Assembly: GCA_012026795.1 (NCBI GenBank)
Contig: VEPM01000007.1
Location: 62,001 to 126,000, forward strand
Direction: 5' to 3'
Length of the DNA stretch: 64,000 nucleotides
From: Candidatus Methanoperedens sp.
GTDB lineage: Archaea; Halobacteriota; Methanosarcinia; Methanosarcinales; Methanoperedenaceae
The position numbers and the translations under genes are program-made. The notes beneath the pieces are model-generated. The model searched no databases. It was not told the DNA's origin and saw only the letters and a list, made by a program, of their open reading frames with translations. This document shows, in pieces, positions 1-64,000 of this stretch (position 1 is its first letter; every line of letters starts with the position of its first letter).

Positions 1-558
1 AGGCTCTGTCAATCGTTTTCCTATGAAATAGACAAATATTCCACCAAGCAGCACGGCGCAAATAGCCAAAAACAGGATTTTTCGTGATGCATCACGGATT
101 TGTGCTCTTACCTTGTTTTCTGATAACCCTATATGTATATATCCTACATTTTTAAAAAGTGGCGCATCAAATTCATGAATAGTTCCATTTTCAGTTTCTA
201 ATATCTCTTCTTTTCTGACATTTTCAGGCCTGGCAAAATCGAGTAGCGCTTTGGGAAAACCGTCCTCAAAAGTATGAACAATCACAATTCCCTGCGAATC
301 CGTCACAAATATATATTCGATCTCAGGATAGCTGTTCTTTGCATTCTCGAATGATTTTTTGATTTCAACCAGATCATTTCTTAGAAAATTATTTGTGGTT
401 TCTGAGGCAAGATTATTTGCCAATAAAAATCCTTCATTCCTGAACTCTCCCTCGATTATTCCTGTTTGTATATCCTGGATCACAAAATATGAACCTGAAA
501 AGATTAAAAATATAATTGCCAGCATGGATATTATAATCCGGCCGCGCAGACTACTCAT
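1..558 (-). CDS. Membrane sensor protein, N-terminal part (probable histidine kinase), cut by window start
   Basis: The first 186 residues of a membrane sensor are visible; the rest lies beyond position 1. A hydrophobic segment at residues about 7-27 is followed by an extracytoplasmic region of about 130 residues with a Cache-like stretch (EIEYIFVTDSQG), then a second membrane segment at about 160-180. The visible end, GKRLTEP, resembles the start of a HAMP linker, so a kinase or methyl-accepting signalling domain probably follows; that part is inference. The ATG at 558 overlaps the stop of the upstream PhnD-like gene in an ATGA, which indicates translational coupling and fixes the start. It is the last visible gene of the minus-strand operon that begins at 3941. 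Confidence 0.75.
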   Translation of the reverse strand, partial: MSSLRGRIIISMLAIIFLIFSGSYFVIQDIQTGIIEGEFRNEGFLLANNLASETTNNFLRNDLVEIKKSFENAKNSYPEIEYIFVTDSQGIVIVHTFEDGFPKALLDFARPENVRKEEILETENGTIHEFDAPLFKNVGYIHIGLSENKVRAQIRDASRKILFLAICAVLLGGIFVYFIGKRLTEP

Positions 559-1466
559 TTTATTTGTTTCCTCATTTCCCTGATTGAATCATAAGCCTTA
601 TCATCAATATATACGAACCTGTTGATCTTGATCAATGAAAGTATTCTCTTTCCCTTTTCATCCTTATCCATATTCAAAAAGATATTTCTGAGTTTTTCCT
701 CCAGAAAAGGATCTATATCCTTTGAAACTACGACCGGGGGAATACCAAAAGATGGTGATATTTCAATAATTCTCGTTTTAGCTATTATTTCAGGGCTTGT
801 TTCTTTCATATACTCATAAACCAGGCTGTCCACAGCTGCTCCTTCTGCCAGTTGCTCAGCTACTGCAATTATGGAATTATCATGGCCGTATGTATAAAAC
901 CAATTATCTCTTCCCTGCCCGTCAATTCCAAAGAAAGAGCCCGGCGTTTCATTAATTAGATAAAGCCTGTATGCCGGATAAAGTTTTCCCGAATTTGATA
1001 GTGGGTCCGTAAAAGCAAATTTCTTGCCTCTTAAGCCGGTAAAATTGGTATAATTGCTATTGTTGTGGACAATTATATATGAATTATATGTGGTATTTCC
1101 ATAAACTTCCGGCGCAACAAGGATCTTCATCCCGAATTCCGAGTTCCCGTCAATATATGCCCCCCCACAGACAAAAGCAAAGTCGATTTCTTTATTTTTG
1201 ACCATATCATTTATTTCCTGATAACTTCTTTTCTGGATTATTTTTACTTCCCCACCGAGTTTTTGCGAAAGATATTGAATCATTTCTCCATAATATTCAT
1301 AAGATTCTTTCGGAGAAACAACCGAAGCAATTGCGACCCTGACTACTGGCTCACTAAATGATGTATTAGTTTCCTGTGTTACACTCAGGTCAATTTTATC
1401 CTTTTTATCAACACAACCGGATATTAATAAAATAAAAATTACTATTATTAAAGACGCATATTTCAT
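555..1466 (-). CDS. PhnD-like periplasmic-binding lipoprotein
   Basis: A 303-residue solute-binding protein. The N-terminus has a lipoprotein signal with lipobox LLISGC, so it is probably anchored outside the membrane. The body fits the phosphate/phosphite/phosphonate-binding family (PhnD-like type 2 periplasmic fold): an early VRVAIASVVSP strand, a central FTDPLSNSGKLYP motif typical of the family, and several N-glycosylation sequons (NTT, NYT, NFT). No ABC permease or ATPase lies nearby. Instead it overlaps the following sensor gene by ATGA and follows two small membrane proteins, so it more likely feeds ligand information to the sensor than drives transport (inference). The ligand cannot be told from sequence. 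Confidence 0.8.
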   Translation of the reverse strand: MKYASLIIVIFILLISGCVDKKDKIDLSVTQETNTSFSEPVVRVAIASVVSPKESYEYYGEMIQYLSQKLGGEVKIIQKRSYQEINDMVKNKEIDFAFVCGGAYIDGNSEFGMKILVAPEVYGNTTYNSYIIVHNNSNYTNFTGLRGKKFAFTDPLSNSGKLYPAYRLYLINETPGSFFGIDGQGRDNWFYTYGHDNSIIAVAEQLAEGAAVDSLVYEYMKETSPEIIAKTRIIEISPSFGIPPVVVSKDIDPFLEEKLRNIFLNMDKDEKGKRILSLIKINRFVYIDDKAYDSIREMRKQIK

Positions 1467-1471
1467 TATAA

Positions 1472-1774
1472 TTATCCTCTAAATAACTCTATGATTAACC
1501 AGCCCCAGTATTTGATCGATGCGATCAGGCCAAACGTCAGCCCGATTGAAAAAAGAACATATCCAAATAATTTAGAATCAGGCATATTCTCAAAATATAT
1601 TGACATGATAATGGAGCCTGCCAATGTAAAAATCATCCCCAGGTAATAAAGATAATAATATTTTCCAATTCCCATGACTTCACCCAGCCGCCTGCTGATC
1701 ACACTTAAAAAATAAAGTATTATAGAATATAAGAGAAAAGATACAGTATCAAATAATTGAATATCTATTTTCAT
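1472..1774 (-). CDS. Small three-helix membrane protein
   Basis: A 100-residue hydrophobic protein with about three membrane segments and no recognised family. It starts four bases inside the end of the preceding gene (1771-1774), so the two are coupled. The central motif KYYYLYYLGMIF is echoed by TYYYLYFIPVIIF in the neighbouring 93-residue protein, which suggests the two are diverged duplicates or partner subunits. Its position between the KaiC-like ATPase and the binding protein/sensor pair suggests a role in the same membrane signalling complex; this is inference. Confidence 0.65.
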   Translation of the reverse strand: MKIDIQLFDTVSFLLYSIILYFLSVISRRLGEVMGIGKYYYLYYLGMIFTLAGSIIMSIYFENMPDSKLFGYVLFSIGLTFGLIASIKYWGWLIIELFRG

Positions 1775-2052
1775 TTTACACCTATCATTTTCCTGTACAG
1801 GAAATAACTTGCCAGAAAGGAAACCACTGAGCCAATAAATTCAATAAATTCCGCTTCGATGCTGAAAATGGGAAATATTTGTAAAAGAATAATAAAAAAT
1901 ATAATTACAGGTATAAAATATAAATAATAATATGTGTTGATCCTGAAATTCTTTTGATACAATTTAGCTATCGCAGCCGTAAAAATCATGATCAGGCTCG
2001 CTACCGCCCACGAATACATATTAAACAGTTTCAGAATTAAATTAAAATCCAT
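1771..2052 (-). CDS. Small three-helix membrane protein, likely paralogue of the next gene
   Basis: A 93-residue membrane protein with about three hydrophobic helices and a YYYLYF motif shared with the following 100-residue protein. It begins six bases after the KaiC-like gene stop and overlaps the next gene by four bases, so it sits firmly inside the operon. No family is recognised. Together with its neighbour it could form a small membrane platform for the cytoplasmic roadblock and KaiC-like proteins; nothing in the sequence proves this. Confidence 0.65.
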   Translation of the reverse strand: MDFNLILKLFNMYSWAVASLIMIFTAAIAKLYQKNFRINTYYYLYFIPVIIFFIILLQIFPIFSIEAEFIEFIGSVVSFLASYFLYRKMIGVK

Positions 2053-2058
2053 AATATA

Positions 2059-3501
2059 TTATTTCTTAAACGCTTCCAAAAAAGCCTGGGACGGCGTCTT
2101 TGTAGGATTGCCTGATAATAAACCGGAGTATTCACTAAAAGGCAGCTTGATTTCAGCTCCATTTTTAGTGATAACGATCTCCCTTATTTCCTTATCATGG
2201 TCGCTTCCCTTCATCTTAAGTACTGATATAGCTTTTCGCATCTCGCTTTTTATCTCCACGTACCGAAGCAGTATAACTGTATCCAGAAATGGGGAGATAC
2301 CCATCCCTGTGATCTGCGTAGCTCCTGTCAGGTTTGAAGTCTCATTTGTATAGACTGCGGTTATATTCTTATTCTTTAAAATGTTACTGACCGTCCCCAT
2401 ATATTCAGGTAGTTGTGCATATTGGGGTAACATCCTCTGTAGTCTTCCTGTCCCATCCAGCAATAAACGTTTAGCTTTTATAATGTCAATCGTCTCTTCG
2501 ATCTTAAGAGCCAGTTCATATGCATCATATTCAAGAGGAGAGATCATTTTCAGGAGGTTTTTATTTTCATATTCCTCCAGGTTCCAATTGAACATTTTAG
2601 AATTTTCGCGGATTTGTTCCAGGTCCTCTTCAAAAGAAACTATTATACCAGGTTCATTTTTTAAGAGACCATCCATGATGAATTGTATTCCAAGTATTGT
2701 CTTCCCTGTCCCGCTTGATCCTGAAATTAATATTGAAGAACCACGTACGAAGCCCCCACCAGTCATTTTATCCAGTCCCTTTATACCTGTTGATATCCGT
2801 TCATTGAATACAGATTTCCTGGCTATTGGGTGTATTCTGGAGAATACTACAAATCCATCTTTATTGATCTTGCACGAATGTTTACCTCCCTGAATTTCCT
2901 GCCCTCTCATTTTGAGAACATTCAGGTATCTGATGTTTTTCTCATAAAATGGCTCATTGCTGATCTGGATTATACCATCGACCATGTAACTCAGTGTACT
3001 CTTAATAAGCTCTTCCCCTGTAAATTCCCCTGTTAATAGGACAAGAGAATTCCATCCTTTCATGCTGGTAAAAAAATCATAGTAGAACTGTCGCTGTGAT
3101 TCGCTGTCAAGTCCATAAGCAAACACGTTCACAGGGTCAATGACGATCCTGTCAGGCTTAATTATTTCAATATTTTGTTCCATTTCCTTAATGATTGCCT
3201 CAGAGCCCTTATGAATGATATCGACACCTATAGGCACATACTTAATATTACCTTTTCCAAGAAGCGAAATATTATAGAACGAGAATTGTGACATGAAGTT
3301 ATTGATCATTGCAATTGGCTCGGAAATTGCAGTTATGTACATACAGATTTCCTCATTTTTTGCAGAGTTAAAAATTGATTGCATTACAAATGTTGTTTTT
3401 CCAGTCCCGGCAGTACCTGCTATCAATATAATTGAAGGTCTGAGGAAGCCTCCATTAAGCACTTTGTCAAGACCTTTTACTCCTGTTATAACCTGCTTCA
3501 T
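2059..3501 (-). CDS. KaiC-like double RecA-fold ATPase
   Basis: A 480-residue protein made of two tandem KaiC/RadA-type ATPase domains. Domain 1 (about 1-230) has Walker A GTAGTGKTTF and a Walker B strand ending in RIVIDP. Domain 2 (about 235-470) has Walker A GSSGTGKTIL, an acidic pair in IVSFEED at the usual catalytic-glutamate position, and a Walker B RLLLDG. Archaeal KaiC-like proteins of this layout are thought to act in signal transduction rather than a circadian clock (family knowledge). It follows a roadblock gene and precedes two membrane proteins and a binding-protein/sensor pair, so it is a likely ATP-dependent switch in that pathway. Confidence 0.9.
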   Translation of the reverse strand: MKQVITGVKGLDKVLNGGFLRPSIILIAGTAGTGKTTFVMQSIFNSAKNEEICMYITAISEPIAMINNFMSQFSFYNISLLGKGNIKYVPIGVDIIHKGSEAIIKEMEQNIEIIKPDRIVIDPVNVFAYGLDSESQRQFYYDFFTSMKGWNSLVLLTGEFTGEELIKSTLSYMVDGIIQISNEPFYEKNIRYLNVLKMRGQEIQGGKHSCKINKDGFVVFSRIHPIARKSVFNERISTGIKGLDKMTGGGFVRGSSILISGSSGTGKTILGIQFIMDGLLKNEPGIIVSFEEDLEQIRENSKMFNWNLEEYENKNLLKMISPLEYDAYELALKIEETIDIIKAKRLLLDGTGRLQRMLPQYAQLPEYMGTVSNILKNKNITAVYTNETSNLTGATQITGMGISPFLDTVILLRYVEIKSEMRKAISVLKMKGSDHDKEIREIVITKNGAEIKLPFSEYSGLLSGNPTKTPSQAFLEAFKK

Positions 3502-3575
3502 GACATGCTCATTTTATGATTTGAGACTATAACAAGTTTTCTATATCTTTTATATTTTATCATACAAAAGAAAAA

Positions 3576-3941
3576 TTATCCTATAATATTTTTTATCTGT
3601 TCGGATGCTTTTGCCATTTCAATTAAAACCAATCCAAGACCCGCATCTGGTTTTGTCATAACTAATAGCAATGCTTTTCCTCCAGCACCAGTTCCAATTA
3701 CTCTTCCCATCTTGGTTTCAACAATTATTCTTTCAGGAATACCTTTTCCAAGTTCTATCGTTGCTGTTTCCGCCGCTCCTATCATGGTAGCTGACATAGC
3801 CACAAAAGTCTCAGCATGTTGCTTTTTACTTATTGTTGAACAGATCAGCAAACCATCTCTGCTTGCCACAGCCGATTCTTCAACACCCCCGATATTATTG
3901 ATATCTTTCAGGACTTTTTCGAGCATTTCTGTTATTGTCAT
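3576..3941 (-). CDS. Roadblock/LC7 domain protein
   Basis: A 121-residue single-domain protein with the roadblock/longin-like pattern: an N-terminal helix, the stretch VEESAVASRDGLLI, a central helix containing AMSATMIGAA, and strand VIGTGAGGKALLLVM. Such proteins are regulatory partners of small GTPases and other P-loop NTPases (family knowledge). It is the first gene of the minus-strand operon and lies 74 bases ahead of the KaiC-like gene, which is therefore its most likely partner. The start ATG at 3941 faces the shared regulatory region with the divergent FilR1-type gene. Confidence 0.88.
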   Translation of the reverse strand: MTITEMLEKVLKDINNIGGVEESAVASRDGLLICSTISKKQHAETFVAMSATMIGAAETATIELGKGIPERIIVETKMGRVIGTGAGGKALLLVMTKPDAGLGLVLIEMAKASEQIKNIIG

Positions 3942-4259
3942 ATTATGTTAAAATTACTTTAATTTTAATGATTGCATTTAAATCATACCGATCATAATCA
4001 TTACATTATCATTATGTACCTACCGAATCGGTATATTACTGTTTATGATTTAGATGTATAAGAAGATTGTTGTTATTCAGACAATTTTGCTTAGTTTAAG
4101 CAATGTTGATATAAAATAAAAACATAATTTGACAATCTATTTATGCGTGTATTATATTAATTATATTGCCTCAACCAAGCAATATTTCAATTGTTAATTA
4201 CAGTATAGACTATAGGTGTGTTGATTTAGCTGAAAAAAACGAAGTACGGTGATAAAAAT
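3942..4259. promoter_or_regulatory. Divergent intergenic region with two copies of a TACCGA operator-like motif
   Basis: This 318-base stretch holds no gene. It separates the minus-strand roadblock operon from the plus-strand FilR1-type regulator. A 13-base palindrome TACCGAATCGGTA lies at 4021-4033, and ATACCGAT at 3985-3992 is the exact reverse complement of ATCGGTAT at 4026-4033, so one half-site recurs 40 bases upstream. The surroundings are rich in ATCAT/ATTAT repeats. A regulator binding site shared by the two divergent operons is the natural reading; the neighbouring winged-helix protein is the obvious candidate ligand. Confidence 0.5.
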
Positions 4260-5054
4260 ATGAATAGGGAGATTCTCCATCTAACAGCCTGCTCTGACCT
4301 GCGAAGAAACATCCTTATCAGCATGATTAAGAATGATAAATCGCTGGGTGATCTGCGGAAGGAGCTGAATATAAGTTCTACCACAGCCCTGCATGCATTA
4401 AAAGATCTTGAAAAAAATAACCTGACTTTTCAACAGAAAAATAAAAATTATGCACTCACAAATGTCGGAAAGATCATTACCCTGAAGCTCGTGGACTTTG
4501 GTAATGCTGCTGAGGTGATGAAAAAACATGAAAGGTTCTGGCTTGAGCATGATATAAGTGGAATTCCTGAGCATTTAATGGAGAAGGTTGGATGGTTGAA
4601 AAATTCGAATTTAATTCAGATAAATCCTCTGGATATAATTAAAACGCATAGTTCTTACATAAACTATGTAAAAAAAGCAAAATGGATCAAAGGCATCTCC
4701 TCTATATATAGCCCGGATTATCCTGATATTTTCAAACAACTTGTACTTAATAATATAGACACAAGTCTAATATTGAATGATGAGGTTTTTAATAAAATCG
4801 CTGAAATTACCGGAAGAATGAATCTCGATAACGCGATTATTAACTACAAACTCGAATTTTTAATAACTAAAGAAAATTTAAAATTGGCTTTTACAGTCAC
4901 TGATTCATTTTTTTCTATGGGCTTATTTAATAAAAATGGAATATATGACACTGCTTTTGATTTAATTTCTACCGATAATCTCGCAATTCAATGGGGGATT
5001 GAACTATTCAATTACTATTGTAACAAAGCAATGAAATATGAGGTAAGAATCTAA
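4260..5054 (+). CDS. FilR1-type (DUF1724) winged-helix transcriptional regulator
   Basis: A 264-residue protein. Residues about 1-75 form an ArsR-like winged helix (LRRNILISMIKNDKSLGDL, then SSTTALHALKDLEKNN as recognition helix and the KNYALTNVGK wing). The remainder matches the C-terminal domain of archaeal regulators of the FilR1/DUF1724 class, with the linker VDFGNAAEVMKKHERFWLEHD and GIPEHLMEKVGWL typical of the family. These are found in many copies in methanogens, and FilR1 itself responds to acyl-homoserine lactones (family knowledge). The ligand here is unknown. It stands alone, divergent from the roadblock/KaiC operon, so it may control that operon. Confidence 0.88.
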   Translation: MNREILHLTACSDLRRNILISMIKNDKSLGDLRKELNISSTTALHALKDLEKNNLTFQQKNKNYALTNVGKIITLKLVDFGNAAEVMKKHERFWLEHDISGIPEHLMEKVGWLKNSNLIQINPLDIIKTHSSYINYVKKAKWIKGISSIYSPDYPDIFKQLVLNNIDTSLILNDEVFNKIAEITGRMNLDNAIINYKLEFLITKENLKLAFTVTDSFFSMGLFNKNGIYDTAFDLISTDNLAIQWGIELFNYYCNKAMKYEVRI

Positions 5055-5157
5055 ATCAATTGCAGTAGTTAATTCCGGATAGGTTTTCAATATAATTCTG
5101 ATCCAAATGAAGGAGGATAGACAAGGAGGAATTGTCTAATTATAAAATTCATCATTC

Positions 5158-6027
5158 ATGAAATTTTGTACAATATTAGAAAAATTTATTTCGTTCTTAA
5201 TTTCAACATCATTATTCTTAGCTATAAATGGATCATTCAAAATTATATTGTCTCAATTATTATTATTAAATATATTCTATTTAAATGTTATTTTGATAAC
5301 TTTCTTAACCATATTTAGCACTTATGGACTAAATAAATTAACAGACCTAAATGAAGACGAAATAAATAACCCTAAAAGAGCACATACAATAAAAAAGATT
5401 GGTGTTTCTTTCAAATTTTCTGTTGCGATGTCATTCATTCTCTCCCTGATTCTGGGATTTTTGGAGAATATTATGATACTCCCTGTTATTCTGTTACCTT
5501 TATTTCTTGGAATGCTATACAGCGTGAAATTGAATAGTGATATGCCCCGTTTAAAGGATATAACAGGCGTAAAAAATATATCCATAGCTTTGTCATGGTC
5601 TGTAGGTACAACCTTTTTTCCCGTAATTTACCTTTCTGAAAAAGAAATTACATCGGTTATTCTAATCTTTTATTTATTTTTTCTTAAAAGCTTTATAAAT
5701 AGCGTCATGTTCGATATTCGCGATATTCAAGGTGACAGAGAAAGCAATATAAGAACGATACCAATTTTCTTAGGGAAAGATAATACAAAAAGACTTTTAT
5801 TAATTCTTAACTCAACTCTAATACCATGGCTTATTTTTACCTATTATAAAGGGCTTTTCCATAGATATTTCCCTATTTTAATCGGCCTTATTTTATATGG
5901 ATACTGGTATATTCTGCATTTTTCTAGAGATAGTATAAATAAAGGAAAAATTATGGATTTGCTTATCGATGGTGAATTCATTATAATTGCCATCTTTGCT
6001 TTGGCGGTATATAGTATATATCCCTAA
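5158..6027 (+). CDS. UbiA-family prenyltransferase
   Basis: A 289-residue polytopic membrane protein with about eight helices. Both Asp-rich signatures of the UbiA superfamily are present: NKLTDLNEDEINNPKR (NxxxDxxxD class) at about residues 60-75 and DIRDIQGDRESNIRT at about 180-195. Such enzymes transfer prenyl chains to aromatic or glycerol-phosphate acceptors; archaeal members include DGGGP synthase and quinone/haem enzymes. Which acceptor is used cannot be told. The ATG at 5158 has no adjacent Shine-Dalgarno site; a strong GGAGG lies about 35 bases upstream inside a small hairpin (AGACAA/TTGTCT), followed by a 9-codon TTG reading frame whose stop overlaps the ATG, so start or coupling may be unusual. 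Confidence 0.85.
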   Translation: MKFCTILEKFISFLISTSLFLAINGSFKIILSQLLLLNIFYLNVILITFLTIFSTYGLNKLTDLNEDEINNPKRAHTIKKIGVSFKFSVAMSFILSLILGFLENIMILPVILLPLFLGMLYSVKLNSDMPRLKDITGVKNISIALSWSVGTTFFPVIYLSEKEITSVILIFYLFFLKSFINSVMFDIRDIQGDRESNIRTIPIFLGKDNTKRLLLILNSTLIPWLIFTYYKGLFHRYFPILIGLILYGYWYILHFSRDSINKGKIMDLLIDGEFIIIAIFALAVYSIYP

Positions 6028-6051
6028 ACAGAATTTTTGCTTTCCATTCAC

Positions 6052-8943
6052 CTATTCAATGAATATCGCGGGTCTCATCGGAACTGCATGTTTGCTTTTC
6101 CCCTGCGGATCATATTCCGGCGCATCAGCGCTATATATCTCGATATTGCACCCTATCTCGCAGTTTAAGAAATCCACAGCTTCATAAAGAGCTTTTGTTT
6201 CATCAAAATCCACTTCGGTCAGGGAGTCCATCATTTCTTTTTCCATCCCCTGGACATCAGTGATTATCTTTTGAGCAAATTTCGGGATTTCTTTTGCAAA
6301 TGGTCTCATTAAAGGATCGCTCATGAGCGTATTCATGAGAGTTTTCATATCAAGGATATTATCTTTTTTCATCATAATAGCTTTTACAAGGACTTTTTTC
6401 TTCCAGGAAGCTGCTGTATAAAGAATTACTCTTTTTGGTTTAATCCTGATGAGCCTGATTATTTCTTCAATATCTTTCAGGGTATTACCTGTTATTTCTT
6501 CTGCAAGTTCTGCTCCCCTGTCAATTAATGAAATATCTGCTTCAGGGAACTTTTCCAGTGATATAAAATCCTTTCCTGACCGTTCATGGATTTCTTCACA
6601 AATATGAGGTGTAAATGGCGCCATTAACCTGATCCAGACATCTATTACATCTGCTTTTACCGCAATACCTCCACGCCGTTCATACCATTTCATGTCATTC
6701 ATCATATGATAAAATGCATTCTGTACCGCTCTTCTGGTCTCCATTCTATTCAGGGCATCAGCGGTTTCTTTTATCCTGTATTGTAATTTACTGAGCATCC
6801 ATTTATCTATGAACTTCAATCCGCGGTTCCTGGTATCCTGATTCTGGTCAGAGGGCTGGCAATCAAATGCCATTTTATAGAACCTTTCAAATTGCTTTCG
6901 CGTGGATTCAATATCAGCAGATCTCCAATCCGCATCCTGGACATGCTCGGCCGTACTCAGGATATAAAGACGTGTGATATCAGCGCCGTATTCCTTTACA
7001 GCGGATTTTAATGTAAGGATAGGCCCTTTGGATTTACTCATCTTTTGCCCCTCTAGTGAGACAAAACCATTGATGGCAATAGCACGCGGCCAGTGGATTT
7101 TTGGGAAAATAGCCACATGATGGAACAGGAAAAACAACAGATGGTTCGGGATAAGGTCTTTCCCGGAAGAGCGAAGGTCAACAGGGTACCAGTAAAGGAA
7201 ATCCTGCCTTATACTATTGATTGTGTTTTCATCGATCCCTGTAGTTGAGGTTACGTTTTGTGCTGTTCCTTCACCAAGGAAGCAATAATTGAAAAACTCT
7301 TCTTTTAATTGTCCGGGTTCAAATTTATCAAGATATTTTGCAACAATATAATATCCCATATAAATGGTTGAATCTCCAAGAGATTCTATTACCCATTCCG
7401 GATCCCATGGAACCCTTGTCCCAAGCCCTTTTCGCCGCGCACATGCCTTATCTTTCAGCCAGTCTATCTTATTTTCAAATTCCACTCTTAATTCAGGCGG
7501 TATTATTTGCATATTTCCGAGGCATTGATAAACCTGTTCTTTCCATGCAGGATCCGAATAATTCAGGAACCACTGGTCCTTTACCATTTTTATAACACAG
7601 GTGGTGCCGCACCTGCATATTACCGGCTGTTCGCTGAACTCATAGAATATATCCGCTATTCCCTGTTCAATAAAGTCATGTGTAAGGACATCTTTAATTT
7701 TTGAGACTGCCATTCCTGCATATTTCCCTGTTGTCGCGGTAAGGATGCCTGAATGGAATTCCCGCCTGTAAACGAGTTTTGTGGCTTCTTCTGCTTTAGG
7801 GTCATTCTGGTCTTTTACTTTTAATTCAGAAACTGCATCCACCGCAGGATATTTCCCATATTCCGGCACTTTTATAAGCGGGATGAGCGGGATTGAGGAG
7901 ACATCTTCTGTAATTCCATATTTTGAGAGATCAGACCCCGCAAGATCGCGAAGTGCAAGGTAATCGTATGGGGCGTGTGCCGGAACGCTCATTACGATAC
8001 CGCTGCCATTCTCCGGGCTTACAAAAGATGCAGGCAGTATCAAAACAATGGAACCTGTAATGGGATTTGTGACTTTCTTACCTATCAGTTCTTCGCCATT
8101 GATCTCTCTGACCAGTTCCACTTTTTTATCTGTGAATTTGAGTTTATCATAGGCTTCTTTACTTACTATCCATGTCTCACCATTTACTCTGGCCTTAACA
8201 TGGAGGATTTTCGGATTGATCCACAGGTTCGTTACCCCGAATATGGTCTCAGGGCGAAGTGTGGCGCATGGGAGGATGTCACCCTCCAGTTTGAATTTAA
8301 TCAGGGTATAATCAATGATCGTGGCATCTTCACCTTTTAAGATATCATGGTCCTCAACCGGATTTTCATCATGCGGGCACCATCTGACAGGGTGCGCCCC
8401 TTTTACAACCCTGTTCTTGCTGCGAAGCAGGTTGAACTGCCAGGTTATCATTTTCTTATAATGGGGGTCAGTCGTTGTGAATTTTCTTCGCCAGTCAATT
8501 GAAAATCCTATTATTCTCATAGCAGCTTCGTCTTCTTTACTGAAGAACTCAACAATTTGCTCAGGCGTCCGGATAGTATCAAGAATCTCAAGCGGGATTT
8601 GATGGAGCTGATTATATACACGTATGGTCTCAGGATCTTTTTTTGCTATCTGTTCAGCAAGACCTACGATTGGAGTTCCTGTTGCATGAAAACCCATCGG
8701 GAAAAGGACATTGTACCCAACCATGCGTTTATACCGCGCAATTACATCGCCGATCGTAAAAGTCCTTGTATGCCCTGCATGAAGATTGCCGTTCAAATAA
8801 GGGTACGGGATCGTAATGAAAAACTTTTCACGATCATCAGGCTCAGGCTCGAATATCCTGGCTTCGCTCCATTTGCGCTGCCATTTTTCATCTATTTCAT
8901 GCGGGTTATACCATTCTTTCATTATTAATTCTTCACTTTGCAC
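6052..8943 (-). CDS. leuS: Leucyl-tRNA synthetase, archaeal type
   Basis: A 963-residue class I aminoacyl-tRNA synthetase. The HIGH-type signature lies in YPYLNGNLHAGHTRTF near residue 50 and the KMSKS loop in GQKMSKSKG near residue 635. Between them is the large CP1 editing domain (TLRPETIFGVTN), and the anticodon-binding C-terminal region follows (RETRR-type helix MNRMETRRAVQNAFY). Length and order match archaeal/eukaryotic LeuRS. The reading frame opens with GTG at 8943, but the ATG at 8922 (MKEWYNPHEID) is a better match to family N-termini and may be the true start. It ends 24 bases from the convergent ubiA-like gene. The integrated element begins just upstream of its start. Confidence 0.96.
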   Translation of the reverse strand: MQSEELIMKEWYNPHEIDEKWQRKWSEARIFEPEPDDREKFFITIPYPYLNGNLHAGHTRTFTIGDVIARYKRMVGYNVLFPMGFHATGTPIVGLAEQIAKKDPETIRVYNQLHQIPLEILDTIRTPEQIVEFFSKEDEAAMRIIGFSIDWRRKFTTTDPHYKKMITWQFNLLRSKNRVVKGAHPVRWCPHDENPVEDHDILKGEDATIIDYTLIKFKLEGDILPCATLRPETIFGVTNLWINPKILHVKARVNGETWIVSKEAYDKLKFTDKKVELVREINGEELIGKKVTNPITGSIVLILPASFVSPENGSGIVMSVPAHAPYDYLALRDLAGSDLSKYGITEDVSSIPLIPLIKVPEYGKYPAVDAVSELKVKDQNDPKAEEATKLVYRREFHSGILTATTGKYAGMAVSKIKDVLTHDFIEQGIADIFYEFSEQPVICRCGTTCVIKMVKDQWFLNYSDPAWKEQVYQCLGNMQIIPPELRVEFENKIDWLKDKACARRKGLGTRVPWDPEWVIESLGDSTIYMGYYIVAKYLDKFEPGQLKEEFFNYCFLGEGTAQNVTSTTGIDENTINSIRQDFLYWYPVDLRSSGKDLIPNHLLFFLFHHVAIFPKIHWPRAIAINGFVSLEGQKMSKSKGPILTLKSAVKEYGADITRLYILSTAEHVQDADWRSADIESTRKQFERFYKMAFDCQPSDQNQDTRNRGLKFIDKWMLSKLQYRIKETADALNRMETRRAVQNAFYHMMNDMKWYERRGGIAVKADVIDVWIRLMAPFTPHICEEIHERSGKDFISLEKFPEADISLIDRGAELAEEITGNTLKDIEEIIRLIRIKPKRVILYTAASWKKKVLVKAIMMKKDNILDMKTLMNTLMSDPLMRPFAKEIPKFAQKIITDVQGMEKEMMDSLTEVDFDETKALYEAVDFLNCEIGCNIEIYSADAPEYDPQGKSKHAVPMRPAIFIE

Positions 8944-8963
8944 AACTTATTAGTCTTATTACC

Positions 8964-8979
8964 AATTGTTTTATTACTA
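8964..8979. repeat. Left copy of a 16-base inverted repeat at the element border
   Basis: The sequence AATTGTTTTATTACTA here is the exact reverse complement of 16482-16497 at the other end of the AT-rich block. It lies between the leuS start and the integrase start. It may be a recombinase arm site or a terminal inverted repeat; it could also be part of the leuS promoter. Confidence 0.4.
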
Positions 8980-8987
8980 AACACATC

Positions 8988-9015
8988 CATGTTAAGGTTA
9001 AGGTGACTTAACATG
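8988..9015 (+). promoter_or_regulatory. Hairpin enclosing the integrase ribosome site and start codon
   Basis: CATGTTAAG (8988-8996) and CTTAACATG (9007-9015) are perfect 9-base inverted arms around a 10-base loop. The loop holds the likely Shine-Dalgarno AAGGTGA and the right arm ends in the integrase ATG. As RNA this would hide the start codon; as DNA it could be an operator or the integrase core site. Either reading implies tight control of integrase production. Confidence 0.5.
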
Positions 9016-10341
9016 AATTACGGTCTTAAAGACAGCATTAAAGATAAACTTTATGAAAAGTGGATAGACAGTTTGAATGAGCGCACAGCATCAAGATACA
9101 GATATGGTGTTATTGCCTATTGTGCTTTTACAAAGAAATCCTGTACAGAATTAGTAAATGAAGCATACGAAGATTACGAAAATCGTGTCGCACCTTGGAA
9201 GCTCAGACATATAAAATCATTTGAGGAGTTCAACCAAGCCTTAAAAAATGATATAATCAAACGTGCTGATGGTAAAAATCTATCAAATTGGGCGAAATTA
9301 GGTTATATCAATGCGATAAGACATTTTTATAAACTTAATAAAATTCCTGTTGAAGGATTAAACGATATTAAAATACCTGCTAAAGCATCAGAGAAATATC
9401 TTGATTTACCTGTATTGACGATAGAGGATATTAGAAAAGCAGTTTTGGCCTGTGGTGTCGATGATAAATTGACAAAAGCATTGATATTGACATTCTTTAG
9501 CAGTGGACAAGCGCAAGCAGAAATACAACAACTACAAGGAAGACACTTAAAAAATATTGTTAATGGTGTTGCAGTAGTCAATATGACTAGAGGAAAGACT
9601 AATAGGAGATATATGTTTTTTATTGGTCAGGAAGCATTGACCGCAATACGTGAATATAAACCTATAATTGGTGATAATGAATTTGTATTTACACAAAAGA
9701 CGAAGGATAAGCCATTAAATGATACATACATTGGAACTATCTTTAAAAGATTAGCCTCAAAGTTAGGATGGGAAAGGGCATATTTTCAACCTCACAGATG
9801 CCGACATTATTTCAAATCTCAATTATCCGGTTCAATGGATAGCACATTTATAGAATATCTGTTAGGGCACAAACTACCTGGTGTTGAAAGTAATTATTTC
9901 CTTGGAAATAAAGAAAAGATGATAGAACAATACATCAAGAATCAGGATAAGCTGACAATATTTACTGATGCAGAGACATTACAAAAAAAATATGATGAAC
10001 TTAAAAATAAAGATGGATTAGAAAAAGAACTATTGAAATCAGAATTAATGACAGAAATTCAACAACTTAAACAGGAAAAAGAAGCAGTAGAAGAAAACAA
10101 TAAAAATATTATTGCAGAGATGCAAAAACAAATGCAGAATATTATGAAATATATTCAAAATCCCGATAAATCCCCTTTTGACCCGAACACACCAAAACCC
10201 CCTATTAAAAAACTTACGAAGCCTGAAAAGAAAATGACCAATGAAGAGATATCAAATTATGACCCCGGAGAAGAAATAATTGGATATGATGAAAATAAAA
10301 AACCAATAAAAGTTAATAAGAACCCCCTTATAGACTTATGA
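9013..10341 (+). CDS. Tyrosine recombinase (archaeal integrase) with C-terminal coiled coil
   Basis: A 442-residue phage-type integrase. Residues 1-130 form the SAM-like core-binding domain and 140-320 the catalytic domain. Visible catalytic residues are the beta-hairpin lysine in RGKTNRRY, the HxxR box in QPHRCRHYF, the later His in LLGHK and the tyrosine in VESNYF. The first Arg (usual GxRxxE) is replaced: the stretch reads SSGQAQAE. I recall a similar absence in some archaeal XerC-like integrases, so this need not mean inactivity. Residues about 330-385 form a Lys/Glu-rich coiled coil ending in a Pro/Lys tail. The stop overlaps the next small gene (ATGA at 10338-10341). It defines the left end of the element. 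Confidence 0.88.
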   Translation: MNYGLKDSIKDKLYEKWIDSLNERTASRYRYGVIAYCAFTKKSCTELVNEAYEDYENRVAPWKLRHIKSFEEFNQALKNDIIKRADGKNLSNWAKLGYINAIRHFYKLNKIPVEGLNDIKIPAKASEKYLDLPVLTIEDIRKAVLACGVDDKLTKALILTFFSSGQAQAEIQQLQGRHLKNIVNGVAVVNMTRGKTNRRYMFFIGQEALTAIREYKPIIGDNEFVFTQKTKDKPLNDTYIGTIFKRLASKLGWERAYFQPHRCRHYFKSQLSGSMDSTFIEYLLGHKLPGVESNYFLGNKEKMIEQYIKNQDKLTIFTDAETLQKKYDELKNKDGLEKELLKSELMTEIQQLKQEKEAVEENNKNIIAEMQKQMQNIMKYIQNPDKSPFDPNTPKPPIKKLTKPEKKMTNEEISNYDPGEEIIGYDENKKPIKVNKNPLIDL

Positions 10342-10460
10342 AAAAATTCATATGCTCCAGATGTGGCAAGGCATATCAGGAAAAACCGAAAATCTGCGAT
10401 ATATGCAGGAATTCGGTTTTTACCTTGGGATGCTGCAAGGCTAAAAACGACCGTTATTAA
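10338..10460 (+). CDS. 40-residue zinc-ribbon protein
   Basis: A tiny protein starting in the ATGA overlap with the integrase. It carries CSRCG, CDIC and a further CC pair, enough cysteines for a compact zinc ribbon, followed by a basic end (KAKNDRY). It is probably translated together with the integrase and may be its accessory DNA-binding factor (excisionase-like); that role is inference. It is too short for database-style naming from sequence alone. Confidence 0.6.
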   Translation: MKKFICSRCGKAYQEKPKICDICRNSVFTLGCCKAKNDRY

Positions 10461-10494
10461 TTATCAATTATAAAAAGGATAGTATATAAAGAAA

Positions 10495-10998
10495 TCATAC
10501 TCCCCTTTTTATCCCTTTATCTTTTCTCCATTTTCTGGGTTTTTTGTCTTTTCCCCTTTTTCCTACATTCTTCTTTCCAACTAATCCCGCTTTTGTGCGC
10601 TCTGATATTTTTTCCCTTTCTATTTTTGCAACAGTTGCAAATATGGAAATGATAACGTCCTTGAATTGACCCACAGAGTCAAGATAAGGTTCTTGGTATG
10701 ATTTCCAACCTATCCCCAATAAATCTAACTCGTGCAATCGTTGGAGCGTGTAGAGAGTCCCAGACCTTGAGAACCTCGATAAGTCCCAGAAAAGGATAAT
10801 ATCAAATTTCTTTTGGTGCGCATCCTTGAAAAGTTGGTCATATGCAGGGCGGGAAATTTCCTTTCCGCTTATGATATCTGTATATTCTTTGTATATCTCC
10901 CAGCCCGACTTTATGCAGAATGGTCTTAATTGATTCAATTGATTATTAAGTTCTTGCGTATCAGTTGAGATACGGCAATAGATAGCAACTGAAGGCAT
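10495..10998 (-). CDS. Serine recombinase, resolvase type, without an obvious HTH domain
   Basis: A resolvase/invertase-family catalytic domain. The nucleophile serine lies in AIYCRISTDTQ, with the family's LSRFSRSGTLYTL motif and EREKISERTKAGL helix E. An in-frame GTG/ATG-type extension reaches 11031, but the ATG at 10998 places the catalytic strand at the normal distance from the N-terminus (167 residues). After helix E only a short Lys/Arg-rich tail remains, so the usual C-terminal helix-turn-helix is missing; the basic tail may substitute. It could resolve plasmid multimers or drive transposition. It faces the integrase gene tail to tail. Confidence 0.85.
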   Translation of the reverse strand: MPSVAIYCRISTDTQELNNQLNQLRPFCIKSGWEIYKEYTDIISGKEISRPAYDQLFKDAHQKKFDIILFWDLSRFSRSGTLYTLQRLHELDLLGIGWKSYQEPYLDSVGQFKDVIISIFATVAKIEREKISERTKAGLVGKKNVGKRGKDKKPRKWRKDKGIKRGV

Positions 10999-11249
10999 TA
11001 AACGAACCCCATAGACGTTATATAAGACCATATTATTATTTTTATATCATTCATATTTTTTATTTCTCCTTTAATTTCTGCATATTAAAATATATTTTTT
11101 TAAAATCAATATTTAGCAAAATTCCCCTATGTTTTTCCCAAAAAAAGAAAAAATCCGAAATCTACCAGAAATAAATTTAATACTGAAAGAGGGATAAGGA
11201 CTTTTTGATGTAGTATGTAGTCATTCAGTCTCAGCATATCGATATTTTT

Positions 11250-11289
11250 GACTACCGACTACTTTTTGAATATGTAGTCACAGGTAGTC
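11250..11289. repeat. Compound inverted repeat of GACTACC units
   Basis: GACTACC-GACTAC at 11250-11262 faces GTAGTC-ACA-GGTAGTC at 11274-11289, giving a near-perfect 13-base stem, with another TGTAGTC at 11216-11222. It overlaps the last codons of the ribbon-helix-helix gene on the minus strand. The position suggests a terminator-like stem for that gene; the repeated half-sites could also be an operator or a recombination site. Confidence 0.5.
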
Positions 11290-11559
11290 ATATTCTTTAA
11301 TGGGAATGGGTGAAATTTCCAAACAATTCAAACATTTTTTTATAATTTCTTGGTGTGAAATACCTGGAAATTTCTTTTTCATAGTCCCGATAAACAAGGC
11401 TACATTTTGATTTTGTATATTGTTTGTTAATTGCCGAGACATGAAACTTTCTTCAGTCACAATTATATCTATAATATCGTTGAAACTTTTATCTGGATAG
11501 TTTTCTCTCAATCGTTCAAGATTACCTTTGTCTATTCTTACAGTTGTTGTATCTGACAT
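11278..11559 (-). CDS. Ribbon-helix-helix DNA-binding protein
   Basis: A 93-residue protein whose first 40 residues fit a CopG/Arc-type ribbon-helix-helix: strand TTTVRIDKGNLERLR followed by YPDKSFNDIIDIIV. The C-terminal half (LFIGTMKKKFPGISHQEIIKKCL) is unrecognised and may oligomerise. Such proteins usually control plasmid copy number or recombinase genes (family knowledge). It is divergent from the region holding two candidate small RNAs and the helicase promoter, so it could repress replication. Confidence 0.65.
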   Translation of the reverse strand: MSDTTTVRIDKGNLERLRENYPDKSFNDIIDIIVTEESFMSRQLTNNIQNQNVALFIGTMKKKFPGISHQEIIKKCLNCLEISPIPIKEYDYL

Positions 11560-11649
11560 TTTTTTCTCCTATACTATATTGGTTTATATCGTAATTAATT
11601 TATGCTAAGTAGTTTAAACAAATATATTTATATATTTAAAAATATGATA

Positions 11650-11762
11650 TATGTGTTGTGGAAGAGTTATCTATTTTATCAACTCTTTCAAAACTCTTTC
11701 ACAAGTTGCCATAAGGGAATGAGGTTATATTTTTTCCCTCATTCCTACTCTGATTTTTTACA
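11650..11762 (+). ncRNA. Candidate small RNA 1 with terminator-like end
   Basis: A TATA-type element (AAACAAATATATTTATAT, 11616-11633) would start transcription near 11655. The following sequence forms stem AAGAGTT/AACTCTT (11662-11668/11681-11687), then a strong 9-base stem GGAATGAGG/CCTCATTCC (11716-11724/11737-11745), followed about ten bases later by a run of six T. That is the shape of a terminated RNA of about 100 bases. A 65-codon frame overlaps it but has no ribosome site and unusual composition. No Rfam family is recognised. Confidence 0.35.
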
Positions 11763-11802
11763 ACTTTTACAAAAAATTAATATGTTTTGTTCGTATTAAA
11801 TA

Positions 11803-11900
11803 AAACAAATACATTTATATAGCATTAATCACATATTATAAAAATACCCGTAGGACGCTTTTCTATGTTGTGGGTTAGTCCTACACTTTCCCATTATATT
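11803..11900 (+). ncRNA. Candidate small RNA 2 behind a second copy of the same promoter element
   Basis: AAACAAATACATTTATAT (11803-11820) differs by one base from the promoter-like element at 11616-11633. Transcription would begin near 11845, directly before a stem GTAGGAC/GTCCTAC (11850-11856/11878-11884) with a 21-base loop. No reading frame of note follows for 170 bases, so a short leader or regulatory RNA upstream of the helicase gene is likely. The 3' end is not defined. Confidence 0.35.
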
Positions 11901-11984
11901 TTATGTGTATTTTCACGTACATAAGTAGTTTTTAAATGTGATATTTTAAGAACGTACTTACTGTTATTGGTTTTTTGTAAAAAT

Positions 11985-12004
11985 AAACAATTTACTTTAT
12001 ATAG
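11985..12004 (+). promoter_or_regulatory. Probable promoter of the SF3 helicase gene
   Basis: AAACAATTTACTTTATATAG is a third relative of the element at 11616 and 11803: shared AAACAA, then TTTATATA at the same spacing. It lies about 55-75 bases before the helicase start codons, the right distance for an archaeal TATA box with a short leader. Confidence 0.5.
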
Positions 12005-12055
12005 GATGAATAATATTCTATATTTGCTTTTAAACATTAAAATATTAATCTATTT

Positions 12056-13291
12056 ATGTTAAAGTGGGAAAATACAACGATGGTTACATATAACAATCAA
12101 GAAATAAAAGAATTTGTAGATTTATTATTACAAAATTATAAGTTTATAACGTTGGATGATGACGAAACATTATTAGTATATGATGATAAGACGGGAACAT
12201 ATAAAGACGGCAATAAGACCCTAAAAACAATTTGTGCAAATAACGAATTAATTAATACTAAAAATAAATTTGTAGAATTAAAGCTTAATGTTGAGGGTAG
12301 AACTTATATTTCACGTAATGATTTTATTGTCCCTGAAGGATTAGTAAATTTAAAAAATGGTGTGCTTAACATCAATACAATGGAATTAATAGACAAATCC
12401 TCAGATTATAATTTTTTGGAGCAAATACCAATAGACTATAATCCAAAAGCTGAAAGTCCATATTTTAATAAATTCATTAGTGAGGTAATTTCCAAAGGGA
12501 ATATTAAATTATTACAAAAATGGTTTGGATATCACTTTGTGCACGATAATAGATTTAAATTCGCTATGATGTTATTAGGTGTGAAGAATTCGGGGAAATC
12601 ATTAATTATAACAATATTAGAAAATTTATTTGGTATTTCAAATTTCTCACACTTTGAATTATGCGAATTTAACCAGGCGGGAACACACGCTATATCAAAT
12701 TTATATGGAAAGCTGGGAAATACTTATTCTGATATGTCGATGCAAATGTTAAAAGATATTGGTAAGTTTAAGGTTCTTACGGGGAATGATTATATATCTA
12801 CACGTTACGCTTTTAAGGAGCCGTTTAGTTTCAAAAATTATGCAAAATTAACATTTAGTCTTAACAAATGTCCTTTGATAGATGGATGTGTATTGGAAGA
12901 TGAAGCATTTTGGTCAAGATTAGGAATGCTACAATTTAATAATCCATTTAATCGTGTTATAGATGAAGATTTGAACATAAAAATCATTGGCGGAACAAAA
13001 GATAATAAATTCTATTCTGGGGAACTATCGGGAATTTTAAATTTTGCATTGGAAGGGTATAAAGAAGTTCTAAAAAATGGATTTAAAGATTATCCTGCAA
13101 ATCAAACTAAATTAATGTGGTCAAATTCTATGATGTCACAATATGATACTAATCAAAGCAATGAACCAATACAAACAAAATGTTCAAGATGTGGTAAATC
13201 TATTCAAAATTTCCATCCAGAAATTTGTGAAGAAGTAGTATGTAGAACTTGTCAACATAATGATGGTTCTGAATATCCAGAATATTTGTAA
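12056..13291 (+). CDS. SF3 helicase of the D5/P4-primase C-terminal type (replication protein)
   Basis: A 411-residue replication helicase. Residues about 30-150 resemble the D5_N region (LEQIPIDYNPKAESPYFNKF). The SF3 core follows: Walker A GVKNSGKSLI near 175, the B region LGNTYSDMS, and motif C KLTFSLNKCP with the sensor Asn. The C-terminus has a zinc ribbon (CSRCGKSIQ...CRTCQ). No primase domain is attached, so priming must come from elsewhere. The start could be ATG 12056 or ATG 12080; neither has a strong Shine-Dalgarno site, consistent with a short-leader transcript. An origin-like region follows immediately. Confidence 0.85.
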   Translation: MLKWENTTMVTYNNQEIKEFVDLLLQNYKFITLDDDETLLVYDDKTGTYKDGNKTLKTICANNELINTKNKFVELKLNVEGRTYISRNDFIVPEGLVNLKNGVLNINTMELIDKSSDYNFLEQIPIDYNPKAESPYFNKFISEVISKGNIKLLQKWFGYHFVHDNRFKFAMMLLGVKNSGKSLIITILENLFGISNFSHFELCEFNQAGTHAISNLYGKLGNTYSDMSMQMLKDIGKFKVLTGNDYISTRYAFKEPFSFKNYAKLTFSLNKCPLIDGCVLEDEAFWSRLGMLQFNNPFNRVIDEDLNIKIIGGTKDNKFYSGELSGILNFALEGYKEVLKNGFKDYPANQTKLMWSNSMMSQYDTNQSNEPIQTKCSRCGKSIQNFHPEICEEVVCRTCQHNDGSEYPEYL

Positions 13292-13525
13292 GATTTACAA
13301 ATTTTATCTTTTTTACAACATTTACAAAAATTAAGATTTGTAACATTTACAAAAATAATTTGCAAGATTTACAAAACATTCTATGCTATGTCATTTATAA
13401 TTCTAACTGTGTAAAGTGTGAATTTAAGTATAAAGGTTTTTAAATTATATAAATATTTTTATAATTAATATATATTTATAAGGAGGTTCACACTTTACAC
13501 AGTTAGATTTTTTTTGTAAATCTTA
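13285..13525. other. Candidate replication origin: iterons, AT-rich block, long inverted repeat
   Basis: Directly after the helicase gene, TTTACAA-type units repeat: AGATTTACAAA at 13291-13301, CATTTACAAAA at 13319-13329 and 13344-13354, AGATTTACAAAA at 13365-13376, plus inverted copies (AGATTTGTAA at 13334, TTGTAAATCTT at 13514-13524). A 21-base perfect inverted repeat (13402-13422/13487-13507) encloses a 44-base stretch of pure A/T (13437-13480). Iterons beside an AT-rich melting region next to the replication gene are the classic plasmid origin layout. Function is inferred. Confidence 0.55.
13402..13507. repeat. 21-base perfect inverted repeat with 64-base spacer
   Basis: The arm TCTAACTGTGTAAAGTGTGAA at 13402-13422 is matched exactly, inverted, at 13487-13507 (first and last bases of the arms pair as well). 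The spacer contains a 44-base A/T-only run and an AGGAGG just before the right arm. It could be part of an origin, a recombinase site or a large cruciform. Confidence 0.85.
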
Positions 13526-13741
13526 TGAATTCGAAGATGGAATATAACTTAAAAACAGTTGTATATAATATTGTATATAATCTAAAATTATTTGTATAGC
13601 ACCTAAAACAGTCATATTTTGAAACCATTTGGTTTTTTCATCTTGAATATGTTTATTAAATTCTTCGGGGTCTTGTGATACACAACCTGATAATACAACT
13701 GCTATTGATAACAATAATATAAAACATATTTTTATATTCAT
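13523..13741 (-). CDS. Small predicted lipoprotein
   Basis: A 72-residue protein with a lipoprotein signal (IAVVLSGC lipobox) followed by a charged stretch and an amphipathic hydrophobic C-terminus (IIDYIQYYIQLFLSYI-like). It would be anchored outside the membrane. It lies just downstream of a minus-strand zinc-finger gene. Surface-exclusion or entry/exit roles are possible for element-encoded lipoproteins, but nothing specific is visible. Confidence 0.6.
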   Translation of the reverse strand: MNIKICFILLLSIAVVLSGCVSQDPEEFNKHIQDEKTKWFQNMTVLGAIQIILDYIQYYIQLFLSYIPSSNS

Positions 13742-13753
13742 ATATGTTAATTT

Positions 13754-13921
13754 TTAATGTCTATTCTTCTTTTGATAACCTGTTCCCACACAATCAGGGC
13801 ATTTTATCCAAATATGTCCCATTGTTTTACCGAAAGGAGCATTTTGGTCTATTTTTTTCTTTCCTTTACAAGTCGAACAAATAGGTTTTTTATCATCTAT
13901 ATCAATTATTATTTTAGTCAT
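13754..13921 (-). CDS. 55-residue zinc-finger protein
   Basis: A tiny protein with two DnaJ-like cysteine pairs: CSTCKGK and CPDCVGTG, the classical CxxCxG arrangement, separated by 24 residues. It has an acidic N-terminus (IIIDIDDKK) and basic tail. It precedes the small lipoprotein gene on the same strand by 12 bases, so the two probably share a transcript. Protein- or DNA-binding through a zinc fold is likely; target unknown. Confidence 0.6.
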   Translation of the reverse strand: MTKIIIDIDDKKPICSTCKGKKKIDQNAPFGKTMGHIWIKCPDCVGTGYQKKNRH

Positions 13922-14332
13922 AATTAATCAAGTCTCCTTCTTTCAATTGAAATATTTGTAAAATTATATATCTTTTATGGTGTAAAAATTTCAATCCTTT
14001 GATACATTCCCATCATTTCCCTCTAAATTTCTCATCCGGTGTTAAGATTAGGAATATCCCTTTAATTATCTCTCCGGTTAGGATAGAATGTATCAATCTA
14101 TCAATATTATCGCTTAAATCGCTTTAAATTTGTTCGTATGAATACGAAGATAATAGTTATTATAAATACCGGATATATATAAATCTTTCTATTACTTATT
14201 TTTCTACTTACTATTTATAATAAAACTTATATAGTTTTAATTACATATATACATCTTGACGTTATGACGTTATTTTTTAGCGCATGATAAATTAACTCCA
14301 CGTCATAATGTCTTTTAAGTCAGTGGGAAAAA
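13922..14332 (+). promoter_or_regulatory. Promoter/operator region of the tiny-gene operon
   Basis: No gene is seen in this 411-base stretch. A TATA-like AACTTATATAG lies near 14225-14235. About 25 bases later, at the expected transcription start, GACGTTATGACGT (14258-14270) is repeated in inverted form, with one mismatch, as ACGTCATAATGTC (14300-14312). The first downstream gene encodes a ribbon-helix-helix protein, so autorepression through these sites is plausible. The part from 13922 to about 14200 shows nothing recognisable. Confidence 0.45.
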
Positions 14333-14473
14333 ATGAAATCAAATATTAAAAAAATTAGAAAAACAATATATATTGAAGAAGATAACGACGATAAACTTAG
14401 ATTAGGAGCTTTTAAAAGTCGTAAATCACAATCAAGGATTTTAAACGATTTATTGGGAGAATGGATATGTTAA
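14333..14473 (+). CDS. 46-residue ribbon-helix-helix protein
   Basis: A short basic protein with the pattern KTIYIEEDNDDKLRLGAF followed by KSRKSQSRILNDLL, which fits a minimal CopG-type ribbon-helix-helix (strand, helix, helix). GTGGGAAAAA before the ATG may act as ribosome site. It is the first gene of the tiny-gene operon and overlaps the next by seven bases. It probably autoregulates through the inverted repeat upstream (inference). Confidence 0.55.
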   Translation: MKSNIKKIRKTIYIEEDNDDKLRLGAFKSRKSQSRILNDLLGEWIC

Positions 14474-14634
14474 CAGAAAAATTTGAACCGGAAACAAAAA
14501 CAGAAATTCGAATACTTGTAAAAAAAAGCAGCGTTAGAAAACTAAAATATATAGAAAGTTTTAGCACTGAAATAATGGATACAATGATAGAAAATTTATA
14601 CCGGACATTCAAAAAAGGGGAAATTAAGGAGTGA
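14467..14634 (+). CDS. 55-residue protein of the element, probably RHH-like
   Basis: A small Lys/Glu-rich protein overlapping the preceding stop codon (an in-frame ATG also exists at 14461). The stretch KTEIRILVKKSSVRKLKYI followed by TEIMDTMIENLY has the strand-helix-helix look of a ribbon-helix-helix protein but is not diagnostic. Translation is coupled to both neighbours. Function unknown. Confidence 0.5.
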   Translation: MLTEKFEPETKTEIRILVKKSSVRKLKYIESFSTEIMDTMIENLYRTFKKGEIKE

Positions 14635-14639
14635 AAAAA

Positions 14640-14799
14640 ATGCCAGCAGAACTTGAAATAAAAGGGAAAAAAGGAAAAATTGCAAAGACTGAAAAGACAT
14701 CTTGAAAAGGAACATCCTTCAACAAGGGGAGAGATGGAAATAGAAACGGAAAGAAAACATAAAAAATTATGTAATACAGTAATCACTGGGGAGTTCTAA
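14640..14799 (+). pseudogene. Tiny gene split by an apparent frameshift in an A-rich run
   Basis: ATG at 14640 opens a 21-codon frame (MPAELEIKGKKGK...) that stops at 14705. The +1 frame from about 14662 to the TAA at 14797-14799 reads through KLQRLKRHLEKEHPSTRG and ends two bases before the next start codon. Joining the two at the AAAGGGAAAAAAGGAAAAA run gives one 52-residue protein that fills the operon slot exactly. The RHLEKEHP stretch resembles the second half of a C2H2 finger. A sequencing slip, a real mutation, or programmed frameshifting are all possible; a TTG start at 14680 is an alternative. Confidence 0.45.
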
Positions 14800-14800
14800 A

Positions 14801-15439
14801 ATGGATAGAAATTTAACAGAAGAAAATTTAAAAAAAATGAAAAAGATGAGATACGATAAGTTGATTTCTGAAGGTTTAAAACCTTCGGAAGCGTTGCATA
14901 CTATTGAATATGAGCAAAAAAAAGGAGCATTTCAAGAAAGACCAATAAAAATACAAACAAAATCGACACTAAAACAAAAACTTCAATCTGGGGTTTCGAA
15001 TGTAAAAGCGGCTTTTTCAAAAGAAGGGTTACGAGCGGCTGGAAAATTTATTAAAGAGGATATCCGGGAAGATTTCCGCAAACCAACAATAGCAGAAATA
15101 AAAGAAGAATACAAACGAGTAAAAGCACAAGCTGAAGCACAAAAACAATTACGTGAAATTCGAAAATTTCACGCTGGAAAAAAAATCAATCAAACCACAA
15201 AAGAATTAAGAGCGCAAAGAAAGCACGAATTAGCATTAGCAAAATTAAAATATCAGGCTCAAAAACCAAGACGTGTAATAAATCAATTAGACCATCCGAT
15301 ATATGCTGATAAAGGTTTTATCACGGGTGCAAGTCCGTTTGATTTGGCTTCTCCGTTTGATATGGATATGGGTAATCCATTTGTGGGTAAGCGTAAAAAG
15401 AAGAATTTTTTAAATAATACTAATCCATTCGGACTATGA
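14801..15439 (+). CDS. Basic 212-residue element protein with C-terminal PF repeats
   Basis: The largest gene of the tiny-gene operon. It is strongly basic and mostly helical, with likely coiled coil at residues 100-165 (RVKAQAEAQKQLREIRKFH...KELRAQRKHELALAKLKYQ). The N-terminus contains LISEGLKPSEALHTIEYEQ, a helical motif of DNA- or protein-binding type. The last 40 residues carry repeated short motifs SPFD, SPFD, NPFV, NPFG. No family is recognised. Size and charge suit a DNA-packaging or nucleoid-type protein, but this is a guess. A good ribosome site (GGGGAG) lies nine bases ahead of the ATG. Confidence 0.65.
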   Translation: MDRNLTEENLKKMKKMRYDKLISEGLKPSEALHTIEYEQKKGAFQERPIKIQTKSTLKQKLQSGVSNVKAAFSKEGLRAAGKFIKEDIREDFRKPTIAEIKEEYKRVKAQAEAQKQLREIRKFHAGKKINQTTKELRAQRKHELALAKLKYQAQKPRRVINQLDHPIYADKGFITGASPFDLASPFDMDMGNPFVGKRKKKNFLNNTNPFGL

Positions 15440-15579
15440 AAACATTTGGTTTTAATTTGCTTGATATCGAAAAATCAAACGATGAAATCGCTTTAGAGTT
15501 ATACATAGCAAAAAAGAAACAGGAACAGCAATTAATGAAAGAAAAACCAAAAAGAAAGAAATTTCTGGGGATATTTTAA
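15436..15579 (+). CDS. 47-residue element protein
   Basis: A short Lys-rich protein coupled to the previous gene by an ATGA overlap and to the next by TAATG. It has an acidic-amphipathic middle (EKSNDEIALELYIAKKKQEQQ) and a basic tail (KPKRKKFLGIF). No similarity is recognised. Its reality rests on perfect operon packing. Confidence 0.5.
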   Translation: MKTFGFNLLDIEKSNDEIALELYIAKKKQEQQLMKEKPKRKKFLGIF

Positions 15580-15749
15580 TGGGCTACAATTATCACGGAA
15601 AAATACAACCAAATTCTAATGAAGCATATATTAGAACTTTGGAATATCGCATAGCAGAACTTGAAAGACCGAAAAGAAGAAAATTAAAAAAGTGGGATTT
15701 CTCAAAAATAATGTCTTCAGTTGATGAAAAAGACTATCCTTGGGTGTGA
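15579..15749 (+). CDS. 56-residue element protein
   Basis: Starts in the TAATG shared with the preceding gene. The central AYIRTLEYRIAELERPKRRK looks like a short leucine-zipper-type helix followed by a basic patch. Another frame with an upstream ATG at 15721 overlaps its end, but that ATG lacks a ribosome site. Function unknown. Confidence 0.5.
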   Translation: MGYNYHGKIQPNSNEAYIRTLEYRIAELERPKRRKLKKWDFSKIMSSVDEKDYPWV

Positions 15750-15753
15750 AAAA

Positions 15754-15957
15754 ATGGAAACATATACAAAGGAACAAATCTTAGAACTTTTGCGAAAGCG
15801 GAAGATAGCGGAACGAAAGCAAGAAAAAATAAATAAATTCTTTCGTGAAGCAAGAGCGGAACACCTGAGAAATGAACAAATACGACTTCAAAAAGAAGCT
15901 ATTGAAAGAGCAAAAAAACAAAGACAAAAAATAACTTGGGGAAATCGTGTATGGTAA
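15754..15957 (+). CDS. 67-residue highly charged helical protein
   Basis: The frame is open from 15721, but the ATG at 15754 (METYTKEQ) directly after the previous stop is the better start. The protein is one long Arg/Lys/Glu-rich helix (LLRKRKIAERKQEKINKFFREARAEHLR...), likely a coiled coil or nucleic-acid binder. Its end overlaps the next gene by seven bases. Confidence 0.55.
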   Translation: METYTKEQILELLRKRKIAERKQEKINKFFREARAEHLRNEQIRLQKEAIERAKKQRQKITWGNRVW

Positions 15958-16067
15958 ACATTAAATTTAATGATTTTATTAGGAGCGTAAGATTTATTGA
16001 AACAAAAAATATAAAACTTAATTATAAAATCGGGGATAAAAAATTTGAGGGAGAAAAAAATGTATGA
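15951..16067 (+). CDS. 38-residue element protein
   Basis: A very short frame (MVNIKFNDFIRSVRF...) overlapping the genes on both sides, with start inside the previous coding end and stop eight bases into the following gene. Operon packing is the only evidence; no motif is visible. Confidence 0.35.
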   Translation: MVNIKFNDFIRSVRFIETKNIKLNYKIGDKKFEGEKNV

Positions 16068-16185
16068 AATCGATGATGGTATCAATGAAACTGTAGAAGT
16101 AAACCCAGAAGAATATAAAAAACAGCTTGTTGCGTGGTGGAATTCTGGGGAAAACTACTATCCTCAGCATCAAATTTATACTTGA
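16060..16185 (+). CDS. 41-residue acidic/aromatic element protein
   Basis: A short protein with an acidic first half and an aromatic second half (QLVAWWNSGENYYPQHQIY). It is preceded by GAGGGAG, a good ribosome site six to eleven bases before the ATG, which supports translation. Unlike its neighbours it is acidic. Function unknown. Confidence 0.5.
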   Translation: MYEIDDGINETVEVNPEEYKKQLVAWWNSGENYYPQHQIYT

Positions 16186-16198
16186 AAAGGGAGAAAAA

Positions 16199-16387
16199 AT
16201 GGAAAAATTTAAAATATATTTAGATAATAATCGACAAATAAATTTAAAAATTGAAGATAAAGAATTTAAAATAACTAATAGTCAAGCGCAAGCAATAAGA
16301 TATGAATTATATCGTATTATCGGTATTCAATCAGAGCTTATCGATTTAGATTACAAACCAAATTACGTAGAAGAAGAAATGTATTAA
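16199..16387 (+). CDS. 62-residue element protein
   Basis: The frame is open from 16127, but the ATG at 16199, five bases after AAAGGGAG, is the evident start. The protein (MEKFKIYLDNNRQINLKIED...) looks like a small beta-hairpin plus helix (SQAQAIRYELYRIIGIQSEL). It is the last gene of the element cassette; the right border follows within about 110 bases. Confidence 0.55.
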   Translation: MEKFKIYLDNNRQINLKIEDKEFKITNSQAQAIRYELYRIIGIQSELIDLDYKPNYVEEEMY

Positions 16388-16433
16388 TATATTTTCAAAT
16401 CCTTTGGATTTTAGACCTATTTTAAGAATTTAA

Positions 16434-16468
16434 TAAAAAATAAGTCGCTACGATGCGATATAAGCGAC
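16434..16468 (-). terminator. Probable intrinsic terminator of the DUF2298 operon
   Basis: On the minus strand GTCGCT (16468-16463) pairs with AGCGAC (16449-16444) around a 13-base loop and is followed by TTATTTTTTA. It lies 57 bases downstream of the DUF2298 stop codon, at the right distance for termination, and close to the right border of the element. Confidence 0.55.
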
Positions 16469-16481
16469 GAAAAATAAGAAA

Positions 16482-16497
16482 TAGTAATAAAACAATT
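16482..16497. repeat. Right copy of the 16-base inverted repeat
   Basis: TAGTAATAAAACAATT is the exact reverse complement of 8964-8979. It sits between the last element gene and the DUF2298 terminus. The nearby CTTATTAGT at 16508-16516 repeats 8946-8954 in direct orientation and is an alternative short attachment site. Confidence 0.4.
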
Positions 16498-16524
16498 TGT
16501 ATATTTCCTTATTAGTAAAAAGCT

Positions 16525-18696
16525 TTAACGGTTTAACTTGAAAACCCGCACATCCCCGTATTCAAATACTTTATCAAACACTTCAGGATGTCTCTCAAAA
16601 AGTCCCGGATTCCTGAATCGTTTTACTTCAGCCTCACCAAAATAAACATACGAAACGTTATATTTCCTCAAAAGCTGATATACTTCCGTAATATCGCCTG
16701 ATCTGTACATTTTATCTACATCTGACCAGCGCGTATCTATTTCGCTCCTTTTCGGGAATCTCCAGTTAAGTTCATGCCCTGCCCATCCTATTACTGTTGG
16801 AAGTCCCGTAAAGGTTGTTATGGCAGTATTCCATTCATATAATTCACCAGGCGCCTGCAGGATAACGGGCTGTCCGGTTATATTCCTGAACCATAATATG
16901 GCCTGGTAGTCCTGCGGATGTTCTTTTTTCACATACGTCATGCCATCAAGCTCAGGAACACCGTTGAAACTTCCGGATTTTCCGATAGTAGCAAAAACAG
17001 GATATATGGAAACCAGCAGGATGAGGGCGATGGCTGCAATTCCCCATGCTTTTTTTGAATTAAAATAATCACGCAGACAGAATACGATATAACCAGCGCA
17101 AATGCCCCAGATGACCCAGTTCTGGAGATACATTTTAAAAACTGTATTCAGGCGAATAAAAATCATATTTCCGCTTCCCAGCGCGTCCTGGATATAAAAA
17201 AATTCACAAAAAAGGGATATGAATACGCCGGTAAGGATTAATATCAAAATAAAAACATTATTTTTATCCCTCTCTTTTAAAATAGAAAATATAGATAGAA
17301 CAAGAAGAGGTATCAGTAGGATCAAAAGTTCGAATTCATTGGTTTTCGGGTTTGTCTCAATATTAAAAATAAATTGCCTGAACTCAAATAACGTTATTGA
17401 TGCGGCTATTCCCAATAAGATTAGTGATAATTTGAATATATTTTTATTATAATTCCGGATGTTCCTCAGAACAAAAATGTAAATAAGGAACAGGAATAAT
17501 CCATAAATAGCTATATAAAAAATCAAAGATGTTCTTCCGGAAGGAACTAATGAAATAGTCTTGTCTATTTTATATGAAAGATGGTACGGTAGATATAATA
17601 GATAACTTACAGCGACCAGTGATGCTATTGATGCAAATGAGATTAGGTAAAATTTCGTTTTTGTTTGATGATTTTTTGAAATTTGATAATTAAATATCTG
17701 GTTGCAACCGATTACCATAACCGCCAAAAACAGATACACAGGATAATCCCATGTATTCAGCGGATACAAAAAACCTATGGACAAACCCACAACCAGGATT
17801 GAACGCCAATCAATAGAATCGGATTTCATTATATTCAGCAGAAGAAGAATTACCAGAAGCTGGAAGGTAATTGATATCATGTGTGGATGTAAATCACCCT
17901 GGAGGAAGCTGAAATATGGAAATTCATTAATAGTATCGGGGATAACGCGCGAACTTGTCCAGTAATTAAAAGACATCATGTTGTTGAGCGCATTTTCTTT
18001 CATGGAAATATCCGCCAGCTGGAAAAAACCTACAAGATTTCCTGCGACTGTAACGAAAAATGCAGTGAGAAACCCATACTTTATTCGTTCAGTAATATTG
18101 AATCCGATACCGAAAGCTGTCGTGAAAGATAAAGCAAAAAAAGAAGCCGTAGCAAGATTAAAGGCTATTGATGGTAATATTCCTGTAATATTTATTAAAT
18201 TAGAAACTACAAGATAGCCAAAATAATAATAATATGTCACAGTGCCTGACATCCACGGGTCAGGAGGAGGAAAACCAGTGGTTCGAAGCATGCTGTTAAT
18301 GAATGTCATGTCCATGAATTTCTCACCACCGGTCCAGTAAATGTCGGGACTGTAAGCGCGTACCAATGCAAATATCAAAAAAGTAAGTAAAAATATTATC
18401 TCAAATTTAAGAATATATTTTTTTTCAAAATGGACAAATCCTTTTTTTATATATATCAAAAACGAAAATACTGCTATAACAACCAATGAAAGCAGTATGG
18501 AATTATAAGAATAACCGATAACAATAGAAATGATCCAGCTAATATATGTAACGAGCAATAATCCCAGGGGCTTCGAAATGCAATAACCGGAATCTTTTAT
18601 ATTCCTGCACAAATAATACGAAATCGGAAGGGTTATAAAACCTATGATCTCTAAAACAATCCACCAGATTGCAATATCAAACGGGTTCAATCCCAT
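16525..18696 (-). CDS. DUF2298 (YYY) polytopic membrane protein
   Basis: A 723-residue protein with about 14-16 membrane helices. The signature run of tyrosines is present near residue 150 in SGTVTYYYYFGYLVV, with DPWMSG just before it and QGDLHPHMIS about 110 residues later, as in the Chlor_Arch_YYY family. The C-terminal soluble portion (about 590-723) includes GWAGHELNWRFPKRSEIDTRWSDV. The family is thought to be GT-C-like membrane glycosyltransferases (family inference). It overlaps the upstream GT2 gene by ten bases; a GT2 making a lipid-linked sugar donor for a GT-C enzyme is a common pairing. Confidence 0.88.
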   Translation of the reverse strand: MGLNPFDIAIWWIVLEIIGFITLPISYYLCRNIKDSGYCISKPLGLLLVTYISWIISIVIGYSYNSILLSLVVIAVFSFLIYIKKGFVHFEKKYILKFEIIFLLTFLIFALVRAYSPDIYWTGGEKFMDMTFINSMLRTTGFPPPDPWMSGTVTYYYYFGYLVVSNLINITGILPSIAFNLATASFFALSFTTAFGIGFNITERIKYGFLTAFFVTVAGNLVGFFQLADISMKENALNNMMSFNYWTSSRVIPDTINEFPYFSFLQGDLHPHMISITFQLLVILLLLNIMKSDSIDWRSILVVGLSIGFLYPLNTWDYPVYLFLAVMVIGCNQIFNYQISKNHQTKTKFYLISFASIASLVAVSYLLYLPYHLSYKIDKTISLVPSGRTSLIFYIAIYGLFLFLIYIFVLRNIRNYNKNIFKLSLILLGIAASITLFEFRQFIFNIETNPKTNEFELLILLIPLLVLSIFSILKERDKNNVFILILILTGVFISLFCEFFYIQDALGSGNMIFIRLNTVFKMYLQNWVIWGICAGYIVFCLRDYFNSKKAWGIAAIALILLVSIYPVFATIGKSGSFNGVPELDGMTYVKKEHPQDYQAILWFRNITGQPVILQAPGELYEWNTAITTFTGLPTVIGWAGHELNWRFPKRSEIDTRWSDVDKMYRSGDITEVYQLLRKYNVSYVYFGEAEVKRFRNPGLFERHPEVFDKVFEYGDVRVFKLNR

Positions 18697-19394
18697 AAGA
18701 ATTCATACCATATCCTGAATATCTGGGATCCCATTCCGAAGACATCTTTTACGAGGTTGACCTTGGTTGTGCCGCCATGCTTCCAGACCACCGGAAATTC
18801 CTTTACCCTGTATCCGGCGCGCTGTGCTTTCACAAACAATTCAGTATCCCAGAACCAGTGTGTATCTTTGATTTCATCCATTAACGCAAACAGTGCTTCG
18901 CGCCTGAAGGATTTGAAACCGCACTGGTGATCATAGAGCTTCGAACCAAGCATCAGGCGCGTCAGGTAATTGAAACCTTTGCTTGCAAATCCTCTTTTGA
19001 AAGGCCGCTTGACACTGCTTTCCGGAAGCATCCGTGAACCTGTGGAAAAATCATATCCATCACGGATAGATTGGATCAACTCTTTTAGATGATTCATATC
19101 AGTTGCAAGGTCGACATCTATGTATCCCAGGATTTCTCCTTTTGATGCTTTAAATGCCCGGTTCAGGGCTCGTCCTCTTCCCTGGCGTTTTTCCGAATGC
19201 AGATGTATCACGAAATTATATTTTCTTTCAAGGGATTCACATATTTTATCAGTGCCATCAATGCTGCCATCCTCAGCTATTATTATTTCAAACGATGATG
19301 CGATTTCACGGAGGGCTTGCGCTGTTCGCTCAACAGTTCCTTCAATTCGTTTCGCTTCATTATAGGCAGGAAGGACAATTGAAACCTCTAATAT
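18687..19394 (-). CDS. GT2 glycosyltransferase (dolichyl-phosphate sugar synthase type), apparent ATA start
   Basis: A GT-A glycosyltransferase of about 235 residues. The N-terminal signature LEVSIVLPAYNEAKRIEGT lies upstream of any ATG/GTG/TTG in frame. It continues with EDGSIDGT, GRGRALNRAF, the DxD-like GYIDVDLATD, TGSRM and QCGFKSFRREA, as in dolichyl-phosphate mannose synthases. In frame, a TAG lies at 19410-19408, so the start must fall between there and 19390. GGAGGTG at 19406-19400 sits five bases before an ATA at 19394, which is the best-placed start. The first GTG would delete the nucleotide-binding strand. Its product probably feeds the overlapping DUF2298 protein. Confidence 0.85.
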   Translation of the reverse strand: MLEVSIVLPAYNEAKRIEGTVERTAQALREIASSFEIIIAEDGSIDGTDKICESLERKYNFVIHLHSEKRQGRGRALNRAFKASKGEILGYIDVDLATDMNHLKELIQSIRDGYDFSTGSRMLPESSVKRPFKRGFASKGFNYLTRLMLGSKLYDHQCGFKSFRREALFALMDEIKDTHWFWDTELFVKAQRAGYRVKEFPVVWKHGGTTKVNLVKDVFGMGSQIFRIWYEFLWD

Positions 19395-19489
19395 ATGAAC
19401 ACCTCCCTATTTAAATAGAAAAAGGTCACATTAAAAAATGAATTTAGTTTATATATGACGAAATTAAACCGGATCAATATGAGTTAACC

Positions 19490-19648
19490 TTATTTCATCC
19501 CGTACACATTCTTTTTCCTTCTCTCAATTGTATCATTTAACCTGTCCCGGTCTGTGGACGGTGGTTTTACCTCCTGGAGTTTTTTCTCTTCTCTTGCAGG
19601 AGGCTTACGCTTTCGGGTTTCCCATACATTATCATATACATCCGACAT
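19490..19648 (-). CDS. 52-residue charged protein
   Basis: A short, very hydrophilic protein (MSDVYDNVWETRKRKPPAREE...) rich in Lys, Arg, Glu and Pro. GGTGA lies six bases before the ATG at 19648. It lies between the GT2 and the FAH-family gene on the same strand. No family is recognised, but the composition is protein-like rather than random. Confidence 0.5.
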   Translation of the reverse strand: MSDVYDNVWETRKRKPPAREEKKLQEVKPPSTDRDRLNDTIERRKKNVYGMK

Positions 19649-19749
19649 TATTATTCACCTTTTCGCCATTTAATGCTTTATTGATTTCATTCTTAATAAA
19701 ACGAGAGGATACAATTGACAAATTTTATTTTCCAATGTCCAGTATTTTA

Positions 19750-20502
19750 CTATTTTATTTGATCTCTTTCACTAACAACGCTATTTTTCAACATCCCGAT
19801 GCCCTCTATTTCAATTTCAACCTCATCCCCGGCCGATAATTCACCAACACCAGGCGGCGTGCCAGTCGCTATGATATCCCCGGCCTCCAGAGTCATGATG
19901 CCGGAAATGAACTCTATTAATTCAGGCACACCAAAAATGAGATTGGAAGTTCTTGAATTCTGTCGTACTTTACCATTAACCCTTGTCCTGATATAGAGGT
20001 CACTGGCATCCAATCCTGGATCTATTATAAAAGGGCCATAAGGTGCAAAAGTGTCAAAACTTTTTGCCCGTGTCCATTGTCCATCTTCCTTCTGGATATC
20101 CCTGGCAGTTACATCATTAAAGCATGTATATCCCATGATCACACTGCTCGCATCCCTGGATGGAACATTTTTACAGCGCTTGCCTACAACAACAGCAAGT
20201 TCAGCTTCGTAGTCAACCCGTTCTGCTATGCCAGGATAGACGATTTTCCCAAGATGTCCGATTACTGAAGACGGAGGTTTAAGGAAGATCAAAGGTTTTT
20301 TCGGTATATCCATATTCAGTTCCCGTGCATGGTCCGTGTAGTTTAATCCCACGCAGATTATTTTGCTCGGGATTGTTGGCGGCAATATCTCCAATTCCGA
20401 TAGAACAAAAGTATCACAATAAAGCCCTCTTTCAACTATAACACGCTCTCCCCTGACAACCCCTTCCAGCACTTCATTGTCATACCTAAATCGTCCAATC
20501 AT
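19750..20502 (-). CDS. FAH-family hydrolase/isomerase
   Basis: A 250-residue member of the fumarylacetoacetate hydrolase fold. The core begins at IICVGLNYTDHARE and contains FLKPPSSVIG, the metal ligands of VDYEAELAVVVGKR, FNDVTARDIQ, the conserved KSFDTFAPYGP and the IIATGTPPGVG loop. Members include 2-hydroxyhepta-2,4-diene-1,7-dioate isomerase and acylpyruvate hydrolases/oxaloacetate tautomerases. Archaeal copies are often of uncertain substrate. It stands alone on the minus strand. Confidence 0.9.
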   Translation of the reverse strand: MIGRFRYDNEVLEGVVRGERVIVERGLYCDTFVLSELEILPPTIPSKIICVGLNYTDHARELNMDIPKKPLIFLKPPSSVIGHLGKIVYPGIAERVDYEAELAVVVGKRCKNVPSRDASSVIMGYTCFNDVTARDIQKEDGQWTRAKSFDTFAPYGPFIIDPGLDASDLYIRTRVNGKVRQNSRTSNLIFGVPELIEFISGIMTLEAGDIIATGTPPGVGELSAGDEVEIEIEGIGMLKNSVVSERDQIK

Positions 20503-20597
20503 TCAATAATACCCTCTGCCATCTCAATTTTACTGCTGTATACCTTGCTTTACTTATTAAGTTTTTGATGCCAATTACTAATCTGAATTACCATAGA

Positions 20598-20631
20598 AAG
20601 CTTTATACATCATCAGTATCATAATTATGAT
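20598..20631 (+). promoter_or_regulatory. TATA box and 14-base palindrome before the small-protein/purE operon
   Basis: A TATA-like CTTTATACAT lies at 20601-20610. The perfect palindrome ATCATAATTATGAT at 20618-20631 overlaps the expected transcription start. A TGGAGGA ribosome site follows at 20654. A dimeric repressor at the palindrome is the simplest reading. Confidence 0.45.
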
Positions 20632-20667
20632 CATAATATATTTAATATCATTCTGGAGGAATTAAAA

Positions 20668-20805
20668 ATGAAATATGTTCACGTTCAATCAGTACTTCCG
20701 CAGGAGGATGTGATTGCACTGAAAGCAAAAACAGGCGAATCCTCAGTAAAAGAAGCGATTTCAAAAGCTGTTTATTTTTATTTAAAATGTGCTAAGGAAG
20801 AATAA
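20668..20805 (+). CDS. 45-residue conserved-looking protein, DUF5371-like
   Basis: A small protein (KYVHVQSVLPQEDVIALKAKTG, then SSVKEAISKAVYFYL) that resembles the short DUF5371 family of Methanosarcinales as I remember it, with a strand followed by two helices reminiscent of ribbon-helix-helix proteins. TGGAGGA lies seven bases before the ATG. It is the first gene in a run with a 90-residue protein and purE. If RHH-like, it could bind the upstream palindrome. Confidence 0.6.
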   Translation: MKYVHVQSVLPQEDVIALKAKTGESSVKEAISKAVYFYLKCAKEE

Positions 20806-20806
20806 T

Positions 20807-21079
20807 ATGAAAGAAGTTCCAAAATATATCACATCTATCCAGATACAGACAAATGAAATAAAAAATATCAACATTTCACTTGGTTTTGAGAAAAATGGTA
20901 TGATGATGTTGAATATCCAGGATACTGCCGAACTGGAACAAGATTCTTCTTATTTAAATGACGCTGCTTACCCGAACAGCGCAATTATGGTTTATGGAAA
21001 GTATGCAATGTGGCTCTCAATGTTTACAAGACACGTTAAAGCCAGTAATGACGATTTTCAAAAGGATTTTAAGGATTAA
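20807..21079 (+). CDS. 90-residue conserved-type hypothetical protein
   Basis: The ATG at 20807, one base after the preceding stop, is preferred over the longer frame from 20789. The protein ([46 protein letters not shown]) is unrecognised. It is mainly beta-strand at the N-terminus with one hydrophobic C-terminal helix. It sits between the DUF5371-like gene and purE, with 16 bases to purE. Confidence 0.6.
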
Positions 21080-21095
21080 TCAACCATTACAGGCT

Positions 21096-21482
21096 ATGGT
21101 TACTATTGCTATTTTGATAGGGTCGGAATCAGACAGGCAGATTGCCGAAAAAACGATAAAAGTACTGGATAATGCAGGGATAGATTATGATACCCGGGTT
21201 CTTTCAGCTCACAGGAATCCGGCAGAACTTGAGGAATACATACAAAAAAGTGATGCGAAAGTATTCATTGCAATTGCAGGATTATCTGCGGCTCTTCCCG
21301 GAGTAGTCGCCTCACGTACAAAGAAACCTGTAATAGGCGTTCCGGTAAGTTCAAAACTTGGCGGGCTTGATGCGCTTTTATCAATTGCCCAGATGCCAAA
21401 AGGGGTACCTGTTGCCTGCGTGGGAATAGATAATGGTGAGAATGCGGCTTACCTGGCATTGAGGATACTGGGGAAGAATTGA
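21096..21482 (+). CDS. purE: PurE-type phosphoribosylaminoimidazole carboxylase subunit
   Basis: A 128-residue PurE protein of purine biosynthesis acting on (N5-)carboxyaminoimidazole ribonucleotide. Family motifs are [13 protein letters not shown] (phosphate binding), [27 protein letters not shown] and [19 protein letters not shown]. The frame is open further upstream to 20958, overlapping the preceding gene, but the ATG at 21096 gives the canonical N-terminus. Length is slightly below the usual 155-165 residues, with a short C-terminus. Class I mutase versus class II carboxylase cannot be settled here. Confidence 0.93.
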
Positions 21483-21554
21483 GATTGGATACAGACCAGT
21501 TAATAAACCGGATTACCGAAGGAAATAAGTAATGATAAATACAATAATTAATTT

Positions 21555-21690
21555 GGAGAGCAAACCGGGTAATCATATCCGACCACGGGAGCGCCGTAAG
21601 TCGTCAATGATATAGAAATCCAAACATGGGTGAAGCTGTGTGCGGACTAACTATGGAAAAGGTCCTGCCCGGGCTTGTATCCATTTTTAG
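21555..21690 (+). ncRNA. Structured RNA candidate, HEARO/omega-RNA-like core
   Basis: Between purE and the UspA gene the sequence has no coding frame but folds as a multi-branch structure: outer stem CCGGG/CCCGG (21565-21569/21668-21672); stem ATATC/GATAT (21575-21579/21609-21613) enclosing hairpin CGAC-c-ACGG/CCGT-aa-GTCG (21580-21603); short hairpin CCA/TGG (21620-21629); stem GGAC/GTCC (21644-21647/21662-21665). The segments GGGAGCGCCGTAAG, ATGATATAGAAATCC and GGGTGAAGCTGTGTG match my recollection of the conserved core of HEARO RNAs, the guide (omega) RNAs of IscB. No iscB gene is present, so it would be a stand-alone copy. A group II intron domain fragment is the main alternative. Confidence 0.5.
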
Positions 21691-21712
21691 AATCCATTTA
21701 TTATTTTGCTTT

Positions 21713-22153
21713 TTATCTTGCCACCAGCACCGTACATTTAGCTTTCCTCACCACTGCCTGCGCCACGCTTCCAAGCTCCGGGTTTATTTCGGTCTCGCCC
21801 TCACCGCCCATGACGATCGTATGAACTTTATATTTTTCAGCAGCTTCAAGTATCGCATGTGCGATGATCTCTGCACGGGCTCCCATCTTCGGGATCCGCT
21901 GCATGCTGACCCCAACAAGTATTTTTTGTACATCTATGCCCATATCCGCCCCCATATCTACGACCCTGCCCAGTACTTCCTCACCATGTGATACAAGTTC
22001 CTCTCTTTCGGAATCCTTTTTTGCAACAGCCACATAAATTGCTGCCATTTTGATATTATATGATTTTGTGATCTTCATAGCTGCGATCTCTGCTTTTCGT
22101 CCATAATCACTGCCGTCGGTCGCAAGAAGTATCTCATATCTCGTCATCATCAA
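21713..22153 (-). CDS. Universal stress protein, UspA family
   Basis: A 146-residue single UspA domain with the N-terminal strand YEILLATDGSDYGRKAEIAA and the C-terminal ATP-type loop MGGEGETEINPELGSVAQAVVRKAKC. The family motif G-2x-G-9x-G(S/T) appears as GEGETEINPELGSVA, somewhat changed, so nucleotide binding is uncertain. It overlaps the small-subunit gene of the Hyf-like complex by four bases (ATGA), so it is translated with that operon and may regulate or protect the complex. Confidence 0.9.
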   Translation of the reverse strand: MMMTRYEILLATDGSDYGRKAEIAAMKITKSYNIKMAAIYVAVAKKDSEREELVSHGEEVLGRVVDMGADMGIDVQKILVGVSMQRIPKMGARAEIIAHAILEAAEKYKVHTIVMGGEGETEINPELGSVAQAVVRKAKCTVLVAR

Positions 22154-22632
22154 ACCTCATTCTTTTTTATTTTCTGCTCAAGCTTATCAAGCGCTACCAT
22201 AAGTCCGAATATAACGGCCTGCGGTCTTGGAGGACATCCTGGGATATAAACATCCACAGGGATGACTTTATCAACTCCGCCACAGCTTGCGTAAGTATCG
22301 CCAAAAATACCGCCGTTGCAGGCGCACGAACCCATTGCAGCGACAAGTTTTGGCGATGGCGTTGCATTATAGGTTTTAAGAAGCGCAAGTTCCATGTTCC
22401 GCGTAACAGGACCAGTAACAAGAAGCATATCAGCATGGCGCGGTGAAGCCACAATATGAAGACCAAATCTCTCGATATCATATATCGGATTTGAAAGCGC
22501 ATTCACCTCAACCTCGCATGCATTGCATGAGCCTGCATCAACTTCCCGGATATGCAGCGATCGCCCGAATATATTCCTGATTTTATCATTCAGGCGCTGT
22601 CCCATTATCTCAATTTCATCTTCAACCGTCAT
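22150..22632 (-). CDS. Hyf/Ech-like small subunit (NuoB-type, HyfI/EchC family)
   Basis: A 160-residue membrane-attached electron-transfer subunit that binds the proximal 4Fe-4S cluster. The cluster cysteines are in AGSCNACEVEV, MGSCACNGG and IPGCPPRP, the NuoB-superfamily pattern. The start overlaps the ferredoxin subunit by four bases. It would pass electrons between the ferredoxin subunit and the large subunit, but that large subunit lacks its Ni site, so the terminal reaction is not hydrogen turnover. Confidence 0.9.
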   Translation of the reverse strand: MTVEDEIEIMGQRLNDKIRNIFGRSLHIREVDAGSCNACEVEVNALSNPIYDIERFGLHIVASPRHADMLLVTGPVTRNMELALLKTYNATPSPKLVAAMGSCACNGGIFGDTYASCGGVDKVIPVDVYIPGCPPRPQAVIFGLMVALDKLEQKIKKNEV

Positions 22633-22985
22633 AACTTACTCCGGGTACTGGAACTGATACTGGTAACAAGGTCTTCTTTTGTCTTTGAAGCGAGTTCATA
22701 TTCCTGCGTGAGTTTGATTGCGCCATATTTGCATGTTTCCTCGCATCTTCCACAGAATATGCAGCCGCAATATGATAATGAAAGAGTCTTTTCACCGTTT
22801 TTTTCCGTGAACCATATAACACCTGGAGGACATACTTTAACACAATCCCCGCAAAACGTGCATTTATCTGAGATTTCAGGTTTTCCGCGAAATCCCCGGG
22901 GCGCAATATCGGGTACAGCAGGATATTTCGTCGTTTGACAGCCGGCTTTAATGGTTTTCCTGAGTATTTCAAGCATTTTTTTCAC
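22629..22985 (-). CDS. Two-[4Fe-4S] ferredoxin-like subunit (HyfH/EchF family)
   Basis: A 118-residue polyferredoxin subunit with two complete CxxCxxCxxxC motifs, CTFCGDCVKVCPPG and CGCIFCGRCEETCKYG, each able to bind a 4Fe-4S cluster. It corresponds to NuoI/HyfH/EchF. Its start follows the large-subunit stop immediately and its end overlaps the small-subunit gene. It is the probable entry point for electrons from reduced ferredoxin or another cytoplasmic carrier. Confidence 0.92.
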   Translation of the reverse strand: MKKMLEILRKTIKAGCQTTKYPAVPDIAPRGFRGKPEISDKCTFCGDCVKVCPPGVIWFTEKNGEKTLSLSYCGCIFCGRCEETCKYGAIKLTQEYELASKTKEDLVTSISSSTRSKL

Positions 22986-24551
22986 CTACATGTCATTGCC
23001 TGAATAAGATAAACTCAAGCTTTTGTTTATGATCGGGAAGTCGGGTACTATATTATCAAGCACTGCATACTCTATGGAAAGCCAGTTGCAAAAGGACGGG
23101 TCACGGACTTTACATCTTTCGATCTTGTTTCCTGATGTCCGTATCCAGTAAACTGTTTCTCCTCTTGGTGCTTCGCAAATCCCGAGTGCATGACCATCCG
23201 GGATTTCATCAACCTTTACTCTCAGGTCACCTTCAGGAAGTGACCAGAGCGCCTGTTCTATCAGTCCCACGGATTCGCACACTTCATCTGCCCGTACAAT
23301 TGTCCTTGCATGCACATCACCTGCTTTTGAAACAATTACTTTGAAATTGAATTCCCTGTAGGCCGCATATGGATGATCGCGCCGTATATCGCTGTCAATT
23401 CCGGAAGCCCGTCCAACCGGCCCTACTATATGCAATCCCCTGGCTATATCATTGTAGATGCGCCCTGTTGTTTCGATCCTGTCCATCAGGGATGGTGTTG
23501 AACCCAGGTGTTCCATCAGTTTCCTGAAATCCCTTTGAATAATCGAAAGGCTAAGGAGGATTTCATCCTTACTGCCACCAATATCACGCCGCACGCCACC
23601 TATTGTGTTCATGCCACGGAGCAATCTGCTTCCTGTGACACGTTCGTTTAATTGCAATACGTCTTCCTTGAGTTTGTTGGCATGAGCTGCGCCGAATGAA
23701 AAAGCCACATCTGTCGCGATCCCTGCAATATCAGAAATGTGATTGTATATCCGCTCAAGCTCAAGAAGGATTGTCCTGATATGGTTTGCGCGGGACGGTA
23801 TGTTTAGCCCGGCTATTTTTTCCATTGCCTGGCAGAATGCCACTGAATGGGCGATAGAGTTATCGCCGGAAATCCTTTCAGCAAGAAAAACTGCTTTGTC
23901 GATCGAGATGTCCTCAAAAAGTTTCTCAACTCCTTTGTGGGTATAGAAATGCCTGATTTCAAGATTGATTATGGGCTCACCTGCCACGCTGAACCTGAAA
24001 TGCCCTGGTTCGATCACACCCGCATGTACAGGACCAACAGGTATCTCATACACGCCTTCACCCTCCACACGACGATAGATATATTCACCATCTACCTTGG
24101 GCGGTTTTGTCCTGATATCAAAATCCTTCCTGAGAGGATGCACTCCGGAAGGCCAGTCCTCAAAATTTACAAGCCTCCTCGGATCAGGATGCCCCTGTGG
24201 TACCAGGCCGAACATGTCCTGTATTTCCCGTTCGTACCAGTTTGCAGATGCGATTTTGTTAGTGATGGACAGATATTTCGGATTTTTTTCATCGATACTT
24301 ATTCTTAAAATTATAAATGCATCATCTCTGGCTTCTGAGAAAACATAATGAATTTTAAAAGAGCCATCAATTTTGCGTTCGTCCGTGGCAAAAATACAAA
24401 TAATTGGCAGATCCAGACGGTGATAAATATAGTCACATATTTTTACAATCAATTCTTTTTTTACAGTGAGATATGTCTCATTATATGATGTGGAAACTTC
24501 AAGAATACTGGTATTAAATTCTTTTTTGATGGATTCTATATTGTCATTCAT
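22986..24551 (-). CDS. Hyf-like large subunit (fused NuoC-NuoD type) lacking Ni ligands, Ehr type
   Basis: A 521-residue protein with an N-terminal NuoC/HycE-N-like domain (ASANWYEREIQDMFGLVPQGHPDPRRLV, residues 101-128) fused to a NuoD/hydrogenase-large-like domain (about 165-521). The two CxxC pairs that hold the NiFe centre are gone. The first motif reads RISGDN (226-231) instead of RxCGxC, and the last reads DPSFCN (484-489) instead of DPCxxC. So it cannot bind nickel in the usual way. This places it with energy-converting-hydrogenase-related (Ehr) complexes, whose substrate is unknown. The rest of the fold (HKGVEKLFE, GAAHANKLKED, RRDHPYAAY) is well kept, arguing for function. Confidence 0.9.
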   Translation of the reverse strand: MNDNIESIKKEFNTSILEVSTSYNETYLTVKKELIVKICDYIYHRLDLPIICIFATDERKIDGSFKIHYVFSEARDDAFIILRISIDEKNPKYLSITNKIASANWYEREIQDMFGLVPQGHPDPRRLVNFEDWPSGVHPLRKDFDIRTKPPKVDGEYIYRRVEGEGVYEIPVGPVHAGVIEPGHFRFSVAGEPIINLEIRHFYTHKGVEKLFEDISIDKAVFLAERISGDNSIAHSVAFCQAMEKIAGLNIPSRANHIRTILLELERIYNHISDIAGIATDVAFSFGAAHANKLKEDVLQLNERVTGSRLLRGMNTIGGVRRDIGGSKDEILLSLSIIQRDFRKLMEHLGSTPSLMDRIETTGRIYNDIARGLHIVGPVGRASGIDSDIRRDHPYAAYREFNFKVIVSKAGDVHARTIVRADEVCESVGLIEQALWSLPEGDLRVKVDEIPDGHALGICEAPRGETVYWIRTSGNKIERCKVRDPSFCNWLSIEYAVLDNIVPDFPIINKSLSLSYSGNDM

Positions 24552-24555
24552 AAAA

Positions 24556-26010
24556 TCACCTTATAACAGCCACGACTTTCATAATCATATCATAAAAAAA
24601 TGAGGGGATATAGACTCCCAGCACAATTACGAATACTGCAACTATCATCATTGCCCCGATAGTCCACCTGCTCACTTCCCCGGGCACGATTCCGGATCGT
24701 GGAGTTCCGAAGATCATTTTACTCAGGTTATAGAAAAAACCTGCGAATATCATAATTATAAAAAGCAGGAATAAAACCGAAGAAATGATATTTCCCTGAA
24801 AGAAACCTGCTGAAAGTATCGTAAATTCACTGATAAATATACCAAAAGGCGGCGACCCTGTGATCGCGAGCCCTCCTATTAGCAGCATTGTTCCGGTTGC
24901 AGGCATGGATTTCATTATCCCGCTCACCCTGTCTATCTCTTTTGTTTCATGCTTTAGAAGCACGTTTCCTGCGCCGAAGAACATCAGTGATTTTGTCATG
25001 GCATGATTGAACATATGAAGTATCGCACCAAAAATCCCTAGGAACCCTCCGAATCCTATCCCGAGGGCTATTATTCCCATATGCTCGACGCTGCTATATG
25101 CAAGCATCCGTTTGTAATCTTCCTGTAGAATTATGAATGGCACAGCTATACCAATGGAAAGAAGCCCGAATATGATGAGGAGATTGCTTGTAAAAGCAGG
25201 CCCGGTTGACTTTGTTGCTATCGTATAGAATCTGATAATCCCGTACATGGCGCAATTCAGGAGAACTCCTGAAAGTAGTGCGCTCACAGGCGTCGGGGCC
25301 TCGCTGTGCGCATCCGGAAGCCAGGTATGCATGGGAGCAAGACCTGCTTTTGTGCCATACCCTATGAGAATAAAAATGAATGCAAGCTTCATTATAGTCG
25401 GATCAAACCGGTCTGCCACAGCGATAAGAGATGTCCAGTTAAGAGCATCACCTGATTCTCCCAGTATTTTTACGGCCCCATAATAAGTTAGTATGGTCCC
25501 GAAAAGGGCGAATGTAATTCCTACCGTGCATATTATCATATATTTCCAGGCAGCTTCAACCGAGGATTTCCTGGTATGAAGTATCATGAGAAGGGCTGAA
25601 ACAAGCGTTGTCATTTCAATGGCGATCCAGAGGCCAAGATTATTTGTGACACCGACAAGGAGCATGGTGAACATAAATATGTGAAACAGGATATAATAAA
25701 TCTTCAATTTTCTTAAATCCATTACCCCGTGTTTGAATTCATGTCCCATATAACCAATAGAATAAACAGAAGCCACAAAACCTACAATTGAAACGATGAG
25801 GACAATAAAAGCGCTGAATGCATCCGCAAAGAGAGCATTTGTCCACGAAATTATGACATTGTTCTGATATACATTATTTACCAGGATCAATCCAAGGATA
25901 AGGGTAGCGATAGAACCTGTAAGACTTACAGTCTCAACCTGTTTCTTTGATTTTGTAAGAAAGCATAATATGCCTGTTAATACAGGAGCAAGAAGAAGAT
26001 ATTCTATCAT
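24556..26010 (-). CDS. Hyf-like antiporter-type membrane subunit (HyfF/HyfD, NuoN/M type)
   Basis: A 484-residue proton/sodium-pumping-type subunit with 13-14 helices. It has the Mrp/NuoLMN features: the lateral-helix glutamate region LWIAIEMTTLVSALLMIL, the lysine in GYGTKAGLAPMHTWLPDAHSEAP, and KRMLAYSSVEHMGIIALGIG. It sits between the HyfE-like and large-subunit genes, as HyfF does in Hyf clusters. It would couple electron transfer to ion translocation. Confidence 0.92.
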   Translation of the reverse strand: MIEYLLLAPVLTGILCFLTKSKKQVETVSLTGSIATLILGLILVNNVYQNNVIISWTNALFADAFSAFIVLIVSIVGFVASVYSIGYMGHEFKHGVMDLRKLKIYYILFHIFMFTMLLVGVTNNLGLWIAIEMTTLVSALLMILHTRKSSVEAAWKYMIICTVGITFALFGTILTYYGAVKILGESGDALNWTSLIAVADRFDPTIMKLAFIFILIGYGTKAGLAPMHTWLPDAHSEAPTPVSALLSGVLLNCAMYGIIRFYTIATKSTGPAFTSNLLIIFGLLSIGIAVPFIILQEDYKRMLAYSSVEHMGIIALGIGFGGFLGIFGAILHMFNHAMTKSLMFFGAGNVLLKHETKEIDRVSGIMKSMPATGTMLLIGGLAITGSPPFGIFISEFTILSAGFFQGNIISSVLFLLFIIMIFAGFFYNLSKMIFGTPRSGIVPGEVSRWTIGAMMIVAVFVIVLGVYIPSFFYDMIMKVVAVIR

Positions 26011-26014
26011 GGTA

Positions 26015-26674
26015 TCAACCTATCAAATTTTTGAGCAAATCCGTATCTATACTCTCAAATGTTTTGTTTATCCTGAATATCAGGATGCCCATAATGAGAA
26101 CGCCGATTAGGACATCAAAGAATATCCCTAATTCAACCAGAAGAGGCATGCCATTTGTCAATGAAATTGCACCAAGGAAAAGACCATTTTCCATTATCAG
26201 TATTCCAAGCATCTGCATCAGGGCTTTTTTCCGGCTTATCATGATGAAAAGCCCTATTGACACAAGCGACATGGATGCTGAAAGTGCTAAACTTGAAAGT
26301 TCTGAAATGATACTTATAGATCTTATAAGATAATATGATATTACAACAAGGGTGCCGCCGATAATAAGTGAAGGCGATATATTAACATAAAGTTCTATCT
26401 CCCTTTTAACTTTGATCTCCCTGATTATGTAAATAAAAATATAGGGTATTACTGCTGATTTTATTATAAGGGTCAGGAGAGCTACAACATAAATATCATA
26501 TTTTCCCGTGGAATATGCCACAATGCCAGCAACGCATGCAAGCAGGAATGACTGGATTCCAAAAGCCCTGACACATGAATATAGCCTTGTGGAACCAAGT
26601 ATCATAAAAGTCGAAACAAGAATGAATGCTATTAATAATTGCATTATTTTAGACCCAAAAACAACTTCTACCAT
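26015..26674 (-). CDS. HyfE-like membrane subunit (NuoK-like type)
   Basis: A 219-residue integral membrane protein with about seven helices, in the place and size range of HyfE (about 215 residues). The stretch LMQMLGILIMENGLFLGAISL contains the membrane glutamate expected for a NuoK-like ion-channel helix. It is separated from neighbours by only two to four bases. Confidence 0.85.
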   Translation of the reverse strand: MVEVVFGSKIMQLLIAFILVSTFMILGSTRLYSCVRAFGIQSFLLACVAGIVAYSTGKYDIYVVALLTLIIKSAVIPYIFIYIIREIKVKREIELYVNISPSLIIGGTLVVISYYLIRSISIISELSSLALSASMSLVSIGLFIMISRKKALMQMLGILIMENGLFLGAISLTNGMPLLVELGIFFDVLIGVLIMGILIFRINKTFESIDTDLLKNLIG

Positions 26675-26676
26675 TT

Positions 26677-27621
26677 TTATCCTCCTTTTACTATAATAAC
26701 TGCCACAATGGCCAGGAATGAGAGCATAAGAGATATTGACATTAATTCAGGCAACCTGAACAATCTCCATTTTGCTGTTGAAGTTTCAACAATTGCCATC
26801 GTTACTCCGATAATTATTATCTTTAAAACAAAAACCAGCATTGCAAGAACCATTGTTAATGCGCCTGCACTCTGTGTGACTATGCCCCAGGGGAAAAATA
26901 TGTTTGCAAGCAATGAAAAAACGAGCAACTGCTTTATCATCGCTCCGAGCTCAACTATTGCCAGTTGTTTTCCCGAATATTCAAGTATCATTGCTTCGTG
27001 GATCATTGTAAGTTCAAGATGTGTAGCCGGATTATCCACCGGGATGCGCCCTGTTTCGGCTATTGCTATTATAAAAAGTGCAACAAAAGCAAGTATCTGG
27101 TAAGGTGACATGGCATCAAAGCCCAGGCCTGAGACGGTCTGTGAAATGAAACCCAGGTTCGTCGAGCCAACATTTAGCGCAACTGCAAAAATAGAAAGCA
27201 TCAGTGCAGGTTCTACCAAAGAAGCTATGAACATCTCACGGCTTCCTCCCATCCCCCCGAAAGAACTCCCTGCATCCAGCGAAGCAAGGGCTGTAAAAAA
27301 CCTTGCCAGTGCAAATAAGTATATGACTGCGATCAGGTCTCCTGCAAAACCAAGGGAAAGTTGTGTAATGTATATCGGTATTAAAAGACCTGCTGCAAGT
27401 ACGGCCACAAAAGAAATGATAGGTGCGGCATGGAATATCCAGGATACGTTCGTTGAAACAACGGAATCTTTTTGGAGGAGTTTTATTAGATCATAATATG
27501 GCTGCAATATACCCGGACCTTTTCTTATCTGGAAGAATGCTTTTACTTTTTTCATGATTCCGCTAAGCAGCGGGGCCAGAGCAATGACGATAAACAACTG
27601 GATAATGATTTGTGCGATCAT
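26677..27621 (-). CDS. HyfC-like membrane subunit (NuoH/EchB family)
   Basis: A 314-residue membrane protein of the NuoH family with eight helices. Characteristic pieces are FFQIRKGPGILQPYYDLIKLLQKD near residue 30, ALASLDAGSSFGGMGGSREM near 120, and the acidic loop IPVDNPATHLELTMIHEAMILEYSG near 195. These line the quinone-side or E-channel region in complex I; in hydrogenases they link the peripheral arm to the membrane arm. It starts one base after the HyfB-like gene ends. Confidence 0.93.
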   Translation of the reverse strand: MIAQIIIQLFIVIALAPLLSGIMKKVKAFFQIRKGPGILQPYYDLIKLLQKDSVVSTNVSWIFHAAPIISFVAVLAAGLLIPIYITQLSLGFAGDLIAVIYLFALARFFTALASLDAGSSFGGMGGSREMFIASLVEPALMLSIFAVALNVGSTNLGFISQTVSGLGFDAMSPYQILAFVALFIIAIAETGRIPVDNPATHLELTMIHEAMILEYSGKQLAIVELGAMIKQLLVFSLLANIFFPWGIVTQSAGALTMVLAMLVFVLKIIIIGVTMAIVETSTAKWRLFRLPELMSISLMLSFLAIVAVIIVKGG

Positions 27622-29625
27622 TTAGCTTCCTCCCATTATTACGAACATGAAAAGGATAATTAATATTCCAAAAATATAACCAAGATATGCATGAATGCTT
27701 CCTGTCTGGATTAGTTTTGCTTTTCTTGATCTGACCATGACAAAATCAACTACCGGATTATATAGATATTGTTCAAATACCTGTTCTATTCTTGATTCGA
27801 ACCTGAATGATTCCTTTAGATACGGGGATGAGTAAGTTGCTTCTGTTTCTATTGCAGGACGGTATAAGCTCTTGAACCACATCTGAACCGGTTTTGAGAA
27901 AGCATTTGCAGAATATTCGTTCCGCGCTGTTGAAACTGGCTGGCCGCATCCCCAGGTCTCATAGATTGGCCGGGCCTTTCTATTGATCAATAAAATAATG
28001 GCGGGGATTAACATGAGAACTAATAACATTGCAAGAAGAGCAGGCGTTGAAACTGAGATTCCCTGCGATGATGGGATAGATATTATCCAGAAAGTATCAA
28101 CTGAAATGGATTGGCCGAATGCGCCTGTCCCGATAAAAGATGCTGCGATCCTGTCAAGCACTGGAATTACATACACCGGCAATATACCAAGCAATATCGA
28201 TAATAATGCAAATAGCCCCATTCCAACAAGCATTGGAATATTTACCTCTTTTGCATGCCTGGCATGTTCACTTCTGGGCAAAGCAAGGAAAACCATACCG
28301 AAAAACTTGAGGAAACAATAAGCAGCAAGTGCTCCGGTCAAAGCAAGGAATGCAGCACTTATAGATAGCATGATAATAGCAAAATTGTTATTTAAATTAA
28401 AACTCAGGAGCAAGGATTGGAATGTCAGCCATTCGCTCACAAAACCACTGAATGGCGGCATTGCCGAAATTGATAAAACACCGATAAGGGTAAGAATGGC
28501 ACTCAGCGGCATTTTCTTTATTATGCCCCCTAATTCTTCGATATTTTTTGTATGGGTTGAATATAATATGGAGCCTGCACCCATAAACAACAAACCTTTA
28601 AAAACAGAATGGTTCAGCAGGTGATACAGCGCCGCAATCGCTGCCATTGCTGATATTATAGGCTTTCCGCTTGCGAAAAATATCATTGAAGCTCCAAGAC
28701 CGATAAGGATGATCCCGATATTTTCAATACTGCTAAATGCCAGCATCCTTTTCATATCCGGTTCCACAACTGCATACAATATGCCAAGTATTGCAGATAT
28801 TGTGCCTGCTGCCAGTACAACGTATCCCCACCAGGGTCCGCTTGCTCCGAGAAAATCAAAAAATATTCGTATCATCATGAAAATGGCGGTTTTTATCATT
28901 ACACCTGACATGAGTGCCGAGACGTTACCTGGCGCGGCAGGATGGGCATAGGGAAGCCATATATGAAGGGGAACGATGCCTGCTTTTGCTCCAAAACCGA
29001 TAAAAGCAAACACGAATGCAAGGTCTTTAAAAAGCGGCGTCATTGTCGAGCCCGCGGAGTTGAATGTCTCAAAACTGAAACTGCCTGATGCTCCTGCAAA
29101 GATCATGAATGACAGGAGAATGAAACCGGTTCCGATATGGGTCATTACGATATAGGTGAAACCTGCTTTTCTTGTTTCCGGCTTTTCATGTTCATAAACT
29201 ACAAGGAAAAAAGATATTACAGACATTAATTCCCACACAATCAGGAACATGATTGCATTATTTGCAGAAACTACAAATATCATTGAAAGAATAAAAATGT
29301 TATACAGGAAACCAAGATGGCCGATGTTCTTCTTTCCAGAATATTCTTTAACATATCCTGTTGAAAATATCGATACTGCAAATACTGATATCGATATTAC
29401 CAGAATAAAAAAGGCTGAGAGTTTGTCTACAAAAAATGCGAATTTGAGGTATGAATCCTGCGAAAGTGCCAGGTAAAACGTTTCGCCAAAAATTACGGAT
29501 ATGGAAAAAATTACCCCTAAAAGCGCTCCTGCAACCGCGCTGTAAAATGAAAAATACGAACAAATGCGGTCCTTTTTATTCAATATAACTGATGAAACGG
29601 CCCCAATCAAATAAAAAGCAACCAA
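27622..29625 (-). CDS. HyfB-like antiporter-type membrane subunit (NuoL family)
   Basis: A 667-residue protein, the first gene of the operon. It has about 14-16 helices and the NuoL/Mrp core: LIVWELMSVISFFLVVYEHEK, GFGAKAGIVPLHIWLPYAHPAAP, DMKRMLAFSSIENIGIILIGLG, and the C-terminal extension with ALLSILLGILPVY typical of HyfB/HycC. Together with the HyfF-like subunit it supplies two antiporter modules. The order B-C-E-F-G-H-I is that of Hyf clusters without HyfA and HyfD. The 266 bases upstream hold the promoter; no other gene is seen there. Confidence 0.93.
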   Translation of the reverse strand: MVAFYLIGAVSSVILNKKDRICSYFSFYSAVAGALLGVIFSISVIFGETFYLALSQDSYLKFAFFVDKLSAFFILVISISVFAVSIFSTGYVKEYSGKKNIGHLGFLYNIFILSMIFVVSANNAIMFLIVWELMSVISFFLVVYEHEKPETRKAGFTYIVMTHIGTGFILLSFMIFAGASGSFSFETFNSAGSTMTPLFKDLAFVFAFIGFGAKAGIVPLHIWLPYAHPAAPGNVSALMSGVMIKTAIFMMIRIFFDFLGASGPWWGYVVLAAGTISAILGILYAVVEPDMKRMLAFSSIENIGIILIGLGASMIFFASGKPIISAMAAIAALYHLLNHSVFKGLLFMGAGSILYSTHTKNIEELGGIIKKMPLSAILTLIGVLSISAMPPFSGFVSEWLTFQSLLLSFNLNNNFAIIMLSISAAFLALTGALAAYCFLKFFGMVFLALPRSEHARHAKEVNIPMLVGMGLFALLSILLGILPVYVIPVLDRIAASFIGTGAFGQSISVDTFWIISIPSSQGISVSTPALLAMLLVLMLIPAIILLINRKARPIYETWGCGQPVSTARNEYSANAFSKPVQMWFKSLYRPAIETEATYSSPYLKESFRFESRIEQVFEQYLYNPVVDFVMVRSRKAKLIQTGSIHAYLGYIFGILIILFMFVIMGGS

Positions 29626-29891
29626 TCCAAGAAATAGATAATCATATATTTTTAAAATATTATATCCCAGCTTTTTTTCATTAATTTATATTTCAACAGA
29701 ACCCCTTATCACCTTCGTTTTCGTATATAACATTTTCTGGTAATGACATGCAAATTGAATAATGTATATCGATTATTAATGTTAAATCAATGGCTATTAA
29801 CATGATCAAAGAAAAATCAGGAAGAATGATATTGTCGAAAAAGCTATATGCAGGCCATGCAAATAACGGTATATTTTAAGAGGTCATCCAT

Positions 29892-30170
29892 TTGAACCTG
29901 AAGATCGAACCAATTGGTATTATCAAGAACACCGGACCCGGATTATCAGATATATTAATATATTCTGATTATGAACATGTTCTTGGGAATTTCCTGGAAC
30001 GATTCGAAAAAGGAACAAAAGTGCTTATTATCCATAAAAATACGGAATCCCGGGATGAACATCAGGTCAAGGTCACGTCAACTGAATTAATAAACCGCAA
30101 AGGCAATCTCCTGACAGTAAAAGGGATTGAAGCAGATAACGATTCAGTAATAGATGTAAGAATGGGATAA
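29892..30170 (+). CDS. Small TrmO/UPF0066-like protein, lacking the SAM-binding centre
   Basis: A 92-residue protein starting at TTG 29892, six bases after AGAGGTC. The N-terminus KIEPIGIIKNT and the C-terminus VTSTELINRKGNLLTVKGIEADNDSVIDV resemble the two ends of TrmO (tRNA m6t6A methyltransferase), which is normally 130-230 residues. The middle with the RSPxRPNPIG motif is absent, so methyl transfer is doubtful. It may be a structural remnant put to another use. fen follows 16 bases later. Confidence 0.55.
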   Translation: MNLKIEPIGIIKNTGPGLSDILIYSDYEHVLGNFLERFEKGTKVLIIHKNTESRDEHQVKVTSTELINRKGNLLTVKGIEADNDSVIDVRMG

Positions 30171-30186
30171 ACTTTGAGGTGTTATC

Positions 30187-31203
30187 ATAGGGGTTGACCT
30201 GGGTGATATTTTCGAACGAAACGAAATTGAGTTTTCCGACCTGAAAGGAAAAGTAATAGCCATAGATGCTTACAATACGCTTTACCAGTTCCTTAGTATA
30301 ATACGCCAGCGCGATGGTACACCGCTTATTGATTCACACGGGGAGATAACATCCCATCTTTCAGGTTTCCTTTACAGGACAACAAACCTCATCGAAGAGG
30401 GGATAAAGCCTGTATTTGTTTTTGATGGTACACCCCCTGAATTTAAAAATAAAATAATTGAAGAACGAAAAAAAATAAGGGCAAATGCACAGGAAAAATG
30501 GGATGAGGCAAAAGCAAGGGGAGAAGATGAAGAAGCATTCAAACATGCACAGGCATCATCCCGTATCCAGGGAAATATGATAGAAGATGCAAAACTTCTG
30601 CTCAAGGCTATGGGTATTCCTGTCATCCAGGCGCCGTCTGAAGGGGAAGCACAGGCTTCATCAATTGTAAGGGATGGCAAAGCTTATGCCGTTGGTTCCC
30701 AGGATTATGATGCACTTTTGTTCGGTGCGCCTGTTGTCGTAAGGAATCTTGCAGTAACGGGGAAACGAAAGCTTGCTGGAAAGAGCATATTCCTGGAAGT
30801 AAAACCTGAGCTTATCGAACTTGAAAAAGGACTTGACGCACTGGGTATTTCAAGGGAACAACTTGTGGATATTGCGCTTCTCGTGGGAACAGATTATAAT
30901 GATGGCATAAAAGGAATAGGCCCAAGGAAGGCTTTGAAATTGATAAAAAAACATACGGGGATTGAAGCTGTGCTTCTTGAATTAAAAACGGAGATCAAAA
31001 ACCTCACTGAAATAAAAAATTTATTCCTTAACCCTCCTGTAACATCCGAATATGAGATTAAGTGGAAAAAACCGGATCCTGAGGCCATCATGAAATTCCT
31101 ATGTGATGACCATGATTTTTCACAAGCCCGTGTTTCAAAAGCTGTCGAACGCTTGCTTGATGCCTCGGATGAGGGACAAAAGACCCTTGATAAGTGGTTT
31201 TAA
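30187..31203 (+). CDS. fen: Flap endonuclease 1, apparent ATA start codon
   Basis: A 338-residue structure-specific nuclease of Okazaki-fragment maturation. The N-terminal domain (DAYNTLYQFLSIIRQRDGTPL, VFVFDGTPPEFK) and internal domain (APSEGEAQASSIV, GSQDYDALLFG, LVGTDYNDGIKGIGPRKAL) hold the metal-binding acids. The tail QKTLDKWF is a PCNA-binding box. Homologues begin MGVDxGD; here that position is encoded ATA-GGG-GTT-GAC, with GAGGTG five bases upstream and an in-frame TGA at 30175-30177. The first in-frame ATG is at 30577, which would remove the whole N-terminal catalytic half. So ATA at 30187 is the only sensible start. It ends four bases into the convergent zinc-ribbon gene. Confidence 0.93.
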   Translation: MGVDLGDIFERNEIEFSDLKGKVIAIDAYNTLYQFLSIIRQRDGTPLIDSHGEITSHLSGFLYRTTNLIEEGIKPVFVFDGTPPEFKNKIIEERKKIRANAQEKWDEAKARGEDEEAFKHAQASSRIQGNMIEDAKLLLKAMGIPVIQAPSEGEAQASSIVRDGKAYAVGSQDYDALLFGAPVVVRNLAVTGKRKLAGKSIFLEVKPELIELEKGLDALGISREQLVDIALLVGTDYNDGIKGIGPRKALKLIKKHTGIEAVLLELKTEIKNLTEIKNLFLNPPVTSEYEIKWKKPDPEAIMKFLCDDHDFSQARVSKAVERLLDASDEGQKTLDKWF

Positions 31204-31706
31204 GCCGTGAACTGTGGCGAGAAATATTTCTTGATAATAGTATCGCACTTATCACATTTTATCATGAACCAGTTTCCTTCATCCTGTTTATCATAGTGGT
31301 CGAACATGGATGAACCGCATCCCTTGCAGGTAGAAAAATCCTTGAAATAATAACTATAGAATTCAGGGTTGCCGCTTAGCCATTTCGTAGTCTGGAGCAG
31401 CCGTTCGAGATATCTCCTTCTTGCTCCTTCGGTGCCTTTCTTCATTTCCTCAGAAACATGTTCTTCCATATGTCTTATGTGATGTTTACTATTCTTTCGT
31501 ATTCTCAAATAATCACTTAAGGATTGTTGTACGGTTTCAACATAATCGTTGTACCATCTTTTTGAATCTGATCCAAGAAATTTGATTGTTCTCTTGAAAT
31601 ATTCACTCATGAGGTCTTCCATAAGATCAGCACATTCAGTACAAATATTAAAATCTTTAAAATATCTGGTATCCTGTTCACCTCTGCATATCCTGCATGT
31701 TTCCAT
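31200..31706 (-). CDS. Zinc-ribbon protein, second copy of a duplicated module
   Basis: A 168-residue protein with four CxxC knuckles: CRIC and CTEC at the N-terminus, CKGC and CDKC at the C-terminus, so probably two zinc sites. The middle is a helical region (RKNSKHHIRHMEEHV, RRYLERLLQTTKWL). It is clearly paralogous to the gene at 32287-32787. It follows the DUF22-like gene by two bases. No family name is recognised; DNA/RNA or protein binding is likely. Its stop overlaps the fen stop on the other strand. Confidence 0.75.
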   Translation of the reverse strand: METCRICRGEQDTRYFKDFNICTECADLMEDLMSEYFKRTIKFLGSDSKRWYNDYVETVQQSLSDYLRIRKNSKHHIRHMEEHVSEEMKKGTEGARRRYLERLLQTTKWLSGNPEFYSYYFKDFSTCKGCGSSMFDHYDKQDEGNWFMIKCDKCDTIIKKYFSPQFTA

Positions 31707-31708
31707 AA

Positions 31709-32125
31709 TTACCCCACCTGTTGTGGTATTGTGGCTTCACGTGTAAACATTATGGGATATAGGTTAAGTACCGACAAAAGATCACCTTTTTTGATTTCCC
31801 CAGATTCCTGCCCGAGGACAAAAGCACCATTTATAATGCGGTCTGTTTCAATGGGTGATGGGCCATCCCTGGTTTTAACCTTTATAACTGATACAACAGG
31901 ATGATGGCTGAATGCGCATGGCATTGCAAGCATATCTTTCTGTACAACTATTTCTTTTACTTTTACGTTCTCAAGTTTTCCCGCGCCTATTGTAAGATCT
32001 TCATCTGCGATTAGCATTTCCCACTTTGCCCTGGTTGCTATGGTAAATTCATATGGCGATGCCTTTACTTTTTTTCGATCTACTCTTCCGTTGTTATGAG
32101 TTACTACATTTACAATTTCGTTCAT
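31709..32125 (-). CDS. DUF22-like protein, second copy
   Basis: A 138-residue protein. The frame is open to 32173, but the ATG at 32125 with GGGGG before it matches the paralogue's start. The conserved core KASPYEFTIATRAKWEMLIAD, VVQKDMLAMPCAFSHHP and QESGEIKKGDLLSVLNLYPI resembles archaeal DUF22 proteins as I remember them; the function of that family is unknown. The nearly identical gene at 32794-33210 precedes the other zinc-ribbon copy, so the two proteins appear to work as a pair. Confidence 0.7.
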   Translation of the reverse strand: MNEIVNVVTHNNGRVDRKKVKASPYEFTIATRAKWEMLIADEDLTIGAGKLENVKVKEIVVQKDMLAMPCAFSHHPVVSVIKVKTRDGPSPIETDRIINGAFVLGQESGEIKKGDLLSVLNLYPIMFTREATIPQQVG

Positions 32126-32286
32126 TAGAACCCCCATTAGATAACTACTGCAATAGTACTTATATTTTATCACGACTAATCATTATAAATTTATTTTAGC
32201 CTTAATCCAAAAATTTTTGCTGCTTCGCTTTGCGTTCTTTGCGAACTGAACTAACTCAAAAAAAGAAATGAAAAAAGAAGCGTTGA

Positions 32287-32787
32287 TTATTCCACGAATT
32301 TTGGCGAAAAATACTTCTTAATAACCGTATCGCATTTATCGCATGAGATCATGAGCCAGTCTCCAACCTCCTGTTTACCATAATGGTCGAATATTGATGC
32401 ACCGCAACCAGGACATACATAATATTCCTTGAAATAATAATTGTAGAACTCCGGGCAGCGTTCAAGCCAGTTGATGGTCTGGAGGAGCCGTTCAAGATAT
32501 CTTTGCTTTCCTCCTTTTGCCCCTTTTATCTCCTCCTGCACGTGTTCTTCCATATGCTTTATATGCCTTTTACTGTGCTGTCTTATTTTCTGGTAATTGC
32601 TTATGAATTCTTTTCCATTCTCCAGGTATTTCAGATATCCTTTTTTTGTTTCTCCACTTTCACTTATTGTTCTCAGGAAATATTCGCCCATCAGGTCTTC
32701 CATGAGGTCTGCACATTCAGTACAAATATTATAGCCCCTGTAATTTTTTGAATCCTGATCTCCCTTGCATATCTTGCAGGTCTCCAT
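32287..32787 (-). CDS. Zinc-ribbon protein, first copy of a duplicated module
   Basis: A 166-residue paralogue of the protein at 31200-31706, with the same four knuckles (CKIC, CTEC, CPGC, CDKC) and the same helical centre (RQHSKRHIKHMEEHVQEEIK). The best-kept parts are the zinc sites and KKYFSP near the C-terminus. It lies six bases after its DUF22-like partner. Confidence 0.75.
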   Translation of the reverse strand: METCKICKGDQDSKNYRGYNICTECADLMEDLMGEYFLRTISESGETKKGYLKYLENGKEFISNYQKIRQHSKRHIKHMEEHVQEEIKGAKGGKQRYLERLLQTINWLERCPEFYNYYFKEYYVCPGCGASIFDHYGKQEVGDWLMISCDKCDTVIKKYFSPKFVE

Positions 32788-32793
32788 ATAATA

Positions 32794-33210
32794 TCACCCG
32801 ACGCATACAGGCCTGGTTGCTTCCCGTGTGAACATTATGGGATAAAGGTTCAGGACTGACAACAGGTCTCCTTTTCTGATCTCCCCTGATTCCTGCCCTA
32901 TAACATAAGCTACGTTTATCGTCCGATCCATTTCAACCGGAGTAGGCCCTTCTTTTGTTGCCACCTTAACGACCGAAACAAGCGGATGATGGCTGAAAGC
33001 ACAGGGTATCGCAAGCATATCCTTTTGCACCGTTATTTCTTTTACCTTAACACGCTCAAGCTTACCTGCCCCGATCGGGATATCCTCATCTGCTATTACC
33101 ATCTCCCACTTTGCCCTGGTAGCTATTGTAAATTCATATGGCGATGCCCTTACTTTTTTTCTTGATACTTTCCCATTATCGCGGGAAACCACATTTACTA
33201 CTTCACTCAT
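32794..33210 (-). CDS. DUF22-like protein, first copy
   Basis: A 138-residue paralogue of 31709-32125; most residues are shared (RASPYEFTIATRAKWEM, QKDMLAIPCAFSHHP, GDLLSVLNLYPIMFTREA). The ATG at 33210, behind AGGTGAAAGC, is preferred to the longer frame from 33240. The AT-rich sequence upstream (33241-33300) holds the likely promoter for the four-gene array. Confidence 0.7.
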   Translation of the reverse strand: MSEVVNVVSRDNGKVSRKKVRASPYEFTIATRAKWEMVIADEDIPIGAGKLERVKVKEITVQKDMLAIPCAFSHHPLVSVVKVATKEGPTPVEMDRTINVAYVIGQESGEIRKGDLLSVLNLYPIMFTREATRPVCVG

Positions 33211-33391
33211 GCTTTCACCTTTCTTTAGTATGAATATCAAAGTACTTATAGTTTATCATGTTTAATCATTATACTTATTAATCATGATATTTAATTATGT
33301 TGTGATAAATGTCGATTATGTCGATTATATTCAAAATTCCCTGACTACAAACGAAACTTTAATTAACACATAATTCCCTTGAGGTAATCCT

Positions 33392-33466
33392 GCTCCGATA
33401 GTGTAGCACGGCCAATCATGTCAGACTCTCACTCTGACGACTGGGGTTCAAATCCCCATCGGAGCA
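33392..33466 (+). tRNA. tRNA-Glu (anticodon CTC)
   Basis: A 75-base cloverleaf: acceptor GCTCCGA/TCGGAGC with discriminator A, D arm with AGTGTAGCACGGCCAATCA, anticodon stem GTCAGA/TCTGAC with loop CTCTCAC (anticodon CTC), and T arm CTGGGGTTCAAATCCCCA. No intron and no encoded CCA. The overall shape matches archaeal tRNA-Glu. Confidence 0.95.
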
Positions 33467-33789
33467 TTAATATTTTATTCAATACCTCCTGCAAAAAACA
33501 TATTAAAGTATAATGTTGGGGCATGCGGACTCATAATTAACTTCTATCTATTTACACCAGTTTGTTAAATTATTTTTTGGGTGGGTATCATGTATTCGAG
33601 TATCAATCCATATAAATTTGTCTATAAATTCATAAACCTATGTTTAAATTTACCAACTTGACGATTAATAGTAAGATTTATGTACTATGACGTTCTAAAT
33701 TAAGAATTGAGGTTTGTTCACTCGGAGGACTTACCTGAAAAACGGGAGGGATGTCTTAAAGGAGGATTTGTTTAAAAGAGGTAGATAAA
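33467..33789 (+). other. Intergenic stretch with leader of the membrane-protein operon
   Basis: No gene is seen. The final 80 bases contain three purine-rich ribosome-site-like stretches (CGGAGGAC, GGGAGGGATG, AAAGGAGGAT), the last about 30 bases before the next ATG, suggesting a transcribed leader. The rest is AT-rich with possible TATA elements and nothing recognisable. Confidence 0.3.
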
Positions 33790-34353
33790 ATGATTAACGA
33801 TTCAACAAATCAAAAAGAAAGGCAGTGGACTTATATTGTATTTTTTCTGATAGGGATCTTATCTTTACCTCTTGGATTGATTTTTGGCAGTCTATTAGCG
33901 AATAATATTGAAGGAACGTGGCAACTGATATTTCCTTTGTTTATCTGTTCGATTCTATTTGCAATAGCCATGTATGCCTTTAAGGTGCGGTCGGCTGCCT
34001 TTGCATTAAAGGCACTTGCTATTTCTTTTGGATTTCTCTTCCTGATTTACGTTTCCTGGTTTATGTGGAGCGCAAACGAGCATGAATCCGGGGCTATATC
34101 GATTACAAAATTTGACACGCCTCAGGGAGAATATTCCGAGTTGACCGCAGGTGAATTAAAAGAATACCCTGCTCTTGAAAAAGCATTAAGTGACGAGGGA
34201 TGTACAAAAATCAATGAAAATAACTGGTATTGTAAAGTTGGTCTTGATGAATTGAAACGAACATCGGATTTTGTAAATAAAAAAAAGCTAATGGGTGCTC
34301 CTCTTTTCAAGATCAACGAAAAGTATTATAAGATCGGTTTTATGACGCCGTGA
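33790..34353 (+). CDS. Membrane protein with C-terminal soluble domain
   Basis: A 187-residue protein with three membrane helices (about residues 14-37, 46-62, 72-92) and a soluble domain of about 90 residues (ISITKFDTPQGEYSELTAGELKEYPALEKAL...). Two cysteines (CTKI and WYCKV) could pair if the domain is outside the cell. No family is recognised. It heads a plus-strand run with a second small membrane protein and a propeller lipoprotein. Confidence 0.65.
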   Translation: MINDSTNQKERQWTYIVFFLIGILSLPLGLIFGSLLANNIEGTWQLIFPLFICSILFAIAMYAFKVRSAAFALKALAISFGFLFLIYVSWFMWSANEHESGAISITKFDTPQGEYSELTAGELKEYPALEKALSDEGCTKINENNWYCKVGLDELKRTSDFVNKKKLMGAPLFKINEKYYKIGFMTP

Positions 34354-34368
34354 AAAAGAGAGATAAAT

Positions 34369-34677
34369 ATGGATGAAGGATTAGGATTTGCGCTGGTGCC
34401 GATATTTATAATAGTGTTGCCGATTGTAATATCATCTTTGATTTTATATTTCATTTTTAGAAATAGAAAGATGAGTATCATTGGATCGATAATTGGCTTA
34501 ATAGGGGCTTTCGTGATTGGATTTGCCATTCCTGTTTGGGATGGACAAAGCATTGTTCAGCTTCTTATGGGTATGAATATAATGCCACAGTCATCTCTCG
34601 CTCCTGTTGTAATGGTCATCTTCTTTGGTTTGTTAACAGCGTTCACAGGGTTAATTGTTATTAAGATATTGAGATGA
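34369..34677 (+). CDS. Small membrane protein with three helices
   Basis: A 102-residue hydrophobic protein (FALVPIFIIVLPIVISSLILYFIF; IGSIIGLIGAFVIGFAIPVW; VVMVIFFGLLTAFTGLIVIKIL). AGAGAGA lies ahead of the ATG. The opening GFALVPIFIIV is nearly the same as the signal peptide of the S-layer-domain protein at 37711 (GFALVPIFVIV), so the two share a duplicated 5' segment. Function unknown. Confidence 0.6.
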   Translation: MDEGLGFALVPIFIIVLPIVISSLILYFIFRNRKMSIIGSIIGLIGAFVIGFAIPVWDGQSIVQLLMGMNIMPQSSLAPVVMVIFFGLLTAFTGLIVIKILR

Positions 34678-34763
34678 CCTATGATCGAAGTAAGCGTCAG
34701 CAATAAGGATGCTTCTGGCAATGTATACAGCCGGGCGGAAGAGAAAGTAATCAGGAGGACAGG

Positions 34764-36485
34764 ATGCAATCAAGGAACACAATTGTAACCACAGTCCTAA
34801 TATTTCTATTATTGTCGGTTTTGCCTAGCGGATGTCTTAATTCTGAGACCTCAATTAAAGCGATAGCAAAAACTTCTCTGGATGAACATTCACCTTTATG
34901 GAGCCAAGATGGAAAATTTGTGTTTTACATACGAGAGACTGGAAAACAGGATGAAAAAAAAGAGATATGGAAAGGAGATACAGAAGGTAACAGCGCAACT
35001 TTTTTAACTGGTGTTTGCTGTGATGTTGTTTTTTCTTCTGACAGAAAGGATATATTTTACATAGAAACCAACAACTCTTCGGAAAAAGAAGATAGATTCG
35101 TAGCCTATACGATGGGCGTAGATGGAAAAAATAAAAAGAAAATTGCCCAGATCACTCTTGAGAAAAAGTATGTTGGCGACGGAAGTACCCAGGGACTAAT
35201 GTATGATATGCATTCATGGAATCCAGATAGGACAAAGCTATTCTTCACCAAAATGGAAGAAACTGGCTATACATGGGTATGGAATGAAAAAGAAAGAAAA
35301 TGGATAAGATACAAAGCCGGGACTGAACCCTCTATACCTGTTGTGCAGGAAGATACCTGGAATGGACAAAAGCTGATCGCAAAAGAGCATGAAAGAACTG
35401 CATGGGTATGGGATTTGAAAGATAATGAATTGAGATTCGTTGGTCACTTGAGTTATGGCATCGTACAATACTCCGCTCAGGAGGCAGTCGTATGGAGTCC
35501 CGATGGCAAGTATGTGGCCTTGCCTTCTGTTGAACTTTCGGAAGCAGGAGCGGCTCAGCAGATTTTTGTTATAAATACAGAAAACGGAGAGAGCAGGAGA
35601 TTGACCTCATTTGTTGGGGCTGACGCATGGCCTAAATGGAGCGACGATAGTAAGAATATAATGTATTTGCGAATGCAACCTGAATACTGGTGGTCGCCTT
35701 ATCTCGCTGACAATCAAAAGGGTTTTGATATCTGGATGGTGGATCTCGATGGAAGTAATGAAAAACAATTGACAAATCTTTCGAACAACTCGGAAGAGGG
35801 ATGGTTGAGCCCCGATGGGTCAAAGGTTGTTTATAGCTCCTGGAAAAAGGCTTTTTTGGACGCAGACGAAACCCAGGAAATTGAGATCTGGATTATGAAT
35901 GAAGACGGAAACGATAGAAAACTGCTTACAAAAGTTAACACCGGAGGCATAGATCAAATGGGGTGGAATCCAGATGGATCTAAGGTAGCTTTTGTGACAT
36001 GGGAATTAGGGAAAGATGGGTTAGACCGTAACATATACGTGGTGGATGTGTCAAATGAAAAGTGGCATGAGATCTCTTCTCAACCTTCCACTGCACCCGA
36101 TATTTCAAAAATAAAAATAAATCCTATTGAATATGATAAAACTAAACTTCTGGATTATTACCTGAATTATACGACCCTGGAAGAAAAAGATATTTGTGGG
36201 CGTCCCGGGGACCCGGCGAGAGCGGAGGATACGGGAATTGTTATTCGAGGTACTCTCAAAAATGAATATGATAAAGATTACTATATATTTCTAAGCGCAG
36301 AAGCCTATGACTCAAAGGAGAATCTGCTCGGGCGCAGCTTGGACTCCGGACCGATCTGTGGAATGATCGCTCCATATGTAATCAGCAATAAAACCGAAAA
36401 ATTTGAGCTTCATTTGAAATATTACGAGACGATCTCCAAGATCAAACTATTTTCAGGAGGTATAAGCGAGATTCCGCCGCCTTAG
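34764..36485 (+). CDS. TolB-like beta-propeller lipoprotein (PD40 repeats)
   Basis: A 573-residue secreted protein. It has a lipoprotein signal (LLLSVLPSGC) and at least five PD40/WD40-like blades, visible as WSQDGKFVFYIR, WSPDGKYVALPS, WSDDSKNIMYLRM, LSPDGSKVVYSS and WNPDGSKVAFVT. The C-terminal 130 residues form a separate domain with two CG pairs (DICGRPGDPA and GPICGMI). Such propellers usually bind proteins or glycans at the cell surface. It lies in a run of membrane and surface proteins. A 35-codon frame just upstream (34681) is not convincing. Confidence 0.85.
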   Translation: MQSRNTIVTTVLIFLLLSVLPSGCLNSETSIKAIAKTSLDEHSPLWSQDGKFVFYIRETGKQDEKKEIWKGDTEGNSATFLTGVCCDVVFSSDRKDIFYIETNNSSEKEDRFVAYTMGVDGKNKKKIAQITLEKKYVGDGSTQGLMYDMHSWNPDRTKLFFTKMEETGYTWVWNEKERKWIRYKAGTEPSIPVVQEDTWNGQKLIAKEHERTAWVWDLKDNELRFVGHLSYGIVQYSAQEAVVWSPDGKYVALPSVELSEAGAAQQIFVINTENGESRRLTSFVGADAWPKWSDDSKNIMYLRMQPEYWWSPYLADNQKGFDIWMVDLDGSNEKQLTNLSNNSEEGWLSPDGSKVVYSSWKKAFLDADETQEIEIWIMNEDGNDRKLLTKVNTGGIDQMGWNPDGSKVAFVTWELGKDGLDRNIYVVDVSNEKWHEISSQPSTAPDISKIKINPIEYDKTKLLDYYLNYTTLEEKDICGRPGDPARAEDTGIVIRGTLKNEYDKDYYIFLSAEAYDSKENLLGRSLDSGPICGMIAPYVISNKTEKFELHLKYYETISKIKLFSGGISEIPPP

Positions 36486-36502
36486 CTGAACAGGAGAAAA
36501 TA

Positions 36503-37663
36503 ATGAATTTTTTAGATGTTGAAAAAAGTGATAAAGTTGGAGGTATAAGTGAATCAAAGATATTTAAAATGTGCATTTTATATGGTATGGCAGGCTTCGG
36601 TTTGATCGATATTTTACCTTATGAAATACCATTGTTTTTGAGGGTGTCAATAGCATGTATTTTGCTTGGAATACCTCTACTGGATTTTAAAAAGAAAATT
36701 ATTCTTGGTATATCAGGAGGATTGGGCTATTTAATTAAAGATTACATATTCTGGGATTTGACTGACCTGAAATGGTGGGCATATTTCGGATCTCGATCAG
36801 AAGTTGATTCTTTACTCATTATTTCATTAACTGGAGCCATAATAGGAACATTTCTTGGCATTGCATTATGGAATAAGAAAGCGATCATCATATTCCCCCT
36901 TTGTGGTGCGATCGCTTTTTTCTTTGGGACTGTCATCTCTTTCATGGCTCCTCTCCTGGCTCGTTTATTTTTGAGTATTTTATTTTATGTCTTGTCGGTT
37001 CCTCTGTCACTTATTGAGTCTTTAGAATCTTTTGTTCCTTATTTTGTTCATTTTGGTGGCCTGGGTGCTGGAGCAGTATTTGGTGCTGGCGTATATCTTT
37101 ACCTTTCTTCTTTTAAAGAAATAAGAACAATTTTTCGGACAAAGGTAATTTCGTTTTTTATTGTGATTCTATCACTGAATATTCTTTTTATTTTGTTTGC
37201 GGGGGGCATTAGTGGAGGACATCCACCAAATTTCGCAACCATAGCGCCCATTGGCGAAGCAGTGGAGCGACATGAACCATACGAGCAGTGCACAATAACC
37301 ATAAATAATTATACATTTTTGCCGCAAGATCCCGGAAAAGGTTTAAATTTAAATGTAGGAGTCACGATAAAATACTGTAGTGGGAGCCCCGATATCTTTC
37401 TGGTGTATAAGCAGGATGAATATCCATGGGGAAGCGGGATTATTACAAAATATTCGTCCTGGAATGATCCTGCCTGGAAACAACCTGAAAATGTAAGAAA
37501 TGTCAAAATTGAACCAGACAGGATATATTATCGCAATTATACTTTTGAGAATGTGCCTTCGCATTTGCGCACAAAAGATTATGCAGTGGTATGGCTGTGG
37601 ATGAATCGTACAGAGTTTGGAGAATCAGGGGCATTTGAGCATATAATAATTCAATTGGAATAA
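36503..37663 (+). CDS. Polytopic membrane protein with extracellular C-terminal domain
   Basis: A 386-residue protein: about seven membrane helices in residues 25-245, then a soluble domain of about 135 residues beginning after GGISGGHPPNFATIAP, with several N-glycosylation sequons and a WGSGI/WNDPAW segment. AACAGGAGA precedes the ATG. No family is recognised; it is probably a surface protein of the same run as the propeller lipoprotein. Confidence 0.65.
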   Translation: MNFLDVEKSDKVGGISESKIFKMCILYGMAGFGLIDILPYEIPLFLRVSIACILLGIPLLDFKKKIILGISGGLGYLIKDYIFWDLTDLKWWAYFGSRSEVDSLLIISLTGAIIGTFLGIALWNKKAIIIFPLCGAIAFFFGTVISFMAPLLARLFLSILFYVLSVPLSLIESLESFVPYFVHFGGLGAGAVFGAGVYLYLSSFKEIRTIFRTKVISFFIVILSLNILFILFAGGISGGHPPNFATIAPIGEAVERHEPYEQCTITINNYTFLPQDPGKGLNLNVGVTIKYCSGSPDIFLVYKQDEYPWGSGIITKYSSWNDPAWKQPENVRNVKIEPDRIYYRNYTFENVPSHLRTKDYAVVWLWMNRTEFGESGAFEHIIIQLE

Positions 37664-37710
37664 AATTAATTATGAAAAAAATCCTGAAATATAGGTGAAC
37701 ATGAGGAAAT

Positions 37711-39624
37711 ATGAATAAAGTATCAGGATTTGCGCTTGTACCGATATTTGTAATAGTGTTTCTGGCATGCGCCGCCCAGGCAGCTGCACCTGTCAGCCCC
37801 CCCGAATCCCGATTTGTATTGGAGCCCGGAGAAAACCTGACATTCACATGGACGCCTGATAACTTCGACGGATTCTATTACGATCCTGAAAACAAATCAG
37901 GCAACGAATCTCTTACTATAAAGCTTAATAACATAAAAGACAGGTCTATACCAATAGGCGGCATAGTATATCATAAAGCAGCCGGGCAAACAAATACAAA
38001 ATACAGGGAGTTTGGGAAATATGCTGTTATCGAATTCACAGGGGAAAAATATTTAGCAGAATATCCCGCGGGGAAGAGCAATATCACAGGCCATGGCGAA
38101 ATAAAAATAAACCAGATCCGGCTCCGTAAAATTTTGATCGATGACAACACAAGTAATAATTTCATAAATGGAAGCCGCATGATGCTATCTTTAGGTCATG
38201 ATATTGAGATCAGGGATGTGAATATATCAGACTCTTCAGTACTATTGTCCCTCAAGATGGATGGAGCTGAAGTTGATACCAGGACATTAGGTGCCAAGGA
38301 AAATTATACTTACGAGACAAAGGATGGGCAGATCATTGCAGTCCAGGTTGATTCTGTTATAGCTGGCCGGGAAGAAAATTCTGTTTCAATAAAACGGATA
38401 TTCCAGACATCAGAAAGTTTTACTCAGTATTATAAGAAAGTCGATATTTTCGGAGTGATGAAAGTAACAGATATTTCTGATACAGGCATTACAATGAGAA
38501 ATACGGCTGTGTCTGTTGATCTAAAGCCAGGCAGTATCATCGAAGTAATGGACAATATTAGAATAAAAGTGGCAGATTCGAATGATCTCAGGTTATATTT
38601 ATATCGTGATTGGGGTCAGGAAAAGAGTGAACACAGGGGAGCTTTGCGTACAGCCTCAAACAACCTTACCGCATGGGACGGTCTGAATTATGCCGGGTTC
38701 TGGTATGACTTTGAATCCGGCAATTATTCAGAATCGCTTGAAATAACGAACATGACAGGCAGGAGGATTCCCGAAAATGGTCTCACATATACAAGTTACA
38801 GGGCGAACATATCATATGTTATATTCAGCCTGGGCGGGAAAAAATATACTGCAAGAAACAACGGGTTTGCAGAATTATTGATAGCGCATGGTGATAGTAT
38901 ATATGAAAAAAAAGCACTTGTTGGGAAGCCGTCATGGTTTGAATGGGACGATGAGTTGAAATCCGGACGGCCGGTAGCATGGGAACCTGGAATGGACACA
39001 TGGGAACTGGGCGAAGGATACGCCCTGACTGTTAAGTACATTGATACAAGGTCTGATCCAAGAAAAGCACGGCTGGTACTGAGCAGGAATGGTGTTGATC
39101 TTGATGATGTATGGTTGTCAAGTGGGAATGCTTATAGATATTTCCAGCCGGGAGAAACCGGAACATCCAAACTTATCACATACCTTGACGCCGTATTTGC
39201 AGGCGCCACGGTCGATGTGATACAGCTGCGGAACACCGTGTTCGTGTCGGATAATGTTACTCAAATAAAAGATGGTGACAGGCTGGGTGTGTTCAATGTC
39301 ACTGTCATGGACCCAGATCGGATAGAATTAAAGAACAGGGAGCCGATCGACCTGGAAGCCGGAAGCAGTATAAATCTTTTAGGGAACCTCAGCTTCTTTG
39401 TGGAGAATTCGGATGAACTCAGGTTTTATCCAACCAATGTGGCGAGTTCGCAAGCGATTCCTGGGGAGGTTACTGAAAATTCGGTGCTGGAGACACATAA
39501 TGTAACCACTCAGGTTGGGAAATCTCCGGTTGCGGCTCAGACAAAGAGGGCAGCGGGATTTGAAGTTATTATTTCAATTGCAATAATCCTGGCAGCATAT
39601 ATAGCAGGACGGAAGATGATGTAA
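37711..39624 (+). CDS. S-layer duplication-domain surface protein
   Basis: A 637-residue secreted protein. A signal peptide (FALVPIFVIVFLACAAQAAA) is followed by two tandem S-layer-type domains, beginning at FTWTPDNFDGFYYDPENKSGNESL (about 50) and at LTAWDGLNYAGFWYDFESGNYSESL (about 320). Each continues with the RxIPxxGxxY and KYxAExxxG/HG motifs of the Methanosarcinales S-layer family. The tail AAGFEVIISIAIILAAYIAGRKMM is a C-terminal membrane anchor. Typical S-layer proteins of this group are about 650-700 residues, so this one is complete. It either forms or decorates the surface lattice. Confidence 0.88.
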   Translation: MNKVSGFALVPIFVIVFLACAAQAAAPVSPPESRFVLEPGENLTFTWTPDNFDGFYYDPENKSGNESLTIKLNNIKDRSIPIGGIVYHKAAGQTNTKYREFGKYAVIEFTGEKYLAEYPAGKSNITGHGEIKINQIRLRKILIDDNTSNNFINGSRMMLSLGHDIEIRDVNISDSSVLLSLKMDGAEVDTRTLGAKENYTYETKDGQIIAVQVDSVIAGREENSVSIKRIFQTSESFTQYYKKVDIFGVMKVTDISDTGITMRNTAVSVDLKPGSIIEVMDNIRIKVADSNDLRLYLYRDWGQEKSEHRGALRTASNNLTAWDGLNYAGFWYDFESGNYSESLEITNMTGRRIPENGLTYTSYRANISYVIFSLGGKKYTARNNGFAELLIAHGDSIYEKKALVGKPSWFEWDDELKSGRPVAWEPGMDTWELGEGYALTVKYIDTRSDPRKARLVLSRNGVDLDDVWLSSGNAYRYFQPGETGTSKLITYLDAVFAGATVDVIQLRNTVFVSDNVTQIKDGDRLGVFNVTVMDPDRIELKNREPIDLEAGSSINLLGNLSFFVENSDELRFYPTNVASSQAIPGEVTENSVLETHNVTTQVGKSPVAAQTKRAAGFEVIISIAIILAAYIAGRKMM

Positions 39625-39638
39625 AAAGGAGAAATGAT

Positions 39639-41081
39639 ATGGTACTAAGGAACAGGATTATAACAACCGTTATAATATTTCTATTACTATCAGTTCTGTT
39701 CAGCGGATGTACCGGAAAAAAGAATATCGCCCTCACCCCTGCACCAGACTTAATACAGACAAAAACAGTGAATGTCTCATCCCAGAACTTAACTCACTCA
39801 TCAAAAGAAGAAAATACACCTGAAATTAAAATAACTTCCTTCTCAAGCGTGTACATGCATGATAATTCAGGCAATGAAGACATTTATTTATTCAGCTGGG
39901 AAAATGTGCCTGGAAACGAAAGTCAACGACTGCTGAGTTTTCTCAAGAACGAATTCCATATTGACTGGGTGGAAAATGCGCAAATCAGCAAAACCGGCAA
40001 CGAGAATAAAACTATCCATGTTTCCAGGCATAATGACTTGATCGAGATAATGCTCAATAATGAAAGCGCACTCCTGAAAATCGGGGATAGAGGTTACTAC
40101 GATTTGTGGGTACGAAAGGAAAATGGCACGCATAACTTATATGACAAAATATACAGGAATAAATATGATATTTCTGAGAGATACTATGCAGCATATAATC
40201 TATCTATAAAAAATAATGGTTCAAAAACTATTGATTTTAAACTGAAAGATCTGAACCTGCATGAAGGGGACAGGACATTCAATACAACGACCCTTGAACC
40301 TTATGACAACCCATATTATTTACAGGTCTTAAGAGACCTCCAACACGAAAATAAATTACAGGATACGACACTTTTCCCGGGTCAAAGTTTAGATGGGAGT
40401 GTGGCTTTTCATGTTAACTCCCTATATAATAAATCATTTTTATTGAAGTACAATACAACCCCCGTAACCTCTGCGTCTTTTGAGAAAAGCATCGAGGCCC
40501 TCAAAGCAGCAGAATATTTTAATTACTCTGCGGCATTGGGCGAACCTCCATACCGTAATTGTAACTTTGGCGATGGGACGAAAGGTTCCTATGAACCCAT
40601 GTTTGATGACTATTGCGATACCTGGGCGAACTGGGTGAACAGAAGTGTTTTCGAAACCTATCAAAGGTCTGATGTGGAGCGAATACGAAAAACACCGCCC
40701 GATAATTATATACCCATGACAGAGATGATCTATGCATTAAGAGTCGTACCTGAAAGGAATATAACAATGTCTCCTGTTACAGGACGATTCAATATGCCCG
40801 AACTTCTTGTTATGGATGATACTGGTGAGATAATTATCAATACATCCAGAATTAAAGGAATGGCAGTTCTCAATGACCAGACCTATACATTCAAACCCGA
40901 TTGGATGCTAAATTTTTCAAGGATGGATATTCCCAATGCATCTGTAGTACAGATTTCATTCAAAGGTATTTTTGGGTGGCCTATGGGGACCCGTTTTAGT
41001 TATAGTGACCAGGACATCATACTTGATAAAGATTTAAACATTATCGTGGTAAGATATTACCCTGTTATTATGGTAAGCTGA
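39639..41081 (+). CDS. Secreted lipoprotein of unknown function
   Basis: A 480-residue protein with a lipoprotein signal (LLLSVLFSGC), whose first 25 residues closely resemble those of the propeller lipoprotein (RNxIxTTVxIFLLLSVL). The mature part has many N-glycosylation sequons and a FYNYSAALGEPPYRN-like Tyr-rich middle. No domain is recognised. AAAAGGAGAAATG gives a strong ribosome site. It follows the S-layer-domain gene by 14 bases, so the two are co-transcribed. Confidence 0.65.
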   Translation: MVLRNRIITTVIIFLLLSVLFSGCTGKKNIALTPAPDLIQTKTVNVSSQNLTHSSKEENTPEIKITSFSSVYMHDNSGNEDIYLFSWENVPGNESQRLLSFLKNEFHIDWVENAQISKTGNENKTIHVSRHNDLIEIMLNNESALLKIGDRGYYDLWVRKENGTHNLYDKIYRNKYDISERYYAAYNLSIKNNGSKTIDFKLKDLNLHEGDRTFNTTTLEPYDNPYYLQVLRDLQHENKLQDTTLFPGQSLDGSVAFHVNSLYNKSFLLKYNTTPVTSASFEKSIEALKAAEYFNYSAALGEPPYRNCNFGDGTKGSYEPMFDDYCDTWANWVNRSVFETYQRSDVERIRKTPPDNYIPMTEMIYALRVVPERNITMSPVTGRFNMPELLVMDDTGEIIINTSRIKGMAVLNDQTYTFKPDWMLNFSRMDIPNASVVQISFKGIFGWPMGTRFSYSDQDIILDKDLNIIVVRYYPVIMVS

Positions 41082-41127
41082 AAGGTTGTGTTTTCCAGAT
41101 GAAAGTTGATATAAGAGACACGAAATC

Positions 41128-41378
41128 ATGAATATAAATTCGGCATTTGCAGCCATGTTTACTTTTGGAAAAATAGCCATGTCACTCTTATTGTTTGCAG
41201 GAAGCTCTGGAGCAGCACCATCTGAAGACTGGAACAGAACTTTCGGGAGTGGGACAGGACTTTCGGAGGTCATGGGGAATGGGTTAATTCTGTTCAGCAG
41301 ATAAAAGCCGGATTTGAGATAATTTTGTCAGTAGCAATACTTCTGGCAGTAAATAAAATCGTAAGGATGAAACGATAA
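41128..41378 (+). pseudogene. Decayed surface-protein gene (signal peptide and C-terminal anchor remain)
   Basis: ATG 41128 opens a frame with a signal peptide (KIAMSLLLFAGSSGAAPSEDWNRTFG) that ends at a TAA near 41302. The +1 frame then reads EWVNSVQQIKAGFEIILSVAILLAVNKIVRMKR, a membrane anchor, ending at 41378. EDWNRTFG and EWVNSVQQ are the usual first-repeat words of large secreted repeat proteins in Methanosarcinales. So this looks like an internally deleted and frameshifted remnant retaining only both ends. Confidence 0.6.
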
Positions 41379-41405
41379 AAAGGAAAAAAGCCAACCCTTA
41401 TTTCT

Positions 41406-41861
41406 TTAACCATTCTGCTGCATGGGATTAGGCGGCACAATTCCTGGATCCGTTTCCTTTACAAACTCTTTGTCCTCCCACATATCATATGCGATCGCTA
41501 TTGCGGCAGCCTGGGTAATGATCGCAAAGGCGCATATGATATGGAAGAAAAGGATGAGACCATAAATTGAGGTATTGATTACCGGGATTGTCAGGGTCCT
41601 GCCAATGTCAAAGAAGAGTACGGCTCCGAATATGCCAGCCCACACTGAGAGATTAAGACTTGTCTGAGCTATGCGCTTTACCCTGCCCATAACCCTGGAT
41701 TTGCGAATACCGGAAAAGTTATAAAATGCAAGCCCGATGATGGCGATGCCTAACACGATATGCAGATATACCAGAACAAAAGAGCCCCTGAAAGTCATCA
41801 CAAGAAGAAACTCAATTAACGCAACCCATGTCATCGCATACAGAGTCATCCATAACTTCAT
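41406..41861 (-). CDS. Four-helix membrane protein, possibly haem-binding
   Basis: A 151-residue protein with four membrane helices and a short Pro-rich tail. Two helices carry a histidine at membrane depth (VLVYLHIVLGIAII and ILFFHIICAFAII), an arrangement that would allow a b-type haem, as in cytochrome-b561-like four-helix proteins. This is only suggested by the spacing; no family is recognised. Confidence 0.6.
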   Translation of the reverse strand: MKLWMTLYAMTWVALIEFLLVMTFRGSFVLVYLHIVLGIAIIGLAFYNFSGIRKSRVMGRVKRIAQTSLNLSVWAGIFGAVLFFDIGRTLTIPVINTSIYGLILFFHIICAFAIITQAAAIAIAYDMWEDKEFVKETDPGIVPPNPMQQNG

Positions 41862-42248
41862 CGAAATCCACCTCGATAAATTATTGTATATCCATGAAAT
41901 TTATCAGATACCATTTTTCCAATCACCACTTCACATGTCCGTCTATCGTTTTTGATTTTGAGCTATGGTACAAGTCCTATTATTAAATAAGTTCTTCGGG
42001 AATATATAGCTTTCAATCGATCTTATTTCCTGATAATCAGTTTCTTAAAATTTAAGATTTGTAGTAGTTATCACATAAATGTATATAATGATGACAATTA
42101 TGCTAAGCATAAATTTTTAAAAAATCTATATATTCTGGGATATACATATTGAGTATTAGTAAGTAAATGATAGGTTGTGTATCAGCAAAGGTGGCGAAGT
42201 TCCTCTTGCCACCTTTCTGCATTATAGTTATCAGTTAAATGGATATAA
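41862..42248. other. Intergenic region between two minus-strand genes
   Basis: No gene is seen in this 387-base region. It holds the promoter side of the four-helix membrane-protein gene (AT-rich 41940-42150) and, near 42187-42216, the stem-loop that probably ends the gene at 42249-42875. Confidence 0.3.
42187..42216 (-). terminator. Stem-loop after the 208-residue protein gene
   Basis: AAAGGTGGC (42187-42195) and GCCACCTTT (42208-42216) form a perfect 9-base stem with a 12-base loop, 33 bases past the stop codon of the minus-strand gene. There is no long T-run, so it may be a processing/stability stem rather than a terminator. Confidence 0.45.
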
Positions 42249-42875
42249 TCAAAGTCTTTTATTCAATGCCTTCAAAAGTTCTTCAGGTGTCTTAAAATCA
42301 TTTTGAGCATCGAGTTCCACGATATCCCTGAGGATTTTTATAAGACTATGGACCGGCTTTGCCGTATGACTGAATTTTCGATTAATATTTAGTCCTTCAA
42401 GCCTCATTGTGCTGTTATTACTGAAATTACCAAGATTAACAGCTATAGGCAGGTTGTTTTTTGTCTTTATCTTATACGTTCCCAGGCCAAACCTGATCAC
42501 GGAAGGTATCGAATAAGGTCTTCCATATACCTGTGCATCAATGAACTCAGGTGTTGTCGGAATGATTTTTTCAAATGTTATTAAATAGCATAAACCTGTA
42601 GTTTTATCTATTACAGGATAAGCAATGAAAGGTTGAATTGGAATTATTGAATTTATTTTACCCTCAAGGAAGTTATTAAGTTCCCATGGACGGAATTCCC
42701 TTCTGTCAACAAAACTTTTAGTGATCTGCACAGGTGCTATGATCTCCTTATTGTTTTCCCCGAAGAGCGCGACATTGCCACTTGAACCAATTCTTGATAA
42801 CCTGATGATTTTCATCTCTATTTGTTCAACTTCATCGTTTTGTTTCTGTTCAATACCCTGCTTACCTTTTACCAT
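42249..42875 (-). CDS. 208-residue protein of unknown function
   Basis: A soluble, mixed alpha/beta protein (IIRLSRIGSSGNVALFGENN, ITKSFVDRREFRPWELNNFLEG, PVHSLIKILRDIVELDAQ). No signal peptide or membrane segment. The C-terminal helix DFKTPEELLKALNKRL looks like a small interaction motif. I do not recognise a family. It is monocistronic, divergent from the DUF1616 gene. Confidence 0.6.
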   Translation of the reverse strand: MVKGKQGIEQKQNDEVEQIEMKIIRLSRIGSSGNVALFGENNKEIIAPVQITKSFVDRREFRPWELNNFLEGKINSIIPIQPFIAYPVIDKTTGLCYLITFEKIIPTTPEFIDAQVYGRPYSIPSVIRFGLGTYKIKTKNNLPIAVNLGNFSNNSTMRLEGLNINRKFSHTAKPVHSLIKILRDIVELDAQNDFKTPEELLKALNKRL

Positions 42876-43014
42876 AATTATTTCAATCCATTATCAAATA
42901 TTTAATGTTTGGCTTTGATATTGTATTTTATCAGTATGAACAAAGAGTTTATTACTTTGTAATTATGTTGAGAAGTATAAATTCTCAATCCGAATAATAA
43001 AGGACACGTTCTGA

Positions 43015-43875
43015 ATGAAAGTGCGCGAAAAACATCCATTTGACCTTTTGATAATATTGATATGGACACAACTGACTATTGTTTCCGTCCTTGTCCCAAC
43101 ATTTCTCGACACAAATTTAAGGGCGTTACTGGGGATTCCCATGGTACTTTTTTTCCCAGGTTATTTGTTGACAGCTGCATTATTTCCAAAAAAGCATGAC
43201 CTTGAAGGAGTTAAGAGAGTCGCATTAAGCCTTGGTCTCAGTATAGCAGTAATACCTCTCATGGGCTTGATTCTCAATTTCACCTTCGGGATAAGTCTTA
43301 TTCCAATTCTCTTCTCACTTTCCTTATATAGCATATCTATGGCGATAATAGCAGCATACAAGAGGGGAAAATTGCCTTTAGAAGAGCAGTTCTCGGTTCC
43401 ATTCCACCGGGTACATGAAATAATCTACAATGAGATCAATACCCATAAAAGCCAAAAAGACGTTAATTTAATAATAATTCTTGCATTTTCCGTTGTCTTT
43501 GCAGCAGGCATGATCTATTTTGTGATCACAACTCCCAAGATAGGAGAAAGATTTACTGAATTTTATATCCTTGAACCATCAGGAAAAGCGCAGAACTATA
43601 CGACAGATCTTAAAATTAATTCCCCCTCAACAATCCTTGTTGGTGTGTCCAATCATGAATATATCCCCATTAATTATACCTTGCAGGTAGCTCTTGAAAA
43701 AGAAGTGTTGACAAATACATCTTTCATGCTGGCTCATAATGAAACAAGGGAAGAAAATGTAACTTTTGTTCCGGACAAAACAGGAAGCAACCTCAAGCTT
43801 GAGTTCTGGTTGTTCAGGGAAGACAATTTTACTTCACCTTATCGTGAACTGCACTTGTGGGTGAATGCAAAATAA
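43015..43875 (+). CDS. DUF1616 membrane protein
   Basis: A 286-residue protein with five or so membrane helices. The family signature RALLGIPMVLFFPGYLLTAALFP appears near residue 45, followed by RVALSLGLSIAVIPLMGLILNF. The second half is extracellular with glycosylation sequons and a beta-rich tail (YTLQVALEKE...LHLWVNAK). DUF1616 proteins are common in archaeal surface-polysaccharide and S-layer loci (family knowledge). It opens the exopolysaccharide locus. Confidence 0.85.
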   Translation: MKVREKHPFDLLIILIWTQLTIVSVLVPTFLDTNLRALLGIPMVLFFPGYLLTAALFPKKHDLEGVKRVALSLGLSIAVIPLMGLILNFTFGISLIPILFSLSLYSISMAIIAAYKRGKLPLEEQFSVPFHRVHEIIYNEINTHKSQKDVNLIIILAFSVVFAAGMIYFVITTPKIGERFTEFYILEPSGKAQNYTTDLKINSPSTILVGVSNHEYIPINYTLQVALEKEVLTNTSFMLAHNETREENVTFVPDKTGSNLKLEFWLFREDNFTSPYRELHLWVNAK

Positions 43876-43960
43876 TATAAAATGAAATAGAAACCTCAAT
43901 AAACCTTTAAAAACCATAAAAACTATCCTACTGCTTTATGTTCTTGTATTAGGATTTACA

Positions 43961-46243
43961 TTGATAAAAAAAATTATAGTGATAATCATGAATAAAACGG
44001 ATAGAAAATCAATAAAAGTGAAAAAGATGGAGTTATATACTACGATATTTATAATTTTAAATACTATATTTATACTCTTATTTTCTATAGCAATATCTAC
44101 GGCAGTTAATTCTGATGTAAATCAGACTGTAAGCAATCAATCAATTAATATTATCCTAAACTCCGGTTTTGAAGTCGACCCAGGATTAGGCTATTTCACC
44201 CGTGGAGATGGCACTTTTACATGGGCTACAGATGAAGCACACACAGGAAATCAGTCAGCCAAAATAGTATCCGGCCAACCCACAGGATCATATGCCCGAT
44301 GGCTGAGCAAAACGGATACAATCTCTGGCCGGGCCGGCAATGATTATTCCGGATCAGTCTGGATGAAATCACTTGGTGTCGCACAGTATGGAAAGCTCGT
44401 TATTAATTTCTGGGACGAATCCTTGAATTATTTAGGTGGCAGCGAGTCAGATGAAAATATAGGTGGCACAACGGATTGGACCCAGCTTACAGTTCGAGCT
44501 ATTGCACCTCCGAATACCACATTTGTAAGGGTGGAATTCAGGCTCTATGGTCCTGGCACACTCTGGGTGGATGATGCAGATTTGAGATTGAAAATAGAAA
44601 ACCCTATCCAGACTCCTGCACCAAATTCATCATCCAATCTTGCACTCGATCCTGGATTTGAAACAGATCCCACAGTCTCCTACTCCACATACGGAGGTAG
44701 CAATTTTATCTGGGCAACCGACGCCATGCACACAGGAAGTCGATCAGTCAAAATAGTATCCAGCCAACCCACAGGATCATATTCACGATGGTTGGGAAAA
44801 ACGGATACGATCTCCGGGCAGGCTGGTAATGGATATTCTGCATCTGCATGGATGAAGACTGCAGATGTCACCCAGTATGGAAAGATTGTTATTAACTTCT
44901 GGGATGGATCCTTGAATTATTTAGGTGGTAATGAGTCAGGTGGAAATATAGGTGGCACAACAGATTGGACCCAGCTTGCAGTTCGAGCTATTGCACCTCC
45001 GAATACTACCTTTGTAAGGGTGGAATTCAGGCTCTATGGTCCTGGCACACTCTGGGTGGATGACACGGAGATGATTTTAAAAACAGTCGCTTCTGAACCA
45101 GTAATCACTCCAGATCCCACACCTGTACGAAAACAATCGAATGCGACTTCAAATTTTACCCACCCCAATATGTACCTCAGCCCGGATGAGATCAAAGCCA
45201 TCAAGGCCAGGGTAGATGCAAATGAAGAACCCTGGAAAACTGCATACGATGTCATGATTTCAGAAGCCAATTCTGTATTAAAAGAGCAACCGCCAAGTGT
45301 CACGTATGGGGGTAAAATTCCACCAAACGAAAATAAACATGATTATTTTTCTGATCCGCCATATACAACAGATGGCGTCTTTAATCCGGATTCCGACAGG
45401 ACAGACTATCAATCCGCAATAAAGCTGGGGAGAAATGTGCGCAGCCTGGGGCTGGCATATGCGTTTACCGGAGAAGAAAAGTATGCTGATAAAGCACTGG
45501 AATTCATCAGGGTCTGGTCAATTGATCCTTCGACAAGGATGAATCCCAGATTCACAGATTGGCAATCCAAGATCGAGATTGCAATCACACTTCCAGGTAT
45601 GTTCTATGGAGCCGAGCTTATATGGAATTATCAGGGCTGGACTCCTGCAGATAAGGATGCATTCAAATCATGGACCGCAAGAATACTTGAGGATGCAAAA
45701 AACTGGTCAGCTGAGAATAACTTTGAGAACTGGCGACTCGTGTTCATCAGTTCTGCCTCAGTAATAGCAGAAGATTCAGGAAGCATGACTTACGCTTTCG
45801 ACCAATGGAAGGCTATAATCTCCAGTCAAATAGATTTAAATGGCAGGATGAATAAAGAGATAGTACGAACAAACTCCCTCACCTATTCCCTTTATGCTAT
45901 AAACGCGATGATCCAGACAGCAGAAATCGCCAGGCATTACGGGGTGGATCTTTATGATTATAGACTCGAAGATGGGCGAGGCCTGGAGAAAGCCCTGGAT
46001 TTCCATGCCCCCTATGCATCAGACCCGTCGAAATGGCCATATCAGCAAATAACTGCCTATGCAGGAAATAATGCCGCACTTTATGAACTGGCATATTCAT
46101 TCAAGCAGAAACCTTTGTATCTTGATATCATCAATAAGTGGAAGCGGCCCATGTACGAAAGCAGAACTATGGGGCCTGTGACGCTTACACATTCTTTTAA
46201 CTCATATCCTTTTACTTTTGCCGGTGCAAATTACGGTGATTAG
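43961..46243 (+). CDS. Secreted alginate-lyase-family enzyme with two carbohydrate-binding modules
   Basis: A 760-residue exported protein. A signal/anchor near residues 25-45 is followed by two tandem CBM4/9-like modules of about 150 residues (about 62-215 and 225-375), each opening with GFExDP and ending with VEFRLYGPGTLWVDD. The catalytic-type domain (about 400-760) fits the alginate lyase/heparinase alpha-toroid family, with WSAENNFENWRL, HYGVDLYDYRLEDGRGLEKAL and KWPYQQITAY. Start may be TTG 43961 or, better, ATG 43988. The C-terminus FTFAGANYGD ends where a fragment of a GT4 gene was joined (see 46228-46315). It probably cleaves an acidic surface glycan. Confidence 0.85.
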   Translation: MIKKIIVIIMNKTDRKSIKVKKMELYTTIFIILNTIFILLFSIAISTAVNSDVNQTVSNQSINIILNSGFEVDPGLGYFTRGDGTFTWATDEAHTGNQSAKIVSGQPTGSYARWLSKTDTISGRAGNDYSGSVWMKSLGVAQYGKLVINFWDESLNYLGGSESDENIGGTTDWTQLTVRAIAPPNTTFVRVEFRLYGPGTLWVDDADLRLKIENPIQTPAPNSSSNLALDPGFETDPTVSYSTYGGSNFIWATDAMHTGSRSVKIVSSQPTGSYSRWLGKTDTISGQAGNGYSASAWMKTADVTQYGKIVINFWDGSLNYLGGNESGGNIGGTTDWTQLAVRAIAPPNTTFVRVEFRLYGPGTLWVDDTEMILKTVASEPVITPDPTPVRKQSNATSNFTHPNMYLSPDEIKAIKARVDANEEPWKTAYDVMISEANSVLKEQPPSVTYGGKIPPNENKHDYFSDPPYTTDGVFNPDSDRTDYQSAIKLGRNVRSLGLAYAFTGEEKYADKALEFIRVWSIDPSTRMNPRFTDWQSKIEIAITLPGMFYGAELIWNYQGWTPADKDAFKSWTARILEDAKNWSAENNFENWRLVFISSASVIAEDSGSMTYAFDQWKAIISSQIDLNGRMNKEIVRTNSLTYSLYAINAMIQTAEIARHYGVDLYDYRLEDGRGLEKALDFHAPYASDPSKWPYQQITAYAGNNAALYELAYSFKQKPLYLDIINKWKRPMYESRTMGPVTLTHSFNSYPFTFAGANYGD
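45531..45759 (+). repeat. 229-base run identical to 59665-59893
   Basis: By eye this stretch of the alginate-lyase domain is base-for-base the same as 59665-59893, while flanking coding sequence differs at scattered sites. That indicates recent duplication or gene conversion between the two copies. Confidence 0.8.
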
Positions 46244-46315
46244 GAACGAAATAAGCTGTTCTCAAGTAAAAGAAAAGTTGAAGCTTGATATGAAAGATAT
46301 TGTATTCGCATAGCT
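46228..46315 (+). pseudogene. Internal fragment of a GT4 glycosyltransferase gene
   Basis: The sequence just after the alginate-lyase domain aligns with 60838-60925, inside the GT4 gene that follows the other alginate-lyase copy. Shared runs include ATAAGCTRTTCTCA and ATATGAAAGATATTGTATT, with TGAAGCTT between them. The fragment has stop codons and starts inside the lyase's last codons (AAATTACGGTGAT). So a deletion removed the lyase stop, the intergenic gap and the first half of the GT4 gene, leaving this scar. Confidence 0.75.
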
Positions 46316-46343
46316 TTTTTTTTCTTATCTCTGATTTTTAAGT

Positions 46344-47057
46344 TCATTTTCGTTTTCCAAAATCTTTGATAAATTCCTTTACAATTACATCAAGTATTTT
46401 CCATCCATCTCTCAACGTGTTTAGATTTGAATTTCCATGCATTCTATGCGCTTCAAATGAGGGTATTTCCTTGACTTTAAGTCCTGTTTTTGTAACACGT
46501 ATGGACTGTTCAGTCTCTATCTCAAAACCTTTCGAGGTGCATGTCATTTTTTCGATCGCATCTTTCTTGAATGCCCGGTACCCGTAGCAAAGGTCTGAAT
46601 ACTCTGATCCATACATATAGTTAACAAGGCTTACAAACATCTTATTTCCGAGTCTTCTGAAAGGTGTGAAATCATCAGAACCTCCACCTTGAATCAAACG
46701 TGATCCATGTGAGACATCATAACCATCCAGTACTGGTTCAAGTAGCATTGGCAGTTCTTTTGTGTCATGACTTCCATCCGCGTCCATGATCACAACTATG
46801 TCCCCGGATGCATTCTTAAAACCGGTTTTAAGTGCTTGGCCTTTTCCGGGTCTATTTTCAAGAATGATTTTTGCGTCTTTTCTATATTTCTTTATCTCTT
46901 CTCTTGTTCCATCCGTCGAATTCCCGTCAACTACAACTATTTCATCAATGAATTCAGGAATTTTAGAAAAGACATGTTTTACGTTCGGACCTTCATTTAA
47001 AGTAGGAATAACAATGCTAATCCTTTTTTCCATACCATATTTATCAATTAATGACAT
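46344..47057 (-). CDS. GT2 glycosyltransferase, dolichyl-phosphate mannose synthase type
   Basis: A 237-residue GT-A enzyme without membrane helices. Motifs: ISIVIPTLNEGPNVKHVF, VVDGNSTDGT, GKGQALKTGFKNASGDIVVIMDADGSHD (the metal-binding DxD), HGSRLIQGG and LCYGYRAFKKDAIEKM. It transfers a sugar from a nucleotide donor to a polyprenyl phosphate (family knowledge). The first ten residues before KRISIVIP may be longer than needed. It lies alone on the minus strand between secreted-enzyme genes. Confidence 0.88.
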   Translation of the reverse strand: MSLIDKYGMEKRISIVIPTLNEGPNVKHVFSKIPEFIDEIVVVDGNSTDGTREEIKKYRKDAKIILENRPGKGQALKTGFKNASGDIVVIMDADGSHDTKELPMLLEPVLDGYDVSHGSRLIQGGGSDDFTPFRRLGNKMFVSLVNYMYGSEYSDLCYGYRAFKKDAIEKMTCTSKGFEIETEQSIRVTKTGLKVKEIPSFEAHRMHGNSNLNTLRDGWKILDVIVKEFIKDFGKRK

Positions 47058-47373
47058 ACTGATCTTACTTCCTATTTTGTTAAAGGAATCTTTTTTTAGG
47101 GGTAAATATCAACACGTTACTCTGATAAGACTATAACTCGTTCTCATACACACCTACCTACATTATACCCTATTTATTGGAATTCCCAAATTGCAGATTA
47201 TAGTACCTGAGCCTATAATTACGTTAACTTATATAAGCATATCTTCTTCTAACAAATGTTTTAACTTGTGGTGAGTATCATGATCATGAATTGTCGGAAA
47301 TGCAATTGCTTGTATCCTACTATTCAAATTTTCATCATTATTATTATCATTTTAATCAAAGGTAAATATATGG
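47058..47373. other. Intergenic region with repeated lead sequences
   Basis: A 316-base region between divergent genes. A TATA-like AACTTATATAAGC lies at about 47226-47238. A 66-codon frame (47268-47468) runs into the GH16 gene in another phase and is not convincing. Nothing else is recognised. Confidence 0.3.
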
Positions 47374-48687
47374 GTGATAGAAAAATATATTATCATGGTA
47401 ATTATGATGATGAGAAAAAACAACAAATCAATGAAACTAAAAAAATTGAGAGATATAGGAAGAATTGACATAATTTCAATAATATTTTTCCTTTCTATAC
47501 CAATATCATCGGCAGCAGATATTAATCTTGCATCCAACTCCGGTTTTGAAACCGATCCGTCAATCGAGTATTTTACACATGGAAATGCCGCTTTTACCTG
47601 GGCAACCACCCCACACACAGGAAATCGATCAGTCAAAATCGTATCCATCCAACCCACAGGATCATTTTCGCGATGGTTGAGCAAAACAAATAAGATCTCA
47701 GGGCGGGCTGGCAATATATATTCTGCATCTGCATGGATGAAGACTGTAAGTGTTGCCCAGTATGGAAGGCTTGTTATTAACTTCTGGGATACATCCATGA
47801 ACCATCTGGGTAGCAGGGAGTCAGTTGGATCTGTAAGGGGCACGACAGATTGGACCCAGCTTACAGTTCAAGCTACTGCACCTTCGAATACTGCGTTTGT
47901 GAGGATTGAATTCAGGCTTTATGGTTCAGGTACACTCTGGGTTGATGATGTGGACTTGAGATTGAAAACAGTAACCCCTACACCAACACCTGTACCAACA
48001 CCTTCAGGTTCTTACACTCTTTTATGGAGTGATGAGTTTAACAACAATTCCTTGAGTTCCGATTGGAGAGTATTTGGATCTAACCAGGGAGGAGCTACTT
48101 CTGATACATTATTCCACTCAAGTATGGTGAACGTAAGTAATGGTCAACTGCATCTGGGTATAGCTATGAACCCGTCCAGCGGAAGAAAATATATCGGTGG
48201 CGGTGTTGATAATATTAATTCCATAGCCGGTAAATTGAAACAGGGAAGATGGGAAATTAGAGCAAAAATGCCACCCGGATTTGGCACTGACGGATATTTC
48301 GGTCTTTACGGTTCGGCAGGAGAATGGCCACCAGAAATAGTTATAGCAGAGACTATAGGGAGAATACCAACACGATCAACTCTTGTTCAACTATATGGTT
48401 TATCAAGTGCTATAAAATACAATTCAACGCTGGTTATCCAATCAAATCCGGATTGGACTCAAGGATTTAATGTATATGCCTTTGAATGGGACGGCGATCA
48501 ATTAAGATGGTATATTAACGGTCAGCTTAAAAAGACATCAATACAGCAGTTCACTACTATCCCCATGAAATTCAGTGCTGGAGCATGGAGTGGAATATGC
48601 GGATCTGATTGGCCAGATTGTGCGAGTTCAAATGTACTTCCAGCATATTTAGATATAGATTATGTACGCATTTATCGGAAAAATTAA
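47374..48687 (+). CDS. Secreted CBM-GH16 protein, copy 1
   Basis: A 437-residue exported protein: signal peptide ending in ISSAADINLA, one CBM4/9-like module (about 48-200) nearly the same as those at 44640 and 49090, a Thr/Pro linker (TPTPTPVPTPSG), and a GH16 beta-jellyroll domain (about 212-437). The catalytic strand reads PPEIVIAETIG where the family has ExDxxE: both glutamates stay, the central Asp is Val. The C-terminal YLDIDYVRIYRKN is the family's last strand. The start may be GTG 47374 or a later ATG before the signal. It probably binds and cuts or remodels a beta-glucan/galactan-like polymer. Confidence 0.85.
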   Translation: MIEKYIIMVIMMMRKNNKSMKLKKLRDIGRIDIISIIFFLSIPISSAADINLASNSGFETDPSIEYFTHGNAAFTWATTPHTGNRSVKIVSIQPTGSFSRWLSKTNKISGRAGNIYSASAWMKTVSVAQYGRLVINFWDTSMNHLGSRESVGSVRGTTDWTQLTVQATAPSNTAFVRIEFRLYGSGTLWVDDVDLRLKTVTPTPTPVPTPSGSYTLLWSDEFNNNSLSSDWRVFGSNQGGATSDTLFHSSMVNVSNGQLHLGIAMNPSSGRKYIGGGVDNINSIAGKLKQGRWEIRAKMPPGFGTDGYFGLYGSAGEWPPEIVIAETIGRIPTRSTLVQLYGLSSAIKYNSTLVIQSNPDWTQGFNVYAFEWDGDQLRWYINGQLKKTSIQQFTTIPMKFSAGAWSGICGSDWPDCASSNVLPAYLDIDYVRIYRKN

Positions 48688-48952
48688 TGAAATCTTAATC
48701 ATTTTAAAATTTTTTTATTTCAATAATCTCAACATTCACACTCTATAGAATTTCTCAGAATTTATCTTTAATTTCATAGAATATGCTGCATTATAAGATA
48801 AATCCTAAGTCAAAAATCTCTTATAATCTGTAAAAATAATAGAAATTGTTCTAATATCAAAAAAAATCGATTTTAATACAATAAAAAACTATCAATTCCC
48901 ACAATAAACCTTAAAAACAAGTATAAACTTTCTATTATATTTATAATCATTC

Positions 48953-50257
48953 ATGAATTATTTGATCGTAGTCATCATGATCAAAATAAACAGAAAATCA
49001 ATTAAACTAAAAAAAATGAGATATATAAGAAGAATTCACATAATTTCAATAATATTTTTCCTTTCTATACCAATATCATCGGCAGCAGATATTAATCTTG
49101 CACCCAACTCCGGTTTTGAAACCGATCCGTCAATCGAGTATTTTACACATGGAAATGCCGCTTTTACCTGGGCAACCACCCCACACACAGGAAGTCGGTC
49201 AGTCAAAATCGTATCCATCCAACCCACAGGATCATTTTCGCGATGGTTGAGCAAAACAAATAAGATCTCAGGACGGGCTGGTAATGTATATTCTGTATCT
49301 GCATGGATGAAGACTGTAAGTGTTGTCCAGTATGGAAGGCTTGTTATTAACTTCTGGGACGCGTCCATGAATTATTTAAGTGGCATGGAGTCAGTTGGAT
49401 CTGTAAGGGGCACGACAGGTTGGACCCAGCTTACAGTTCAAGCTACTGCACCTTCGAATACTGCATTTGTGAGGATTGAGTTCAGGCTTTATGGTTCAGG
49501 TACACTCTGGGTTGATGATGTAGACTTGAGATTGAAAACAGTAACCCCCATACCAACACCTGTACCAACACCTTCAGGTTCTTACACTCTTTTATGGAGC
49601 GATGAATTTAACAGCAATTCGTTGAGTTCCGATTGGAGAGTATTTGGAGATAACCAGGGAGGAGCCAATTCTGATACATTATTCCACTCAAGTATGGTGA
49701 AAGTAAGTAATGGCCAACTACATCTGGGTATAGCTATGAACCCGTCCAGCGGAAGAAAATATATCGGCGGTGGTGTTGATAATCTTAATTCCATAGCCGG
49801 TAAATTGAAACAGGGAAGATGGGAAATTAAAGCAAAAATGCCACCCGGATTTGGCACAAACGGATATTTCGGTCTTTATGGTTCGGCAGGAGAATGGCCA
49901 CCAGAAATAGTTATAGCAGAAACCTTTGGGAGAACACCGACACGATCATCTCTGGCTCAAACATATAGTTTATATAATGATATAGAATACGATTCAACAG
50001 AGGTTATCCGATCAAATCCGGATTGGACACAAGGATTTAATGTATATGCCTTTGAATGGGATGGCAATCAATTAAGATGGTATATTAACGGTCAGCTTAA
50101 AAAGACATCAACACAGAAATTCATTACTATTCCTATGAAATTCAGTGCTGGAGCATGGAGTGGAATATGCGGGTCTATTTGGCCAGATTGTGCGAGTTCA
50201 AGTATACTTCCAGCATATTTAGATATAGATTATGTACGCATTTATCGGAAAAATTAA
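48953..50257 (+). CDS. Secreted CBM-GH16 protein, copy 2
   Basis: A 434-residue tandem paralogue of the previous gene with the same order: signal (SIPISSAADINLAP), CBM4/9-like module, Pro/Thr linker, GH16 domain. Long stretches are identical at the DNA level, so the duplication is recent. The catalytic strand again reads EIVIAET. The 265 bases between the copies hold CAATAAACCTTAAAAAC near 48903, which recurs as CAATAAACCTTTAAAAAC near 43898 before the alginate-lyase gene, a likely shared promoter element. Confidence 0.85.
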   Translation: MNYLIVVIMIKINRKSIKLKKMRYIRRIHIISIIFFLSIPISSAADINLAPNSGFETDPSIEYFTHGNAAFTWATTPHTGSRSVKIVSIQPTGSFSRWLSKTNKISGRAGNVYSVSAWMKTVSVVQYGRLVINFWDASMNYLSGMESVGSVRGTTGWTQLTVQATAPSNTAFVRIEFRLYGSGTLWVDDVDLRLKTVTPIPTPVPTPSGSYTLLWSDEFNSNSLSSDWRVFGDNQGGANSDTLFHSSMVKVSNGQLHLGIAMNPSSGRKYIGGGVDNLNSIAGKLKQGRWEIKAKMPPGFGTNGYFGLYGSAGEWPPEIVIAETFGRTPTRSSLAQTYSLYNDIEYDSTEVIRSNPDWTQGFNVYAFEWDGNQLRWYINGQLKKTSTQKFITIPMKFSAGAWSGICGSIWPDCASSSILPAYLDIDYVRIYRKN

Positions 50258-50269
50258 TAAATATCTTAA

Positions 50270-51070
50270 TTAATCAATATTAATTTTTCTTTTAGCGGCA
50301 AATAAAATTGTAGAACATAAATATTTTTTAAAAATTGGAATATTAGAGAAATATGAATTTAATTTATAAACAACACCTATAGGCAAATTTTTATATATAA
50401 AATAAGTAACAGGATTTAATATATATGAATTTATATACCGATTCTCAATGATTTCAAATTTTGACTCTACTAATAAATTCTTTATTTCAAACATGTTAAA
50501 ATTAAACACATGATCCTTTTTTTCAGGGCCTATCTTTTTGCAATCATTATTAAGTTTAAAGGAAGTATAATTTGGAACTTTAATGTTTAGAATAGAGGAG
50601 CCATTGGGAGTTGTGATAATTAAAATACCATTTTCTTCCAAAAAATTATTAAATAAATTTAAAAAAAGCTCTGGTTTGTTAACATGTTCTAAGAATTCTG
50701 AAATAATTATACAATTAAAGTTATTCTTAAATGGCAATTTTTCAGCATTGCCAGCTACAAAATTGCAATTTCCATGTTCGTATTTCAAAAATGCATAGCT
50801 TAAACCATCAGAGATATAATCCACACCTACAACATTATAACCTTTTTCAGCAAGAATTAATGGTATATTGCCTTGTGCACATCCAATATCCAAAACCGTC
50901 CCTTTCAATGGAATTGATTTTTCGACTATATTAATAATTTCATTTATCCTTGAAATGTAATATACTGATTCTATAGATTTTTTGTTTGAAGACAAATATT
51001 CTATAGAATCATAATTATAAAATTTTCTGTGTGCCTCTTTATATAAATTTTCTCTTTTGGGTAATATCAT
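50270..51070 (-). CDS. Class I SAM-dependent methyltransferase
   Basis: A 266-residue cytoplasmic methyltransferase. Motif I is VLDIGCAQGNIPLILAEKGY near residue 62, the acidic residue ending strand 2 is in VVGVDYISDG, and motif IV/post region is NCIIISEFLEHVNKPELFLN. Family members in glycan loci methylate sugars or lipid carriers. It converges on GH16 copy 2 with a 12-base gap. The acceptor is unknown. Confidence 0.85.
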   Translation of the reverse strand: MILPKRENLYKEAHRKFYNYDSIEYLSSNKKSIESVYYISRINEIINIVEKSIPLKGTVLDIGCAQGNIPLILAEKGYNVVGVDYISDGLSYAFLKYEHGNCNFVAGNAEKLPFKNNFNCIIISEFLEHVNKPELFLNLFNNFLEENGILIITTPNGSSILNIKVPNYTSFKLNNDCKKIGPEKKDHVFNFNMFEIKNLLVESKFEIIENRYINSYILNPVTYFIYKNLPIGVVYKLNSYFSNIPIFKKYLCSTILFAAKRKINID

Positions 51071-51262
51071 ATTAATCGTCTATTTTACATAAATATTTAT
51101 TATTTTTCTTTTTCACATATGGTTTAAATTGTTTTATAAATAATAAACGTATGCCAGTGTCAAGTCAGTAATATAAAACAACACTCTCCAAAGAAGAATG
51201 AAATACCCTTCGAGAGTTCACCTTCAATGGTGTACATAATATTGAAAGTCAAAATCCTTTCA

Positions 51263-52081
51263 TTAATTCTTACTATAAATGCGTACATAATCTATATCCA
51301 TATATGCTGGAAGTACATTTGAACTCGCACAGTCTGGCCAATCAGATCCGCATATTCCACTCCATGCTCCAGCACTGAATTTCATTTTTATTGTGGTATA
51401 ACGCTGTTGCGATGTTTTCTTTAGTTTTCCATTGATATACCATTTCAATTGATCGCCGTCCCATTCAAAGGCATATACATTAAATCCTTGAGTCCAATCC
51501 GGATTTGATTGGATAACCTCTGTTACATCATATATTGGAATATTGGATACATTTTCATACACTTGAATCAGATATGATTTTGTCGGTCTTTTCCCGATAG
51601 TCTCTGCTATAACTATTTCTGGTGGCCATTCTCCTGCCGAACCGTAAAGACCGAAATATCCATCTGTGCCAAATCCGGGTGGCATTTTTGCTCTAATTTC
51701 CCATCTTCCCTGTTCCATTTTATCGACTACGGAATTAATATTATCAACACCGCCACCGATATATTTTCTTCCGCTGGATGGGTTCATAGCTATACCCAGA
51801 TGCAGTTGACCATTACTTACTTTCACCATACTTGAGTGGAATAATGTATCAGAAGCAGCTCCGCTCTGGTTACCTTCATATACCATCCAATCAGAACTCA
51901 AAAAATTGCTGTTAAACTCATCACTCCAGACCAGTGTATAGTCTAAAGGAGTTTTATCAGGTGTTGACATAGGACTAAAAAATAATATAAGTGAAAATAT
52001 TATAACTATAGATGTTGTCAATATAAATTTATCCACTATTAAATTTATACTATTTATTTTAACGTTAGATACTGTTTTCAT
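51263..52081 (-). CDS. Secreted GH16 protein, copy 3, without CBM
   Basis: A 272-residue GH16 protein with an N-terminal membrane anchor (LTTSIVIIFSLILFFS) and no carbohydrate-binding module. The GH16 domain (about 45-272) is closely related to copies 1 and 2, including DTLFHSSMVKVSNGQLHLGI and the altered catalytic strand EIVIAET. It is on the minus strand ahead of the polytopic-protein/glycosyltransferase operon, so it is probably expressed apart from its tandem relatives. Confidence 0.83.
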   Translation of the reverse strand: MKTVSNVKINSINLIVDKFILTTSIVIIFSLILFFSPMSTPDKTPLDYTLVWSDEFNSNFLSSDWMVYEGNQSGAASDTLFHSSMVKVSNGQLHLGIAMNPSSGRKYIGGGVDNINSVVDKMEQGRWEIRAKMPPGFGTDGYFGLYGSAGEWPPEIVIAETIGKRPTKSYLIQVYENVSNIPIYDVTEVIQSNPDWTQGFNVYAFEWDGDQLKWYINGKLKKTSQQRYTTIKMKFSAGAWSGICGSDWPDCASSNVLPAYMDIDYVRIYSKN

Positions 52082-52137
52082 TATAAGTCTTTTAGAATGG
52101 ATTTATCATTTAAAAAGATTGATAGCAATCCAAAATA

Positions 52138-53808
52138 TTAAATATTATTTTTATATATATTATAATATCCATTTGTATATATTAATTTGGGTGTCTTATT
52201 TGATTCTAACCACAATTTAATGGAATCATATCCAAAAAAGCTAAGAAGGTAATTATTTGTTTGTTTGGAGTGTATAATATATGTTGAATCCTCCAATGAG
52301 GCATTGCTTGGGTTGTAAATACCTGAACGATACGGGCTTATACTCCACCTTTTGTAAAAGGGCAAGGGATGGTAATAATCCAACAAAGGTCCAAAAACAT
52401 AATTTATACTTATAGGATATTCATTTCCGGGTTCCATTCTCAATGCAAAAAATTTTGAACCATATAATTCCGTTGTATAAACCATATCCATACTTTCCGA
52501 ACCATAATGAGCAGGTATGTGAAGAAATAAAAAAATCACCATAATTGTGATCAAGATTTTACTGCGATTTGAAATATTAGCTATGATATAAGTAGCAGCT
52601 GGTATTATGCTATATATATATAATCTGTCATCCATTTCAGAACCATAATTGAGCATTAAAAACAATCCTATGCCTGTAAACCACATAAGACAATGAATTG
52701 ATTTTTTATTATTCAATAAAGTTTTGTTATATAACAGATTCAATGTAACAAAAATTACACTAATAATGTATATTGCAAGATAAGTATATTTCAAGAGTCT
52801 TGGTATTTGGAATATCATATTAGTCTCCACGAATTCAATAGATTTATTCACTATTAAGATTTTAGAAATATTGTCTGCTGCAATTTTAAACATGAATGGT
52901 GCTATGAAAATATAATATGAAAAGAAAAATATTATCGAAAAAAGCATTAAGGTTTTAAATCGTCTTTCATTTAAATACATAATAAATATCATCACCATCA
53001 CGACTAACGAGGTCAATAAATGTGTTATGATAAGAGCAGAAATGAATAGGGTTAACGGAACATATTCATCATATTTCTGATTTATGCTAAAATCATTTAA
53101 TAATATAAATATCATAACAAAAATTAGGTAGGCTATGGACGGTGGACCATAGTAATATAAAAACAATACAAACGAAGTAAGGATCATAAAAGAGAGTAAA
53201 AAAGATTGATCAGGAGAGAAATGAAAGATTCTTCCCATAACAAATGTAAAAAAAATTAGGGCGATCATCCAGAATAATGGCATATACTTTATAATAGACA
53301 TTAAACCAATATCCCCAATTAGAATAAGGAATGCTGAAACTATATGAGTAGCTGGCCACATGTTATAGGCTAAAAGATCCTCAGAATTGATATTAATATA
53401 TTTATTTATCAAAACATTTTGAACTTCTCCTGCTGGATAATAAGACCAGGCAAACCATGCATTTTCCTCGGCAAATACTGGTAAACCAAAAAGATACACA
53501 CCAAGAGTTAATAAATGTATTATATATATCGATGTATTTTTATACTGTGTGTCTAAATATAAACGTATTGAACTAAATATTAGTATCAAAAATCCAATCC
53601 AGTAGGCAAGAGTCAAATGAGATGTTAATCCAAGAAAATCTGTATTGTTGACTACAACCGGTTTTATTTCCCAGATACTATAGAATAAAAATATCAGGCT
53701 AATAGAAATAAGAATCAGATATGTTTTTGAATCAAGTGATGAATGAAATCCTGATTCAGGAAATTCCAATTTTTTTGATGGACTTATGTTAATATTAATT
53801 TTTGACAT
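52138..53808 (-). CDS. Polytopic membrane protein, polymerase or GT-C-like candidate
   Basis: A 556-residue protein with about 12-13 membrane helices and a large loop plus soluble C-terminus (EYPISINYVFGPLLDYYHPLPFYKRW...). NMWPATHIVSAFLILIGD in the first third resembles short motifs of GT-C membrane glycosyltransferases. It is the last gene of the five-glycan-gene operon that begins with the flippase at 58970, the place where a Wzy-type polymerase or ligase is often found. Neither role is proven; no family is recognised. Confidence 0.65.
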   Translation of the reverse strand: MSKININISPSKKLEFPESGFHSSLDSKTYLILISISLIFLFYSIWEIKPVVVNNTDFLGLTSHLTLAYWIGFLILIFSSIRLYLDTQYKNTSIYIIHLLTLGVYLFGLPVFAEENAWFAWSYYPAGEVQNVLINKYININSEDLLAYNMWPATHIVSAFLILIGDIGLMSIIKYMPLFWMIALIFFTFVMGRIFHFSPDQSFLLSFMILTSFVLFLYYYGPPSIAYLIFVMIFILLNDFSINQKYDEYVPLTLFISALIITHLLTSLVVMVMIFIMYLNERRFKTLMLFSIIFFFSYYIFIAPFMFKIAADNISKILIVNKSIEFVETNMIFQIPRLLKYTYLAIYIISVIFVTLNLLYNKTLLNNKKSIHCLMWFTGIGLFLMLNYGSEMDDRLYIYSIIPAATYIIANISNRSKILITIMVIFLFLHIPAHYGSESMDMVYTTELYGSKFFALRMEPGNEYPISINYVFGPLLDYYHPLPFYKRWSISPYRSGIYNPSNASLEDSTYIIHSKQTNNYLLSFFGYDSIKLWLESNKTPKLIYTNGYYNIYKNNI

Positions 53809-53826
53809 ATTGAAACCTCAATTATC

Positions 53827-54744
53827 CTAAATAAATAATTTTTTTAATCTTATTGATCCATATAATCTTCCGAGACGATAACCGGATATGCATAAGAATG
53901 CTAATAAGGGTTCGAATAAACCATATCTGCCACATTTCCAGAACAGCCTGGTAAATGACCGAAAATAGAATAAGGCGATACTGAGCACAAGCTTTAAATA
54001 ATCTATTAATGTACTTTTTAGATTAAAATTCATAAAAGAACTATGTTTTTCATATAGAAGCACACTTCCGTATCCATAGCTAAATTGTTGCTTAAATAAG
54101 GATTTTATATTTGTTCTATGTTTATGAATTACAATTGCATTTTGGTCATATACTATCTTATATTCTGTTTCTAATTGCATCCGCCATGCAAAATCAGCAT
54201 CGCCACCTGAAATTAATTTTTCATCAAAATAGCCTATTTTTTCAAATATCACCTTCCTGTAGGCAACATTTGCTGTCATGGGATATGGTAAGAACTCTGA
54301 ATTCAATGTATTTTTTTGGGACATTATATCTTTTTTTGTATAATATTCCTCCACGATATTAAACCATTTTCCTGATAAAATTTCACCTGCCACACAACCA
54401 ACTGAATTTTCTGAGAAACCCTCAACGATATTAATTAACCAGTTTTTATCAACAATACAGTCAGCATCAGTGAATACTAATATTTCTCCTTTAGCATTCC
54501 TGATCCCTGTATTTCTTGCTGCATAGGAACTTTTTCTTTTTTCAAAAAACAACTTTAATTCTGGAATATTTTTTTGAAATTTTTTAATTAATTCAACTGT
54601 CGTATCCCTGGACCCATTATCTACAATAAGAATCTCATATTTATTATCCGGATAATTGATATTAATCAGGGAGTTCATCAAATTGTTAATATGGTTAGCA
54701 CCATTCAGAACAGGTACAATTATTGATAAGTAAGGCTTCTCCAA
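53827..54744 (-). CDS. GT2 glycosyltransferase
   Basis: A 305-residue GT-A enzyme. Motifs: LSIIVPVLNGANHINNLMNSL, IVDNGSRDTTVELI, the donor region YAARNTGIRNAKGEILVFTDADC (DxD-type DAD), GGDADFAWRMQLE in the acceptor region. Residues about 250-290 form hydrophobic helices that may attach it to the membrane. It is one of four consecutive GT2 genes. Donor and linkage unknown. Confidence 0.88.
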   Translation of the reverse strand: MEKPYLSIIVPVLNGANHINNLMNSLININYPDNKYEILIVDNGSRDTTVELIKKFQKNIPELKLFFEKRKSSYAARNTGIRNAKGEILVFTDADCIVDKNWLINIVEGFSENSVGCVAGEILSGKWFNIVEEYYTKKDIMSQKNTLNSEFLPYPMTANVAYRKVIFEKIGYFDEKLISGGDADFAWRMQLETEYKIVYDQNAIVIHKHRTNIKSLFKQQFSYGYGSVLLYEKHSSFMNFNLKSTLIDYLKLVLSIALFYFRSFTRLFWKCGRYGLFEPLLAFLCISGYRLGRLYGSIRLKKLFI

Positions 54745-54748
54745 AATA

Positions 54749-55660
54749 TCACTCCTTTTTTAAAATTTCAATACACCCGTAGAAGTATCCCCGAAATTCA
54801 TTTGAACTAAATCTGAGCGCGGCCAATAAAAATAAACCAATAATCGAGATCAAAAATGCAAATCTATGTTGAATTGTCTGAGGAAAATTTTTCTTGAATA
54901 AATAAAAGTGATTTTCTACTAACATTTTCGCCCTATCACTGTCAGAGTCCCTTGATACCGGGGATGCTTTGTGAATAAGTTTTGCAAATGGAGTGAATAT
55001 TACTTTGAATTTTCTTGATATCCTGTATGATATATCACAATCTTCCATAAAACTATATCCTTTAAAATACTCATCAAAATGAAACTCATCCAGAGCATTT
55101 TTTCTAAATGCCATATTTGCGCCCTGTACACATTCGATTCTTTTGATTTTGTTGTGGCCTACTATATATCTGGGAAATCCTGATGGTAGAAAATATCCAT
55201 TACCAAATCTGCTCAAAAAAAACAGGAAGAAAAAAACATTCCTTATATCCTTTATGAAAGAATATCTTATTAACTTTGGAAATGTCCTTGTTAACATATC
55301 AGCTTGAATTATGTCTCCTGTTACTAATCCAACATTTTCATAAGAATCAAATATTTTTAAAATTTCATATAAATAATCTTTATCTAATATTACATCATCG
55401 TCAACAAATATTATTATTTCTCCCCTACTTTTTTCGATTCCGGCATTTCTTGCCCTTGTCAGGCCAACTCTGATAGTATAATGTTTTATGAAATCGTTTT
55501 TATGTATAAATTTTCTCAATTTATCGATATTTTCTTCAGAATTACTTGAATCTATTATTATAATTTCATCGGGCATGATTGATTGAGCTAAAATAGATTC
55601 CAAACAATTCATCAAATCTTGTAGTCTATCTTTGGTACATATAATTATTGATATTTTCAT
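54749..55660 (-). CDS. GT2 glycosyltransferase
   Basis: A 303-residue GT-A enzyme beginning ISIIICTKDRLQDLMNCLES. Motifs: IIDSSNSEENIDKLR, RVGLTRARNAGIEKSRGEIIIFVDDDV (DDD metal site) and FMEDCDISYRIS. A hydrophobic segment lies near the C-terminus (AFLISIIGLFLLAALRF). Its start overlaps the end of the upstream GT2 gene by four bases, and it follows the next gene by four, so it is tightly packed in the operon. Confidence 0.88.
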   Translation of the reverse strand: MKISIIICTKDRLQDLMNCLESILAQSIMPDEIIIIDSSNSEENIDKLRKFIHKNDFIKHYTIRVGLTRARNAGIEKSRGEIIIFVDDDVILDKDYLYEILKIFDSYENVGLVTGDIIQADMLTRTFPKLIRYSFIKDIRNVFFFLFFLSRFGNGYFLPSGFPRYIVGHNKIKRIECVQGANMAFRKNALDEFHFDEYFKGYSFMEDCDISYRISRKFKVIFTPFAKLIHKASPVSRDSDSDRAKMLVENHFYLFKKNFPQTIQHRFAFLISIIGLFLLAALRFSSNEFRGYFYGCIEILKKE

Positions 55661-56511
55661 GATTTAAATTTTATATTTATATTGAATAATAGTGTTTTTA
55701 TTATGCCTGTAACATACGGAATTGAGAAAAAAATAATAAAAAGTAAATCAAATATATTATAATTGGCATATTCTACTGTTCTTGGGGTAGGCTTACCGCC
55801 AAGCATTGCCCTTGTAATCCCTGAGTAATACATCCTTTTCCACATCCATTTGAACTTTGTTCTTTCTATGGGTATTTGATGCCAAACAATGGCTGCGGGA
55901 TTATATATTATTTTCAAATTTTTCTTCTTGATACGCCTGCAAAAATCAATTTCTTCGCCACACAATAGATTTTCCTTTCTTCTTCCTATATGCGCTAGAA
56001 AATTCTGATTTGAAATTAAATTTCTATTAACTGCAAAATTTCCTCCAAAAATCTGATCAACTTCCTTTAAATCACTACCCATATCAAATAGCGAGTAAAA
56101 TCCCTGGGCAATAGATGAGTTGGAAAATATTTTATTTGGTTTGACAGTCCATTTTGGAAGGACTTTTCCCCCAACAATTGCAACATTTTCGGCAAAGGAA
56201 GTGGAAATGTTTTTTGCCCAATTCAGATCAACTATACAATCAGCATCCGTAAATGCAAGGATGTTTTTTTTAGAGACTCTGATACCTTCGTTTCGTGCTT
56301 CAGACAGTCCTTTTGGAGGTGTATAAAAATATTTGATTTTATCAATATTTAACGTATGACAAAATTTCTTTATATCTTCCTTTTTCGAACTATCTATTAT
56401 TATGATTTCATATATTGCTTCTTGAGATAATAATGAGTTCAGGCATTGATCTATAAGATTAATGGGATCATCATAAGTAGAAACTATTACACTGATTTTG
56501 TCAATACCCAT
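55657..56511 (-). CDS. GT2 glycosyltransferase
   Basis: A 284-residue GT-A enzyme with ISVIVSTYDDPINLIDQCLNS, EIIIIDSSKKEDIKK, PPKGLSEARNEGIRVSKKNI, the FTDADCIVD metal site and LLCGEEIDFCRRI acceptor loop. The C-terminus is hydrophobic (LLFIIFFSIPYVTGII). It overlaps the following GT2 gene in an ATGA. Its closest relative in the window seems to be the 303-residue neighbour. Confidence 0.88.
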   Translation of the reverse strand: MGIDKISVIVSTYDDPINLIDQCLNSLLSQEAIYEIIIIDSSKKEDIKKFCHTLNIDKIKYFYTPPKGLSEARNEGIRVSKKNILAFTDADCIVDLNWAKNISTSFAENVAIVGGKVLPKWTVKPNKIFSNSSIAQGFYSLFDMGSDLKEVDQIFGGNFAVNRNLISNQNFLAHIGRRKENLLCGEEIDFCRRIKKKNLKIIYNPAAIVWHQIPIERTKFKWMWKRMYYSGITRAMLGGKPTPRTVEYANYNIFDLLFIIFFSIPYVTGIIKTLLFNINIKFKS

Positions 56512-56529
56512 TATACACCTTTTTTTGCT

Positions 56530-57519
56530 CTAATAATCCTGTTTGTAATGAATTTTATTAAGTATATTTCCCATTACATATCCGGTAATTACAGCAAATG
56601 TCGTTGAAAAAAGTAATAAGAAATAATTCATTTGGTGTATATTAAAAAAATTCTTTGAAATTGAAGATACTACTAATTTAAGATAATTTTGTTCATGATA
56701 AAAAACTTCCTTTTGTGCAAAGTTAGTCTGGATAACCTGACCAAGTTCATATTTTAATAAGCCTTCCGAGTAAGATCTTTGAAGTAAATAAATTAATTTT
56801 GTTCTTTCTTTAGATACATTATGATAAACCAGGATTTCAGGATCATATAATACATTATTGTGATTTCTAAGGAAAAGTCTGATGCCAAAAAGAGTATCCT
56901 CCATTTTCCAGTTTCTTCCATCAAACATTTTTTCAAATTGTATCTCATTGAACAAATCTTTTCTTACAGCCATGTTCGCTGAAATAACATTTCTTATAAA
57001 CTGTTTCTTAACAGGATGTCCTTTATATGTACAACCTACTACCCATAACAACTCTTCAGGAAGCTTATATGCATTTTCTTCATAAATAGGTATCAGCTTC
57101 CCGCCACACGCCAATATTTCAGGATATTCTGAAAAATCTTTCGCAATAGTTTCAAGCCAATTAGAAGAAGCAAAAGCATCATCGTCGATAAATGCAATAA
57201 TTTCTCCGTTTGCATGTTCTATCCCACGATTTCTTGATACAGAAGGACCTTCATTTTTTATATTCTCAACTATTAATATTTTAGTTACTGCCCTTAATTG
57301 AGATTCCATCTTATGCTTAAGTTCTTTGTTGCCATCAATGACAAGTATTATCTCGACATTTTTATAAGTATTATCCAATATGGATTGTATGCACTTCATG
57401 GTCATTTCAATCCGTTCTAAGGAATATGCGCAGATAACGACCGATATAAGCTGACATTGCGATACATTTTTGTTCATTGATTCCATCCTTAACAAACCCA
57501 TTATATATATATTCTTCAC
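56530..57519 (-). CDS. GT2 glycosyltransferase
   Basis: A 329-residue GT-A enzyme. LISVVICAYSLERIEMTMKC near residue 25, ILVIDGNKELKHK, NEGPSVSRNRGIEHANGEIIAFIDDDA (metal site) and KMEDTLFGIRLF. Two hydrophobic helices lie at the C-terminus (NYFLLLFSTTFAVITGYVMG). Its ATG overlaps the flippase stop by four bases, favouring the first methionine although later ones (residues 7, 12 and 15) would also give a normal N-terminus. Confidence 0.87.
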   Translation of the reverse strand: MKNIYIMGLLRMESMNKNVSQCQLISVVICAYSLERIEMTMKCIQSILDNTYKNVEIILVIDGNKELKHKMESQLRAVTKILIVENIKNEGPSVSRNRGIEHANGEIIAFIDDDAFASSNWLETIAKDFSEYPEILACGGKLIPIYEENAYKLPEELLWVVGCTYKGHPVKKQFIRNVISANMAVRKDLFNEIQFEKMFDGRNWKMEDTLFGIRLFLRNHNNVLYDPEILVYHNVSKERTKLIYLLQRSYSEGLLKYELGQVIQTNFAQKEVFYHEQNYLKLVVSSISKNFFNIHQMNYFLLLFSTTFAVITGYVMGNILNKIHYKQDY

Positions 57520-58970
57520 CCTTTTATCTCGCGAATTAGCGTTTTTATTTCGTTGAATATATCTTTATAAATTATTCGTATTGATATTATATATATGAGT
57601 ATTCCAATGAATACTGAACTTAAAAATACATATATTTGTTGTGTGTTATATATTACAATATATTTGTATATCGCTATGCCAATCATCATAATTATTGAGC
57701 CTATCGCCGCAGGAATAATTTCTTTGATAATTGCACGCATATTTAATTTTATTAATGTATTTGTCATCATTTGAAAAATCAATACCAGAAATATTGTTCC
57801 AACTGCTACAGCGATCGCCATTCCTACTAATCCGTATTTTGTCCCGATTATAACGGCTACAGGCATAAGAATTATGCCATAAGTATGCTGCCTTAACGGA
57901 AGATCACTCCTGCCCTTTGAATACTGTACAGTATTTGCGATTGTACCTATGGAAACCAGAGCGCTACTGACACAGAATATCTGTAACAATATGACCATAG
58001 GAATCCATTTTTCTCCGTAAAAAATTGAAACGAATTCGAATGCTATTACAGACAAACCAAAGAGCATAGGAAATGTGATTAAAGAAACATATCTAATTAT
58101 CCTGAGATATCCTATTCTTACGTTATTGTCATCATCTTGAATCTTTGAAAATGCCGGAAATGTTACTCTCATTATAGTCCATGAGATATTTTGTACAGGA
58201 AATGAAGTCAAATTTCTTGCAAGAGTATAATATCCTAATGAAAAGGTGCCAAATAATCTCCCAATTATCAAATAATCTATATTCATGGACATATATCTCA
58301 GAATATTTGACCCCACTATATTACCTCCAAAATCGAAAAGTTCCTTAAAATGTATGAAACTGAATTTCAATAATGGTCTCCATGCGTTTATTTTCCATAA
58401 TATTATAACTGAAACAAATGTATTGGAAATGCTTCCAAGTACAATGCTCCATGCACCATAACCATAAAATGCCAATAAAATAGATATAATTCCGGACACT
58501 AAAGTCGCATTAACGTCAACAATCGTTAATTTTTTAAATTCAAGACTCTTTTCGAGTAGTGATCTTTGAATAATGCCAAAGGATCCAATTATGAAGGCTG
58601 TAGAACTAACAATAAGTATTGGTCTAACCATATCATTATTATAAAAATCTGCGATAAATGAGGATGTGGAGACAACTATAATAAATAGAATAGTACTCAT
58701 CATTATATTTGCCCAAAATGATGTTGAAAGATGTATATCGTTCACATGTTTTTTCTGAATTATCGCTGCGCTTAGTCCAAGTTCATTAATAGTAGTAATC
58801 AAACCTGTAACAACAGTTGCTAATCCCACAATCCCAAAGTCCTGTGGAGACAATAATCTGGCAAGTATTATAAGAACTATAAATTGAAAAATCTGTGTCA
58901 AAATCTGAGAAAACCAACTCCATAATATACCAAACACAGCTAGAAGTTTAAAATTATTATCTTTTTTCAT
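57516..58970 (-). CDS. Polysaccharide flippase, Wzx/PST type (WzxC-like)
   Basis: A 484-residue membrane protein with 12-14 helices of the MOP superfamily. The N-terminal region GILWSWFSQILTQIFQFIVLIILARLLSPQDFGIVGLATVVTG-type signature (helices 1-2, LLSPQDFGIVGLA loop) and FGTFSLGYYTLARNL are characteristic of oligosaccharide flippases. It moves lipid-linked glycan units across the membrane. It is the first gene of the operon with four GT2 genes and the polytopic protein. Confidence 0.92.
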   Translation of the reverse strand: MKKDNNFKLLAVFGILWSWFSQILTQIFQFIVLIILARLLSPQDFGIVGLATVVTGLITTINELGLSAAIIQKKHVNDIHLSTSFWANIMMSTILFIIVVSTSSFIADFYNNDMVRPILIVSSTAFIIGSFGIIQRSLLEKSLEFKKLTIVDVNATLVSGIISILLAFYGYGAWSIVLGSISNTFVSVIILWKINAWRPLLKFSFIHFKELFDFGGNIVGSNILRYMSMNIDYLIIGRLFGTFSLGYYTLARNLTSFPVQNISWTIMRVTFPAFSKIQDDDNNVRIGYLRIIRYVSLITFPMLFGLSVIAFEFVSIFYGEKWIPMVILLQIFCVSSALVSIGTIANTVQYSKGRSDLPLRQHTYGIILMPVAVIIGTKYGLVGMAIAVAVGTIFLVLIFQMMTNTLIKLNMRAIIKEIIPAAIGSIIMMIGIAIYKYIVIYNTQQIYVFLSSVFIGILIYIISIRIIYKDIFNEIKTLIREIKG

Positions 58971-59114
58971 TTGCCGACAGATAGTCCCTTTATTAAATAA
59001 TCTTAACCCATATAAATATATGATGTACTATGTATACATTAATATAAATTTAGTAAATAATTATCCTTGCATAAGCTATATACAGTTTAAAAAGAATAGC
59101 ACCTATTTCCATCT

Positions 59115-60368
59115 ATGAAAGACAATATCCGCATTCGAACATCTACTGTTTTAGTTATTCTGTTAGTTATAATAATTCCGGATATTTATTGGTCTACATT
59201 TTATGGTGGGCGGACAGGACCAGATAAAGCGGGTAATACAAATATTAGCCTGAATGTAAATTCTCCGGCAGTATCCACAACTTCGAATTTTACCCATCCC
59301 AATATGTACCTCAACATGGATGAGATCAAAGCCATCAAGGTAAGGGTCGATGCAAATGAAGAGCCTTGGAAAACTGCATACAATGCTATGATTTCAGAAG
59401 CAAATTCTGTATTAAAAGAGCAAACTCCAAGCGTTACATATGGTGGGAAAACTCCGCCCAGTGGAAATAAACACGATTATTATTCAGAATTACCATATTC
59501 TACGGACGGTGTCTTCGATAAGAGTCGTGACAGGACAGACTATCAGTCCGCAATAAAGCTGGGGAGAAATGTGCGTAGCCTGGGGCTGGCATATGCGTTT
59601 ACTGGAGAAGGAAAGTATGCTGATAAAGCACTGGAATTCATCAGGGTCTGGTCGATTGATCCCCCGACAAGGATGAATCCCAGATTCACAGATTGGCAAT
59701 CCAAGATCGAGATTGCAATCACACTTCCAGGTATGTTCTATGGAGCCGAGCTTATATGGAATTATCAGGGCTGGACTCCTGCAGATAAGGATGCATTCAA
59801 ATCATGGACCGCAAGAATACTTGAGGATGCAAAAAACTGGTCAGCTGAGAATAACTTTGAGAACTGGCGACTCGTGTTCATCAGTTCTGCCTCGGTGATA
59901 ACAGAAGATTCAGAAAGTATGACTTACGCTTTCGACCAATGGAAGGCTATAATCTCCAGTCAGATGGACTTAAATGGGAGTATGATAAAAGAAACAGGAA
60001 GAACAAACTCCCTCAGCTATTCCCTTTATGCTATAAATGCGATGATCCAGACAGCAGAAATCGCCAGGCATTACGGGGTGGATCTTTATGATTATAGACT
60101 CGAAGATGGACGAGGCCTGGAGAAAGCCCTGGATTTCCATGCTCCCTATGCAGCAGATCCGTCGAAATGGCCATATCAGCAAATAACTGCCTATGCAGGG
60201 GATAATGCAGCACTTTATGAACTGGCATATTCATTCAGGCGGAAACCTTCGTATCTTGATATCATCAATAAGTGGAAGAGACCCATGTATGAAAGCAGAA
60301 CTATGGGGCCGGTGACGCTTACACATTCCTTTAACGCATATCCTTTTACTTTTGCAGGTATCAATTAA
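59115..60368 (+). CDS. Alginate-lyase-family secreted enzyme, second copy, no CBM
   Basis: A 417-residue exported protein with a membrane anchor/signal at about 9-27 (STVLVILLVIIIPDIYW) and the same alpha-toroid domain as 43961-46243 (from FTHPNMYLNMDEIKA onward, over 90 percent alike by eye). The ENNFENWR and HYGVDLYDYRLEDGRG motifs are identical. It lacks the carbohydrate-binding modules. Its stop is followed after 13 bases by the GT4 gene. This copy keeps the original lyase-GT4 arrangement, which the other copy has lost. Confidence 0.85.
   Translation: MKDNIRIRTSTVLVILLVIIIPDIYWSTFYGGRTGPDKAGNTNISLNVNSPAVSTTSNFTHPNMYLNMDEIKAIKVRVDANEEPWKTAYNAMISEANSVLKEQTPSVTYGGKTPPSGNKHDYYSELPYSTDGVFDKSRDRTDYQSAIKLGRNVRSLGLAYAFTGEGKYADKALEFIRVWSIDPPTRMNPRFTDWQSKIEIAITLPGMFYGAELIWNYQGWTPADKDAFKSWTARILEDAKNWSAENNFENWRLVFISSASVITEDSESMTYAFDQWKAIISSQMDLNGSMIKETGRTNSLSYSLYAINAMIQTAEIARHYGVDLYDYRLEDGRGLEKALDFHAPYAADPSKWPYQQITAYAGDNAALYELAYSFRRKPSYLDIINKWKRPMYESRTMGPVTLTHSFNAYPFTFAGIN
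59665..59893 (+). repeat. 229-base run identical to 45531-45759
   Basis: Second member of the identical block inside the two alginate-lyase-family genes; see 45531-45759. Confidence 0.8.
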
Positions 60369-60381
60369 TGGATGATTAATT

Positions 60382-61443
60382 TTGAAAATAATATTTATTC
60401 CGGATTATAAACATACGAATGCTTATCAGAGAAATCTTGCAGATTCACTCTCAAAGCAAGATGCTGAGGTTTGTTTTGGCACATTTTTTGGTTTGTTTGC
60501 AGTATTTAGATCAGTATGGAAATTCTGGAAACCAGATATTATACATATTCACTGGACATATCCGTATATTTTTGGAGATAATAAAATTATAACTATTATT
60601 AAGTCAAGTGAATTTATCTTTGAATTGTTTCTGTTGAAACTATCAGGAATTAGCGTAATATGGACTGTACATAATATAATTAATCATGAGGGGAAATTCA
60701 AAAACGTTGAGTTATTTTTTAACAAAATATTGGCCAGGCTGTGCAATAATGTGATTGTTCATTGCTCTTTTGCAAAAAAAGAGGTCATGAAAGTATATGG
60801 AATAAATGGCTCTAATATTACAGTTATACCACATGGGAATTACATCGGTTCCTACGAAAATGTAATAAGCTATTCTCAGGCAAGGGAAAGACTGAAGCTT
60901 AATATGAAAGATATTGTATTTCTAAATTTCGGACAAATAAGACCCTACAAGGGTATTAATGAGCTTATCACTTCGTTTGAGACCTTGAACAATCCAAACG
61001 TTAGATTATTGATAGTTGGAAAACCATTGAATAATAAAGTCGCACAGGATATATTGGATAGATGTCAAAATAATACGCACATAAAGACTTTCTTTGGTTT
61101 TATTCCAGATAATGAAGTCCAGGTCTATATGAATGCTGCGGATATCGTTATTCTTCCTTATAAAGATATTTTGACTTCAGGCGCAGTTATAATAGCCATG
61201 TCTTTTGGTAGGCCCATAATAGCTACATTAACAGGATGCCTGGCAGATACACTGGATGAGAAAGGAAGTTTTTTGTACCTGAAGACGGAGGGTGGTTTGC
61301 TTGAAACAATGCAGCGAGTTTTAAATACTGATAAAGCTAAACTCCAGAGTATGGGGGCACATAATCTTCGATTAGCTGAAGGTCTTGGATGGGATGAGAT
61401 TGCCAAGAAGACGTGTAATGTCTACATGAAATGTTCAAAATAA
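60382..61443 (+). CDS. GT4-type glycosyltransferase
   Basis: A 353-residue GT-B glycosyltransferase starting at TTG 60382 (KIIFIPDYKHTNAYQRNLAD). The C-terminal Rossmann domain carries FLNFGQIRPYKGINELITSF, LLIVGKPLNN, FIPDNEVQVYMNAADIVILPY and the nucleotide-sugar loop ILTSGAVIIAMSFGRPIIAT (EX7E region changed, with TSGAVIIAMSFG in place of EGFGxxxxEA). It is probably a retaining sugar transferase. A fragment of a close relative or of this same gene lies at 46228-46315. Confidence 0.87.
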   Translation: MKIIFIPDYKHTNAYQRNLADSLSKQDAEVCFGTFFGLFAVFRSVWKFWKPDIIHIHWTYPYIFGDNKIITIIKSSEFIFELFLLKLSGISVIWTVHNIINHEGKFKNVELFFNKILARLCNNVIVHCSFAKKEVMKVYGINGSNITVIPHGNYIGSYENVISYSQARERLKLNMKDIVFLNFGQIRPYKGINELITSFETLNNPNVRLLIVGKPLNNKVAQDILDRCQNNTHIKTFFGFIPDNEVQVYMNAADIVILPYKDILTSGAVIIAMSFGRPIIATLTGCLADTLDEKGSFLYLKTEGGLLETMQRVLNTDKAKLQSMGAHNLRLAEGLGWDEIAKKTCNVYMKCSK

Positions 61444-61498
61444 TTTAAGTTGTTGATTTTCAGTGAATAATAATAATAATAATAATATTTATAAAATA

Positions 61499-63442
61499 TT
61501 AAATTAAATGTTGTTTCAGGACGACTCTTTTCCACCAAAGAAGCAAAGAAATATAACGCCATAGAAGATCAGGATTGGATTTTGTCAAAGTATCATATTC
61601 CTCAAATAGCTGCTCGACATCTACATATGGGCAATTAATTGTTTTTAAGTTCTTTTCTATAATATTTTTTGATGACTTGAGCCATTCAGATAATGGGAAA
61701 GGAAAACCCATCTTATTTATTCTCCAAATAATCGCACTTGGTAATAAATCTTCCATAGCTTTGCGTAAAATGAATTTATGCCATCCATTGTGTATAAGAT
61801 ATTCTGGTGGCAGTCTGAATGCAAAATCCACTAATCTATAATCGAGAAATGGCGACCTGGTTTCCATTGGAATAGCAAAATAATTTTTATTTCCATTTCT
61901 CAACCAATAGTTCATTAACCACTGCCCCATATTACCAATCATGATTTCATTAAAATTTTTTGGAATGTTTCTTTCCACGACATCGTCGAAGCCTTGAAGT
62001 AATGATTTTTCCTTTATCATCACATATTTTTTAATAATATTTTTAATTGTTAAATTATATGTTAATGCAATAAGAATTGAACTATTGATACGTTTGAATG
62101 CTTTAAAATCCTTATCTATCCAGGAAAAAGATTCTTTAATAAATGCCCAATATTTCTTTTTTCTCAATAAATAATCAAGGTAAGCTTGAAAATAAATATA
62201 TTCATAGCCAGCGAATATTTCATCTCCTCCATTACCATTAATAATAACTCCAAAACCTTCGGATTTTAATTTTTTTTGAAGCAATTGTTCAATTTGAACA
62301 ACAGGATTATGAAAAGGTTCCTCCATGAGCCAGATATATTCATCGGCATCCTTCCAAAAATCATTGAATGATGGTTCGATCACTCTATAATCTACAAGCT
62401 TTCCGCAACTTTTGGCAACCATGCGAGCAAAAGATTCTTCATTTGCTCCTTTTTGAGGAAATTTCACTGTAAATGAAACTGTAGATTTATTGAGGACTTT
62501 TGTATATAGTGCAAGGAGAGTTGATGAGTCCATCCCCCCGCTTAAAGCAAAACCAACTGGAATATCAGAACGAAGACGAATTTCCAGGGCATCAACAAGT
62601 AAGTTTTGAATCTGTTTCTTTGCATCGTCAAAACTAATTTCAGATTGGTCAAATCTTTTATTTGGAATTGTCCAATATGTATTCATTTGGAAATTTAATG
62701 AGTTATCAACAGATGCATAACAAGCTGCAGGGAGAGTATGTATCTCCCTCCAGAATGTGCTATTATCCAGATCTCTCCAACCATGATTAATATAATCATA
62801 TATCGCTTGCTTATTTATGGATAATTTATCAGCTCCACATGCGTGAAGTAATGATTTAATTTCCGAAGACCAATATAGAATGTTATTTTGAATCGTATAA
62901 TATAGCGGACTTTTCCCAATTCGATCACGGGATAATAATAATTTGCGTTCTTTCATGTCGTAAAGACTTAGCGCCCATGTCCCATTGAATCTCTGGAAAC
63001 AACCTACACCCCATTCCTTATATGCTTTAACCAGGACCTCGGTATCAGATGATGTTAAGAACTTATGTCCTTTTTGCTCTAGTTCGTTTCTTAGCTCAAT
63101 ATAATTGTAAATCTCACCATTATATGAAACACAAACCGACCGGTTATCATCCCAGAATGGTTGATGGCCACCTGGTGTCAAATCTATAATAGCATAGCGA
63201 CGGTGACCAAAAGCAAGGTTATGAGGAACTTTACCTAATGAATTAACATTTTCAAAATTTGCTTTAATTGTATCCTGCGTATCATCCCCAGCAGCATCTA
63301 TAGAAATATTCGAATGAGTATCGATAAAGACATAACCTTCATCATCGGGTCCACGGTGTCGAATTAGATCGGTCATTTCAACAATTCGACTAATAATTGA
63401 TTCGCATTTCTTTGGATCATAATATCCTGTAATGCCACACAT
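61499..63442 (-). CDS. asnB: Asparagine synthase, glutamine-hydrolysing
   Basis: A 647-residue two-domain amidotransferase. Cys2 (MCGITGYYD) is the glutaminase nucleophile; HRGPDDEGY, GHRRYAIIDL and SYNGEIYNYIELR line that site. The synthetase domain has the PP-loop FALSGGMDSSTLLALY, NGNGGDEIFAGYEY and RSPFLDYRLVDFA. AsnB-type enzymes in surface-glycan loci can amidate sugar carboxyls (as WbpS-type proteins do) rather than make asparagine; given the uronate-lyase-like enzymes nearby, a sugar-amidating role is plausible but not shown. An insert at about 48-75 is unusual. Confidence 0.92.
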   Translation of the reverse strand: MCGITGYYDPKKCESIISRIVEMTDLIRHRGPDDEGYVFIDTHSNISIDAAGDDTQDTIKANFENVNSLGKVPHNLAFGHRRYAIIDLTPGGHQPFWDDNRSVCVSYNGEIYNYIELRNELEQKGHKFLTSSDTEVLVKAYKEWGVGCFQRFNGTWALSLYDMKERKLLLSRDRIGKSPLYYTIQNNILYWSSEIKSLLHACGADKLSINKQAIYDYINHGWRDLDNSTFWREIHTLPAACYASVDNSLNFQMNTYWTIPNKRFDQSEISFDDAKKQIQNLLVDALEIRLRSDIPVGFALSGGMDSSTLLALYTKVLNKSTVSFTVKFPQKGANEESFARMVAKSCGKLVDYRVIEPSFNDFWKDADEYIWLMEEPFHNPVVQIEQLLQKKLKSEGFGVIINGNGGDEIFAGYEYIYFQAYLDYLLRKKKYWAFIKESFSWIDKDFKAFKRINSSILIALTYNLTIKNIIKKYVMIKEKSLLQGFDDVVERNIPKNFNEIMIGNMGQWLMNYWLRNGNKNYFAIPMETRSPFLDYRLVDFAFRLPPEYLIHNGWHKFILRKAMEDLLPSAIIWRINKMGFPFPLSEWLKSSKNIIEKNLKTINCPYVDVEQLFEEYDTLTKSNPDLLWRYISLLLWWKRVVLKQHLI

Positions 63443-63506
63443 AAGGCTTTAAACAGATTTTAAAGTTATTATAATGTACTGTTCAAAAGCTATGAGCGTG
63501 TCTGAA

Positions 63507-64000
63507 TTATTTATTATATTTATATATAAGATTTCGTGTTCTTAAAATTAATAGAACAAATCCTATTATTACCTTCAACCTTATCTTATCAATCAAATTT
63601 AGAGTTTTATTCTTTTTATTATTTGGATTTAAATTATATTGTTGGAAAAATTTAAATATGCCCGGATATTGAGTCTTTAACATATCCGCATTTCCTGCAT
63701 GTCTCAAACTTTTTCTTAGATATTTAATAAAAGTATTTGCATAATTATGATATATAGTGGCACATGGCCAATATATCAATTTACTTTTATCTTTGTATTT
63801 ACAAATTATTCTATATGTCAGTTCTATCCCTTCGTGACCTAAAACCTTCAACAATTTAGGATTAAAACCCCCTACTTCAAAAAGAACAGTTCTCTTAAAG
63901 GATGAATTACCCTCTATATTAATGGGGCAGGTAATTGGCTGATTGCCAAGATCATAATGCGATGCAAAATAATTGTAAATACTATAAGTCCTGGGCAATA
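63507..64000 (-). CDS. Glycosyltransferase GT2, C-terminal part, cut by window end
   Basis: The last 164 residues of a GT2-type enzyme. The acceptor-site part is visible: FKRTVLFEVGGFNPKLLKVLGHEGIELTYRII, with the GHEG-E pattern common to family 2, then a basic helix and a C-terminal hydrophobic segment (RLKVIIGFVLLIL). The donor-binding half lies beyond 64000. The codon at 63998 is TTG but probably not the start, since the frame continues out of the window. Confidence 0.7.
   Translation of the reverse strand, partial: LPRTYSIYNYFASHYDLGNQPITCPINIEGNSSFKRTVLFEVGGFNPKLLKVLGHEGIELTYRIICKYKDKSKLIYWPCATIYHNYANTFIKYLRKSLRHAGNADMLKTQYPGIFKFFQQYNLNPNNKKNKTLNLIDKIRLKVIIGFVLLILRTRNLIYKYNK

Follow-up and report, generated by a model that had tools for sequence, protein, structure and literature searches.

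The window, a 64,000-nucleotide stretch of a Candidatus Methanoperedens sp. contig (VEPM01000007.1), harbours the gene of an archaeal flap endonuclease 1 (fen1) on its forward strand at positions 30187-31203, which codes for 338 residues when read from an ATA codon (30187-30189). In a profile search, the product scored 502.1 bits against TIGR03674 (cut-off 351.95) and covered the profile from position 1 to 338 of 338, with position 1 falling on the ATA codon. The seven acidic residues that we take to form the FEN1 active site in Pfu numbering (D27, D80, E152, E154, D173, D175 and D236) are all present. The gene is the sole XPG_I match in the 3.59-Mb assembly and is therefore single-copy. Upstream, the frame is closed by a TGA codon at 30175-30177, after which it reads GGT GTT ATC ATA GGG GTT GAC CTG GGT GAT, and the product predicted from ATA begins with (M)GVDLGDIFER. 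Scanning of the frame revealed no ATG, GTG or TTG codon between this TGA and the ATG of Met-131 at 30577-30579. The first-pass annotation of this DNA had proposed an ATA start from the closed frame, from the alignment of the family's Met-1 with the ATA codon and from a GAGGTG motif five bases ahead of it. These points are borne out, and the ATG codons of related genomes fall on the same codon. It had also rightly placed the first canonical in-frame codon at 30577 and dismissed a later start, which would drop catalytic Asp27 and Asp80. The resulting loss would nevertheless amount to 38% of the protein (start at residue 131 of 338), not to half of it.

The GAGGTG Shine-Dalgarno (SD) motif (30176-30181, + strand) lies 5 nt upstream of the ATA codon, a distance that is also the most frequent one at the 128 starts with a clear SD in this genome. 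It is predicted to form six Watson-Crick pairs (-9.5 kcal/mol); this and all other duplex energies given here were computed with an assumed anti-SD, the 3' end of the 16S rRNA being absent from the sequence examined. A hairpin is predicted over the fen1 start (-14.3 kcal/mol, -40 to +40), a point against the use of ATA. On the same strand, a small gene of approximately 92 codons (29892-30170, TTG start assumed) ends 16 nt 5' of the ATA codon, making an operon and translational coupling with fen1 possible. An orthologous frame of this small gene is found in the related genome G018 (BLZ2), and the profile search yielded no NCBIfam or Pfam match for it. On the minus strand at 31200-33252, the window contains two adjacent copies of a gene pair coding for a small Cys-rich protein and a DUF22 protein. 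Compared with the same stretch of the G018 contig, the second copy is 94% and the first 73% identical.

We compared the fen1 start with those of 29 related genomes, 27 from the same genus and two from a sister genus. All 29 have ATG at the codon corresponding to ATA, including the closest relative (96% protein identity), and ATA is thus specific to this genome (G000). fen1 therefore combines a conserved domain devoid of an upstream canonical start and a well-spaced SD with a start codon that is not conserved in relatives. The first-pass annotation had held that ATG or GTG in close relatives would refute its proposal, and ATG is what the relatives have. From these alignments, the ATG codons show the ATA of fen1 to be derived here, and on their own they do not tell a mutation from an assembly error. 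Further archaeal fen1 loci have ATG starts, with a few GTG or TTG and one ATT. The latter belongs to the Bathyarchaeota MAG RS_9_1 (locus L108, ATT at the Met-1 codon, 2998-3000), in which a GGAGG motif is located rather far upstream. A pattern search for ATH preceding GVDLGD, the commonest fen1 N-terminal motif, in 186 genomes of the order returned this fen1 and two unrelated frames. The matches in G173 and G175 (ATCGGGGTGGAT...) are not fen1 and sit inside a corrinoid-protein-like frame.

In the fen1 tree, this genome is placed beside G018, with G003 next. Given this placement and the ATG codons of the relatives, ATA is derived on the G000 branch. That branch is longer than that of G018 (0.05 versus 0.023), but its codon changes are mostly synonymous (19 synonymous, 3 non-synonymous), and dN/dS between the two genomes is 0.069. 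These values indicate that fen1 is under purifying selection; they do not date the start change, which could be later. The motif upstream of the start is a perfect GAGGTG on the G000 branch and GGGGGG(G) in G018 and G021. We considered a compensatory strengthening of the SD and do not claim it, since the duplex energies are equal (-9.5 versus -9.8/-10.0 kcal/mol in G018/G021). G021 (uncultured archaeon LFW-24) was omitted from the tree owing to an in-frame TAG at codon 269 of its fen1 (L004), where G018 has GAG; a mutation, an error or amber readthrough are the possible readings of this codon.

A second ATA start was noticed when the genes of the window were compared with G018, as a conserved frame without a canonical start. 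This gene (18687-19394, minus strand) codes for a GT2-family glycosyltransferase (PF00535, 3.8e-30), with its putative ATA start at 19392-19394 and, 5 nt upstream, a GGAGGTG SD motif (19400-19406, minus strand; -16.2 kcal/mol). The frame reads TAG GGA GGT GTT CAT ATA TTA GAG GTT TCA, and the domain starts from EVSIVLPAYNE. No canonical start lies upstream, and the next one is reached only after 59 codons of the aligned domain. The N-terminal peptide predicted for this genome, with ATA read as Met, is MLEVSIVLPAYNEAK. Among 30 related genomes, 23 have ATA at this codon, 3 have ATG and 4 have a differently arranged start, and ATT or ATC was found in none of the 30, although these two codons account for 61% of the Ile codons in this genome. 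The codons flanking ATA vary freely among relatives. Absence of ATT and ATC next to variable flanks is what a start codon would show, and it does not fit a sense codon. In 18 of the 23 ATA-bearing genomes, ATG, GTG and TTG are absent in frame from the upstream stop to the domain. SD pairing in ATA genomes (mean -11.4 kcal/mol) is stronger than in the six ATG-start genomes (-5.9, -10.1, -6.5, -3.5, -4.6 and -4.6 kcal/mol; Mann-Whitney p = 8e-4, kinship not corrected for). Because the assemblies come from many groups, a single sequencing error cannot explain the ATA codon of this gene.

A gene-level scan, covering 2.12 Mb and 1,721 called genes of this genome, was then run to find coding frames that lack a canonical start close to the coding onset. 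This approach was used instead of raw motif counts of a genome-wide excess of SD-spaced ATA codons, which were swamped by SD-like sequences inside genes. The scan yielded few strong near-cognate candidates. The purH gene (G000:C8:17762-19372, + strand; L128, orthologues L252-L270) reads AAGGTGATATTTT-CTG in this genome, and each of the 19 genus members has CTG at the start of this gene, preceded by a conserved AGGTGAT SD. In all of these, only 3-5 codons, none of them a canonical start, separate the stop from the homologous region. With CTG 3-5 codons past the stop, no alternative purH start is possible, and the predicted N-terminus, with CUG read as Met, is MPKK... Other families of the order use TTG, GTG or ATG for purH. 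The gene of a conserved 78-residue protein (G000:C13:18036-18281, minus strand; L133) has ATT behind the SD AAGGTGAT in this genome and ATG in 25 genus relatives, and is a second predicted start switch specific to G000. For truD (G000:C6:60422-61780, + strand; L186, orthologues L282-L300), most genus members lack ATG, GTG and TTG near the coding onset and have ATT, ATC or ATA there; the gene probably starts at AUU, AUC or AUA, the exact codon being uncertain. Several other candidates were discarded. A ribonucleotide reductase gene with CTG has an in-frame GTG three codons upstream, in a 751-codon frame flagged for ATT the codon directly before it is an in-frame ATG, and the pieces of two-gene TPR candidates resemble broken genes and were not counted.

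Translation of E. coli infC starts at AUU. An AUU start is also ascribed to E. coli pcnB in a study cited by PMC13009471 (its reference 73). Both share with fen1 an AUN near-cognate start, which limits expression in E. coli, and differ from it in that the codon is AUU, the system is bacterial and the regulatory logic is known. Closer parallels are found in S. aureus, where infC, ccpN and citZ have AUA starts with strong SDs and are translated, AUA reporters give approximately 10-30% of the AUG output, and the start of citZ, a central gene, is lineage-specific (PMC13009471). The AUA of fen1 similarly stands behind a strong SD and, like that of citZ, is restricted to one lineage; the lower output measured in S. 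aureus is inferred here. In contrast with fen1, initiation in S. aureus is bacterial, with IF3 and fMet, and its starts were established by ribosome profiling and reporters, whereas those of Methanoperedens are deduced from sequence comparison alone. The AUG-to-GUG and AUG-to-UUG switches described by Belinky et al. in 2017 (PMC5622118) are recent start changes, as that of fen1 would be, and their non-AUG starts go with stronger SDs, as seen for the glycosyltransferase gene. Unlike fen1, none of their 61,358 ancestral AUG starts is reported to have switched to AUA, with one switch to AUU and two to CUG (PMC5622118). We found no archaeal AUA start in the open-licence papers searched. The first-pass annotation was correct in calling an AUA start very unusual as far as archaea are concerned. 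In bacteria, however, such starts have been documented (PMC13009471), and the combination of a near-cognate codon with a strong SD is of a kind already known there.

The base call itself has to be weighed for fen1. If the consensus or the assembly were in error, the organism would have ATG and the A at 30189 would be wrong. A single substitution in one assembly would suffice, at the edge of a G-run (ATGGGGG to ATAGGGG), and would account both for the ATG of all 29 relatives and for an ATH form being present at fen1 only here among the 186 genomes of the order, as judged with the commonest motif. Published near-cognate switches are very rare (PMC5622118), and for an average genome we estimate the prior odds of an error and of a natural AUG-to-AUA switch to be comparable. 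However, the change yields a near-cognate codon behind an intact SD, near-cognate starts elsewhere in the genome are common to other assemblies, which raises the prior for a real change, and, where the sequence can be aligned to G018 (roughly 75 kb), approximately 25 orthologous genes match over their full length, without frameshifts or premature stops. Because of the genus-shared near-cognates, the good SD and these intact neighbours, the prior moves towards a real base, and we regard an error as unlikely.

A start at another non-canonical codon, or a frameshift from the upstream gene, appears highly improbable. The open frame does contain ATC directly before ATA, as well as GTT and GGT, but the ATC at 30184 is just 2 nt from the SD, while ATA has the best spacing and the position of the relatives' ATG. 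The frameshift route is blocked, as TAA at 30168-30170 ends the frame of the upstream gene and TGA at 30175 closes that of fen1. We see as little chance that fen1 is losing its function, with start loss as the first step of pseudogenisation. Such a loss might be tolerated, since fen1 can be deleted in Haloferax volcanii (PMC7776575), and the longer G000 branch would agree with it; nevertheless, this sole fen1 copy of the genome has kept a full-length frame and all its active-site acids, and the low dN/dS and the synonymous excess argue against decay, with the proviso that the start change could postdate them.

We therefore favour the reading that ATA is the true base and is used as the start of fen1 in this Methanoperedens, which we consider likely; the codon is probably a genuine, if weak, initiation signal and not a misread base. 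The observation made in the first-pass annotation is confirmed and its interpretation partly supported. Under the favoured reading, the strong GAGGUG SD five bases ahead of the AUA codon (30187-30189) would place the 30S subunit, possibly assisted by ribosomes terminating on the upstream gene 16 nt before AUA. The initiator Met-tRNA, with its CAU anticodon, would pair with the AU of AUA, the mismatch at the third base being tolerated. FEN1 would still start with Met-Gly-Val-Asp, at an output below the AUG level, and the switch probably gives less protein. The correctness of the base, the reading of AUA by the initiator Met-tRNA and the reduced FEN1 output are all inferred. A tRNA scan of 2.1 Mb identified 23 tRNAs, including one ARAGORN-typed CAT tRNA, among which the initiator was not singled out; none of the 23 has a TAT anticodon. 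According to one study, aIF1 disfavours non-canonical starts in archaea (PMC6237735), which implies that this check is relaxed or overridden by the SD in Methanoperedens. That fen1 is an essential gene, as previously assumed, is not certain, essentiality differing between archaeal species: fen1 is essential in Halobacterium NRC-1 and deletable in H. volcanii (PMC7776575), and reduced FEN1 levels may therefore be tolerable.

The larger point is the existence of a genus with several near-cognate starts, including a conserved AUA in the same window, beyond fen1 alone. The best reading of these genes is that Methanoperedens employs SD-driven near-cognate initiation on several of them, and that fen1, in a genus with such starts of longer standing, changed only recently from AUG to AUA. 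We more tentatively propose, at slightly less than even confidence, that the genus has relaxed start discrimination or uses near-cognates as expression limiters, with a conserved set behind strong SDs (AUA for the glycosyltransferase, CUG for purH and probably AUU/AUC/AUA for truD) to which species add members (AUA for fen1 and AUU for the 78-residue protein). If this is true, a conserved set of AUA starts would be described here for the first time in archaea. The glycosyltransferase and purH starts recur in numerous genomes and are independent of any single base call. Should these starts be genuine, archaeal initiation, which has aIF1/aIF2 and lacks IF3, tolerates AUA and CUG behind a strong SD. 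As gene finders almost never call AUA starts, such genes are truncated or missed in annotations. The AUG-to-AUA change of fen1 between sister species would provide a natural test of the need for FEN1 and of the trade-off between start codon and SD.

One near-cognate candidate of the gene-level scan, a leuA-like gene of the isopropylmalate/citramalate synthase family (G000:C18:14740-16269, minus strand; L138, orthologues L333-L361), was not counted because it has a conserved out-of-frame leader instead. An in-frame canonical start is missing in most of the order, and the gene is overlapped by a conserved leader ORF, M..RDR[FL]L..*, relative to which the leuA frame is +1. A 2021 review of archaeal recoding knows of one -1 case and zero +1 cases (PMC8211752). 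The leader, which in L337 reads ATG ACA AAC GTG AGG GAT CGT CTT TTA CAC AAT TGA, is a candidate for a programmed +1 frameshift at CGT-CTT-(T)-TAC or for a Leu-codon leader peptide.
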